The notes under the pieces are model-generated. The model ran no database searches. It had not been told where the DNA came from and was given only the letters and a program-made list of their open reading frames with translations. This document shows, one piece after another, positions 1-64,000 of a stretch of DNA of 64,000 nucleotides. Origin of the DNA: Tubulanus polymorphus (lineage: Eukaryota > Nemertea > Palaeonemertea > Tubulaniformes > Tubulanidae); assembly GCF_964204645.1 (NCBI RefSeq), contig NC_134027.1, forward strand, positions 6,002,485 through 6,066,484. Direction: 5' to 3'. Each line of letters begins with the position of its first letter. Position 1 is the stretch's first letter. A program made the position numbers and the translations under genes.

Positions 1-947
1 CTTGGAAGCATAACGCGGCCATTTTGTACAAAGATTTTGAAACCTCAAAAAATTCATTCCTTCTGTATCACCATTGAACGAAGAGTCAATGCTACCGTTA
101 CGTTCATTACAGTAAAAATACTTGTGCAAGTAGAATATCTAATTATGATAATGATATATGTATTTATTGCCAAAAGTTACAAAGTTTTATGACAAAAATC
201 GATATATAAGCATAAGTGGCGGGAAAAAATAGAACAAACATTGATATATATATATCGGTTGCCTCAGTTAATAGACTTTTTGAAGGAATTTGAAAAGATT
301 TGAAAGATCGCTAAACGCATTAGAATAGAGAATCTAATAGACTGTGTAGTATTTGCATTTCATATTGACACGCATTGTATCGTTAGGCAGAATTATTTAT
401 CAAGACACGCAATATGTATTTTTCTATGAGTTTCGTCACTCACAGTTTTAAGAGATAACTCGCAGAAGATTTGATTAAAGAAATCATCATTCAAAAATGA
501 TTTATGTTATATTATAGTAGAGTAATATTACAGACTCTGTAGACCACTAAAATCGGTGAATGAAATAACATAACTTGAGCCTACGTAGGGCTTCTCTGAT
601 TCTCAATTCGGTATCCTGTCAGTTTGTCGGATCTCTTTCCCTTCCACTTTAATGGCTTACGGGTACTGTGAATTTTTAATATGATTTATTTCAGTCAATT
701 GATGGTTTTTTGGTTTTTTATTTGAATAATTCACTGCATCAGATACGATAGGAACTCAGTAAAACTAAATGATTTCTGAGAGATGATAAACAGAGCTACT
801 CAAAATTGAATTCTAAAAATTTAGATCCAGGGGTCGTATCAGGGACCCTTCTAAAGAGGTCAACCAGAGGTCAAACCACGCAGCTATCTTGTTAGGCTAA
901 ATTATTTCCAAAATATCATCTAGTTAATTTGTAATGATAAGAAAACC

Positions 948-1859
948 TCAGCAATCATTTTGTTTAGGTCTCGGGTGTCGGAGATCAATGTACTGCCATT
1001 CCATAAACACATACGGAATATCAATGGTCGAAAAGTACTTCGCACTATGCGATAAGGCTTTGTCTTCAGATGCTTCGACGTCGATTTTCATCACGGCTCG
1101 ATTGAAATTTATAACTTCGAGTAAATCGTCCATATAAATCGATTTTACGGCTAATTCGTCGGATTTATTCGCCTCATAAACGTGGGCGCCGCCTATGTTC
1201 TTTTCGCGGCTTATTATACCATCTAACTTGACTTTCATGTAACCGTAACTATCAGATATCGCATTAATTACGAGGGTTATCATATTTTCGAATTCTCCGA
1301 GTTTCACGGAATGCCGGACGTGCTTTGCATTGTTTGGATTCGCATCTACAGCAACCACACGACGGTTGTGCTTCAAGGCCGTTAAGCTGTAAACTCCTAT
1401 GTTAGCGCCTATGTCTATGAAATTCAAACTCCGGTCATTTTCCAAAATGGATTCGAATAGCTTTGTTATGTGAGGCTCCCATGTACCAGTTCTCTTCAAC
1501 GAACCGGATATAAAACGATCGCTTTTCACCGGATCGTAGATACAAATGGGGGTATTACCTTTTATCGTTATGAACGGAACACACTCGTATTTTTCCTCTT
1601 CTGCACTAGTCGCAAACACATTCAATACAGAAACAACGGAATCATTTGACAGACGCGCAGAATTCATTTTTGTTATGCCCATATATTGGTTTCCTTTTTT
1701 CGGGGATTGTGCCATGGTTGTGCTTGGATTCGCCTGATTCCGCTTGATGAACATGATTTTATCATACATCGGGCAATAAGGATGAAATAAGACAGTGAAC
1801 ATCATAGATAATGCGATGACGGCAATATTTGAAACGAGCAGCTGCTTTCCTGAATACAT
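948..1859 (-). pseudogene. FkbM-family methyltransferase copy A, C-terminally truncated
   Basis: This is a type II membrane protein with an FkbM-type (Methyltransf_21) SAM-dependent methyltransferase domain. The ATG chosen at 1859 begins MYSGKQLL, followed by one membrane helix and a short stem. Motif I reads FIDIGANIGVYS. An acceptor just above 1880 (ttttTCAG in reverse) shows that a non-coding exon lies upstream. It is nearly identical to copy B until MEWQYI, near 985. There B continues for about 50 residues, while A switches to a short unrelated tail ending in QNDC and a stop at 948. The break matches the edge of the duplication homology. FkbM-domain proteins methylate sugars or other small acceptors; the substrate here is unknown. 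It may be a pseudogene or a shortened gene; the rest of the frame is open. Confidence 0.75.
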
Positions 1860-1880
1860 ACCGGTACTTGTGGCCGACAC

Positions 1881-3007
1881 CTGAAAAATACTCCGGGATT
1901 AATCAAAATTATTTGGCCAAAACACCTTATCACCTAAGCAAGAAAAGCCTCTTTGATTACTTGTTATGCGGATACCGCCCAAATTTCTACCGAAATACAT
2001 GTATACAAATGTTTTCATTTCTTGTCCTTCGCTGGGTTTTAATTTCTCAGACATGTTTTATTGTCTTGAATTTCGATCCAATGATTTGCAAAAGTTCATA
2101 TCTTTTTTTCTCTTATCATTTGAATTCAATTCAACACAAGACTCCTTTCGAATTTATTTCCGCAGTCTTTCCCCGATTTAATGTTGAAAGTACTTGAATG
2201 ATAGGAATTTATTATTTTTCCTGTTCGCGGACGACTCATGTCTTCCGTATAATGTACGTATTCATCCGATCGAATATTTCGTTAATGAATTTAATTTAAT
2301 AACCTATATATTCCCTAAGTACCATTATTACCATCGGCAGAGTCCATGTTTGCGTTACAATTTCGAACAATCGAAAACAGACAAAATGAGGCCTGGCTCG
2401 ACTTTGAGAGTCATTTGAAAAAGGCAAATCGACTAGTAACCTCCCACACACCGCCGTTAGAGTATTTTAAATGGAAAAAATGACTGCTAAATCTCGGGGC
2501 TAGATGTTGGTGGTGCACGAAGTTTGAAGCAGATTACGTAATCTATGGGGCAAGAATATCTTTCATTATTTCAAAAATGGCATTTATGGCCAAAAATGGA
2601 GGCCGAGGGGCGTTCGCAAAATATTCAGCCTTGGATGACTTCCTTCGAGTTTTGCATCCACCATACAGTATTACCTAATTAGGTATTTGTGTTTAGGTAT
2701 CATAAAAACGTACTTTTTACATAATCAATTAATGATAATAATCAAAACAAATATGTATATATTATAAAACGAAGGTACAAGAAAAAAGGAAAAATTGTTA
2801 ACATGGATGAGTAATTGTTAACATGAATTGCAGATTAGGCTTTGCACTGTTTTCAGGGATATGTTGGTTCATATCATTTTGATACAAAGTGGGAGTAATT
2901 CAGCAAAGTCCTTACAGTTTGATAATGATTTTCGATGCCAACGTCAATTAACAAATTATGAATGATTATGATTATGATTATGAATGATCTTCTAATGTCA
3001 TACTCAC
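1881..3007 (-). other. Intron of the copy A methyltransferase gene
   Basis: This is AT-rich non-coding DNA between the coding exon and a conserved upstream 5' exon. Parts align with 7950-9220 in the other copy, for example a stretch near 1915-1985 with 8120-8200. The short frames here have no family features and differ between the copies. Confidence 0.55.
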
Positions 3008-3185
3008 CTAGAATGCAGATGATTTAGCGCAAAAACGTACGACAAATGATGCCCGCGGTGGAAAATGCTCCGCAATCGACCTAGCTTGGACGTCGCCTAA
3101 ATCTTTATTGAATGATCCACGAAAAATTTGTCAGAGAGGCGAAGTGTGCTGCGGTGTGACAGTGTAGCGGTGTGACGTTTTGTAT
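3008..3185 (-). promoter_or_regulatory. Conserved 5' untranslated exon and promoter region, copy A
   Basis: In reverse orientation a GT donor (GTGAGT, 3007-3002) follows a block strongly conserved with 9221-9400. The block includes a GC-rich run of repeated GGTGTGAC-like words around 3145-3180. Position and donor fit a non-coding first exon joined to the coding exon at 1880. The transcription start itself is not visible. Confidence 0.45.
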
Positions 3186-4076
3186 ATAATGGATACAATG
3201 ATGATCGCGCGATAGTAATCAAAAGTTCATAATCATTTCCGACAATTCTGGGTTTTGTCCGTTATTTTCCATTATAGAACCAGGAAGAAAGACACTAAAT
3301 ATTTGGATGGATATATGAAAGCTGTGGGTACTGGAGTGTGTAATGGGAAGTGTAGTGTGATCTGTGTGCATTTGTGGCCAGCACACAGATCACACATTGT
3401 TCATTGGGGTTTGGTCCAGGACTCGCGAGATTTTCAACAACACGGAAGTAACGTGTAGTAAATGATGACTTGAATTGCATGACTACCTACCACCCCTCAT
3501 TATTGTTGGAAAACTAAACGTTCCGCACTGACTAAAACTTAGTAATAACATTTTAGAAATGGCCAGAATTTTAACTTAGGTTCTATCTCATTTTTATTTT
3601 ACAACTGCGATTGGTATAATTTTTTTTCAAACGGCCGTTAAGGCTTCATGTTTCGTCTGCAATTCACTGCAAATAGTTACGCAACTACGCACATTTCAGT
3701 GTTTTTGGCAGCTGTACACTCAATCGGCACCGTTCGTGACTAGCTTCACTGCGCGGAATTATCATTAATTAACATCGCCATATCACATCATCAACTTATA
3801 TTGTGCCTTAAATCCCTAACAGCCGAAATAATTGAAATGCACACACGATTTCTATCATTGAAAATTGAGAGAGTGGCCATGTTCGTGTTCCGCTGCTTCG
3901 CGTAAATCCCGCGCAGTGGCGCAACCGCGCGGAGTGGGGCCGATACGTCTAGAAATATGATGGAGACATGAAAACACCAGATTATCGCAAAATAAGCCGG
4001 ATACTTCCAAAGCTGTATATTCTAGAATTCTGAATTTGATTTCCAGATTCAAAAAAGTAACAGCAAACTGGTTTAC
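3186..4076. other. Non-coding DNA between methyltransferase copy A and the ARL2BP fragment
   Basis: I see no supported gene. The short frames on both strands (such as 3255-3458 and 3855-4052) lack recognisable motifs and convincing starts. Bases 4010-4076 belong to the duplicated block upstream of ARL2BP. Confidence 0.5.
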
Positions 4077-4216
4077 GTTTCACTATTAGCGGCCATAACG
4101 CGTGTGATCAGTATGGCGGTGGACTTCTAACGACAGTGACCGTCAATCACCGATAGCACTACCTGCAGCTGGTCCGACTTGGTCATCCTCTGAACCATCT
4201 GTTGCTGCAAATAGTC
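4077..4216 (+). pseudogene. Duplicated fragment of ARL2BP exon 1
   Basis: The sequence matches 11175-11325 upstream of and inside the first ARL2BP exon, including the stretch gctggtccgacttggtcatc. The match stops abruptly after aatagt at about 4216. The acidic part of the exon, the splice donor and all later exons are absent. It is a by-product of the tandem duplication and cannot encode the protein. Confidence 0.8.
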
Positions 4217-5176
4217 CCGGTCACTAGCTGCTATTTTTCGTTTGGTCTGCAAGTGATAGTAGCCGAGGAGCCGAGTTGACTTCACTCTCGCAGCTAGTCA
4301 TTCAAGGTAATCTCAAATTCGGCGTTATCAGAGAAAGCCAGACGATGCTAGTTTTGGAGCATTCAACTTCTTATCCGGAAAACCTTCTTTGGAGCACAAT
4401 AGAACGCAATCGTAGACGGTCTATATTGATGACATATGATCAGGTCTTTAGGATAATAAAGCAAGGATCGTTCGGGCTTTTAGGGGAATCTAGCTAAAAA
4501 CGTTTGGAGAAAATATAATAAGTAGAATAATTTAGAAGCATCGCGGCCATTTTGTACAAAGATTTTGCACCACAAAAAATTCATTGCCAATATGTATCAC
4601 CATTGAACGAAGAGTCAATGCTCCCGATACGTTCATTACAGTAGAAATACTTATATGCACTTATTAGTAGAATATTCAATATTCGCGTTTTGTATTGAAA
4701 CGCATTGTAACGTTAGGCATAATTATCTATCAAACACGCAGTAAGTATTTTTCTATGAGATTCGTCACTCACTGTTTTAAGACATAACTCGCTGAAGATT
4801 CGATTAAAGAAATCATCATTCAAAAATGATCTATGTTATATTAAAGTACATCTTTTTAGAGTTGCAGCGAGAAAATATTTCGCTGAGATAATACAGCAGC
4901 AGATCCCACCTTACTCGATAGACCAAATAATTGAAGAATGAAATTACAAAAAAAAACTTGAAGCTTATACAAAGGGCCTTTCTGATTCTCAATTTTGTAT
5001 CCTGCCAGTTCGGTCGAGGCCTATAAAACGTTCATGGTTCGATGGAACATTTTACAGTTCCAACACTACCGACTGTATAAATGTTCCCATGGACGTTTCG
5101 GTTCAAGTCCAGTATAGCGTGGAATAGTTCCCCGCTCAAAGATACATTTATAGAAAAGGAGTAATTCGGCTGCGAC
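4217..5176. other. Duplication junction and lead-in to the satellite
   Basis: Bases 4217-4527 are unique DNA just past the broken ARL2BP copy and probably hold the duplication junction. Bases 4528-5020 repeat the window's first 630 bases with small indels. Bases 5020-5176 lead into the satellite. No gene is supported. Confidence 0.5.
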
Positions 5177-5426
5177 CGATTCTACTCGTCGACAATGTCT
5201 ACAACCCCGATTGTCGACCGATTCTACTCGTCGACGATGTCTACAACCCGATTGTCGACCGAGTCTACTCGTCGACAATGTCTACAACCCCGATTGTCGA
5301 CCGATTCTACTCGTCGACAATGTCTACAATCCTGATTGTCGACCGATTCTACTCATCGACAATGTCTACAACCCCGATTGTCGACCGATTCTACTCGTCG
5401 ACAATGTCTACAATCCTGATTGTGAA
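5177..5426 (+). repeat. 42-bp tandem repeat array, direct arm
   Basis: About six units of 42 bp (one of 41) run in tandem. Each holds two GTCGAC hexamers and the words ATTGTCGAC and GTCGACAAT, which are reverse complements of each other, so each unit can form its own small stem-loop. The array is the inverted partner of 6211-6631. Confidence 0.9.
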
Positions 5427-5435
5427 AATCAACTG

Positions 5436-6195
5436 ATGGAAGCACGCAGCTTCTCGATCCCAGCCACTTTATATAAGGGTAATCCACGCACACACGCAGC
5501 CCCTCGATCCCGGCCACTCTATATAAGGGTAATCCACGCACACACCACCCCTCGATCCCAGCCACTTTATATAAGGGTAATCCACGCACACAATCCACGC
5601 ACACACGCGGCCCCTCGATCCCAGCCACTCTATATAAGGGTAATCCACGCACACACGCAGCCCCTCGATCCCGGCCACTCATTATAAGGGTAATCCATGC
5701 ACACACGCAGCCCCTCGATAGCAGCCACTCTATATAAGGGTAATCCACGCACACACCACCCCTCGATCCCAGCCACTTTAAATAAGGGTAATCCACGCAC
5801 ACACCACCCCTCGATCCCAGCCACTTTATATAAGGGTAATCCACGCACACAATCCACGCACACACGCGGCCCCTCGATCCCAGCCACTCTATATAAGGGT
5901 AATCCACGCACACACGCAGCCCCTCGATCCCGGCCACTCATTATAAGGGTAATCCATGCACACACGCAGCCCCTCGATAGCAGCCACTCTATATAAGGGT
6001 AATCCACGCACACACCACCCCTCGATCCCAGCCACTTTAAATAAGGGTGATCCACGCACACACGCGGCCCCTCGATCCCAGCCACTCTATATAAGGGTGA
6101 TCCACTCACAAACGCGGCCCCTCGATCCCAGCCACTCTATATAAGGGTAATCCACGCACACACGCAGCCCCTCGATCCCAGCCACTCTATATAAG
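5436..6195 (+). repeat. 46-60 bp minisatellite with a TATA-like motif in each unit
   Basis: There are about fifteen units of roughly 46-60 bp. Most contain CTATATAAGGG or a variant (TTTATATAAGGG, TTTAAATAAGGG, CATTATAAGGG), then a CACGCACACA segment and CCCCTCGATCCCAGCCAC. A higher-order period of about 259 bp is visible: the variant with attataaggg recurs at 5681 and 5940 with the same neighbouring units. The long open frames here only reflect the repeat and are not genes. Confidence 0.9.
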
Positions 6196-6210
6196 ATTGT
6201 ATGAACATGA

Positions 6211-6631
6211 TTGTATACATTGTCGACGAGTAAAATCGGTCGACAATTGGGGTTGTAGACATTGTCGACGAGTAGAATCGGTCGACAATCGGGGTTGTAG
6301 ACATTGTCGACGAGTAGAATCGGACGACAATCGGGGTTGTAGACATTGTCGACGAGTAGAATCGGTCGACAATCGGGGTTGTAGACATTGTCGACGAGCA
6401 AAATTGGTCGACAATCGGGGTTGTAGACATTGTCGACGAGTAGATTCGGACGACAATCGGGGTTGTAGACATTGTCGACGAGTAGAATCGGTCGACAATC
6501 GGGGTTGTAGACATTGTCGACGAGTAGAATCGGACGACAATCGGGGTTGTAGACATTGTCGACGAGTAAAATCGGTCGACAATCGGGGTTGTAGACATTG
6601 TCGACGAGTAGAATCGGCCGACATTTAGGAT
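6211..6631 (-). repeat. 42-bp tandem repeat array, inverted arm
   Basis: Ten units of the same 42-bp sequence as 5177-5426 lie in reverse complement. Units differ by a few substitutions, such as GGTCGAC to GGACGAC, which removes one hexamer. With the direct arm and the central minisatellite this makes a structure of about 1.45 kb that could fold back on itself. Confidence 0.9.
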
Positions 6632-6905
6632 TGATAGATCTCTACTTTTACCTGTTCTGGAGTTGAGCCGCACGTCCCTATGGCATAATGTCGTAAGATT
6701 CAATCAGTCCAATATTGGCGGATTAATTCCAAATACCAGTCCAATGTGATAAGTTTCTGCTGGAACTATTTAATGCTATAATGGACTTGAGCCGATGTGT
6801 CAATGGCGATTATGATGATTCATTTTGAATCGATGTTTTGCAAAAACATATGGCATAATATTTTATAAGAGTGGTATGATTATTGTGTATTATGGTAGCA
6901 TGCGG
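6632..6905. other. Spacer between the satellite and methyltransferase copy B
   Basis: This would be the 3' flank of the copy B gene on the minus strand. No coding signal is seen. The left copy has no counterpart for it. Confidence 0.5.
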
Positions 6906-7928
6906 TTATACCGCCGGAAAAATGTGCGGTTTTGTTCTCATCCACATTATATCATACGTCCATGCCGTGTGATCCCCGGAGAGCGCTCTTCCCCCACCAT
7001 ATGCTGTATATCCCCTACTTTCGAGAAATTGCTTAATCCAAAGACCACCAGGGGTTGATTTGATGTACTGCCATTCCATAAACACATACGGAATATCAAT
7101 GGTCGAAAAGTACTTCGCACTATGCGATAAGGCTTTATCTTCAGATGCTTCGATGTCGATTTTCATCACGGCTCGATTGAAATTTATAACTTCGAGTAAA
7201 TCGTCCATATAAATCGATTTTACGGCTAATTCGTCGGTTTTATTCGCCTTATAAACGTGGGCGCCGCCTATGTTCTTTTCGCGGCTTATTATACCATCTA
7301 ACTTGACTTTCATGTAACCGTAACTATCAGATATCGCATTAATTACGAGAGTTATCATATTTTCGAATTCTCCGAGTTTCACGGAATGCCGGACGTGCTT
7401 TACATTGTTTGGATTCGCATCTACAGCAACCACACGACGGTTGTGCTTCAAGGCCGTTAAACTGTAAACTCCTATGTTAGCGCCTATGTCTATGAAATTC
7501 AAACTCCGGTCATTTTCCAAAATGGATTCGAATAGTTTTGTTATGTGAGGCTCCCATGTACCAGTTCTCTTTAACGAACCGGATATAAAACGATCGCTTT
7601 TCACCGGATCGTAGATACAAATGGGGGTATTACCTTTTATCGTTATGAACGGAACACACTCGTATTTTTCCTCTTCTGCACTAGTCGCAAACACATTTAA
7701 TACAGAAACAACGGAATCATTTGACAGACGCGCGGAATTCATTTTTGTTATGCCCACATATTGGTTGTCTATTTTCGAGGATTGTGCCACGGTCGTGCTT
7801 GGATTCAACTGCTTGATGAACATGATATTTTCATACATCGCGCAATACGGATTAAATAAGACAGTTAACATTATAAACAATGCGATGACGGCAACATTTG
7901 AAAAGAGCAGCTGCTTTCCCGAATACAT
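6906..7928 (-). CDS. FkbM-family methyltransferase, membrane-anchored (copy B)
   Basis: The single coding exon gives about 340 residues. I start at the ATG at 7928 because the frame above it passes a good acceptor (ttttttCAG, exon edge 7949). A signal-anchor helix spans about residues 8-26, followed by a low-complexity stem to about 90. The FkbM methyltransferase domain follows, with SAM-binding motif I FIDIGANIG at 145-153, an acidic VVAVDANP strand after it, and MKIDIEASE farther on. The architecture implies a Golgi or ER lumenal enzyme that methylates an unidentified acceptor. It keeps the full C-terminus (ending HIFPAV) that copy A has lost. A conserved upstream block at 9221-9400 is likely the 5' non-coding exon. 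Confidence 0.85.
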   Translation of the reverse strand: MYSGKQLLFSNVAVIALFIMLTVLFNPYCAMYENIMFIKQLNPSTTVAQSSKIDNQYVGITKMNSARLSNDSVVSVLNVFATSAEEEKYECVPFITIKGNTPICIYDPVKSDRFISGSLKRTGTWEPHITKLFESILENDRSLNFIDIGANIGVYSLTALKHNRRVVAVDANPNNVKHVRHSVKLGEFENMITLVINAISDSYGYMKVKLDGIISREKNIGGAHVYKANKTDELAVKSIYMDDLLEVINFNRAVMKIDIEASEDKALSHSAKYFSTIDIPYVFMEWQYIKSTPGGLWIKQFLESRGYTAYGGGRALSGDHTAWTYDIMWMRTKPHIFPAV

Positions 7929-7949
7929 ATCGGTACTTATGGCCGACAC

Positions 7950-9220
7950 CTGAAAAAAATACATAATGTAATAATACGTATATGCATCTATTGGATAACA
8001 GACTCATTATCACTATTCCCGCTGAGGCCAGCTGCAAAGTCGTCTTACGATTTACAAGATTTAAGATCACTTTTGGACAAGGCTCTGGGCGTTCAGACAT
8101 TTGGTACTCCTGGATCAACCAAGATTTGGCCAAAACACCAATCATTCTAAACAAGATAAGCCTTTTTGATTACTTGTTATACGGATACCGCCTGGATTTA
8201 TGCCGAAATACGTATATACAAAGGTTTTTATTTCCTGTCCTTCGTTCGGTTTTAATCGTAATTTCCCCCAGACAGACCTGTTTTATTGATATTTCTGTCT
8301 TTAATTTTGTTTTATTAACTTAAGATAATAAGTTCATTTCTTTTGTTTCTCTCATCATTTTAATTCAAATTCAACACAAGACTCATTTTGAATTTTCTCC
8401 GCAGTCTTTCCACGTTTTTATGTCGAAAGTACTCGAATGATTGTTCATAAATGTCTCATCTTTTTCCAATATGCATATATCGTATAATGTATGTATTAAT
8501 ATGATAGGATATTTCGTTTACGAATTCAATTCAATGGCCTATATGTTTTAGTCATAAGTACCATCGACAGAGTTTGCGTTATATGTATGTTTGCGTTTGC
8601 GTTACAATTTCGAACAATCGATGAACGAAGAATCCATTGACAGAATAAGGTGGGTCGAATTTCTCTGAAAGCGATAGATATATTCACACAATCGAAACGA
8701 AAGTACAAGAAAGAAAGAAAAAATTTAAAAAAAAAAAACTTGTTAACATGGATTATAGAATGTACAGTTAAGGAATTGTTACGAAACATAATCAGACTTC
8801 CCTACTAATATTCAACAAGTACAAGTATTCATGAATCAGTTGAGAGAGAATTGCATCGAAGGAAAATGTTGTATATGAATTTAATCATCATGAGGGGAAC
8901 TTTGATCTCACCCTTATTGTATAAAATATTTGAATTTGTCTTCATCCGAAACATTTAAGAAAGGTTTGAATCGTTTTAAAGCAGTTTGAATGTAAATTTT
9001 GTTTTTAAAACACACACTGATTACTTTAGTGGAATTCAAATTCCACGTTGCCAGAATTGCAGATTAGGCTACGGTCTGTTTTCAGGGGTAAGTTGGTTCC
9101 CCACAAGTTTTGATACGAAGTGAGAGTATTTCAGAATAGTCCGTACGCGGTTTGATAATAATTTTCGATTGCAAAATGAATTAATTATGAATGATTTTCT
9201 AATGTCAGTATTATACTCAC
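7950..9220 (-). other. Intron of the copy B methyltransferase gene
   Basis: Non-coding, AT-rich DNA lies between acceptor 7950 and a donor GTGAGT at 9220-9215. It is partly conserved with 1881-3007. No exon-like frame is supported. Confidence 0.55.
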
Positions 9221-9400
9221 CCAGAACGCAGATGATTAAACGTACGACATATGATGCCTGCGATGGAACAGTGCAAATTCACCGCAATCGACCTAGCTTG
9301 GGCCTCGCCTAAATCGTGATAGAATGATCCCCGTTAAACCTGTCTGAGAGGCGAAGTGTGTTGCGGTGTGACGGTGTAGCGGTGTGACGTTTTGCTGGGA
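9221..9400 (-). promoter_or_regulatory. Conserved 5' untranslated exon and promoter region, copy B
   Basis: The block is highly similar to 3008-3185, with the donor conserved and the same run of GGTGTGACGG-like words near 9360-9396. Conservation is higher than in the flanking intron and intergenic DNA, which supports a functional 5' exon or core promoter. Confidence 0.45.
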
Positions 9401-11180
9401 GAGGATTCATGCACATGATACAAAAAGTGTCACAGCTGCGCGTATAGGCCTTCACTCTCGATCGAATCACGATAGAGCTAGCTGCACTTTGTTTTTGATG
9501 TCGCTAGGCAATAAGACATAACGAGCCAGCTATTTCATACAGGCAATTCCGCTTTATTCGTATCCTTGGACTGTCGATTTCTTGCTGAACACGAAATCTG
9601 GATTATTTAAATGATTACTTTTTCATTAGTCAGTTTGATTGTCGAAAACAAACTACACTGTACATACATGCCTACACAAGACGACGATCGCTTTATTGAA
9701 ACTAGGTGCATGAAATATGTAATGATAACTGATGGCCCAGCGGCGTGTTTTTCGCCTCGGCTTTCAAAAAGTTATGAGCCTTTATGATATGTTTTATTCT
9801 TGTACTAGACAAAGGGCGCGGTTCGGGGGAGGGGGTGTAAGTATACATACGGCACTTTTGGACTAGACCGGATTTTGGATTAACAATATTGGGTAAAACG
9901 TTCACCCCTGGAAGTGGTTTCTTCCACAGTGATCTCCGTCGCTCTACGATCTAGTGCACCTTACTGTGGTACCCGACAGTGAGGTTCTTTGACAAGCGAT
10001 ATTTCAATCCATAGAATTCCGACTGAAAATTGAGGCAAATTAACCGAAAATCCGGATAAATCCGATCTGAATAAAGTGGAATTGACTCTAGGCCTATCGT
10101 TCTGTTGTGTTGTCCGATACTGAGGAAATTCTAGTACCGGCCCACGCACGGCGTACTGGGAGTGCAGGGAAAATCCTCTTTATTCATGCTATTATAAAGT
10201 TTGCTAGGTAATGCAAAGCACTATAAAGCTTCGTGTATTCTATTCTTCATTGAAGCTTAAAAGTAAACGTATAAAAAACATACATAATGCTAGGCCGGTT
10301 AAACAAGGGTAAACCTATATGCCGGGAGTGCCCAAGGGGCGCGGCGTCACAATGGAAAACCCGGCAAAAGAAAGATATCGCGAGATTCAAATGGAATGGA
10401 GGGGTAGCTAAAGATGGTGATTACATTTGGGGCGATATATCTTAATAGACCCGTGAAATAGGCCTACATGCCTCGTCCATCAGCCGTGACCGGAGCCAGC
10501 CGTGTTTGACGTAAAGTCTCAATAAAAGATTGTATTTAATTTGAAAATATGAATAGTTTCGGACGGGTTTTATGCGTGACTTAGCATGACTGCATCCGGA
10601 AACAAGATGGCTACGAACATGACGGGTTAGTATAGAAATCGCGTAGTAAACCATTATTTATTCGTCGTCACATATTCATTTTCAATTTACACTTCACGAA
10701 AAATTAATCCGGAGTAGGAGAACAAAGTAATTTAAGTACAGCATATACCATATCAGACTTGGTTACCCTTCAATTAAGTCAGTAACCTGTCTAACCATCA
10801 TGCTACTAAATTTAGTTAGGCTAACTAACTCAAACTGCTGTGCCGGGTTTTGTTTCTTCACGACGATCCGCGGAGGTTATAGTCGTCTATTAGTACCTAG
10901 CCGTCGTTCCCCAGACAACGGTTGTAACGGTTGAACCCGTAACAACGACTGGTATTCAGACTACGGAGGTGACTAACTATGCAATAAGACGGGATGGATC
11001 TGTCAGTCAGAAAAGAGTCGAGAGAAGTTACTTCCTGTGGCATAATATTCTTTAAAGTCTGAAGGATATGGGTTAGTGAAGTAGGGTGTTCTGTTCCAAA
11101 GCTGTATGTTCTGATGTTTTGCGAATTTGATTTCCAGATTCAGAAAAGTTACAGCAAACTGATGCACCTTTCACTACCAG
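9401..11180. other. Intergenic DNA upstream of ARL2BP
   Basis: I find no supported gene. From about 11096 the sequence matches the left copy (4010 onward). It includes TTTGATTTCCAG at about 11126-11137, which would serve as an acceptor if ARL2BP has a non-coding first exon. Confidence 0.5.
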
Positions 11181-11358
11181 TACTAGCGGCCATAACGCGT
11201 GTGATCAGAATGGCGGTGGACCTCCAACGACAGTGACAGGTCAATCGCCGAATAAGATAGCACTACCTGCAGCTGGTCCGACTTGGTCATCCTCCGAACC
11301 ATCTGTTGCAGCGAATAGTGCTGCTGCTGCTGCTAAGGATGAACGTGAATGTGTATCG

Positions 11359-12534
11359 ATGGAACAATCAACTTCTAGAGATATGGAACTTGGAAGCTTC
11401 GATGAAGGAGAAGCCGAGGACCTTTCCATGTCATGGTAGGTGATTACGACAGTTAAAGTGCTAGCATTTAAAAACCGGCTCCACTATTGATTAACAGAAA
11501 GGCCTCATTTTTCTGCACTGATGATATCTGGCAGATATTCCCTATGAAAATTGCTACCAACCACCGTATTTTTGCCGTATTCTGTGTTATGAACCTTTAG
11601 TTTACTTGTTTTTAGCGATTCAACTCCTTGTGATAAAAAGTTTGATACTACTATTGGACATATAGAAGACATTATAATGGGTATGTTTCCATCTTGCTTA
11701 TTCATGGATCAGAGTATTTTTTTATCGTGAAAATGAACCCTTGTTAATTCACTTTTTTTTCATCTATCGTAATACAGAAGAGCAATTTCATCAGCTTCAA
11801 CAATCGTTCTTAGAAAAATACTACCTTCAGTTTGATTTAGATACGGATGAAAATAAATTGTGCTATACAGAGATTCATGAGGAATATGTAAGCTATTGTG
11901 CCATACTAGGCCTGCTATTTAGTTTTAACTACCATTTTAACCGAAGCTTATCTGCTACTATTATGTTTCTTTGATTGAAATCTTGTTATACCCAAATTTA
12001 ACAAATCCTTATCAATGTCTGATTAAATCTCATTCCAGATAACTATACTCGAACATCACCTGGACACTGAGCTCAACAGACGAATGCCAGGATTCAACTT
12101 GGAGGAGTTTTTTACTCAATTGTTGTAAGTTTCAGTGAATTGCGTTAACAACCCCAATTTTACTTTTGGAATTGGTAATACTCGACAGAATATTTCATCA
12201 AATGTTGTAGGTCTCAAAAAGATATGCTTGAAGGAGAAATATTTGAGATGCTATTCACATTCACGGATTTTATGGCATTTAAAGAAATGATGCTAGATTT
12301 CAGACGGGTAATTGTCATCGAATAAGAGTCTTGTATTTTAGTGCAATGTAATTGTAGGTGGTTTTCCAAATTGTGAATTTCCCTGTTGTGAATTGTGAAT
12401 TTCAGGAGAAAGAAGGTTTGACTACTGACTTAAGCAGTGGATTAACTGTGACATCCCTTGCAATGGGAGAACCTACATTTGGACTTAATGCGCATACCAT
12501 TGATCTGTTTCCTCCTGGTGGCCCACAATCATGA
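11359..12534 (+). CDS. ARL2BP: ADP-ribosylation factor-like 2 binding protein (BART)
   Basis: Six exons (11359-11435, 11616-11680, 11778-11887, 12039-12124, 12211-12307, 12406-12534) encode 187 residues, close to the vertebrate protein. The BART domain is clear: GHIEDIIMEEQFHQLQQ, then FLEKYYLQFD, ENKLCYTEIHEEY, and LFTFTDFMAFKEMMLDFR, followed by the DLSSGL segment. ARL2BP binds GTP-loaded ARL2/ARL3 and works at mitochondria, centrosomes and cilia; this is family knowledge. The first ATG in this frame is at 11359, after a longer open stretch without ATG. A nine-codon upstream frame begins at 11210. The N-terminal leader is acidic and serine-rich, unlike vertebrate sequences. Part of this gene's 5' end was copied to 4077-4216. 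Confidence 0.93.
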
Positions 12535-13765
12535 TGAATCAAAAACTCGAAGTTGAACGCTGGTTGCTTGTTATTTTTCTTTCCGTTGATTCTACTTAAA
12601 GGTGTAACTGATATCTTTTCTTATGTCACATTTCAAGTTCAAATCTACCGAAGATAGTTTGTTAAAATGTCAGATAAATGTTCAAAGTATAGCGTTATTC
12701 TAATGAGTCAGAATTTACTTTATTCCCATTATACCCTGGTAAGTGAATGTGTTTAACTCACCATACTTTTACCTGGCACATACGTACATGCTGTTGAAAT
12801 TGTAGAACATAAAAGTGAAATAGGCCTGTTCTTAACATGTGAACTACTGGTAATTAATTGACTCGGCGATAAATCAAACTCACAGCTGGAACTGAGTGAA
12901 GGTTTTGATCATTCCGTCCATACATCTTGAAGGATGATTTCTCGCAGATCTAGACATTGAACTTTTAAGATCAAGAAACTGCCTTTACAGAAATATTGTA
13001 CACAAAAACCGTCTATTAGTGACGATCCAAATGAGATTGATGTATATGTAAATCTATTGATAAAAAAGGAACGATTTTACCAAATATGAATTTTATTTTC
13101 CTTCTTTTTGAATCTCAAGTAAAACCAATCTAAGGTGTCTAAAGGCTCATTTGGATAGATATTGCCAGTTCTTATGTATATATAACCTGAGAAGTTCCCA
13201 CGTACCAGGGCAGCCTTGGCTGGACCAAAAAGTTAGTCGATCATGTTTCACTTTATTGATGTACACCTTTTCCGAATCTGCAAGGATCTTATCCCAGACT
13301 TCTTTATTACCGGTAATCCATCTGGCTTAGAATACGTCAAAACTCTGAGGAAGACCCCCACAAGTGCTTCACGCCTTTGTGCTCACTATGATCTCGCCAG
13401 CAGAAGTGGCTGTAGTATTTCTCTTTCAGACTACATGTATCACAGTGGAACTTTGGATATAAAGATTTGTCAGTTTTCACAAGCCTAGAATTTCGTCCCA
13501 AATAGGATGAACCAATGTTTCTGGTTCCAGAAGATGTCTGTAACAGGTCAAAATCCCGATACGAATACGTCACAAATATATTTCAGAAAACTTTATAACA
13601 GAAATATAATCGTCAGTGAATGAAATTCTCCGATATGAACCAAGAATAAGATAGTGAGTGATTATTATAAACCTATGTTTTATTCAGTACGATTCAAAAG
13701 TTCAGACAAGTACATTGCAGTTCTGAGCATCTTCGTAATGCTTATTAAATTTCTAAAAACATCTT
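12535..13765. other. ARL2BP/TIMMDC1 tail-to-tail spacer
   Basis: ARL2BP and TIMMDC1 converge here, so the stretch should hold both 3' UTRs. One reverse frame (13147-13325) looks somewhat protein-like and is listed separately. The overlapping forward frame starting at 13243 has no recognisable features. Confidence 0.45.
13147..13325 (-). other. Possible unassigned coding exon
   Basis: An open reverse frame of about 58 codons ends in TGA and is preceded by a weak acceptor (tattctaag). The product is rich in Trp, Lys and aromatic residues, with KHDRLTFWSSQGCPGTW near the middle. I do not recognise it. It may be an exon of an unseen gene, a decayed gene, or chance within the TIMMDC1 3' UTR. Confidence 0.2.
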
Positions 13766-15455
13766 TTACATAGCACCGCTTTGTTTTTGTGGTAGCTGAC
13801 CTGTTTCTTGGATAAACATCATTCTCCTGAAAAAAATCAAGGTGTAGAACATCATATATACAGCAATATACATGTAAGCTGACCAGTTTCAACATGCTAA
13901 CGTTTGAATGGGTCACCTAATGGACAGCCCATGATCTAGTCAAATATTACAAAGACTAGATAGCATTCTATACTCAATATGTTTTAGGAGGATAGCTTGT
14001 TGTACTATTACTAAAACACACAAACCTCCTGTAAGTTAATTTTTGTTTAATTTCCTCAGAATGTCTGTCTGACTGTAATAATCCCGCCGAGTACATCGCA
14101 GCCCAAAATATACCTCCAAAACCGAACCTTAAAGTAAATGATTGACTTGTTAGGACGAGTTTACTTCAAAATGCACAAATATTTCAATGTTTCATACATA
14201 CCCAAGAACACCACCAGTTAGACCGGCAACGAATGCCCCACGGAGGCCCATATTCAGTTTCACAATACTACCAGTAAAAGCTGTAAATAGAAGCAATTAA
14301 ATACTGATTATAAACAAGTACTCTTGCCCAGATAATAAGCCTGAAGAAATTTTGGGGTAACAGCTTATCGCAATCTTCACCTGACCGAATAGAGTTCCTA
14401 AGGAAGTAACTTGCTGAATATTTTGACGTTAACTGTACATACCTCCAGCAATTCCATACTCTAATGGAGTAGTTTTATTTCTATATTCAGCTATCGTTTG
14501 AGAGACCATTCTACAAAAATGATAACAATATACAGTAATGCTGAAGAGAACAATGGAACATTGTAGTCCGTTATCCCCTCTATCCTAAAGTACAGTGTAA
14601 CCTCATTGCAATGAACTTCAGAGGACCAGTAAAAATGTTCATTATAACCAATAGTTCGTTATTCACAGTATGAAACTACTATGGTCCAGTTTGGGATTAA
14701 ATCCAAGGTTTTGTTATAACCGATAAGTCATTATATTCATGTTGCAAAATAGTTTTAACTTACAAAAAAGACGTACAGAAAATTCCAATTTTGAAGCTCC
14801 ACCTAAGACCAGATTTTAGACTATGATATAATACCATGTTGTAATATGTTCTCTGGAATGTAAACATAGTCTATAGCAGCAGGGCAGGAAAAAATTCAAC
14901 AAAACAACGTGAATTTCAGGAGGAAAACTCTGATATCTATGATAACCTCAATCCTTACCATTCCTAAAAATTTTGTTCGAAATTTTGTTGCTTGATGTAA
15001 TCGGGCAAAATTATCAGCTCCCTCTCGAGAGCCAAATATTGAGGATATACAGCCGGCTAATAATGCAGTCTGACTTCCACATGCCATTATCAGTTGTAAA
15101 CCTGTTGAATATTCACCTTTATCTCTGCAAGAAATACCGTGACAAAATGTATTAAGAAACTGAGAAGATTAGGCCTATTTTGTTCAGTTTAGCTGAAGTA
15201 TCCGACTTACGTTTTCCCAAATAAATCTCTCACGCGATCTCTTCCAGTTTCTGTTTTTAAGTATTCCAAGACATCCGCATCAGTAACCGGTCTCAGCGAC
15301 GGTTTTGGTTTTTCCGGAAACAAAGCAGTAGCAGCCTCAATCGGGACTGTTGTAGCTGGTGGTAGATTCGAGTTATTAGTATTTACAGCTAAAGCATCAT
15401 CAGCACGCACTATTGGAAAGAGCCTCCTCCAGCCATGCCATCGCATAAAATCCAT
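13766..15455 (-). CDS. TIMMDC1: Complex I assembly factor TIMMDC1
   Basis: Seven exons, read downward (15455-15211, 15124-14959, 14852-14764, 14510-14443, 14280-14202, 14127-14026, 13826-13766), give 269 residues against 285 in human. Recognisable blocks in order are RDRVRDLFGKT, a glycine-rich first membrane segment, the basic aromatic SGLRWSFKIGIF strand, AEYRNKTTP, then FTGSIVKLNMGLRG and GLTGGVLG. These match the Tim17-like core of TIMMDC1, an inner-membrane chaperone for the membrane arm of respiratory complex I. The last exon is the least certain part, resting on splice phase alone. An acceptor-like TTTTGTAG directly before the start suggests a 5' UTR intron. The gene is divergent from WASHC1. 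Confidence 0.85.
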
Positions 15456-16348
15456 TTACCTACAAAAGCCAATACATTGTTAATAGTTCAATAATCATTT
15501 TTGGAACATGTGGAAGGCCTTTTTGGAAAGTGCATGAAGATGAAATAAAATGACATTAGTAAATCTTATTCTTAGCGATTCTAGAGTATCAACAGTCGCT
15601 TTGGAGTTTATAGTAAAATCAGAAGTACATTTCACCTGACAGCAAAGTCTGCAGTCTGACTGAAAGGTAGTTTTTTGATAATTTTATCGTGGATGATATA
15701 AGTTAAAGACACTGTTTTAGTTTTTTAGTCTAACGATTCTTCGCCGTATGGTGGCGTCACCTATGAATTGAAGTATATATGAATTGAAGTGTATTCTGTT
15801 AGTAACCCATATGGCTTGCTATATGAAATTTATGGAATCATAGAAATAATTACTTTCTTTTTAATCGAGATAAAAGTCATTAGTTAACTATTAATTTATG
15901 ATGTTTTCTAAATTGTCAAATAAGTTGATTTGTATAGTATGAATCTACGCCAACGGAGAAGACACAAAAATACACTCTAAAGAAGGGGTCACATGATTTC
16001 AATATGGTAGACGTCAAACACGAAAATAGATATTGATAAATTTTGTTATGATGCGATGCCTTTAGTCATATCGAATTTAACACTTGTGCAAAGACTCTCT
16101 ATCATTAACAAGTCCACGATCAAACCGATCAATAGTGTACAAGACCCGAAAAAGTAAGTATATAGTAATTTTTAGTTAGTAAGATTTATTTAAAGAAGCC
16201 AGACCCACAATCTACACATGGGCGTGCCGTTGACACACAGGAGGTACCAGGATGGATACAAGTCCCTCCTTGCCCCGTATCTTACAATTCTTAAACCTTT
16301 AATCAGACCAGAATTGTCAATAATGTTAATTTCTTATTCCAGAAAAAA
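15456..16348. promoter_or_regulatory. Divergent promoter region of TIMMDC1 and WASHC1
   Basis: About 0.9 kb separates the two start codons. A splice donor after GACCCGAAAAA (GTAAGT, about 16154) and an acceptor TTATTCCAG just before 16342 bracket a 5' UTR intron of WASHC1. No coding frame is supported. A shared bidirectional promoter is an inference from layout. Confidence 0.5.
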
Positions 16349-18190
16349 ATGAAGGCAACTCCGTGCGAAGTAATGCAGAATCGGCCTTACAATGTTCCAT
16401 TGATTCCTACTGATTTGCGCCAAGATGAAACAATTTTTCAAATAGCGGATGCTCTGGAATATCTGGACAAAGTTGCCAATGATGTTTTTACACGAATTTG
16501 TGATCGCGTTGCCGAAAATAGAAAGCGCCTTTCAGGCATTACTGGTCGGATAAATGATGCTCAGGCGAAGATCGATAGCATTAAGGGTACAAATAAGGCA
16601 ACCAAAATATTTTCAAGCGCAAAATATCCCGCTCCTGAAGAGGCTGAAAATTACAAAACATTATTTCAAGGTAAGAAATCACTGAATCAGATGAAATCTG
16701 AATGAGATGCTCAATAATTAATGCTCCTTTATGATGACCAATTACAATTTGTACTGAATTATTGAAATTGCAAAAATTGCATGAATTACTTCTTATTTCA
16801 GTTCAGTATTCTTTAGCGTATTTCCTTTTTAGCTGAAAGAGGTTTGCAAGAGGTCAAGCACAGTCACCGGCATATTACTGCAAAACATGTGGAAGTCAAT
16901 GAAGCAATCTTGAAAGAAAAGTTACAGTTTTACAACGTTCATATACATTCGAAATCAACTGTAGCAGACCAGCAGAAGGAGGGATTAGGGCGCTTGCCGA
17001 AAAACATCAGCTCAGTCAGTTCTCTTTTGCTCTTCAATACAAGTGAAAATCCGTAAGTAAAAGAAGCCAGCATTTTATGTGAGAAATTATGTGCCATCGT
17101 GTTCTTTTTTTTACATTCTTTTATATCTTTAAGGATATAGTATCTGATAGGAATGAATACCATTATTTACCTCGCTTGGGATAAAGAGTGTGGTCACAAC
17201 TCACCTAACATGAGCAGCATCACATTGATTTCTTCTATCTTTTAGGTATAAGAAGTATGTAATGCTTGACCCTCTCGGAGTGGTTACTAAGACACGTAAA
17301 ACAGATGATGATCTGCAGGATGATGGTTTAGCAGGAGCTCCCAGTACAATAATACACGGCGATCAATTTCAGAAAGCTCCCAATGAGAATTATTTGTACA
17401 TTCCAATTGCCGGTGATGTACCCGAGTTGTTGGTTCCCGAATTCCTCGAGTTACCAGGTTTGTTACTGATAACCTGTATCGTAGATATTGTAGTTAAATT
17501 TGGATTAATTTAATGGGTTTTCATTGTTTTTATTGTCTTTCAGGTATAGCAGATGATATGTCCTTCATCGGAGAAGGAGGAGCTTCCATTGCTCCGTCAG
17601 TTCCTGTAAATGTGCCAGATCTTCCGGGAATTGAACCCGACATAGCGTTACCAGATGGTCCTACTGATATTGGAGGAGGTGCACCTCCTCCTGCACCTAA
17701 TGCTCCTCCACCCCCACCTCCGACAGCTGCTCCACCACCACCTCCCCCACCACCACCACCTCCTCCTCCAGCTGACGTTCCCGCCCCACCCCCTCCAACA
17801 TCAGCTCCAGATACAACCCCTATTCCAGAAACTCCGACTGAATCTGTTACTTCTCCTTCCGATGGTGGTCGCAGTGATCTACTGGCATCAATCAGAAAAT
17901 CAGGTGGCATTAACGCTCTGAAGAAGAATAAGAGACCAGAACGAAAACCAAGGGATGACAAACCAGCCGCGCCTTCTCCCATGAATATGTTAGATGATTT
18001 ATCGAACAAATTGCGGTTACGTCGTCAAGGCATATCGGGTTCGGGTGCAAAACCGTCGACTGAAGATAAACAAGCTGCCGCGAGTGGCGCTCTACAGAGT
18101 ATAATGGATATGATACCGGTTACTCGACCACCAGCTGATAGTAATGCATCAAATGAAGATGATATCTGGAGTGGGAGTGATGAAGATTGA
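16349..18190 (+). CDS. WASHC1: WASH complex subunit 1
   Basis: Four coding exons (16349-16670, 16833-17052, 17246-17457, 17544-18190) encode 466 residues, the family's usual length. The N-terminal WASH homology domain is clear: MADAL-like IADALEYL, IFSSAKYPAPEE, LPKNISSVSSLLLFNT, and YKKYVMLDPLGVVTKT. A proline-rich run lies at about residues 314-346. The WH2 actin-binding motif LLASIRKSGGI follows at about 362, with a basic central segment and an acidic tail ending DDIWSGSDED that would bind Arp2/3. WASH drives actin branching on endosomes for retromer-linked sorting. A 5' UTR intron precedes the start. A polyadenylation signal lies at 18853-18858. Confidence 0.95.
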
Positions 18191-19478
18191 TTTATATTTG
18201 TTATTGTTCATTCCATCTAGTTAAATTACTGTACAGCCCAAATTCATCAAAATATTTTACGATTATAGCCACCATTCCATAGTACATGTAGTTATATTCA
18301 CAGTTGTATATGTAATCATTTGAATTTAATCATTTTGGTACCCAGTTATATTTTGTTATGATTATGGACTCTGATTGAATAAGTTGATAGAAAATTACCG
18401 CTAATTGTTAGATTATGTCATGTCATTGTCATTGGTCAAACAACTCTATTGTGCTTAAGTGATTTCCAAGTCTTTATCATTCTCAAGCTTGAATTAACTC
18501 TTTATTCATGTTATTTTTGACACCACATCGAATGAAAATTGATTTAAGTAAACGATTTTCCTCAAAATATGTTTATATCCACTCGTAAATGATATCAAAG
18601 ATTTGCTAAAGCCCTTATGGATGTTTCTATATGAAGATATGAAAGAGTATTTGCTGAAATACTGTGCAATATGTGTGTTCATCAAGGCTTACTATTCGCT
18701 AAGCTGCCACCCGGCGAAGTTCCTATTGTATATGTGTATGTCAGGCTAGCAGATAAATTCTTGTACATACCGACTTGTTCGATGATAATGATTATGTACA
18801 GCTAATCGATAAGATAAATATGTACAGTACGAATTTGCAAAAGAATCGAAAAAATAAAGTGTTCATTCAAAACCTTTTCTAAAATCTTGATCTGCGAGTG
18901 GATTTCTCAGTTCCATAAACCAGAACGTTGCCTAGCATTCATTTTGGCCTTGTGTAATGGACATTGCAAAATGTCATCAACAATGATGGTTCTTATAGGA
19001 AGTTCAAATGACCCATACCATATAGTTTAGATGGCTGCGAAACCCGCCGATCCATTCTCAGAAATGATTAAGGTTTCTCATTCATTATCCTATAAACGCA
19101 ATACTATACATTTGAATAGAGGGAAAATCAGACCCATTCCAAGATAAAGATCCTTTTACAAAAAATACATATACATGTTCATATACGTAATGAATTCGTT
19201 CAAATCGTTCGGTGAAAGGACCCCTCGGTCAATTTCAATTATATCACTCCAGTCTAACCTGAATGAGAATTCCTCGTCTGCACAATGAATATAAAACGGG
19301 TCTGAGCTCAGAATTACGTGCATATCTAGATCAGAAGATAACTACCTGAATTAAATGCCTCGATTGATTGAAAAAAATCTGTCGACATAAATACATGTGC
19401 ATATGAATAGAAACAGAATTCATTCGCGCAACATGTTCCAGAAATCACGCATACATCGACATTGCAATATTGAATCAA
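18191..19478. other. WASHC1 3' UTR and intergenic spacer
   Basis: The first roughly 680 bases are 3' UTR ending near the AATAAA at 18853-18858. The remainder is AT-rich and includes the likely promoter of the first transporter gene. No other gene is seen. Confidence 0.6.
18853..18858 (+). terminator. WASHC1 polyadenylation signal
   Basis: AATAAA lies about 660 bases after the stop codon and before the next gene on the same strand. Confidence 0.6.
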
Positions 19479-21269
19479 ATGATGAACACCAACGATAATT
19501 CTGAGGATGATTTTAGAGAGCCAGGTAGAATCGAAGGATGCTTTTTAATACTAGCTGCTGCTGGAATCTACCTGATTGTGGGAGGTATCAATCTAAGCAC
19601 TGGGATTCTTGTAGTAGAATGGGCAGAATATTTTGACACGGGATACAGGATAGCATCATGGTTGGGGACGGCGCCTGTGGCAGCGTCAATGATATTTGGT
19701 GAGTTTTGCTGTAAATATCTAGTGTAAAACACGAAGTTTGATGGTTTATCATAATGTGAAGGGATATGTTAGTTGAAATTCTATCCGTTTGCAGCTCCTG
19801 TCGCTGGTGCGATGATAAAGAGATTCGGTATAAGACGATGTCTGATAAGTGCTTCGATTGTAGGTGGTATCGCTATTTGTTGTACGACGTTTTCTACGAA
19901 TTTGTGGGTGATCTATTTTCTATGGATGATTTATGGTAAGTTAACATTCTGAGTATGAGATCTCCGAAAGCTTCAGAGATTCAATATCGATTATGCCTAT
20001 TTCAAAGATTTTTAATTTTTTTTCAGGAATAGTGATTTCATTTCTCGTCGGACCTATTATAGCTTACGTTATGATCAGATTCCGTCGTCACAGGTCGATT
20101 GCGAACGCTTTCGTCGTATCTTCTGTTCCATTAGGAACTATCGTATTCGGTGTCATTATGAGTGCTACAATTGATATTTATACCTGGCGAGGAACGATTC
20201 TCATTATAGGTGCCATAGCACTTAATATGGCCCCCTTTAGTATAATCCTCCGTAGATGGAATAAGCCATGTCGTAAAAAAGAAATACTTTTACCTAAGTA
20301 TAAAGAGGTCATTTTTCACAACGAAGCCACGCCGATCCATATCGATGAGATTACAACAAAAACTACCGACGGCATTTTAGGATGGAGGAACGTCTTTGAC
20401 GTTGAAATATTACGACAACCAGGTTTCATATTTGTAACTCTATCGGTGTTTTTCTTGTATTTAGGTGCGTCTGTTATATATATTCATATAGTTTCGGGAT
20501 TCATGAATTTGTTTAAATTAGACATAGAAAACGCTAGATATTTGGTACCCTGTTTAGGCATAAGTAATATGATAGCTAGATTTGTCGTGTGTATAATATG
20601 TCACCATCCCCGCGTTGACACATTCTCGGTGTATCTTATATCAAACATTTTATTAAGTGTCACTGTGGCAATAGTTCCTTTATTTGAAGGCTTCACAGCC
20701 GCCGCTATTTTAGCAGCGATGATTGGAGTATTTGTGTCCGGATTTGGAGGACTTACTCATATAGTTCTTGCTGATACGATCCAGGAAAGATATATTCATA
20801 TGGCTGTGCAGTATATGTACCTGGCAGGGGGCATTGCTTATATGGTTGGTGCTCCATTAGCCGGTAAGTATTCGGTAGTCCTATCGAGCTGTTTTTGTAC
20901 TGCTACAATCGTCATCATATCGCAGTGACTGTAAAAAGAATTTCTTCCTTACTGAAAAAATTACGGAAGTTATTGATGCAACTATTTTCATTTTTTTTAA
21001 ATTTGCATGAATATTCAAAAGTATCTCATTCAATAAAATTCTTCTCTTCTTGTATATATCTTTTAGGGTGGACATATGATGTAACTGGGAACTATGTTTA
21101 TTCGTTTGAATTGGCAGCATCGTTAGTTGCGGTCAATGTGCTGATACTGATACCGTTCTGGATAAAACATATCCGCCAATTATTGAGCCAGAAATCATCA
21201 GATATCGACAATATCCGATCAGCCAGCAGTTGTGAGTGGATAGCATCTCATACCTCACTAGCGTTCTGA
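19479..21269 (+). CDS. SLC16-like monocarboxylate transporter, tandem copy 1
   Basis: Four exons (19479-19698, 19795-19935, 20027-20863, 21067-21269) encode 466 residues of a major facilitator superfamily protein. An acidic cytoplasmic start leads into IEGCFLILAAAGI, which resembles the conserved TM1 motif of monocarboxylate transporters. GAMIKRFGIRRCLI is the typical MFS loop between TM2 and TM3. The middle exon carries most membrane helices, with a short central loop rather than the long one of classic MCT1. The protein ends in a basic, serine-rich tail. The substrate cannot be read from sequence. Copy 2 at 22161 has identical exon boundaries and phases, so the pair arose by tandem duplication. 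A polyadenylation signal lies at 21508-21513. Confidence 0.85.
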
Positions 21270-22160
21270 CCTCTTTCTTGTTAAGAACCCCGTTCGTTAA
21301 AAAGATTTCCGGACCACATCCAGATTATAGATTCAGGAATAGATTTTGTACGAATGTACGTATGTTCAAATTGCTGGAACTTCGAATCGCCAAAACTGCT
21401 CCGAGTGGTAGCGTATTCTGCCCAGCTATTCGCTAAATTTGAGAAGTTGTCTTAGGAATGTATCATTCATTGTAAGCTTTTTCCTTTAACCAAATTGCTA
21501 CAATCAAAATAAACTTATTAGTGCAGATAACGGTTAGAATTTTCGCGGTCCTGCGACGAAAGTCTACACGTTGAACATATCTTATGATTAATCATGAGCT
21601 ATGTAGTTATATGGTTTACTATTTAACGCCTTTTTGCTTTTAGTTTATAAATGCTACAAAATGACGCGAAAAATACACGTTTGTTTGACTCTTGCCGTTT
21701 TCGATATCATCTGTACCGAGTGTTTTTGTCTCATGCGTTTTATCAAGGCACTTTGCATGTGGCATATACACTTCCTTGTTATCATATTCATACAAAATAG
21801 GCCTAGTTCTTATTTTGTGTTATTCCATTGATTTTCAGAAACTTTCAAATCTCGAATGTGATTGTTTTCTTTTTCGATGATACTCAAAACAAATTTTGAT
21901 TCGTGAGCTAATTACGTAGTGGGTTGTAAAAATCTGTGTAAAGTTTTTGAGAAAAGCTATTTCCCTCGTCGATTTGAATCTCAGATTTTGATAGCGAAAA
22001 GTTTCGACTCTGACCGTCATTATGACGATATCATTTGATAAGAGATCATTTAACAATGATCTCGTCATACGGTCATAGATATATATATGGAACGTAAAAC
22101 AGGGTCCTATGTTGGTAAACCTGTAGGAGTGGCGCATGAATCAGATATTACAGAAACAAT
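21270..22160. other. Spacer between the two transporter genes
   Basis: It holds the 3' UTR of copy 1 with AATAAA at 21508-21513 and the presumed promoter of copy 2. No gene is supported. Confidence 0.6.
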
Positions 22161-24314
22161 ATGGACGTCACTGCCGAAAGTACTGATGCATCAGAGGACG
22201 ATGAACCGAGCAGAACTGAAGGATGTTTTCTTATTCTAGCTGCTGCTGGAATTCATCAGATTTTAGGTGGAACACATACAACTCTAGGGATTCTTGTCGT
22301 TGAATGGGCAGAATATTTTGATACAGGATACAGGATAGCATCATGGCTTGGAACAGGAACACTAGCAGCGGCTATGGTATTTGGTAAGTTGTTACCTAGT
22401 CAAAATCTAAATATATATTCATTCCACTAATTGTGGATTGACCGTTGAACCAAAGTGTGCCACTGAACATTTTTCGTTAAGAAAGACATTTCTACGTCTT
22501 AGATTAAAAGATTCATGCGTAAAGTAGTTTTGCTCCTACTCTGGATACATCAATCAAAGAATGGGTAAAAATGATGATGCACCAAATTCCAAATAAATAT
22601 GTTAAAATATATACTGATTTTTTCTACAGCTCCTGTCGCTGGTGTGATAATAAAGAGATTTGGTCTCAGGCGGTGTTTGATCATTTCTGCCATTGTCAAT
22701 GCCATAACTATTTGCTGTTCAGCATTTTCCACAAACCTCTGGGTGATCTTTATTCTATGGATAATAACTGGTAAATTCGATCACAAAATCGAATCATAAG
22801 AAAATCAACTTGAAATACTATATTTGCCCTTTTCCTCGTTTTCTCTGCTTCATTGTATTTCAGGAATGGCTCATTCGTTTCACGTTGGACCTATTCTAGC
22901 TTACATTATGATCAGATTCCGTCGCCACAGGATGATAGCCAACGCTTTCGTCGTGTCTGCGGCTGCGTCGGGAACTATCGTCTATGGTTCTTTAATAAAT
23001 GCTACCATAGAAGCTTACACATGGCGAGGAACAGTTGTCATTTTGGGCGCTTTAGCACTAAACGCTGTCCCATGTAGCCTAATACTGAGAAAATGGAGTA
23101 AAACGTGTCGTCCAAAGGACACGCTTTTAACGAAGCCAAAAGATGTTCGCGGGTCAGTTACTCAATCCGCACCGATGCAATTCGCTCATGAAGAGCAAAC
23201 CGGTATTAGAGACACTTCTGGGTGTAGTAATATCTTAAATCTTGAAATATTACGACAATCGGCTTTCATATGTGTAACTCTGTCGGTGTTTTTCTTGTAT
23301 TTAGGTGTATCTGTTATATATATTCATATAGTTTCAGGATTCATGGATTTGTGTAAATTAGAAATAGAACACGCTAGATATTTGGTACCCTGTTTAGGCA
23401 TAAGTAATATGATAGCTAGATTTGTCGTGTCTGTAATATGCCACCATCCCCGCGTTGATACATTCACTTTGTTTCTTTTGGCTAATATTCTATTAACTGC
23501 CACTCTGGCAATAGTTCCTTTATTTGAAGGTTTTGCAGCCGCCGTTACTTTAGTAGTCATAATAGGATTAGCTTTGGGAGGCTATGGAGGACTCACTCAT
23601 CTTATTATTGTCGACATCCTCGAGGAGAAATATATTCTAATGGCTGTGCAGTATATGTTCCTACCTGCAGGAATTGCTTATATGACCGGTGGTCCATTAG
23701 CTGGTAAGATAAATACTATGCATTTCAGAAGAAGATTTTGAACAGTCGATTGTCATGAAAGTGGAACTTTTTTGTGAGGTACCCACGCAAATGGCACTCG
23801 CGCAGAAAATTTTTGAAAATGACCATATTTGTGGTGAAAATTGTGCTTTTTCCTATAATTTGGCCTTAAATCATCTTTAGGAAACATGTACATATTTTGA
23901 ACGAAAACGAATGAAAAAGTGTTGAATGAGTGAATCTTTTGAAATCGATACTCAAATCTTAAGGCCGGCATCTAGGCGGAACTTTGTTAATGAGCGAATG
24001 AACGCCCTGCTGCTGGGTGATGTAATATAAGCTAATCTACAATTCTTAGATCTTTAATTAATAAATAGATAAATTCTAATATATAATCTAATGTGGTATC
24101 ATTTTGATTTCTAGGTTGGGTATACGATAATACAGAGAACTTCATTTATTCCATTGAATTGACAGCATCGTTAGTTGCTGTTAGTGTCCTCATACTGATA
24201 CCGTTCTGGATAAAACATATCCGTCAATTACTGAATCAGAAATCATCAAACGACAATATCCAATCAGCCAGCAGTCGTGTGTGGATAGCATCTCATACCT
24301 CATTAGCATTATGA
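22161..24314 (+). CDS. SLC16-like monocarboxylate transporter, tandem copy 2
   Basis: Four exons (22161-22383, 22630-22770, 22864-23703, 24115-24314) encode 467 residues. It repeats copy 1 exon for exon. The first exon, the loop motif VIIKRFGLRRCL, and the later helices around FICVTLSVFFLYLG are closely similar. The acidic N-terminus and the central loop are the most divergent parts, which is usual for paralogs that differ in regulation or substrate. The last intron (23704-24114) is longer than in copy 1. A polyadenylation signal lies at 24566-24571. Confidence 0.85.
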
Positions 24315-24334
24315 TAAGTTAGTTAGGCTAAAAA

Positions 24335-24480
24335 AACTGATACCTTGATTTTCATTTCCGCTGAACTTAAAAATTGACCCGACCGGCTGTCTGTCTACCT
24401 TGTACATTACTTTTTTCAAATTATGATTAGGCATAACAACAAGAGACCCGGCAGCTATAGAAATGAAATGATTTTACAAA
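24335..24480 (+). repeat. Dispersed repeat, copy 1
   Basis: About 140 bp in the copy 2 transporter 3' UTR matches 26475-26620 in direct orientation. Shared words include TTGACCCG, CTGTACA or TTGTACA, ATAACA and GCTATA. Neither copy contains a gene. It is likely a short mobile element of unknown type. Confidence 0.6.
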
Positions 24481-24571
24481 AGTGAACCAGTCGATAGGTA
24501 TCATTTTCAGCTGCACATACTTCGTGTAACTATAGCCATCATACGAAAATAGATTTCATTGGTCGAATAAA

Positions 24572-25615
24572 GACATTATGATAGAATAGCAGGAATTTAT
24601 TTGGAAAAGTACATTTTCGGATAATTCCGGATGAAATCGTTTCACTCGTTTTCTACAAGCCCCGGTCAGAACAAGGACATCGAGCAATCGCTCCACTATT
24701 TCTCAACGTTGAATTCATACCCGTACGTCAAAGTGAAAACACATTTCATTTTCAAATAAATAATTACAGTGTATATGATTTATTAATATAATTTCTGTCA
24801 AAAAATCACTTTCATTTGGACGTTTATGTTTAAGTAGTACACAAATTTCTCTTCATCATATCAGATATAAATATGTAACAAGATTATATATGTAGGTCTA
24901 TATGATTTAGATCTAAAATATCAATCTAAACAATAATTCAATATAAATAAGTGTACATCATAATTAGTTTAGATCATTATAACAACATTGGAATTACATT
25001 TATAGGAATACAATATTCTGGTCTAGCTATCTCTCTATCTTTCAAGAATAACATACCTAATTCATTATGATATGAGCCTGTGCATAATAATCATATGGTT
25101 TTTGGTATCTTTGAAAAACAAAACATGGTCAGAATACCAATACAGTTCATACATCGCAACAAAATAACGAATAAACTCACATTCAATACAAGTATAAAGT
25201 GTAATGGGATTGTGACCATTTCTAAAAAGGAAAATATTAATATGAGGAAGTCAATGTATACAAACATTAGACAAAACCAACAGCATAATTTCAAACTAAA
25301 AGACTGTTAAATCAACAACAATGCATTCAGTTGATTAAGTATATTATCGCATAGGGAAATTAATGGTGATACTGAATTACAGCGGAACCTCATCATTGAT
25401 AACAATTACCGGTAGTATTGAAGATAATGATTCAAACAAATTCATTGAATGGCAGGATTAAAGAATGAATTAAACTCCATTAGAGATTCAGACAAATATC
25501 ACACTGAAATACATTAATCTAGAAACATGTCATCGAAATGAAGTCTTGTGATGCTGATGACGATGACACCAAAACTCGATGCTAATCCAAGCCATCATAA
25601 TACAAATCACAAAAA
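24572..25615. other. Spacer between transporter 2 and the rolling-stone-like gene
   Basis: AT-rich DNA between two convergent genes. It should include the 3' UTR of the rolling-stone-like gene. The overlapping forward and reverse frames at 25080-25310 lack family features. Confidence 0.5.
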
Positions 25616-26788
25616 TCAATTTATATCAAAACACTTCTTGTATAAAAATATTTTCAACCTGAAAATACCATAGAAAATAAGGTGCAAAATCATCATAGAA
25701 ACGCCAATACCCACGACCATCCCACACGTGATTCCAGGGTTATTCCAATCTAGAACCCCCGGATACAATACATTGTTCTTATGATCGAAGCTCCAATAGA
25801 TTGCACTAAATATGACATAGATCAGCCCATAACTAATTGGATATATGAAATGAAGTAATCTAACAGGGTATGCAGCTAGTAGAATTTCTAGAAGAACTAT
25901 TACGGAATTCATAGCATGTACATTGATATCCTTAACGCTCGGGGCTTTAGATTTAGATTGTTTAGCTATGTCAGGATAGAGGAATGCAAAATAGACTGTT
26001 GTGACCATAATTGCCGCAACTGAACATACCGAAAACAGCACCCAATCTAATTTGAAATTCCATGGAATGGTATGTGGCGAGAGGATGTGCACTTCATTTT
26101 CCCCGGCTGAACTACTTGATTCGGCTGTGTCCAGATTATGGTATTCATCGTACGATGGAAAATTTGGCTCATCATTCGGACGCCGCAGACAGCTTCGTTT
26201 TTCGCATATAACACGAGTACTGGAGTTGATGAATGCCAAAAGAAGATGTAGCGCTAACATCAGATACGACCACATCGTCAAAAATGCCATAGGGTTGTGC
26301 ATTTTGGCTAAATCAGAATGTTCATAGTCGACTATAGAGTACACAAAGCAACCAACCACATATGCGCTCACAATGAAACGATATATCAGGAAAACGATTG
26401 GAGGCAAATTCCACTGAAAGAAAGAACAAGCATACGTTTAATACGTGACAATGAGTAAAGATATACAGACTACAAATTGATAGCTTGTTTCTCATTTCTG
26501 CTGAGCTTAGAAGTTGACCCGGCTGGCTGCCTATCTGCCCTGTACAATACTTTAAAATCGTGATCAAGCTGACCATAACAGACCAGGTAGCTATACAAAT
26601 GAACTGATTTCAAATTTCACAGCAGCTCACAAAAAGACGCGGCCATTTAAGAGAAACAAGGTGTCATTTCTTAAATACATGTAGTTCACCACTTTAAAAA
26701 TGCTTACCTGGGAAAGATAGAAAAGGTCATCTCGAAAATATCCAAGACAAAAATTATGGCACCGAAATTCTTGTTTGAATGTCGACAT
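25616..26788 (-). CDS. Rolling-stone-like multipass membrane protein
   Basis: Two coding exons (26788-26708 and 26413-25616) encode 292 residues. The N-terminus MSTFKQEFRCHNFCLGYF followed by a Trp-rich junction (SQWNLPP) and IVFLIYRFIVSAYVV matches the rolling stone family. About six hydrophobic segments follow. A charged loop carries an S-rich stretch near residue 130, and conserved motifs include LDWVLFSV, HAMNSV and RLLHFIYPISYGLIY. Drosophila rolling stone is needed for myoblast fusion; function in other invertebrates is little known. Marine invertebrate genomes often carry several such genes, so orthology to rost itself is not claimed. Confidence 0.85.
26475..26620 (+). repeat. Dispersed repeat, copy 2
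   Basis: It lies in the intron of the rolling-stone-like gene and matches 24335-24480 over about 140 bp, with scattered substitutions and a few small indels. Confidence 0.6.
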
Positions 26789-28167
26789 GTTGTGTCACTT
26801 CTGAATGATTGTGACATACAATTCAAATATTCACCTGAAATGAAGAGCATTAATCATTAATAGAAAAATCACTTCCTGTTGCAAACATCATAATCATGAA
26901 TAGCTTGTAATCACACGATTGGGTTTTCCTGAATCAACAAAAAAGAATGTAACATCCATTCATCCTTGGTTGAACAGCGTTTGATTGCCTCACGCCAACC
27001 ACAGACCCTCACCACATCGCATTCTACTTCAATGGTCTATTACAGGCTATCATTCACTGTGTGGCATGCGAGGAATCTTCCAGCCAGTGAAAACTGTGTT
27101 CACATAATCTCGAAGTCTGCATCCGATAGAAACAAATTAATTAAGGCCGGCCTATTCAAATATACACTCATATGACACTTGGTAATTAATACTTCTAGAC
27201 AATTGTTCAGAGACAATCCTACTAACGTGTCTCTTTATTTATGGTTAATAACTCACATGTACTATTTCAATTATACTATTTGGAACTACGAGTTGGAAAA
27301 TACCAATTCCCTGTCGATTTCTGTTACATCGGTAGATATTGCTCTGTATCTAATTGGCTAAATATATGGACTATTATTGGCAAAATATCCACTTTCTTTT
27401 TGTCTTTGATTTGAAAAAAGTCAAGTGTGTGTATAGCTTAAAAGGCCATGATGTATATCAAAATACTAAACTGCTAAATGGAATTTATCAAATGGTATCT
27501 AAGAAAATAAAGTATAACAGTTTACAAGTGTTTTCTCGCCACATCAAAACCTACCGCAACTCTGCTTTTAGGAAAAGACGCGAAAAACAAATGAAAAATC
27601 ATTTATCTTATCGCACAATTTGACATTTCCGCATCCACTTGTAAACAATTATCGCGCACCGACGATTATCAGTATTATCCTTCACCGAAGCTAACTGTAC
27701 TAAGTATCAATTTAAAACAATTTAAACACCAAGAGACAGGCACCGCCGTCGTATCGTGCGAGCTGTGGCATATTACCAAAAGTACATTTTTTTATATTAG
27801 TCATGTTCAGATGCACGTATCTAATAAACTTTGCTACCAACGATTCAAAGCAATGCCAAGGGATGTCCGCGGGACACTGTCCTTTAAGTTTTACTTTGTT
27901 ACCGGCTCCGGGCCGCACTCAGCCAAGTGAATAGTCCTTGAAGACCAGGAGGCTGTCCCTTGCGCCCACCTCCATTCATGAAATTCCTTTCAAAGCCGGT
28001 GCGTGGAAAAGTCTACGTACCTGGTTCAGTCTGAGAACATTATTTCATAACGGTGTCTGGTTAACCCGGCCTTCAACTTTCGACCATAATAGACGCGTCT
28101 GGTCGAATCGGTAATATCGCTCATTGGTATACGGTGTGTATTTATATTTGTTTACTAATAATCAGAA
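26789..28167. other. Divergent spacer between rolling-stone-like and APMAP-like genes
   Basis: Both neighbours point away from this stretch, so it holds both promoters. The short frames (26966-27623) are AT-rich and lack motifs. No gene is supported. Confidence 0.5.
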
Positions 28168-30389
28168 ATGAAGTAAGTAGATTGCATAGTTCACAAATTA
28201 ATGGCGTTAAAAGCAAAAGCATGTCTAACTTACTTCGCATTGCAGGTACGGGTTGATAATATCATCGGTGGTTGTCGCTGTGCTTTCGATTTGGATATAT
28301 CTTATACCCAGTCCATTAGATCCAAGACCACACGTGTAAGCCAATTTCGTATTACATTTAGTGCTATTACTCCTCCGCCGCTTTTTTGAGTATCGTCTTT
28401 TTTGATTGCGCGTAGGTTCGAAAAACCACCAACACTTGTTGGTGCGCTAGAGGCAAATACAGTTTTGGAAAATGTCGTTAAAGCATTCGAAGGGAAGATA
28501 ATCGGTCCGGAGTCGTTCGCTGGTGACAATGAAGGTCGGTATCACCCAGGTTTATGGACGTCATATCCTGATGCTGTTTCTAATAAGGAATCAGGAGTAC
28601 GAGAGTGGTCATGACGTATAATTGGTATCAACGACATGTGGCAAGGAGACACTACATTAATATACCTTTATCCAAGTATACGCCTGAAATATAAGAATGA
28701 ACTTATACTTCTACTTCAGGAAACTTGTACACAGGGACTTGGGATGGAAAAATCTGGAAGATAAGCACCGATGGCTTTGCATCGGTTTTGGCGAGAACCG
28801 GAATTGACCATCCCGATTGTGGTATGTAATCTCCAACAATGATGAGAATTTAAAGATGTTGAATCGATTCAGAACAGAATTTCTAAAATCGCAAAACGAT
28901 TAACATGTACAATTCTAACGATAATGATCATATGTGTTTTTATTCCACAAAGGACGATCTTACGACCTGGAGCCACTATGCGGAAGGGTTAAAGGAATGA
29001 AAGTAGACAAAAATGGGGATCTGTTTGCTGTCGATTGTTACAAGGGCTTGTTCAAAATCCACCTTCCATCCGGAGAAATTGAGAATATTTTAGCTGAAGG
29101 TAATGGCTGAAGCTCATATCTATCTATTTATCGCGAATCGTCTCCGAGAGTTCTCTCGTGACCATCGTCTTTATATTACGAATACATCTGTTAGATTGAC
29201 TGTAGTGAACTGATATAAATCTCAGTATAGTTAACGAATGAAAACCCACAGTAGATTTGTAGAAACAGTTTATTTCCTAACGGTTTCGAGGTTAAAACTA
29301 AACCCCATCTCCAGAGGAACAAAAAATATATTGATTGTATTTTTCTGTTCCTCTGAAGATGAGGTTTAGTTTTAACCTCGAAACCGTTAGGAAATAAACT
29401 GTTTCTACAAATCTACTGTGGGTTTTTATTCGTAAACCCGTTAGATTGAGATTATGAATGTTTATTTTGAAGTTACTCTTACTGATGTAATATTTATATC
29501 TTATCCGCAAATAAAGATTGTTCTATCTTCAGGAGTAGATGGCAAATCCTTTACGTTCCTAAACAGTTTGGATATATCAGACGATGGTATCGTATATTTC
29601 TCCGAATCGTCCAGTAAATGGACGCGTCGCGATGCGAAACTTGAGGTGATCGAAACGAACAACTTCGGGAGAATTCTCGCGTACGACCCGGTGAAAAATA
29701 GTAGTTGGACAGTAGCCGATGAACTGTACATGGCCAACGGTATCGCCCTATCTCCAGACAACTCGTTCCTTCTAATCAACGAAATGAATAGAAATAGGAT
29801 CACTAGGTATAAATTATACATAATCTATTAATTTGACTTACGATTCACCAGTACGAAATCATTGTGAGAATTTTTTTTTCAGGCTTTATCTGAAAGGGCC
29901 AAAAACTGGTATGCGAGAAATCTTCTTGGACAATGTTCCTGGCTATCCTGATAACATTAAACTTACACCTCACGGCACGTACTATATAGGTTTACTGGTC
30001 ACTCGATTCTCAAGTACAACCGGATTGAAAAAATATACGAGACCTTTCCTCGATCTAATCGCCCCATATCCAGCGATCAAAAGATTTATAGCTAAGGTAT
30101 CAGAACCTCAACTCAACGTATTCCTTGCTGCTTTCTCAACGGATTCCAAAATCTCAGTTTCTTCTCGCAGGTTACCCCGATGTTCGTGTATAACGTATTT
30201 CTTCCGGCGCACAGTTACTTCATCGAAGTTGATTCCAACGGAAATATAATAAACAGTTTCCACGATCCATCCGGACTCGTGATTAAAGGCGGAATGACTG
30301 AGGCGTTTTTATACAATGGCAAAGTATACCTCGGTCACCACGAAACGCCATTCATTGGCGTTTTAGATGCACAGCACGTTTTGAATTAA
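28168..30389 (+). CDS. APMAP: Adipocyte plasma membrane-associated protein-like (strictosidine synthase-like fold)
   Basis: Eight exons (28168-28172, 28246-28335, 28416-28534, 28720-28821, 28953-29099, 29533-29806, 29883-30096, 30171-30389) give 389 residues. The first coding exon is only ATGAA. Exon 2 encodes a signal-anchor helix ending LIPSPLDPRPH, matching the human STPLDPQP junction. Family blocks follow: EKPPTLVGALEANT, IIGPESFA, LFAVDCYKGLF, YFSESSSKWTRRD, ANGIALSPDNSFLLINE, VPGYPDNIKLTPHGTYYIG and HDPSGLV. This is the six-bladed beta-propeller of the strictosidine synthase-like/arylesterase group. Vertebrate APMAP is a type II membrane protein with esterase activity. Invertebrates often have several paralogs, so one-to-one orthology is uncertain. 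Intron 5 contains a foldback element. Confidence 0.9.
29231..29436. mobile_element. Foldback (MITE-like) element in an APMAP intron
   Basis: Two arms of about 95 bp are near-perfect inverted repeats around a short AT-rich loop near 29319-29345. The left arm starts TTAACGAATGAAAACCCACA and the right arm ends GGGTTTTTATTCGTAAA. GTTAGATTGA occurs at 29190-29199 and again just after the right arm, so a target-site duplication or older flanking repeat is possible. There is no coding capacity. Confidence 0.75.
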
Positions 30390-30563
30390 ATCAAAGCATT
30401 CAAAACTGCTGGGAAATCGAGATTCTAATGAGAATATATTTCCGATGACATCCAATCAAAGATGAAATGTATGCAATTTTGGGATTTTATATGTTAATAG
30501 TCTGATTTGATTGTTCATTGAATTTATGTATTAATCATAATTCTGTTTGTAATATTACTGGCA

Positions 30564-30569
30564 AATAAA
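30564..30569 (+). terminator. APMAP-like gene polyadenylation signal
   Basis: AATAAA lies about 175 bases past the stop codon. Confidence 0.6.
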
Positions 30570-30616
30570 CCAAATACAATGATAAAACTATTCCTCATGT
30601 AATCAGCTAAACGATG

Positions 30617-30622
30617 TTTATT
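30617..30622 (-). terminator. Minus-strand polyadenylation signal
   Basis: TTTATT on the plus strand reads AATAAA in reverse, about 35 bases beyond the stop at 30657. It supports a minus-strand transcript ending here. Confidence 0.45.
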
Positions 30623-30656
30623 ACTAAAATTGAAGTAGTAAATTTAACTGCGGGGT

Positions 30657-30752
30657 TCAGCCGATGTTCGTCAGCGTAATACCTAAAGTTGCGCGCACCA
30701 AATCTTTGATGGAATACTCGAATGGGTCCACTGACTCGACCTCAACCGATAG
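30657..30752 (-). CDS. Candidate terminal exon, probably an alternative end of the 33-34.6 kb secreted-protein gene
   Basis: The exon starts after a good acceptor (ctttTCTCAG) and reads 31 codons to TGA, with the segment VDPFEYSIKDLVRATLGI. A minus-strand AATAAA follows. Its phase is 0, which fits the candidate exon at 32798-32715 (also phase 0 on both sides). Together they could replace the 33152-33045 end of the same gene. The product is not recognised. Confidence 0.4.
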   Translation of the reverse strand, partial: LSVEVESVDPFEYSIKDLVRATLGITLTNIG

Positions 30753-32714
30753 CTGAGAAAAGAAGACGATGTTCATCTATGACTATGGTTACAGCATTGA
30801 CGATAATATGTTGAATGAAAATCAATTTTGTGACTTTAGAAAAAGCTGTTCCGGTGGCTTGAACCGAAGGCTCGATTAACCATGATTTCGAGTGAATTGT
30901 TCCCCTGTTCTCTTTTCACCCAAAAGAATTAATTTGAAAAAGAACACAAATTACGACGTCTTGTCGTCTATAGCGAAAGCGTGCGAATGCTGAAGTAAGC
31001 GGGGAAACATCACCAATGATTCAAGCATTCTGTGTGTATAATTATGATAATATATGCAATATGTGTGGATTATGACGACCTTAAGCCGGCTTTATTCACT
31101 GAAGAAACAGCTTATTCTGAAAAACATTTTTATTTTTTCATATATCAATTGGTGATCGAATGTTATCCAATTATTCCATTAGTAACGTTCAATAATTGAT
31201 TAAGAATACCCAACAACCAACTTCTCATGTTTAATGATTGTTGCCCGCCGGTGCTGTTTGTCGGACAATGGACAGATATTTTTGAAGGCAAATATCGTAT
31301 TCTGCAACCAAGCTCCTGGAAAATCAAGGATATCATCAAATATCATCTCGGCCTGCGGTATTGGCCCCTATGAATCTAAATCTAGTTGATTTTCTGTAAT
31401 CTGTTATTTGATGCAGTTTCTTATTCATTCGGGGCACATTCGACGACGGGTTATTTCGTTGTGAGGTTTTCGGCGTAAGATCCATTTCAAATCCCGTTCG
31501 CAGAAACCAAAACCGGAGACAAAAAAATAGCTAAACTGTGCTGGAAGGAACCCGTAGATTTAGATTATATAAAAATGTATATAATGATGATTAAGTAATA
31601 ATGTATACATATATATGATAATCTAATTAGCTTTTTGTCAAATTGTATCTGTTTGTTTCCTAACCAATCACTGTAGGTACGACCAAGACTTGATCAAGTA
31701 AGTGACTCATATTCTTGTTTACATGCGATAGCAGCATATAAATGGCTTCGTTTGCTGGAAACTTAAACTGCAAAAAAAACGGCCATAATGTCAAGTGAAC
31801 GTTTTCGTGCACCTTTTGATTTATTTTGGAAAACATATTCGACTTAAATGCCCGAGATAAATGTGTTATGTAGAATCATAGTGCGTTGTGCTGATTTGAT
31901 AGAGATCTCAAGATATTCATCAGGTTTTCTGTGTAGTGCATTTTGTACTTTCCATCTAATCATTGTTGTGCAGCCACCAAACGATCGAAAATCGAAAACG
32001 TTTATCGGTAAAAAAATAAACCACGTTGTGCTTTTATTCTGCATGAGAACCAATCGGCGTCGATGAATTCATCCAATTACATTTGTAGTGATGCTGATTA
32101 TCTTATCGACAAAGATTTTACTGATCTCTGCGGGATTCATGTTTTGTAGCTGTAAGATCAAGGGAAACTAACGTCTCTTATAGGATCACTGACGCAGGGC
32201 ATCATTGGATCTGAACACTCTAAGTTGGGTATATTCTTAACGTCATAGTCTTGCATTTCTATTATGCAATGAGACGTCAGAAATATATTCACACTCAAGA
32301 AATTATGGAAATATCATTTTGTTACGTGAGAGAAATGTGCTAGGATTGAAATTTTTCAAAAGAACGTCTGTCGAAGGGTGTGCGTGTGCAAAAGCATAGC
32401 AGGGGGAACCACAACCGATCAGAAAGAGACAGCTCATAAGCAACCCGTTCGCAACATTGATTACGCGTAGCGCAGGGAGAAACCGCTTTGTAGCACTTGC
32501 TCTGTCAATTAATAAAATAAATCAGTATGGGTTTTAAGAGTCCGTGGAAAAACAAACTAAAAACGTAACATCTGACTAACTGTCTTCGAGAAATACGACA
32601 AACCAGGTTAGAGTGATACGTACAAAATTTTCTATGGCTAATATATAAACCCCATCGGTGAACTAACAAAAAAGAGGGTTCTCCCTTGGTCTTTTTGTCC
32701 GGATATTTATGTAC
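30753..32714. other. Non-coding stretch, possibly an intron
   Basis: No coding frame is supported on either strand; 31848-32066 is open on both strands without motifs. If the exons on either side are joined, this is an intron of about 2 kb. Confidence 0.4.
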
Positions 32715-32798
32715 CTCTAAAAGAGCCTCGAGCTCGTCAATTACTGCCTGCAATTTTCCTTTTATTTCTTCCCCATCCATTGCGCGCTTCGTTTGCAC
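32715..32798 (-). CDS. Candidate alternative exon of the secreted helical protein gene
   Basis: A 28-codon, phase 0 exon lies between an acceptor (ttTGTAG) and a donor (GTACAT). It encodes a charged helix including KLQAVIDELEALLE, similar in character to the terminal exon at 33152-33045 although the sequences differ. The dibasic TKR near its start is also notable. Confidence 0.4.
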
Positions 32799-33044
32799 CT
32801 ACAAAGTTACGACAAATTCAGTTGCCTGTAAAGAATACTCTAACACACAGTATGGTGATTATCCCCGTACTTCCGTCTGCAATTTAGAGAATACACCGGT
32901 GATCCATTTATCTTAAACTTTTCACTAAGCAATACTTAGTTTATTCCGTGAAAACAACATTTTTAGAGATGGAAATTTCAAAACATATCAGAAGATCATT
33001 AATGGACAGAAGAAAATGTTGTTGTCGTTTGTGGGACGATAGAA

Positions 33045-34581
33045 CTATTGTTTTTCACTCTGTGTGACTCTGACAATATATTCTTTGATTTCCTTTTCAA
33101 TAACAATGATTTTCTCATCCAGATCAGCGAACAAACCTTTTGACGATCCGACCTAAAATAATGCAATCTCTCACATCACACAACAGACTTTACGCACTAC
33201 ACGTTTTTCTGTGTCCCGAATTAGCCACCATGCTATCATTAACGCTACCAGGAAAAAATACTTACCTTGTCCAAGGAATATCCAGTCATCTGAAAATATA
33301 TAAATAACAGAATGAATCGAGATGAGATACGAGCTTGATTGGTGAATCGTGACGTTTAAAAATGGCAGGACTCATCTATAATGATACGAACCTCCGCAAA
33401 TATGTCCTTGAATTTTTCGACGAATTCTTTCAATTTACCAACAGCCTCTAAAAGAAGTTTGAATTAGTATTGAGTAAGTATCGCATTCAAATTCCCAATA
33501 CATTACAAGCCGTATATGTTACGTTATCTAATTTGACGCCCATAATTTGTTGATATGGATTGATACAATCCAGATAATATAGATGTTATTATTAACGGTT
33601 TACATAAAGATCAGCACGATTTATGTAGAAAAAGCCCAGCGCACGTACACCTTTACGATTTATCGTATCATCGTTTTTTGCGTGATTTTTTTTCGTATCG
33701 ACTTAAAAGTGTGAGGTGGTATTTGAAGCCGATCTCATCACGCGTACCATCGTAAGATCGCATGCGGTTTTATTGTGCGGATGAAAATCCCAGTGACAGA
33801 ATCCAGTAAGTTTATGAACCAGGAAATCGTAAAAGTGTGCGGGCTCATCGTATGCGATCATATACGTTCATATGACGATCACAGAGATGCTCGTCGGTTT
33901 AGTTACATTCGCATAGAGTCATTTACTGGAACTAGTATTTGGTACGGCGAGATTTGAAAGAATCATTTGCAGACAAAACAAGCACCTGGTGCGGCGGAAT
34001 TATCATCATCGAATTGTTTTAATCTATATTCTTTACATACTTTGAACTAATGTGCCTAGTTTTTCGAGTGGTTTATCTGTGCCTTCTTTCTCTACAAGCT
34101 CATCAAACTCGCCTTGCAGTCGGTCCATTTCAACGTTAATACCGTTAATTAGCTCTTGTTCGGCTTGTGATTCACTGAAGATATACGTGGTAAAAATAGT
34201 AAACTCCATCTTACTTTCAAATAAAGAGTAACACACTGTGTGTTACTCAATTGACTCAATACTCAACACTTACAATACAGAACTTAATACCAATCGAACT
34301 TTTCATTTAGATTTTGATATAATGAGTGTACTTGCTTACATAACATCTCGTGGTATTGCTTCAATCGACCGCTTGCCATTAGCTATGCTCGATACGATTT
34401 TACTGACTACGGCATTCACAATAATCGGCACCACAAATTTAGCTACCGTCGGTCCGTATTCTTTGATTTTTTCCAGCACCAGCTCTCCGAATTTTTTCAA
34501 ATCTTCTTTCGTAAGACTGGCATCGATAGGAATAACCGTGGATAATGCCAAGACAATAACGATGCGACCAGCCCAGTTCAT
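33045..34581 (-). CDS. Unrecognised secreted, helix-rich precursor with amidation/dibasic site
   Basis: Five exons, read downward (34581-34340, 34174-34041, 33447-33392, 33289-33266, 33152-33045), give 187 residues. A signal peptide covers about residues 1-21. Residues 22-68 form two helical stretches: a charged one (KEDLKKFGELVLEKIKEYG) and then a strongly hydrophobic one. GKR follows at 69-71, the classic signal for cleavage and C-terminal amidation. The remainder is acidic, charged helix, suggesting a pro-region or coiled coil. An acceptor sits directly before the ATG, so a 5' UTR exon is likely. The fourth exon is 24 bases. I recognise no family. A hormone, host-defence peptide or lipid-binding helical protein would each fit; none is shown. 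Confidence 0.6.
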
Positions 34582-36151
34582 CTGTGAGCCATGTAAGAAA
34601 TCGAAAAAAAATATCCCAAAAATCAAATAAACGAGCTAAACCTCATTTGGAGCTGTCGAGTTGGAGAAAATCCGTTGTTATTATCCTTTTCACCCATATG
34701 CCCAACGATCACGAGAGGACCAGGAGAAAACATCAAATAGTATAAGCCTAATCCATATAGGCATATCGAAATACGTGTCTAATGGTTTCTTTGATAGGTA
34801 TGTTTCAACGTGCACCATTTATACGTATTTAGAGTTTCAAAGAGGTCTAGAGTCATATATCTAGTATCAGTGAAAAAACAAAATGATTTCAAAGAGATAT
34901 TTCATCATAAAACGCGACAGAACTATGATATACACATGGGAATGTAATTTATGAGAGAAGCTTACCTTTTCGTTTGGATGTAAATATGAAATAGCAATGT
35001 GTCATGTTCACAGCGTTCGTTCGGTTTTATCCACGTCGTTATCAATTTAATACTTATCAAATAAAATTAGGATTCAGGAGATACCAACTGTTTCCAAGTC
35101 CTATCAGTCGATATTTCAAAGCCATTTTGATATGACAGGACATTAATTGTACACCTTTTTCTCTATCATACTTACATCGACACTGCCATTAATTATTTTT
35201 TATAAAGTCAGGACAGATAATGCTAAAAGCTTTTTCTGTGAATATTTTTAAACCTGCTGGGGCTGTCGTTCGGTATGATCAGGCAAATATGGAACCACTG
35301 TATTACTAAGACCGATTAGTCCCTGGTTCGAACCCGTTTAATTACTGATACTGATTCTAAGTAGTCCTGATACCCATACATTATTTTTGTTCATTCTTTT
35401 TACGTTAACACGAGTCAATTAAACTTTAAAGAGGAAAATGGATCTATTAACTGTGGTTTTCAAACTCTGGAATATTTAGAAAAAAGTATTTTCCCTCCGC
35501 CAAATATTATGACCAATCTCTTGAGACTTTAGATCTAGACAGTTAGACAATACTTGCCCTACGAACCTCATCTTGCAATTTGCATGAAAACGAATTCCTG
35601 GCGTAATAACGTAATTGTCGCAGATTCATCTGCATATTTTCGAACATTTATACCAACTTCTAAAATGCCACAAGGATACCAGGTACTTGATGTTATTTCT
35701 AAACCGAATGTCAGTAGTCGGAACTATAGTCCGGAATTATTCGGAAATTAAGCGCATTCGGTTATTAGCCGACCCGACAAGTCGCCATGAACTCAGTGTA
35801 CGCCGAACCAAAAACCCGAATTTGGCCGCGGCGAAGGCTCAGTTTTGATGCGAGGTCAGCTCTCATGTGGTTTCAATACTTTGCGCAATAAATATAAGTT
35901 CAAGTTCAATGTCAAGGTACTCTGATCCAGAAAACCGTCAAAACACTGAATATGAATTATGAAAATGACTTTAGGCCTACTCTAGTCTTTAATGGATTTT
36001 TGGTGATACGCATGATGCACTATTCTCGGAGCGTCCCTTACACGGTATTCTGAAAACATCGAGGGATGCCCGACCGACAGGTGGCAGCGGTGGCGGGTCA
36101 GGTTAGATAGAACGTTTGACAGTTCGTAAAATCGATAAAGATGCTTTGAAA
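34582..36151. other. Divergent spacer between the secreted-precursor gene and the alpha-2/delta gene
   Basis: It should hold both promoters. A tRNA-like segment at 35260-35350 is listed separately. The frames at 35554-35848 have no features. No other gene is seen. Confidence 0.5.
35260..35350 (+). repeat. Possible tRNA-derived SINE remnant
   Basis: GGTTCGAACCC at about 35331-35341 fits a pol III B box. A degenerate A-box-like stretch (gctgtcgttcggtatgatc) lies about 60 bases upstream. The intervening sequence does not fold as a normal tRNA by eye. Confidence 0.3.
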
Positions 36152-39100
36152 ATGGCGTCCAGCATCCGGACAGTGAGAACAGAATGTCTTATTTTCACAG
36201 GATTGATATCAATTGTTTTGACGGTGCTCTGTGTTCATAGTGCCAGCTCCTTACAAACGTAAGTTGTTTTTAATTTACCGGTGACAATCAATGCTGCTGT
36301 GTGTGTGTGTGTGGTGATTACAATAATACATAGGCCCTACACAGTCCGTATCTATCAATTTCATATCGGACAAAATATTTTCACCCACACAGTTATTGAA
36401 CCCTGTATCAGTCTCCCCAGTCATGTGGGAATGACTGATGAATGGAGTCATTCAAGTTGAGTCTCAACAAATACCGGAGTATATATGTCAAGTCTACCAC
36501 CTGTAAACCGCGCAGCCAGCAAACTTTATAGTCTTAATCAATTTTAATGCAAAGGCTATGCAACCATATTCGATGATGATGATGACATCTCGAAGAAGAT
36601 CCTGTGCTGCTGTCGGCTTGTCTTATTCATTCATTGTTCATTGATGGTGGATGATGCATGAGATGAATTACTCTCAGTCTCTCTCTTCTGCAGGCCCGTG
36701 CTGAAGGCTTAGATTTGAGTGGTGCAGATTCTATTTCAAGAAACGATCTTCTCGAAATGTAGTTAATCATTTGTGAGAGAAAATTAGATTTTCGTTGTAT
36801 TCTGTTAATTGCTGTTTCAGAATTAGTGATAATTTTGCAGACAAGTTCGACAGGGATTTAGCGAAATGGCTCGGCCGATATATCCGACCACACATTGCAA
36901 GTGCGGTAAGTTGCTGTTGATTTTCCTGGTGAATTATGATAGGCCCAGCCACAGCATTGAAATCCTGAAATTCCTATATACCTTTATTCATAACATTGTT
37001 ACGAGTAAAGATGGAACTTGAAAGTTTATTGATGCCTGAAAAAATAACACATATATTGCTCAATATTGTCGACTATGGACATTATGGTTACAGTTTTTAC
37101 GGTTTCGAAAAATAGAGTCAAGAAGCAAAAAAAAGAAAAACACAAAAAATGTTAAGATTGATTACAAATGGGTTGAAAAAATCAGGATGGAAATGAAATT
37201 TATCTTCATGTCATTTTCTAGGAATATCAGAAACGCGCGAACGCGGGTGAAATTAATTTCATAGATTTAAACATTAAACGCTTGGTGCGAACAATGGAGA
37301 GTTCTTTGCAAAAAAATCTAGCCAAAAAGATGAAAGCTTTGAAGGTAACACCTTTTTCCTTATTAAAGAGCAGTATTGATTGATAATTTCTCTCTGAGTT
37401 ATCATCCATTTTGAATATCTATTCCGCTTTAAGAATTATTTCAGCTTTTGAAATTTTGACTTTTCAGAGAAATGTGAAAGAAGCTGAAAAGCTTGCAGCA
37501 AACTTTAACTGGACGGAAAAAATTGATGTAAGTAAAGATGGATCTATTTCTCCGATATAATTGTTGAATCAGTTTGGGCCTAATTTCTTTATCAATTCTG
37601 GACGGGCCTGGAGTTCAAACCCTGAACCTTTTGAGCTGATGACTGCGTAGCGAATTATTCACGTTGATCGTAATGTTTTTATTTGCAGAAGTCAAATGTC
37701 ACATATGTTCATGCCAAAAACATCTCGGGCAGTGAAACGAATTTCGTCTACAATACACAGTTCAAACAAAAAGTAGACGCTGCTTTATCTAGTGTACACA
37801 TTCCTGTGGAAATCTATGAAGGAGGTAAGCAACGCCTAGTAAATGAACTTAGCTTACACAATCCATTAATGTCCTCTGAGGACCTCATAATTTGGTAAAA
37901 TGAAATATGAAAAATCTTATTCTATCAAGTAATATGCCTGCTCTTTAAATTCTTTGTATTCATGAGGAAAATATGGAGGAATATGATCAGGAATGATACG
38001 GTTAATGATTGTAGGTTGAGCAATTTCCCTGTGGGAATAGCTGATATACGAACAAGATCAGATTTTGGAATACTAGTGATATAGAAAATTGATGAACCAA
38101 TTCGAGAATTATTCATAACGAAAAATAATATGTTTATTTGGTTGTTTGAATGTCGGTTCAATTCTTTACATTCTCTGTTTGAAGGAAGCTTTTTTCTTCA
38201 AGACGAACACTAAAGCTGGGTAATGCAGGTAGTATTGTGGGAATTCGTGTACTACAGTCATGCTCGTTGTTCCGTTCTTCTCCAAATTTTTTAGGAATTG
38301 ATCCATTCCAACAAATTCCTCCATGTCGAGGTAATCTTTGCGCAAAGTAACGACTACATGCCCTCCTGAAGAACAAAAAAAAATTGCTAATGGGTTTGTT
38401 TCAATTTGATGATTTCGTATTAAATTATTCGATCAAGAACTTTTGAAAATATTCCAAATGAAACAAGCTTTATATTTATAAACAATGAATGTATTGCCAA
38501 AGTAGGTATGCAAGAAGAAATAGATTCTCAGAAAGTTGGGCACTTTTGATTATCATCTTCAAATAATTATATTACCAGTAGTATGAACGAGTCTCGTGCA
38601 ATTGAATTATCTACTGTAGAATTGGCATTAATCAACGCTTACTTACCCGGTTTGCATATTCTTAGTAGTTCTGCGATGCATTGATATCTGACGTGTCCAG
38701 GAATGATGCTACCGCAGCAGGTTACGTTATCATACGACTCTGAAGTGAAATGTAGTTTATTCTAAATCTGATGTCGAATTGATAAGAATACCGCGCGTCT
38801 AAATCGCATCAAGGTTTTCTCATTGTTATCGAATAAACGGACTTTTTATCGTATTTACCTGTTTCAACAGAGCATTGTTGTCCGGGTATGAGATATTCAT
38901 GGTAGAATTTATTGTATAGCTTTTTCTCGATTGCTTCCTTTGCCATCCCAGTTGACGGATCAATTGCATCCATTCGACCGGTGAAACCTAACTTTCTCAG
39001 CTAAAATGATAGAGAATTTAATTTTTATTTCTATCATTTTAAGTGCCAATATTCAATATGAATCACTAATCAGTCATCACTCTCCGGGCGAAGTAAAATC

Positions 39101-42100
39101 TCTTAAGCTACTTCTGTCGATAAACTTAATTTCTAGGTGCGCAGAAATTTCTTCAAATGTGCCACAGTAACCGGTGTAGTTAATTTTTCGATAGGCCTAT
39201 ACAATATTCATTAGCCAATTAACTAAGCAAACATTTCAACTGTATAAATGTATGAATAATTGATGAAGTATCCCGTGACAACTGTGAACAGCATCCTGAC
39301 TTTATTGATTAAAGATATTCCGTTTTGGGTGAATATTTATTGTTTAATAAGAATAGGAATGCATAACGGTTTAAATAAAAGGTTTCATATTTGTGGATCT
39401 AGATATGAATACTTTTAGCCTACCTCCTCCGCGACCAGACCTGTGCCTGCTCCAACATCACATATTGTACAGTTCTTATCATTGACAAATCTATGTACCA
39501 TGTGTGCAGTATGAACTGGACCTTTGTATGAGGCACTTTTCAAATCCTGAAATTAATTGAACTTTCTAATTGTTTGCTGGCCTGTCTAGTTTTTTAGCCA
39601 TTAATTCAAAATTGAATTTCTAAATAATTTCTGTTTAAATATATCAAAGTCATAATCTAAAAAAAAATGCTTGATTACCTTGCTGTATCCGAAGTTCCAT
39701 TCATCATAGATTGACTTCATCTTTTCGGGATCTTTACAAGTGAAGACTTTTTCATGGAAATATTCCACGGTTTCTTTACCAGTTCGTGACATGATTTTTT
39801 ATGAGAAATTTGTAACAGAGAATAACTGTAATGCAGTCTCAGATGATAATTTCAAACTGAGCTGCTTGAAAGTTTTCCCATCAATTTATACTGTCCCAAT
39901 CTTTTGGACTTTGATTAGATTATCTTTGCACACTCATTGAATGTCTGGGATGTCGGCCTGGATCAATATTATACCCTGTAAAATACAAAGATCAATTTAA
40001 AGTACGGGGTATTTTAGTAAAAATGTCAATGAATATCAGAATAAGGTCCAATTGAATAATAATCGATATCTTAAAGCCCGTATTATCTCATTTTATAAGG
40101 CTCCCTTCAAAATATTTATGATGAGATAGACCTATGATCTATTGATCTTGGCGAATTTTTTATTGATTTCAAAGAATTCTTTTATATTACTGAACCGATT
40201 TAAAAACATTCTCTAGGTTGAAATGGTCCTATTCCAATTCAATCAATTTCAATTATTTTGCCAATTCTATTTTTGTCAAGATTACGACATTCTACAAGGA
40301 CTAAAATGGTCGGCGAGACTTGATGAAATATTCGCTGAAAATCGCAGACGAGACCCTGAAATAATGTGGCAAAATTTTGGTAGTCAGGCTGGATTTATGC
40401 GAACTCTGCCGGGTAAGTTCACCCAGTTATTCCGTTTGGGATTTTTGAGATTGGCTTTTATTTGTTTTGAATTGGCTTGTGTTGAAAATTTCAATCCTCA
40501 AAAATTAAAGATTGATGTCATTCACTGTTCAGGCCTCTGCTTTTTCTTTTAACAGCTAGCAAATGGCTTGGCAAGGCTGTTGATTTATATGATGTCCGAA
40601 GAAGACCTTGGTAAATGATATTTGAACCGATTCCTGATTTGTTATGTTATATTGTTTCATTTCAAGTGCATGACAGTAGATTTCCACTTCAGGTATACGC
40701 AAGGATCAAGTTCACCTAAGGACATGTTTATTCTAATTGATAAGTAAGTTAGAGATAGTGAATATATGGTTTACATGGTATATGGTTTATATGGTATATT
40801 TCATTTTAATTCCAGTAGTATCGAATTTTAAGACCCATTTAAGTCCCATTTTAAGACATCTAAAGATATTATTCATTTTAATATCTCCGGCACTTACACG
40901 TTGGTTCTCTCAATATCACTTCATTGGTCATAAATTTGTTACCTTTTTTGAAACCATTAAAAGATCTAAATCAATCAAATCATCTAAAATTCACAAAATG
41001 TTTTGAATTTCATAGTAGTGGCAGTGTACATGGTCAGGCATTGCAGTTAATGAAAGTTGCTGTAAAATCCCTTATAGATACGTTAGGTGAAAATGACTTT
41101 GTTAGTGTGGCCAAAGTAAGTTTGAAAATATTTTGATATGCCATTTAATTTATTTGAATTAAACTGTACTTACTATGAATTAAGAATAGTACCCGTGCTG
41201 GTAGGCTTTTGAGACATTTCATTCTAATTCAGTTTTCAGAAAAAGCTAGTTATATCTCATGTCTGACGACATTCGTTCAAGCAAATTATCACAATAAACA
41301 GGTATAATCACGTAAGAACTTTAAGAAAGTACTTACGGACGTGAACACAATATTTTTCTGACTGTTCTTATTTCCAGCTTTTGTATGCTGAAATTGACAA
41401 GATGAAAGCTTCTAAGATGGCCAGTTATGAAAAGGCATTCGAGTTTGCCTTCACTGAGTTTGAAAATGTCAGTATATTTTCAGTGATTTTGACTTAAAAA
41501 TTTCAATAAGTCACAGTCTAGTTGATTACATTATTTTCATTTTGCAGTTTGAAAATGAAAGGAGGAATGGTCAAGGAGCACGTTGTAACCAAGTTATTAT
41601 GATGTTGACTGATAGTGGCACTGAAATGCCCCAAGCAGTTTTCAAAAAATGGAACTGGGATGAGAAAAAGGTATACCCAGCAATTTTGATACTGAAGCTT
41701 TGATTCCACCTATTGTTACCTCATCAAGGATGTGATTCATATATGTCGACTAGATTAAGAAATTCAGTATTTGTTTCTGTACGGTTTTTGTAGGTGCGTG
41801 TCTTCTCTTATGCTGTTGGGCCAACCACAAATCCTGTATCGGCTATACGATGGATGGCTTGCTCCAATAGAGGTAATTTTCTATTTCTAGAATGCATTGG
41901 GTTCTCGTCATTCTTGACATTCTGTTCATGTGATATGGCATATAGAATAGACCATTGTGATGTTATAGTTGATCGAGTTTTTCTGCCCAGTTCTCTCATT
42001 CAGTCATTGCTTTATTTTCACAGGGTATTTTTCACAGATTCCCTCGATGAGCGCGATCAGAACTAAAGTCCAAGTAAGTCTATATTATATCATGGAAAAT

Positions 42101-45100
42101 TTCGTTTGTGATTGGGTCGACAAAATGTAAATCTCAATGTTATGCCTTTTATTTATATGCAGTATTTCTAGATGATAAGTGTATTTATTACTGTGTATTT
42201 ATTGTCAGTGTTTTCAAGCCCTATTCAGATATCACATTTCTAATCACATCAGTATAGCTGTCATGCATTGAAAAGCTATGGGAATTCCTTTTAGTTTTTT
42301 AAGAAAAAATGAGGGTAATAATTGGGTTGCCTCTTGCCGATTTTCCATCTCAAATATTCATAAATTGGAGAAATGTGATTTCTGTTGAGGGTCTAAATGT
42401 GCAAAAATGTGCCTTTCAATAAGTTATATTTTACAAGTGATTGCTAGAAATCGAACAGCTTGATCATTTTGAACTAAATGAATGTGACTTTCCTGTCCAA
42501 ATCGTTGTATGTGTACAGATTCTCCTTCACACATTGAATAACATGTTACATCAATAACAATCAAATTACAATATATAAAATTGAATAATTAATGAATACC
42601 TATAATATTGAAAATCAAAGCACACACAGTTTGTGCATTTCTAATTTTACTTCATGGGTTGTTATATAGGTTGCCGATGCCAACTCGCAATATCGTTATC
42701 GATGAAACAATTCTACATTTAGGTTGCAGTCCATGGAAAATTTTAAAACACATGCATTGGGGCAGTGACAAGGTGACTAGCCAATGTTCACTAACTCAAA
42801 TAACCTTTTAGTTCTCAGAAAACAATTAATAAAGCATGAGTATTACTCGGTCAGCAACATTCAGAATCATTGATAAAGTGATTGTTGAAAATTGGGCCTG
42901 TAATTATGTGAAAAGATAACTTTAATTTGTTAATGTGCGTGCGTGCTGCTTAATATTGTTTCAAGTACCGGTAATCAGATGTTGGTGTCCTATGAAAAAT
43001 GCATGCACATTAGATATATACTTAAAAATTCTGTGTTATGATTTCACATACTTAAATATTTCACACACTCAACATTTGTGTGCAGTTTGAACTTTCTGCT
43101 AGGACATAAATTCTGACCACATTCCCTAGCAGCGTAACGATTAAGAAGTGACAGTACAATCACGTGCACACGCCATGGATCGGACCAGTGTCTCGTACAT
43201 GCAGAAAGTGTGCTAACCACTAGACCTATAGAACTAGTCCACTTGGCCCATTAATTTTGATGTCAAATTTTGCCTGACAGCAAGGTATTTTGTTGACAGA
43301 CTTACGTTCAAAAGATGTAAGGGTGTATTGCTTTATATGATAACTCTAGGTGTTATTTACAACTGTTACTCTAGAGGCTGGTTTTCCAGACAGAGGGGGT
43401 CATGGTTATTTTCAATCAGTCATGCAGCCATTTTGTCTCTGCGCACTTGCTACCAACGCAATATTGCAACATGATTTTCTATGAATTCCTCTTGAAAACA
43501 GGCCCCACTGCAGTGAAGACCAAAACCGCACAAAATCTCCCACATCTGAGCCTGTTTCGTGGAGACACAATGCCCGTGCCCACCTCTGTGTTCGCAAACC
43601 AGCCTTACTCTATGAATTGATGTTCAACTCTCTAAACCTCGTTTTGAGATTATGAATTTTGAAGATATTTCAACTCACAAAAGTATTCAATTTCCCTAAC
43701 ACCTCACTAATCTGCTAATAGGATTGTATGTTTATAATTGTTGCATTGAAGTTATTCCTTCCCTTATTGACATTCATTCAAAGTTTTTTTTTCGAAATAT
43801 TTTTTCTGTATTCAGTTCAGTAAATGTATAATTTCCTTTATTTCCTTTATTGTCATCGACGATGTTTCTTATATTCCATAACAGCCCCGGCATGTGTCGT
43901 ATTTTTGCGTTTGTATCGTTTTTGTTGATATTCTTCATTTACAAGAATGATGATTGAGGAGGCTACTGTACCTCTAACAGTAGATTCTGATTTAAAAGGT
44001 TAGTTCAATTCTTCACTTCGATGTGTTTAATGTGAACTCTGAAGTTACTACATGCACTGTTAATGAGATCTATTGTCTCTATTCAAATCTAAATTATTTC
44101 TGATCCCTTCCTGACGCATCAAATCATTGTCATCAAAACAGGAAAACTACTATGGTAATTTAGAAAAGATTTAATGTTGCACTTTCCCTGCTTGATTTTT
44201 AAAAAGATTTTCATGCGATTTCACAGCACATCATAATGTGCTGAACACAACAGGGCTTACGACTTGTAGATATTTTTTGTATTCTTCAGCATGGCCACAG
44301 GTTTGGCTGATTATGAACATGTATTTGTTTGTTTCATTTATCTTTGCATGGATATACAGCAATATCTCACTGTACTCGGGAGACCAATGGTGCTAAAACG
44401 CGCAAAAGACATCGGATGGACGAATGTTTATGTTGATGCTTCGGTAATTAAATCTTTCGTCATTTGTCTTTTCTTAATTTTCTAATGCTTCCTAAGACTT
44501 CTTAAATCCCACGATGACTGTTCAAGATGTTTCGACGTTACACACCATGCTGTATCTAATACATTGACTTTTTGTGTACAGGGTTTGGGAATGATGACAA
44601 CAGTAACACTGCCTGTATACAATACAACCATTCTACGAAGTGTATGTATGTTTTTCTACCGTTTCGTATATGATGTTGAATTTTCTAATTGAAAACCTTT
44701 CTCTTATCATATTGCAGTGTGTAGGCAAATGTACAGTGCCAGATAAGTTAGATGAGTATGTGGTTGATAAGGCTTGTCGTGCAATCTGTGTAAGTCTTTG
44801 AATTATCATTATCTAGCTATGAAACCTTGGAAAGTTAACTTATCTAATTGGAAAACTTTCGATAATTTCAGTCGAGCAACCAAACGATTTTAGGCGTCAT
44901 GGGCATTGATATTCGAACTAAAGACATGGAAAGATATATTCCATGGCGGAAGGTAAGAGATATTCAAAATGACAATCTCCTTGATTCACTCAATACACCG
45001 CTATTCATACCATTTTCAAAAGATCATAACTTATGAACTTGCTACTTCTGTATGTTAAACTAAAGACCATTATTCACCTTCTTAAGATCAGGAAATTGTC

Positions 45101-48100
45101 CTACTGTGTTTTGATAGTGTGAAAAATAATTGTTTGTTGCAATCCCTCTCTTGAATATGATTCCTGTCTATTAAACCAATCTAAAAGCGCACCCAATAAT
45201 TCCGCTATAATTGGGTTGCGTCAGAACTGAATTTTCAAGGCCCACACGCCTCTTGTGTTTATATTGTAGCTCGGACCAAATGGTTACTCATTTGCAGTCA
45301 CCAATAATGGTTACATAGTTTTTCATCCACACCTCAAAGCAGAAAGCGCTGGGATAGAAGACCCGCCAAATGTTGACCTCCTCGATATTGAATTTGACAA
45401 TGAAGCAGAAGTTAAATCAAATGTAAGTTGATTGTGTTGGTTGATGTTGTGGAAGATATTTAACCTTGATGAATATTAGAAATGTAGAAATACACCCTTT
45501 TGAGTCATTATTTTGTGAATTAATGATTATGTTAATTATATCTTTTATCAATTGTGTCTTACAGATCAGAAAAAAGATGATTGATCAGAAAGGTGGTACA
45601 ACTGATTTTCTTGGATACAGGCTGACACTGGATGAGATTTATGCAATAAAAATGAACCTTACATATTCGTACACTAAAATAACTAACACATCATTCAGGT
45701 ATGAGTAACTGAGGTTTCACCGTAAAAATGGCTTGAAGCGGTTTTAGAACATTATATATGATTTGTCTACCATTTCAGTCTAGCCCTTGTTGTACCGAAA
45801 TCTCGAAAGAAATTCATGAACGTTAGGAAAAATTCTATGAGAGATACAAGTTCTAAAAGAGCCAGTTAGTTTGAATCAATTTTTCAACTCAAATTTATCA
45901 GTTTCATCCATCAGATCTATCCTAATGTCTACATTGTCCATGCAATAGAACCAATAGCAATGTATGATTTACTTTTCAGTATTTTCTGAATTGGACACTG
46001 ATAAATCATTTCTGATGATTGCACCATGGTAAGTAGTCGAATTCAAATGTTGAGCTAACTTTTTCTCAACTTTGTAAATGCAGAATTCTATAGACATAAT
46101 TCTCTAATTAGGGACTATTGCCCAGGAATGGCTGCCTTGCTGATGAATAAGGCTAATGAGTCGGCATCTATCTTGAAGGACATTTTGCAAAATAAATACA
46201 GGACCAGATGTAAGTTTTAAAATTATTGATGCTTTTTAAAGATAAGTAACAAGTCTGAGGTCTACGCATTATGATTCATATCTCTGTGGTTAATATTGTT
46301 ATGGTTTGGTTAATGTTTAGGCAAAGGACAAGAGTCGGAGATGTTGAATAACCTACTTCTCGATATCAGAATAACAAGATTACTTCAAACATCTTGGAAA
46401 GATGATCAATCAAAACAAAAGGGGTAATACACTTATATTGTATGTAAATTATGCAACATTCAAATGTAATTGATTTGCTTCTTACAAAAAAACTCGTATT
46501 TTGCTCTGATTTTATACATTTTGATTGATTTTGACGTTTTAGTGCTGGAATTATCTCTCGATTCATTGCCACAAATGGTGGATTAACTAGGGTATTTCCT
46601 CAAAGGTAACTCCTCTTAACCTCCTCACATTAGATGACACATCAGCGAAGATTTGTTTTTCGTCAGGACAACTGAACAGCATCGCTTATTTCCTGTATCT
46701 TCTAATTCTAGTGAAGGGATAGATTTTGAACAGTACGCTGACCCTTGGAAGGCTTCATATTTCCAGCGAGCATTTTCATATGCAGATGAGAACCCAGATG
46801 GCTTCTTGTTTGCCATTCAACCATTACCAGAATCATTTAATAAAAGTAAGTTACATAGTTAAGTGCACTCTTTAGATTTTTCAAAAAGCAACTGCTTCAC
46901 GTTGTTGTAAGGAATCAACCAGTTTATTCCTATGATAATGAACTGAATCTCCTCAGGCCTCCATAGATTTTTGTAAAAATACAATCTGTATGGAAAGTGA
47001 AATGAAAAGTAAATGTAATTCACTCGTAGCTGCTGAACCAAACTATACCAATCCTAATGTGATGGTGGCAAAAGCGGTGAAATTGAGCAATTATTCATCG
47101 GCGAAAGTTGCAGTCATTGGGGCGTTTGTGACAGTGAAAAAACTGAGTAATAAGATGGTGCGAAGTGTCACTGAATGCAAAGACGAGACATCAGCTGTGT
47201 GTTACCTTCTGGATCGATCAGGATTTCTTCTAGCTAGCAACCAACCAGACCTCGAGGTACTATTCCAGTTGTGGCTCAGATTAAGATAAACATACAGTTT
47301 TTGCCATTGATAGGAAATCATGAAAGTGATACGCGGGTAGATGAATGTGTACCAGTATTTAGATTGGAAATAGCAATAGTACATGTATTAGTGTCTCTTA
47401 AAGAATTTCATTCTCTATATTTTGTATAGATCGGCCGATTTATTGGTCATAAGAACCTAGATCCTCAACTTGCGTATTGGATGTATAACTATTCGCAGCT
47501 GAGTAGGATTGAATTTTTTGATTACCAAGCAACGTGTCCGAAACCTGTTGAAAAAACAAGTGCGGGACCGAGGTCATTTTATATTGTAAGTATCGAAGGT
47601 CAGAAGCCAGAATTTCTAAACAGCTTTATGCATCTGTGCAATTTTTTCTTTGAAATTTCAGCCGACAATATCAGATTTATTAGACTCGATGAAGTGGTGG
47701 TCAGTGAAGTCTGCATGGACATATATTGTTTATAACATCTTCAGGTTAGTTTATTCATTCAGATGTGTATTTCATAATCAAGCTCATGTATGTTAACTAT
47801 TACTTTTCTGCTATACAATATTCTGATATAGGCTCTTCACTATTTTCAGCTCTTTCACTGATTTATTTACTAACGTATATGGTAAGTATTGAACAATAGA
47901 TACTGCTTTGATGTCAAGTTCACTGCAGCAGAATTGTCGATTCTCAGTTGACTAGTATTCTGTACCATTATTATTGAAGTTAATATCAACTTTCAGCTGC
48001 AAAAGCACCACCTCCGCCAGAAGAAATTCCGAAAAACATTAGTTGTATTAAAAGGTCCGCTTACTACTTCCCAACTAGAATGGCAAAAGTTGTGTCTGGC

Positions 48101-48826
48101 ACATTACAATGCAATAACTGTACTAGGTATGATCATTATTAAGATTTTTACTTGAAATATACTTGTATTAGTTAATCTACATATGTAGTCCCTTACTTGA
48201 GTACTGAGTAACAAGCAGTAGTTCACTGAAAACACAAGTCAATAAAACTATATTTTTCTCGCCTTCCAGAAATTATTACATGAAAACATTGGAAAAGAGT
48301 AATTTGATGATAGTTGTGGCTGATCCATTGTGCAATTTTGATGACGAAGAGTCCTGTCAGACACCTTATCTACCACAAGAATCGGCACCAGATATCCTTT
48401 TCATTTAACACCTTCAGAGATATGAGTACAAATCATTATCATTCCATTTAATTGCTATAATGTCTAAATTTCAAGTGATTAGTCACTTTGTATGGACTTA
48501 ACCTTATGTAATGAAAATTTCATATTAATAAGATCCTTGACTGAAATTTACTTGATGGACCAGATTTATGTACGCGTGTTCCCAGGTATAGACGTAGGAT
48601 TGGCAAATGCCATGACAGACATCCTAGGGTATGTCAAAAAAAACTTCTTGCATTTCCAGCTTGAACTGATTTGTAACCTGTCAATACATCTGACGATATT
48701 TCTAATTGTTGTATTGTATCATTACAGGAGTATACATTAGACTGCGGTGTCAACGGTTCAGTGAAACCACTCATGATTCTAATCATCAGCATGCTGTTGA
48801 TGTCATCAATTACTCTAAAAACCTGA
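36152..48826 (+). CDS. Voltage-gated calcium channel alpha-2/delta subunit
   Basis: There are 34 exons and 1136 residues. They begin at 36152, 36821, 37222, 37468, 37689, 40281, 40556, 40693, 41016, 41233, 41378, 41548, 41794, 42024, 44360, 44582, 44718, 44872, 45270, 45565, 45779, 45980, 46112, 46321, 46543, 46668, 46967, 47430, 47662, 47850, 47997, 48270, 48552 and 48728. A signal peptide is followed by the VWA_N region ([31 protein letters not shown]) and a VWA domain with MIDAS residues DNSGS at 249-253. Next come [10 protein letters not shown] and a Cache-like region ([11 protein letters not shown]). The Cys-rich delta part ends with [12 protein letters not shown] and a hydrophobic tail ([11 protein letters not shown]) suited to GPI anchoring. 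The protein is extracellular and promotes channel trafficking. Intron 32 is AT-AC. Intron 5 contains a METTL27-like gene. Confidence 0.93.
38166..39792 (-). CDS. METTL27-like SAM-dependent methyltransferase nested in an alpha-2/delta intron
   Basis: Five exons, read downward (39792-39679, 39546-39424, 39000-38859, 38739-38647, 38365-38166), give 223 residues. The N-terminal [10 protein letters not shown] resembles the YDxWAxxYD signature of METTL27 (WBSCR27) proteins. SAM motif I is [14 protein letters not shown] at about 67-80, followed by [19 protein letters not shown]. Later motifs are [30 protein letters not shown] and a C-terminal strand. The substrate of this family is unknown. The whole gene lies antisense within intron 5 (37825-40280) of the calcium channel subunit gene. 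Invertebrates usually have several such genes. Confidence 0.85.
42074..44359 (+). other. Long intron 14 of the alpha-2/delta gene
   Basis: This 2.3-kb intron holds the tRNA-derived repeat near 43.1-43.25 kb. The open frame at 42608-42811 is not homologous to the alpha-2/delta family, and its inclusion would break the expected junction, so I leave it out. Confidence 0.55.
43130..43245 (-). repeat. tRNA-derived SINE
   Basis: In reverse orientation the sequence reads GGTCTAGTGGTTAGCAC (A box, about 43227-43211) and about 25 bases later GGTCCGATCC (B box, 43186-43177). The spacing and the A box closely resemble the 5' half of Glu/Asp/His-type tRNAs. The body does not close into a functional cloverleaf, so it is a SINE head rather than a tRNA gene. 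Confidence 0.6.
48392..48551 (+). other. AT-AC (U12-type) intron of the alpha-2/delta gene
   Basis: The 160-base intron begins ATATCCTTTT, the consensus U12-type 5' splice site. Near its 3' end ATCCTTGAC resembles the U12 branch site TTCCTTRAY, and about 11 bases after the branch A it ends TTTAC. Reading through instead gives a stop at 48408 and loses the Cys-rich end and anchor. Using it restores the family sequence [17 protein letters not shown]. Confidence 0.85.
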
Positions 48827-50927
48827 AACACCATGGATGGGTGCAGTACATGACATGTTGTAGCTATGCATGAAATTCTTAACAACTCATTAACAACTAT
48901 GTACGTGGAACTTGTTGCGTGTGCACATATGATTTGATGTGTGTTGTATAAAAAAACTGAACACCTTCGAAAATGTTTTATCAGTAAATCATTGAGAGAA
49001 GACATTTCATTCATATGGGCAATCACTGAGTACAAATAGACAGAATCAGTGTCTCAAAAAGGGCTGTTGAAAATATTCAAATATTTGTTGCCAGCTAGGC
49101 TAAAAAAATTTGCACTTGTCAAAGATCCATCATTGTAAAGAAAGTTTTTCCTCTGTTTTCCATGGATTCAGACACATTATAGAATCAGTTTTACTACAAC
49201 AATTTTACCACTTTGTTATTTGTTCCGTACATTCACAAGTTCCATCGATCCGGCTGTCTTGTGTGTACACTGTATGTACATTTGTGTATTCATTGTATTT
49301 GTTGAATTGTGATTATGTACAGTATCCTGACTCTTCCCGATTGAAAACCGCTCTTCCTCAAACCCTGCTGTAAGAAACTATACTATGTTCATGTATACCG
49401 TAATGGTAAAATGCCTACCCAACAAAATTATATATATATTCTGTTGTCTACTCTGAGTACACTTGTGAGAAAGGAGTTTCATTCGGCTAAGAAGCCAATT
49501 TCAGTGGGAGGATGTCTCAAAAGTGATGGTGATTCACAATTTATAGTAAAAAATTTGAGAATAACTTTAGCAATTTATATATCAAATCATTGTTATAATA
49601 CGATGTATGCATTTAAAGATAATGTTTTTACAACCTAGTTATGTAGAATAGACTTATATTTATCTATTTGACTTAAAAATTAGGATTCAAAATCCCGAAT
49701 TTGCAGAGCGATTACTGAATACCGGGTATTTGCCTGTATTGAAGTATAGAAACTATATAATAGAGAATTCAATATTTACTGTAAGTGGAGGTTTATCCAT
49801 CCTTACATTCAGGTTTTCGCGGAATCTCTCATTCTGTTTGAAATATTATCTATTACCGTTTTCCGAGGGTTTCGAATCCAAGATTCAATGACTTGTACAT
49901 GTAGTTTGACAGTTATCCTCTATTTCGTAAGTCTAACACAGTTATATAAACGTGATATATTATACTAAATGTTAATGCCTCGTAAATTTTATAATTCTTA
50001 TTTATCATTCAATGTTTCGAATATGTCCGACACATTAAGTCTCGTCAATTTACAACACTAAATGATTATTACTTTGTTGGTGTCTAGTGAAAATAGTGAA
50101 TTCAAATATAATGCATTTATACCGTAATTAGCAAACATATTTTCAAATATATACTGGTTTTTGCGTTTTCATCTTGTAGTTAACCTCATGTTTTTTTAGA
50201 AATAAAATGATTACGAATTACACAGTAAAATTTCTCGTTGATGAATTCTTTTTTCTCCGAGAGCTCTGTTGATTAGTGGTATTGTGGCCCTAGAAGTTAT
50301 CCTCGATTTTGGTACTAGAGTTGGTTTTCTGTAGATCGTGCCCGACTAAGCAGTATTCAACAAATTTCCATAAAAAACCATTAAAACGACAATTAAGTTT
50401 TTTACGTAGTATTTAACAGCGAAATTTATTAATAAAATTATCACTGAACAGTATACATGCGAGTATGTAAAATTTATGTATAATGAAATATTCTAATTAA
50501 TCTAGATATAAATAACGAGCACATTACAGATACTAAGACTGGCATACGATTAATGGAAAACCTACGCAATATACTTCATAACACCACAAAACATGAGCAG
50601 GAAACTTACTACATCAAATAATTCTAAAATATTTAGATATCTTGTCAGAGATAGCTTGCAGCAACTGCGAAACAACCTTCATTTCCAGTGTAGAGACTAG
50701 AGATAATCATATGTGTAAACGGGACATATATCTTACATTTGGAAGCCCACACTAAATGGAAGAATCTCATATTTTGGATTGGAATTAATATACACTTGAA
50801 GCACTGGTACCATCATTGATGCTAGGGAGACAGATCTTCATGACTAACTCAAAAAACATACATGTATTCAACCTACACATCAAGACAAGTTAGTATCACT
50901 TTTATCAAGTATCAAGTTTACTATCAT
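48827..50927. other. Tail-to-tail spacer: alpha-2/delta 3' UTR and NCKIPSD-like 3' UTR
   Basis: The first part is 3' UTR of the alpha-2/delta gene, probably to the AATAAA at 50201-50206. TTTATT at 50425-50430 would be the minus-strand signal of the NCKIPSD-like gene. The frames at 48634-49035, 49110-49373 and 49411-49638 have no supporting features. Confidence 0.55.
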
Positions 50928-53460
50928 TCAAAAGAATTGTGGAACATCTTTCCAGATTTGTTTGACGATATCTTTATCCATAGAAATTTCAATTATGTCC
51001 TCATTAAACACCTGTAAGAATCCTTTGCGTAGTTCAGTTATTTGATGTTGGTGCTCGGCGTATGATGGCGTTTTCATTATTAGATGCATCAATGATAGGA
51101 ATTCTGTACGAATCTAACGATATAGAGAACAATAATGTATGATTAACATTAATGATCAAATTGCAATTCAACAAACAGTTGAGGATAGATGGCAAAATGA
51201 GAGCATCAAAAAGTAGGTACCTACCAGTTTTCCTGGTGACTGGTTTGATATTTCTCTAGCGATGATGTCTATCAGTACTTTGGCATCATTAGTGTAAATC
51301 AGCTCGGATGTTGCTTGTCCAGAGAAAATGTCGGACAGAAATTTCAGCACGGAATTCGGATTATTCTCTTGGTGTGGATACATTTTTACTGGATCATCTG
51401 AATAAATTTTCATTTTTCAAATAATGGCAAAATTATATCCTCAGAAGATGGAACTTTAGAATACCATTAATTATTTCAATTATCAACTTTCCTCATTTAC
51501 CTCCTCTGTTTGCCAATGAGATGACTTTTCCTGTTAGTTCATTTGGAGCTCCATGTTCCGCAAGTACTTGCATGACAATATTATCACTAGGTTGGTAAAA
51601 ATGTAGATTATACGAGAGTATCATAGGTAGAACAGCATCTACGATGTCTTCATCCACTCCGGACCAGGGTGGATTCTCCATATATGACAAGAGAAATACG
51701 ATGAAAGCGGAATTCAGAAAATCTGAAAAAGTTATAATGAAATTATGGCAGCCGGTGGCAGCTTTCTCCATAGAACCCTGATCACTCGACAATGATTTGA
51801 AATAAAAGATGATGTAAGGACTACCAAAGTCCAATGACAAATGGATGAAGAGAAATCCATTTGCACCACTATATGGAAGTAAAAAGTTGAATATATTACT
51901 CACCATAGTGTTGAATAGGTAACTCTTGTCCTGTTGAAAATATCACAGTTAAGACAACACATGAATAACAGAATTTCTGCAAATCTGTAATATATAGAAT
52001 TACGCCATACAATGTTATACTTGTAGGTTATTCGAGAAAAAAATTAACTAAAGGAACAATAATTGAGGCTATAATAAGCTTACCGGATGTATCAGTCTGT
52101 ATATCTCTGGCTAACTCTAATGGAAGTATTGAATTCAATAAAATATCAATGACTAGAACATCAAGACCACATAAAGCAGCGAACACATTCAATAACACAT
52201 TACGTATAGTTGAACGAGTCTCCTGGAAAGTGCAAATACAAATTAGCTACGAATGAATTGAACACAGCACAGAAATTTCTCGGCCTATGAAACTTACCAT
52301 CTGGTAATAAAGCACCAATGTGTCCACGCACTCATAATTTTCTCTACGGATTAAATGCCTACTGACTGATGCATTGGCCTTGCTCTGTAATAAATCAGCA
52401 TACAAGATTCTCCGCATTACTATGCCAGGTTTATTAAGATGGTTGATGCATTATTTAGTTCACCATCCATCAATTGCGTAACAAACAATCTTTTTATCTT
52501 CTAATTTCTAGGATGATGAAATGTAAAATCTAAGTGGTGACATTGCATCATATTTGATATTATGACAGTTTCAGAGGATGGGTTATTCAAAAGATGATGA
52601 AAAGTAAAATATATGTTGTGACATTCCAGGATATTGTGGAAAGGAGTTCCGGAGGATGGTTTATTCTAATTATGAAATAATCTACGACTTAGAGTTCTTT
52701 ATCCAAATAGCTTATTACCGGGGGTATATAGGCCTATGAAACCAGAGGAAGGAACTGCAATGCAACAATAACCGGTAAGATGATATTGGGTCACTAAAAC
52801 AAATCTTCTATTGAATATATACAATGACTATCTTACTAGAATAGAAAATAGTTCCTCTAGATACTCTAGAATTATTTCTTCATCTTCGTACAATGCCCAA
52901 CTTCTTTGCTGCGAATCGTCTTTACACGCTGCCATTTCAGAAAATATCACCGAAAGTCGTTTAGCATCATGACTATTTTCAACACTAGTGTCATCCTAGA
53001 ATACAAGATACATCATCAAAATAGCAATTTGCTGTTGTTTTCAATTGATGAAATGGCCATTTATTTCAACTTCTTTCATCCTGATCAAGATAAAACTGCA
53101 ATGGAAAATGTCAGAAATCAATTCAATATCGTTAGGCCTACCTACCATTTTGCTTTGCGCAGACTCCAAAATCTCATCAATAACAGGTCCGATTGTTGGA
53201 ATTTCATTTCTAATTTCGGTCAATAATATACTAATTGTGTGTTGACACTTGCTATATCCAACATTAGTCTCTTTTCGTAACAATTCCACCAAGTTCAATC
53301 CTAGAGTTTTCGGCACTGAGGAAGCCATCAATCGACCAGCATGTAATAGAGAATTCTTGCGTTTTACTGGTGAAAGTTCAATGTTGTTCAGTGAACACGA
53401 TATACAGTTGGAAGAATTTTCGGTTCCTGTACTTGTCGATGAACCACCACTCATCGCCAT
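50928..53460 (-). CDS. NCKIPSD: NCKIPSD/SPIN90-like protein without SH3 domain
   Basis: Eight exons, read downward (53460-53146, 52995-52837, 52384-52298, 52222-52084, 51984-51904, 51722-51501, 51397-51225, 51113-50928), give 453 residues. The C-terminal two thirds align well with the SPIN90 leucine-rich/armadillo-like domain: [67 protein letters not shown] and [18 protein letters not shown]. In vertebrates this protein binds Nck, WASP and Arp2/3 and makes Arp2/3 nucleate linear filaments. The model starts directly with a Ser-rich segment ([18 protein letters not shown]), and no SH3 exon is seen upstream. Either the SH3 domain is absent here or a distant first exon is missed. Confidence 0.88.
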
Positions 53461-54309
53461 GATGGTAAATCAATTTCGTTGAAACCTAACAATCAAAAAC
53501 CACACCAATCAAGCATGTTTTCTCCAAGCCTACAATGGTAAAACAAATTGTACTGTTATTTTCAGTATCAGGCCGGGGTTGCCTGTGATTGGTATAGTCA
53601 AAACAAGTGATCAGTTAGTTAGTCAGTGTGTGTAACATTCTGTATTTTAATGATTTTGGACCTGTTGTTAGTGTGTAGAAATCAAAGTATTTACGCTATG
53701 TTCGGATGGATCCACTGTCAGTACCGTAACAATGTTTGTCCAGGTTTTACTACTGTTAAAAAGTCAGAACTTTACACTGACTAATCAAGCTCTAATTACG
53801 TCTCGTCAAACCATTCGATTCAATTCAATTCAATTCCTCGATAGTTGTGAAATTTTCGGAGCCACCCGTATATATTGTTTGAGATGAATATGAAATTGAA
53901 CTTATTATTTATTGAACTTATTATTTATTGCACCGTATATAACATTTATACGTAGGTTGTTAAGACATGCAATGAATCGACAGAACAAAACATTGAAGAA
54001 TGACATAAAACGCCCGTGTTCGATATCATGATGTACCTGAGATCGGCGTTCAATATACTAGATTTGTCTTTTAAGTTTTTGGTACATCATGATGCTTACT
54101 GAACGACCTTGATAATATTGTGGATTATTAATGGCCGCCGTTTGACATATTTTGATCACTCAGCGGATCGACTGGTTTTTACTCTCTACAACCTACTCCT
54201 TGCGGATAACGAATATTTTTGGAAGTTAATCTAAATATTTAGGTATGTCTCCGTTCAATGTTTTATGACTTTCGGTTTACGAGTGTCCGATTAGAACACC
54301 GTGAGGGAT

Positions 54310-54492
54310 TCATTTCAAATTAATTTCTTCCTCGCTCGTCTCGGGCTCGTCGACGTTGGCTCCTCGACCTAACACACTCCACAGAAAAAGGGCACCCATC
54401 ATCACGTCATGCCATAGGCATAACAACAGCAACACTGAAAGTCTCACTACTATGTCTTTTTTACAGCAAAAACTAAACTTACTACTGACCAC
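54310..54492 (-). other. Possible small membrane microprotein or exon
   Basis: The reverse frame contains a leucine-rich hydrophobic stretch (VLLLLCLWHDVMMGALFLW) followed by a highly charged acidic tail ending EINLK. The first in-frame ATG codons are inside the hydrophobic part (54402-54397), so it would need an upstream exon joined at actTTCAG. The pattern of one helix and a charged tail is protein-like, but I know no match. Confidence 0.2.
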
Positions 54493-57400
54493 TGCGATTA
54501 TAGGCCCTTTTTAAGCCCGCCAGGCCCAGGGTCAAGAATCGACCCCAACTCGTTATTATGTTATTTGTATTTTTTACATGCAGACTTGTCCCACCCATCC
54601 TGCATTTTGATAAACTTTTCACATTCGCTGGTTAAAAGATATATTTCCTATATAATTTTTGAATTGAGGCTATGATTTCTGTTTCATATCAAAAAGCAAA
54701 AAACATTAATTATCCTTTCACGCCATCAGGACAGATAGACTACACGCAATAGAAGATATTTTTGGCTTCTGTGTCGTGATAAAGCCCTTTTTCTGATATG
54801 ATATGAAATGTTGTGAAACTTAAATAGGATATTATAAGTTGAGCATAGTAAAACTTAAAAATGCCGGGGTACAAGATGACTGTAAACCATGCCCCTTTTT
54901 GCTGCCCATTTGAAAAATATCCACTTCCAAACTATTTAGTTTGATTACAAGTAGTCTCTGCTCAATGCAGATCTTTTTGGACTGTGAAAATCTGTCGGAC
55001 ATAAAAGATATCCTAGTTTGAAACCAGTAATCAAATTGAAAATTTCTACGATAGTATTCCTCCGTTGCTCGCTTTTAAACCTTCTCATCTTATGTGAAGG
55101 GCGATGATCGCATTGTGGATATTGCGCTTCATCGAGAAAATGAAATAATATTTTTAAGTCAACAGGTCAGAAACGTGATACGAGTCAAACAATTATGCGG
55201 CGAGTTAAACAATTATTTATTCATGTAATCGAAAAATTCAGCTAATCTCGTTAAAGCCGATGTGGCGCGTGATAAGCCCCGTTGTTACTCACCGTAAAAT
55301 CCATCTTGATTATAACCTGAACACGGTCGATTGTACGAAGCCTCGGGCTATATACTATATTAATAATAACACGGTGAAATCCTCGCCAGTCATAATATCA
55401 TTGTTCAAGTCTGGACCGTTTTTGAGCTTGGCATGATTAGTTTCCATGGTAACAGATTATCGGAGATGAATTTGTCGAACGAATGTCGATGATGGTCATG
55501 ATTATCGCATTCCGAGGGGAAACTTTTGGTTAAGTTTTGTGTCGATATTGGTCACGGTTTTCTGTCTTGTTTTATGTATGATTCAATGGCCAGGGGAGCG
55601 TTGCTTTCACTGTAAAGCCAGGCGCAGACTGGTGACTGTCGATCGCCATTTGCTGCTATCGGTAATCGGGATGCAATTTTATAGACCAGAAGAAATTTGT
55701 GATTACGTACTAGCAAGCGATTTTTCTGTTGAGCTTGAAGGATATCGAAGTAAAATATATATCGACTTAAGGATATAAATTTTCCAAATTGAGAGAATTT
55801 TATGTCTGAAGACAAAAAATTTGAAAAAGAGATTTATCCTTAGCACTACTTAATGTTTTTACGAGAGACTGTCTATGCTATGTGAAATTACGTAGGAAAT
55901 GACATACAATGAAATTTTTACAATAGGCCAAAAAGAGGCCAACAAGGGTTAGCCTACACATAGGCCTAAGATATGACAAAAATTGCCATAAGAATTTAGA
56001 ATGGAGTATAACATACGTTTTTACACTTGATATGTTGTGAAATATCCCATGTAGCAGTTGTAGAGAATGTTTATTTTGCCCTAAAGTGAGTGCTACAGAC
56101 AAATCCGTTCCCTATGAGATTTAGTTGCTATTGGTTACTTCACTTGTTTTAACTGTCAGAATTGAAATTCAAATTGGGCTATAAAATGTTCGAGGCTTGT
56201 ATCCAGCAGGTCTTCTCTAGATGCGATGTCTCATTACTGAATTGAATATAAGCTGTTGACACTGTCTGATGTATTGATGTTCAACTTTCTGGATGTCATT
56301 TCCAATGTCATGTTGTTAGGCCTTGGCCTTTCTTTACAGAAATCATTAAAATCTTCAGCAGAATTATCTGGAATTTTGCAAGATGTTGATTTCCCACTAT
56401 TTTCTTCCTTGGCAGATAGATCCAGTTTTCTGATTAAGACGACTTGTTCAAATTTTGACTCTATTGATGCGAAAAGTAAAAAAATGTGTCTATAGATTTT
56501 TATCTAACCTTCCAATTTCCAGGCATCTCAGTCTCCCATACAGATGAAACTCCACATCTTTGACACACATATTCTGAAATCCAGTCAAAACAATACTTGA
56601 GCATTCACGTGAAAGTTTTGAAAAAATGGATGCTTTTTTAATGTTACGTTGTTAGCCTAGTTGAATGTCAGTTACACGTACTTTGTCGGATAAACTACGA
56701 AGATAAAAATGGAAAATTGGAAGAACTGTTTGTTTTGTTGTTTGGTCTACGTGTCATTAGTCAGATTGTTTGTTGCTGTCAACGATACAGTCTGAATGAT
56801 TGATTGAACTTTTCGTTGCAAGGCTCAAGATACTGACTATTCACCTGACTGTAATTACTGCTAATTGTTCGGTGTTTGCGTCTGTGTTTCAGCTGTCAAT
56901 GAGATACTTGTCATATTAGTTGAGAAATGACAACTGGACTTTTCTGTTGATATAAAAGTTCAGTTACCGATCTAAAGGGTCACTTTGGAATGATCTAGCG
57001 ACGCATAAAGTTATTGTGGAATAAAACAGGTTAGTGGCGTGGATATAGATTTCTGCTGAATTTTCAATCTTATGAGACTAAGTTAACAATTTTAAGTTTG
57101 TGATGAAATCAATCTTGGATTCTATCCGGATTTTTATGAATTCGGCTATATTCTAATTAGTTTTCTTATGGCTGATATATGTTTTAGGATTTTCATGCAA
57201 AATGGATGATAGGCCTATACTTTTCAATAATTTTGACTGGTTGTGGGTTTAGTCTAATCATTTCATACATACGGGTGCTTGAGATTATGAAGCTGACTTG
57301 TCTATGCTGATTGTGTTATTTGGTTTGTGATTCACTGTGTATGCATTTAGATAAAAAGAACATCAGGAAAAAATCCAGTTTGTGTTTTTCCAGTACTAGA

Positions 57401-57692
57401 ACTTCTATTTGTCTAAACTTCCTCATCTGGGTTAGTTCTATTCAAATCCCAATTTGTCTAAACTTATTCATCACCCAGATGAGTGCAAATCTCTTTAAAA
57501 ATATGTTGGACAAATGTTTGTTACTCGCAATGTGTGCTTTTTGTACAGTGAGGTTCTGGATCGCTGGATTGAAGACTGATCTGGTAACCGTTTATAACAA
57601 AATTCGTGATTGCAATACATGATTTAATCGAATTCTTCATTCTCGCATGATTGTTCATGCAACATTCTCATTAGCTGTGAGAAAGAAAACCA

Positions 57693-58075
57693 TCATGATT
57701 TGACTAAAATTTGACCTCACAATCTGTAAATACCAACAGGATTATTTTATAACGTAGTTTATGTTATGGATTTGTTTGCCTGGATTGTTCATTCTTCAGA
57801 TGTTCATTCTTCTTTTTGTCAAGGTTGTAAAAGTAGGCGAGAAAGAAAATCTTCATGACTTCGACTACTATTTCGCCTCTAAATATCAGTGGGATTATGT
57901 TATTGTCTGACAAGGTTCATTTTATGGATTTGTTTGTCGTCTCATTCTTATTATGGATTTTAATTCATGATTTGACTACTATTTCACCTCTAGCTATTAA
58001 TACCAATAGGATTATTTCAATGTCTTAAAGTCATAAATGGTTAAAGTGGTTCCTTTTATGGATTTGTTAGTCCGT
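57693..58075 (+). repeat. Degenerate tandem repeat, about three units
   Basis: Three related segments begin near 57693, 57854 and 57968. Each has CATGA(T/C)TT with a GACTA word, an ACC(T)/GCC(T)-CT segment, a GGATTAT word and then TTATGGATTTGTT. Unit length varies between about 110 and 160 bases. Confidence 0.5.
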
Positions 58076-59150
58076 CCGGATTTTACGGATAGGTAGATCT
58101 AATCGTGGGACTCCAAACGAAATGGTAGATTATAGATTTACGGGGTATGATTTATTGGAATGTTGGTGTTTAGAATTCACATATTCTGTTGATCCACTTC
58201 CACGCCTATTATACACTTAAATCTGTAATTCAATTTATTGCTGCTCGAATTACAGAGATTTCCAATATTTCTCAGAATGTGTCACTGAGCTCGGTTTAGT
58301 TGCCTGGGTATTCAGTCAAAATCAAATAGTGAAAATGCATTTTGTGTCGTTGGTAGTTTATGAATATCACGATGAAATATATTTGAATATATAGTTTAAT
58401 ATCATCAATAATTCATCGATTCAAAACGCGTAATCTTAAAATTCGAATTGATTGTCAGGGACTTTTGTCACAGTTGAGTTATCTTACCGCCCTAACCACC
58501 ATTACCGGCACTTCGTCTAATTGATTGTTTCAAACAATAACGTATACAACGGTTGTTCGTAACAACAACAATCCATTACCGATATGTCAGAAGCTGTCAC
58601 TTGTATTCACGGCTATTTAGGTCGACAAGCGTTGCACAAATATCAGCGACTAAATTAGCGGGAATGTTGACTAATTTGATAAAAGCTCACCCGATTTTCA
58701 TATGATGGCATTTGTCGGATGGAACGCAGCGAATGATATGAGTGTTTATCGCTTCGTGGCCGGGCGCTGTTCTCTATTCATGTCGACTGTTTGAGAGTTG
58801 GAACGATGTTTTCCTAGCTACTGTTATTATCGAATCATCATCTTCATCAGCTTGCGGCAGTCTGTGCAACAGATCCGACCTGCTGACGTGAGCGTAAGGA
58901 TGCTGTAGGTATAAAATATATCATAAGTTAATGATTAATGGATAGTTTCAGTGATTTTGCCAGTAGATATTCGTGAACATTCCGATATCCAATTGATTAC
59001 GAAGATATGTTTAGATAATCATCGTGTCGTCCATTCTTTGCTGTTTCTATCATTGCGTTGATTTGTCAGTAGCTGAGCTGAACTGAAGCGCATATACTTA
59101 CACCGTCGATGGCACTTACTCGGGATGTGAATTATATCTTCAGCCATATT

Positions 59151-59280
59151 TTGAGATTAATTACGCCGACGGGATTAAGCTCCATTTATGCCGAAAATCG
59201 ATGAGAAAATCCATAGTTTGAGATTAATTATGTGGATGGGGATTAAGCTTCGTTATAAAGCAGGAAATCAAGGATAAAAT
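59151..59280 (+). repeat. Two-unit tandem duplication of about 66 bp
   Basis: TTGAGATTAATTA and GGGATTAAGC recur about 67 bases apart, with AAATC and GA-rich words after each. Confidence 0.5.
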
Positions 59281-60170
59281 TGGCCTGTATTATGCTTTAT
59301 ATTTTGTCTTGAAAGATGCAAATTTGACAGTAGGTTCTGGGCCTGTAAGCTCGCATAGCTGCAATGGCTGGATCTAATTCTTATCAAGCAACAGCATATG
59401 ATAATTCTTTACTCTTTTTATCGAAGTGCCTTTCCAATTTTTTTCCCAGGAATTTTAATGCAATCTTGCCTGAAGTGTTCTGAGATTCTTGAACATTCAT
59501 TTGAATAGGCACTTACTTATTTTGAATTGGATCTATCGTGTTTTTACCCTATTATGTGGATGTCAGTTGCTTAGCTGAATAAAAGATACTTGTTGCGGTT
59601 TTTAAGTGGAGCTTTGAGATACGATCCATTCATAATGTAAAATTTTTAGTAGCCTATTTCAGTGGATTTATGGTTATCTTTCATTTTTCAATATCTGCGT
59701 ATAGTCGACATGACTTGATGGATTCCAGAATGATTGATTTATTCTCTCGCAAAAGTTGAGTAGGTTTGTTTGTTCTGTAGTCGCTTTTGCGAAAATATCA
59801 TGGTTCGTTTTATGTGGCAGTCTCGCCCATGGTCAGTCGTATGGCGTGTTGACAGAATGGTAGTGGGAACCACTGAACAAGAGAAGCCAATATTGATCTT
59901 ACGTAAACAGTTCTCTTATCAATATTCACTAGATTAAACATTATCGTTATCAGACCTATAACCCCTTTAAACCATTAAGTCCATATGGGTCAACTCCACA
60001 TTATGCTCTTTGAATCAAGTATCCGTAACCCGTAAAACCGGTATTCTGATTTTAGATTTGAAATTCATTTCAGAAATATAGCGCAAACGACGGTCATGGA
60101 ATTTTTATGATTGGTCACGCAAAAACATCGGCAGATCTTCAGAAATAATCGCAGAGAATCAACACCGACT

Positions 60171-63100
60171 ATGGAGCCAATAATGACGAAAATCATTCAG
60201 CAATTACTCGTCTTGTTCGTCTTAATCCATTTCGGATTGAGCGTACAGATTATCGATTCATTCTCGAGGGATATCAATTCGTACATTTCGCAAGGTCGCG
60301 GCGAGGGCGTGGGGCGCCAGTTGGAGCCGGCCTGGCAGTTACCGGACATCGTCACCGATATCGATCGAGTCGTTCAGTATAAATTAGGATTACAAAAACA
60401 TATAGGAAAATATCAGGTTTGTTTTATAATGTTTTGTCAGTATTTATAGGCTCTGATATTTATAGGATTTCAGATTACCCCCGTAGATCTGCTTCAAGCA
60501 TAGACTTAGCTATCAGCAAAGCATTTGCGTACCTCAATTACCTATATTTATCGGTAATTGATGTCTACCATATTTCGTTATATCACTGCTTATTAATGTA
60601 GTTGATGATTATTGTGATAGATGGTCTTTTGTATTTTCTATCCCCCTAGAAGATACTAAGGAACTTAAAACAGATCGCGGTCCCAGAATATCGTACCCTG
60701 GTAGTCTGGAGAGATATTGAACCAGATGAATAAATATTAAGGAATATTTTCCTTGACTGCGATATACAGGCATGCCGGGGTAAACAAGCTGTTGACCTGT
60801 ATGAAATTTTATCAATAGCCTCTCAGATATAATGCCATAGAATGATTACATATGAAAAGTTCTTCAGCTCATGGCAGCTGGATAGAAAATCCTATTGGAT
60901 CCTCGCTGATATACAGCAGATGCAATGTCGAACTAAATACAGATAAATGCACCTGCACCCTTCGCCTCTGACAGCCTCTGATATTGATGACGTTAGAATC
61001 TTCTGGCAAGGATTGGTTCTTATCTGAGCGTTGTCTCTGTATGTGTCCCTAATGCTGCTTTGATGAACACACATGTTTATTCGACACAAGATGAGCTCAA
61101 AGAAAGAGATAGCTGTTCGCTGAGCAATATCTGTTTGATGTTTAGAATTTCAATTTTGTTCTCCTGGCTTATTTAGATTCTCGCCCAGTCCGTGTAATCA
61201 AATAAATGGCTTCAAAAAATGAATCTCTGCCTAGATGATTTAGTTTTTGCAGCTGTTGAAAAAACACATACATATAAAAGTCGCGAAGAATTTTGATAAG
61301 TTTCTTGATATTTCTTGTTAATAGATATAATTGAAAAGAATTTTTCATTTGACTTTTTTCATGTAATGCAGTACTTAATCTTTCAGATTACCGAAATAGA
61401 CAAGCCTGAGCTTCCAAAATGGTTAACCTACAACGCTGAAACAGACTCTCTTGAAGGGATCCCATCGGCCGGTGATCTTGGACGTTACCATATTTCCATC
61501 AGTTCTGAAAAAAATCCGACATCGAAACATTATTTCATCATCACCGTCAAAGAAAGTTCATCGCTGGAAATGCCGTCGCCGCTGAGCCAGGTTCAAACTC
61601 TTAAATATCACTGTCGTAAAGACGATCCTCTCACAATGGCTTCAGTGATTATAGACGCAGACCCAGAAACTCTGTCGCAGTCAGACAAAGTCAGTTTAGC
61701 GAATAAATTTGCGGCGCATTTGAACCTGACGGTTAGCAGTGTGCGTTTGGTTGCGTTAGGAGGCCGGCCAGCCTATGATGCAACCGCTCTCGTCGCCGGT
61801 CCCGGAAACAGTCGGTCCCAGAAATACCCGGGTATTTTGGTATCGTGGCAGATCGGATGCGGGACGGTTGATGCGGATAGTATGTCTATACTGGAGATCG
61901 TCGAATCGTCATCCATCACCGGTAAATTATCGTCGGCGATCGGGTTCCCGATCGTCGGTTGGCATGTAACGAATAACCGGCCGCAGGTGCAGGTTCTAAA
62001 ACGAAGGCGTAAACGACAGGTTTACGCAACGGCCGCCTTGGAGAAGACGCCTCCGACCGATGAGGCGCGGGATATGAATCGAGTCGTACCGTCGCAAGCG
62101 ACCCCGGGACACGATTACATGAAAACTCATCGCGTGAAACCAACCAGACGGTTGTATTCACCGGTACAGACATTAATGATTACACCCAGTAAACCGATCA
62201 TGTTGGTTACTGAAATCATTCCGACTCCGTCGAAGCAAACGTTGATGACTCCTATGGTCGAAATTCCGACCGAGCAAGTATCGGTAAACCCTACTATTAT
62301 GAAAGTCCAACCGACACCGGCGACCCCTACTAAACCGCTACCGAGTACACCTCGAGTTATCGATATCAATCCAACAGATGAGAAGGAAATTCACCCCACA
62401 AAAACTGATATTGATGTAAAGAATACGGATGATATACCCCAGATTTTCCCGGACGTCGATTTGAATTCGGCACCGACTGTCGACAAAGAGATCGGGCGTA
62501 TTACGGCTCATATCGGCCGAGTTTTACATTATAAAATCCCGCATAATGTATTCTATGACGCGGAAGACGGCGATACTCGAAATTTGCGACTGCTCGTTTT
62601 GGAACGCGGCACTAATTTACCGCGTTCGTCGTGGGTGAGATTCAATCAGAAAGAGCAACTGCTCTACGGTCTACCGATGCTCAAAGATGAGGACCGACGA
62701 GTGTACGGGTATTCGCTGGCGGCTGTCGACAGCGGAGGAAAAATCAGACGTATGCAATTCGAGATCGTCGTCAAACGAGCGCGAAAATATTACAAACGAC
62801 CGCCATCACACGAGTTCGTTCTCGTGCTCGCCGAGAGTTACGACAAGTTCATCGCCGACGTCGATAACAGCATATCAATCGTGCAGAAAATCGCGCAGGT
62901 CTACGGCGATAAGAATGCGAGCAGCATCCTGGTGCGCAGCATCAAATCGGGCTCGGTCCATTTCGCTTGGACGAATACAACATTGCGGAAGAATCCGTGT
63001 CCGGCAAAAGCGATTATGGGGCTGATGAACTATATCATACGTGACAACGATACTTTAAATCCGCAACTCGTTGAAATAATGAAACCGTTTAAAATCAAAT

Positions 63101-63684
63101 CGGCGCTTGCAAGATCGCTGGGCTCGTGTTCCGATGTCGCTTTTGTGCCGGGAAAGCCGACGGAGAAACCTGTAGAAAAACCGTCACGTGGAAATGGTAT
63201 GGAGGAAATCGCTAACTTGAATCAGAAGTTTATGATAAATGTTGTAATTCCGATCGCGGTGATGGGCTTCTTTATCATCGTCGCGACGATTGTAGCTTGT
63301 GTATTGTACCATACTCGACGGAAAGGCAAACTTTCCACCAATGATAAACAAACTTACGCGAATAAAGGAATTCCAGTGATTTTTGCTGATGAAATCGACG
63401 ACAAACCCGACCCACCGACGAAGCCGTTGATCCTGCAAGAAGAACGGCCGCCGCAGCCACCTCCGCAGTATCACAGCATGCCACGATCGACGCCGCGCAA
63501 ACACCTTCCGCCGCCGATGTATAATTCAGTCGAGATGCGTCGACTGGTAGACCACGACGAACAACAGCGCGATAACTCGCCGCCATATCAGCCACCACCA
63601 CCTATCACCGCTCCTAACGGCAGTCGTAATGCTAAACCTCGCTCTAATGCACACAAGCAAAAGCCGTTTTATGTCCCACCGTAA
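60171..63684 (+). CDS. DAG1: Dystroglycan
   Basis: Two coding exons (60171-60416, 61387-63684) encode 847 residues (human 895). A signal peptide leads to a cadherin-like domain (LPKWLTYNAETDSLEGIP), an S6-like domain (KYHCRKDDPLT to PIVGWHVTNN), then a furin-type site KRRRKRQVY at about 286-294. A short Thr/Pro mucin-like stretch follows, then a second cadherin-like domain (YKIPHNVFYDAEDGD, WVRFNQKEQLLYGLP). In the SEA-like module Gly604-Ser605 (SIKSGSVHFAW) is the conserved alpha/beta autoproteolysis site. A membrane helix lies at about 701-723. The tail carries RKGKLS, GIPVIFADEIDDKP and LILQEERPPQPPPQY. Dystroglycan links laminin and dystrophin. The start ATG at 60171 precedes the signal peptide by four residues; 60183 is an alternative. 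Confidence 0.97.
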
Positions 63685-64000
63685 ACTGGCTTGTCAAATA
63701 TTACTGCTGATTGTGAGGTGATAAAACTCTTGAGAGCAGCCAAATCCTAATAAAACTTACAAATTATTTCATAGTATATAGTGTATAATGTATGAAGTGA
63801 GGTAAGGACTTGATGTATGATTTACATATTTTAACAGGATACAAATGGAGAAAGTTTGAAGTAAGCCATATTTCATGTTCTGACCTTCGTACACAAAATA
63901 TTCATATCATCTCGCTGCTTGTATTGAGTTTCGTATTCATTGTTTATTCATGGTGAGGAGAGTCATTATAGAATTGACTGATTGCAAGCTATCTGGGAAA
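63685..64000 (+). other. Dystroglycan 3' UTR and flank
   Basis: An AATAAA lies only about 65 bases after the stop, at 63749-63754, so the shortest transcript would have a very short 3' UTR. No other feature is seen to the window edge. Confidence 0.55.

Follow-up and report, generated by a model that had tools for sequence, protein, structure and literature searches.

We conclude with high confidence that the 160 nt at 48392..48551, in the alpha-2/delta gene of Tubulanus polymorphus, constitute a genuine U12-type AT-AC intron of phase 1, constitutively removed, ancestral, and probably of the same kind as the minor introns of human CACNA2D1–CACNA2D4. Positions are those of the window, i.e. the whole stretch of 64,000 nucleotides analysed, which occupies C3:6002485-6066484 in the genome, and the gene with all its features lies on the plus strand. 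The sequence itself, the reading frame, the homology on both sides of the junction, the snRNA genes and the donor present at the same position in a paralogue make up the part of this explanation that was read directly; the actual splicing of the RNA, the GPI attachment and the homology with the human introns are what we infer.

The alpha-2/delta gene and its C-terminus

The gene model, obtained by spliced alignment, extends over 36576..48826; it is uncertain for the first exons and for a few small ones near 47.7–48.0 kb. The spliced protein carries the Pfam domains VWA_N (E 5.6e-27), VWA (E 1.1e-12) and VGCC_alpha2 (E 2.5e-68), and the MIDAS motif DxSxS of the VWA domain was recognised by eye as ILIDNSGS. 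At the 3' end, the alignment places the exon 48270..48391 before the minor intron and the exon 48552..48628 after it; an ordinary GT-AG intron of phase 0 (48629..48727) then precedes the last coding exon (48728..48826, stop included).

An earlier note on this DNA, drawn from the letters alone, had proposed that the unspliced frame stops at 48408 with neither Cys-rich end nor membrane anchor, and that splicing restores the Cys residues and a GPI-type tail, the phases being kept through to a stop at 48826. This is what the sequence holds: the unspliced frame meets a TAA at 48406..48408, and the spliced frame is open until the TGA at 48824–48826, with the cysteines and a hydrophobic tail—putatively of GPI type—after which only KT remains. 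The spliced C-terminus aligns with the end of rabbit alpha-2/delta-1, conserved Cys included, and the last two Cys are 11 residues apart in all four proteins compared (the window gene, both paralogues and rabbit).

Elsewhere in the window, exons on the minus strand at 51000–51950, convergent with the alpha-2/delta gene, resemble the leucine-rich domain of SPIN90/NCKIPSD, below the Pfam cut-off. A candidate tandem alpha-2/delta copy at 55305 did not hold up.

Splice signals and position of the junction

The fit to the U12 AT-AC consensus, also proposed earlier, is borne out by the three signals. The donor ATATCCTTTT (48392..48401) satisfies the U12 5' splice site consensus ATATCCTT and matches the published donor consensus ATATCCTTT, a 9-mer occurring only once, at 48392, on the plus strand of the window; the branch site ATCCTTGAC (48533..48541) matches the published TTCCTTRAY at 8 of 9 positions (both consensus sequences from PMC6259924); and the intron ends in TTTAC, whose last base is 48551, with the coding frame kept. 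The branch A, at 48540, stands 11 nt before the intron end, within the 9–16 nt expected between the A of TTCCTTRAY and the 3' end. The boundaries read ...GCACCAG/ATATCCTTTT at 48392 and ...AAATTTAC/TTGATGG at 48551.

By itself, the motif is weak evidence for a U12 intron, since 14 of 100 shuffled windows contained by chance, somewhere on one strand or the other, a relaxed combination of donor, branch and AC; the argument is thus carried by place and context. The same frequency could speak for a chance motif, the gene truly ending at 48408 and the similarity downstream being a decayed remnant. We find this barely conceivable: the exons 3' of the intron are open, in phase and conserved with rabbit and two paralogues, and they supply the cysteines and the tail. 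Chance is excluded by where the motif lies, in phase at the break of homology, and by its reappearance in a paralogue.

The junction was recovered independently of the motif, by spliced protein-to-DNA alignments which consider the terminal dinucleotides only and give no bonus to U12 signals. Introns cost 10 half-bits when GT-AG, 20 when GC-AG and 30 when AT-AC, so that an AT-AC intron is charged three times the cost of a GT-AG one. Two guides were used: a single-exon paralogue from contig C11 of the same genome, with an open frame of 1114 aa and 49% identity over 1089 residues, and rabbit alpha-2/delta-1. With the C11 guide the gene was recovered from about 36.6 to 48.8 kb, and 48392–48551 came out as the sole non-GT-AG intron, AT-AC and of phase 1, a call which survives raising the AT-AC cost to 60. 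The rabbit guide gave the identical junction, so that the coordinates and the phase proposed from the letters were found exactly by both guides. An alignment allowing any donor dinucleotide gave tiny spurious introns and was dropped.

That the same exons are joined elsewhere by ordinary GT-AG or GC-AG splicing is very improbable. Such models can be forced—a GC intron 48385–48482 plus a GT-AG intron 48508–48563 with the C11 guide, a single GT-AG intron 48356–48563 with the rabbit guide—but forbidding AT-AC lowers the score by 31 half-bits in the first case and by 21 in the second (102 with AT-AC, 81 without it), despite the higher cost charged to the AT-AC model. Besides, they delete the conserved DGPD or insert unrelated residues: the second intron of the forced C11 model is 56 nt long and, together with the GC intron, spoils conserved residues. 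Both also leave unexplained a complete set of U12 signals and its recurrence in a paralogue.

In the AT-AC model, the minor spliceosome would most likely remove 48392–48551 constitutively, joining CCA G/TT GAT (P-V-D). The two C-terminal exons would then be read, with the cysteines of the delta part and the predicted GPI-type tail.

Paralogues and age of the intron

The C11 paralogue (C11:2293000-2300500, minus strand, 49% identical to the window gene) directly displays the spliced order, with SPVTDDGPDICAQTPRYRRR facing the junction in the alignment with the window gene. This intron-free copy is likely an old retrocopy that stayed open, and it provides a natural record of the spliced form.

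A third alpha-2/delta paralogue, with long introns, lies at about 19.31–19.37 Mb on C3, the same contig as the window gene, and is more diverged than the C11 copy. In the 80 kb examined (C3:19313001-19393000), ATATCCTTT occurs once on the plus strand, and this single donor adjoins the end of the homologous exon in phase 1 (...TNLLLVVVDAVCTECAIVQFSLEPEEMK a/ATATCC). About 1.6 kb past it we found a branch site CTCCTTAAT (8 of 9 positions) and, 11 nt later, an AC as phase-1 acceptor. Beyond it come a short exon carrying C...CH, which closes in phase 0 at GTAAGT, and a final exon bearing a Cys and a hydrophobic tail. These last exons were read by hand, because the full spliced alignment of this paralogue was too noisy: it placed AT-AC introns devoid of U12 motifs at three places and ended before the C-terminus. 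The acceptor was chosen among 19 candidates using U12 branch features and is therefore partly selected, which the donor is not, so that the paralogue evidence rests more on its donor than on its acceptor. With a donor at the same position and in the same phase in the C3 paralogue, the sequences indicate that the intron is genuine and was present before these alpha-2/delta paralogues of Tubulanus polymorphus separated.

More distant VWA_N/VWA/Cache relatives, perhaps CACHD1-like, are found at C4:801000-810999 and C1:12396800-12406799; no ATATCC[TA]TT donor occurs in 30 kb of each. The 30 kb on C1 contain one GTATCCTTT.

Minor splicing in this genome and in other channel genes

A search of the 268-Mb genome against the Rfam cut-offs returned matches above them for U12 (111.8 bits), U11 (98.1), U4atac (73.0) and U6atac, the latter with two strong copies (96.5 and 93.5 bits) and a weaker third of 40.5 bits. 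This third match, on contig C8 (L005 1501-1611), is probably a pseudogene. The snRNAs are complementary to the signals of the window intron: GAAAAGGA of U6atac pairs with UCCUUUUC of the donor over 8 bp, AAAAGG of U11 with the CCUUUU of the donor over 6 bp, and AAGGA of U12 with the UCCUU of the branch site.

A first genome-wide pattern search, restricted to short introns, gave no match. The pattern ATATCCTTTT...TCCTTRAC...AC, searched over one length range, has a single match, and its reversed control none. The match is an AT-AC intron on contig C8 (L010 1501-1607); the coding stretches on its two sides belong to a coiled-coil protein, and their frame is kept (ESNYL/REQARK). Like the intron of the window it has the ATATCCTTTT donor, the AC end and a conserved frame, with a branch site of its own, TTCCTTGAC; it differs by its phase, 2, and by interrupting an unrelated gene. 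Since the match keeps the frame between coding stretches, AT-AC introns of this form are, as predicted from the genome, present in another gene. The coiled-coil gene itself has a weak CCDC106-like match.

Minor introns are reported, in a review and a primary paper, in all four human CACNA2D genes (PMC8767276; PMC6865273). The comparison with these members of the same gene family is by the presence of a minor intron in each of them alone, as both sources give neither position nor subtype, and our literature search did not find the position of the human introns; we regard them as probably of the same kind as the window intron. A U12 AT-AC intron is also widely conserved in the Cav and Nav alpha-1 genes, at segment 1 of domain I (PMC6259924). 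It resembles that of the window in being deeply conserved, in its ATATCCTTT donor and in its location in a channel gene; on the other hand it concerns an unrelated subunit and position, and its conservation follows the common descent of the alpha-1 genes only. The window intron thus belongs to an already known kind and is not peculiar to its gene, being shared by a paralogue and with minor introns reported in the four human genes.

When the intron is retained, the reading ends in ...SAPDILFI-stop, deprived of the last cysteines and of the tail. This loss opens the way to a reading in which the intron, although real, is a regulatory switch: slow minor splicing would yield a form truncated at 48408 and secreted instead of GPI-anchored. 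Minor introns are often slow to splice. Blocking their splicing lowers the expression of Na+ and Ca2+ channels in cardiomyocytes (PMC8767276), which also favours a regulatory role. However, the stop met on retention precedes the next exon junction (48628) by 220 nt, and neither AATAAA nor ATTAAA occurs within the intron, so that nonsense-mediated decay or nuclear retention of the retained form is expected, and more likely than a secreted isoform; besides, a literature search gave no paper linking alpha-2/delta, GPI-anchor, secreted form and intron retention. We therefore hold the switch to be unlikely, and the earlier proposal that the efficiency of removal decides between an anchored and a secreted subunit to be a guess. 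Equally little probability goes to the extension of this idea, i.e. that the intron has persisted in the alpha-2/delta genes of animals because slow splicing sets the anchored amount or makes a secreted form; if true, it would tie excitability to the activity of the minor spliceosome.

An automatic annotation based on GT-AG only would be predicted to truncate or distort the C-terminus of the subunit, with loss of the cysteines and of the anchor. The intron 48392–48551 is in this respect a good annotation correction and not a surprise, since introns of its kind are known in the human members of this gene family. It also stands as a clear-cut example of a minor intron of long standing in a family of calcium-channel genes other than the sodium and calcium alpha-1 genes, given an intron at the same position in two diverged paralogues and a single-exon paralogue in which the spliced form is recorded.
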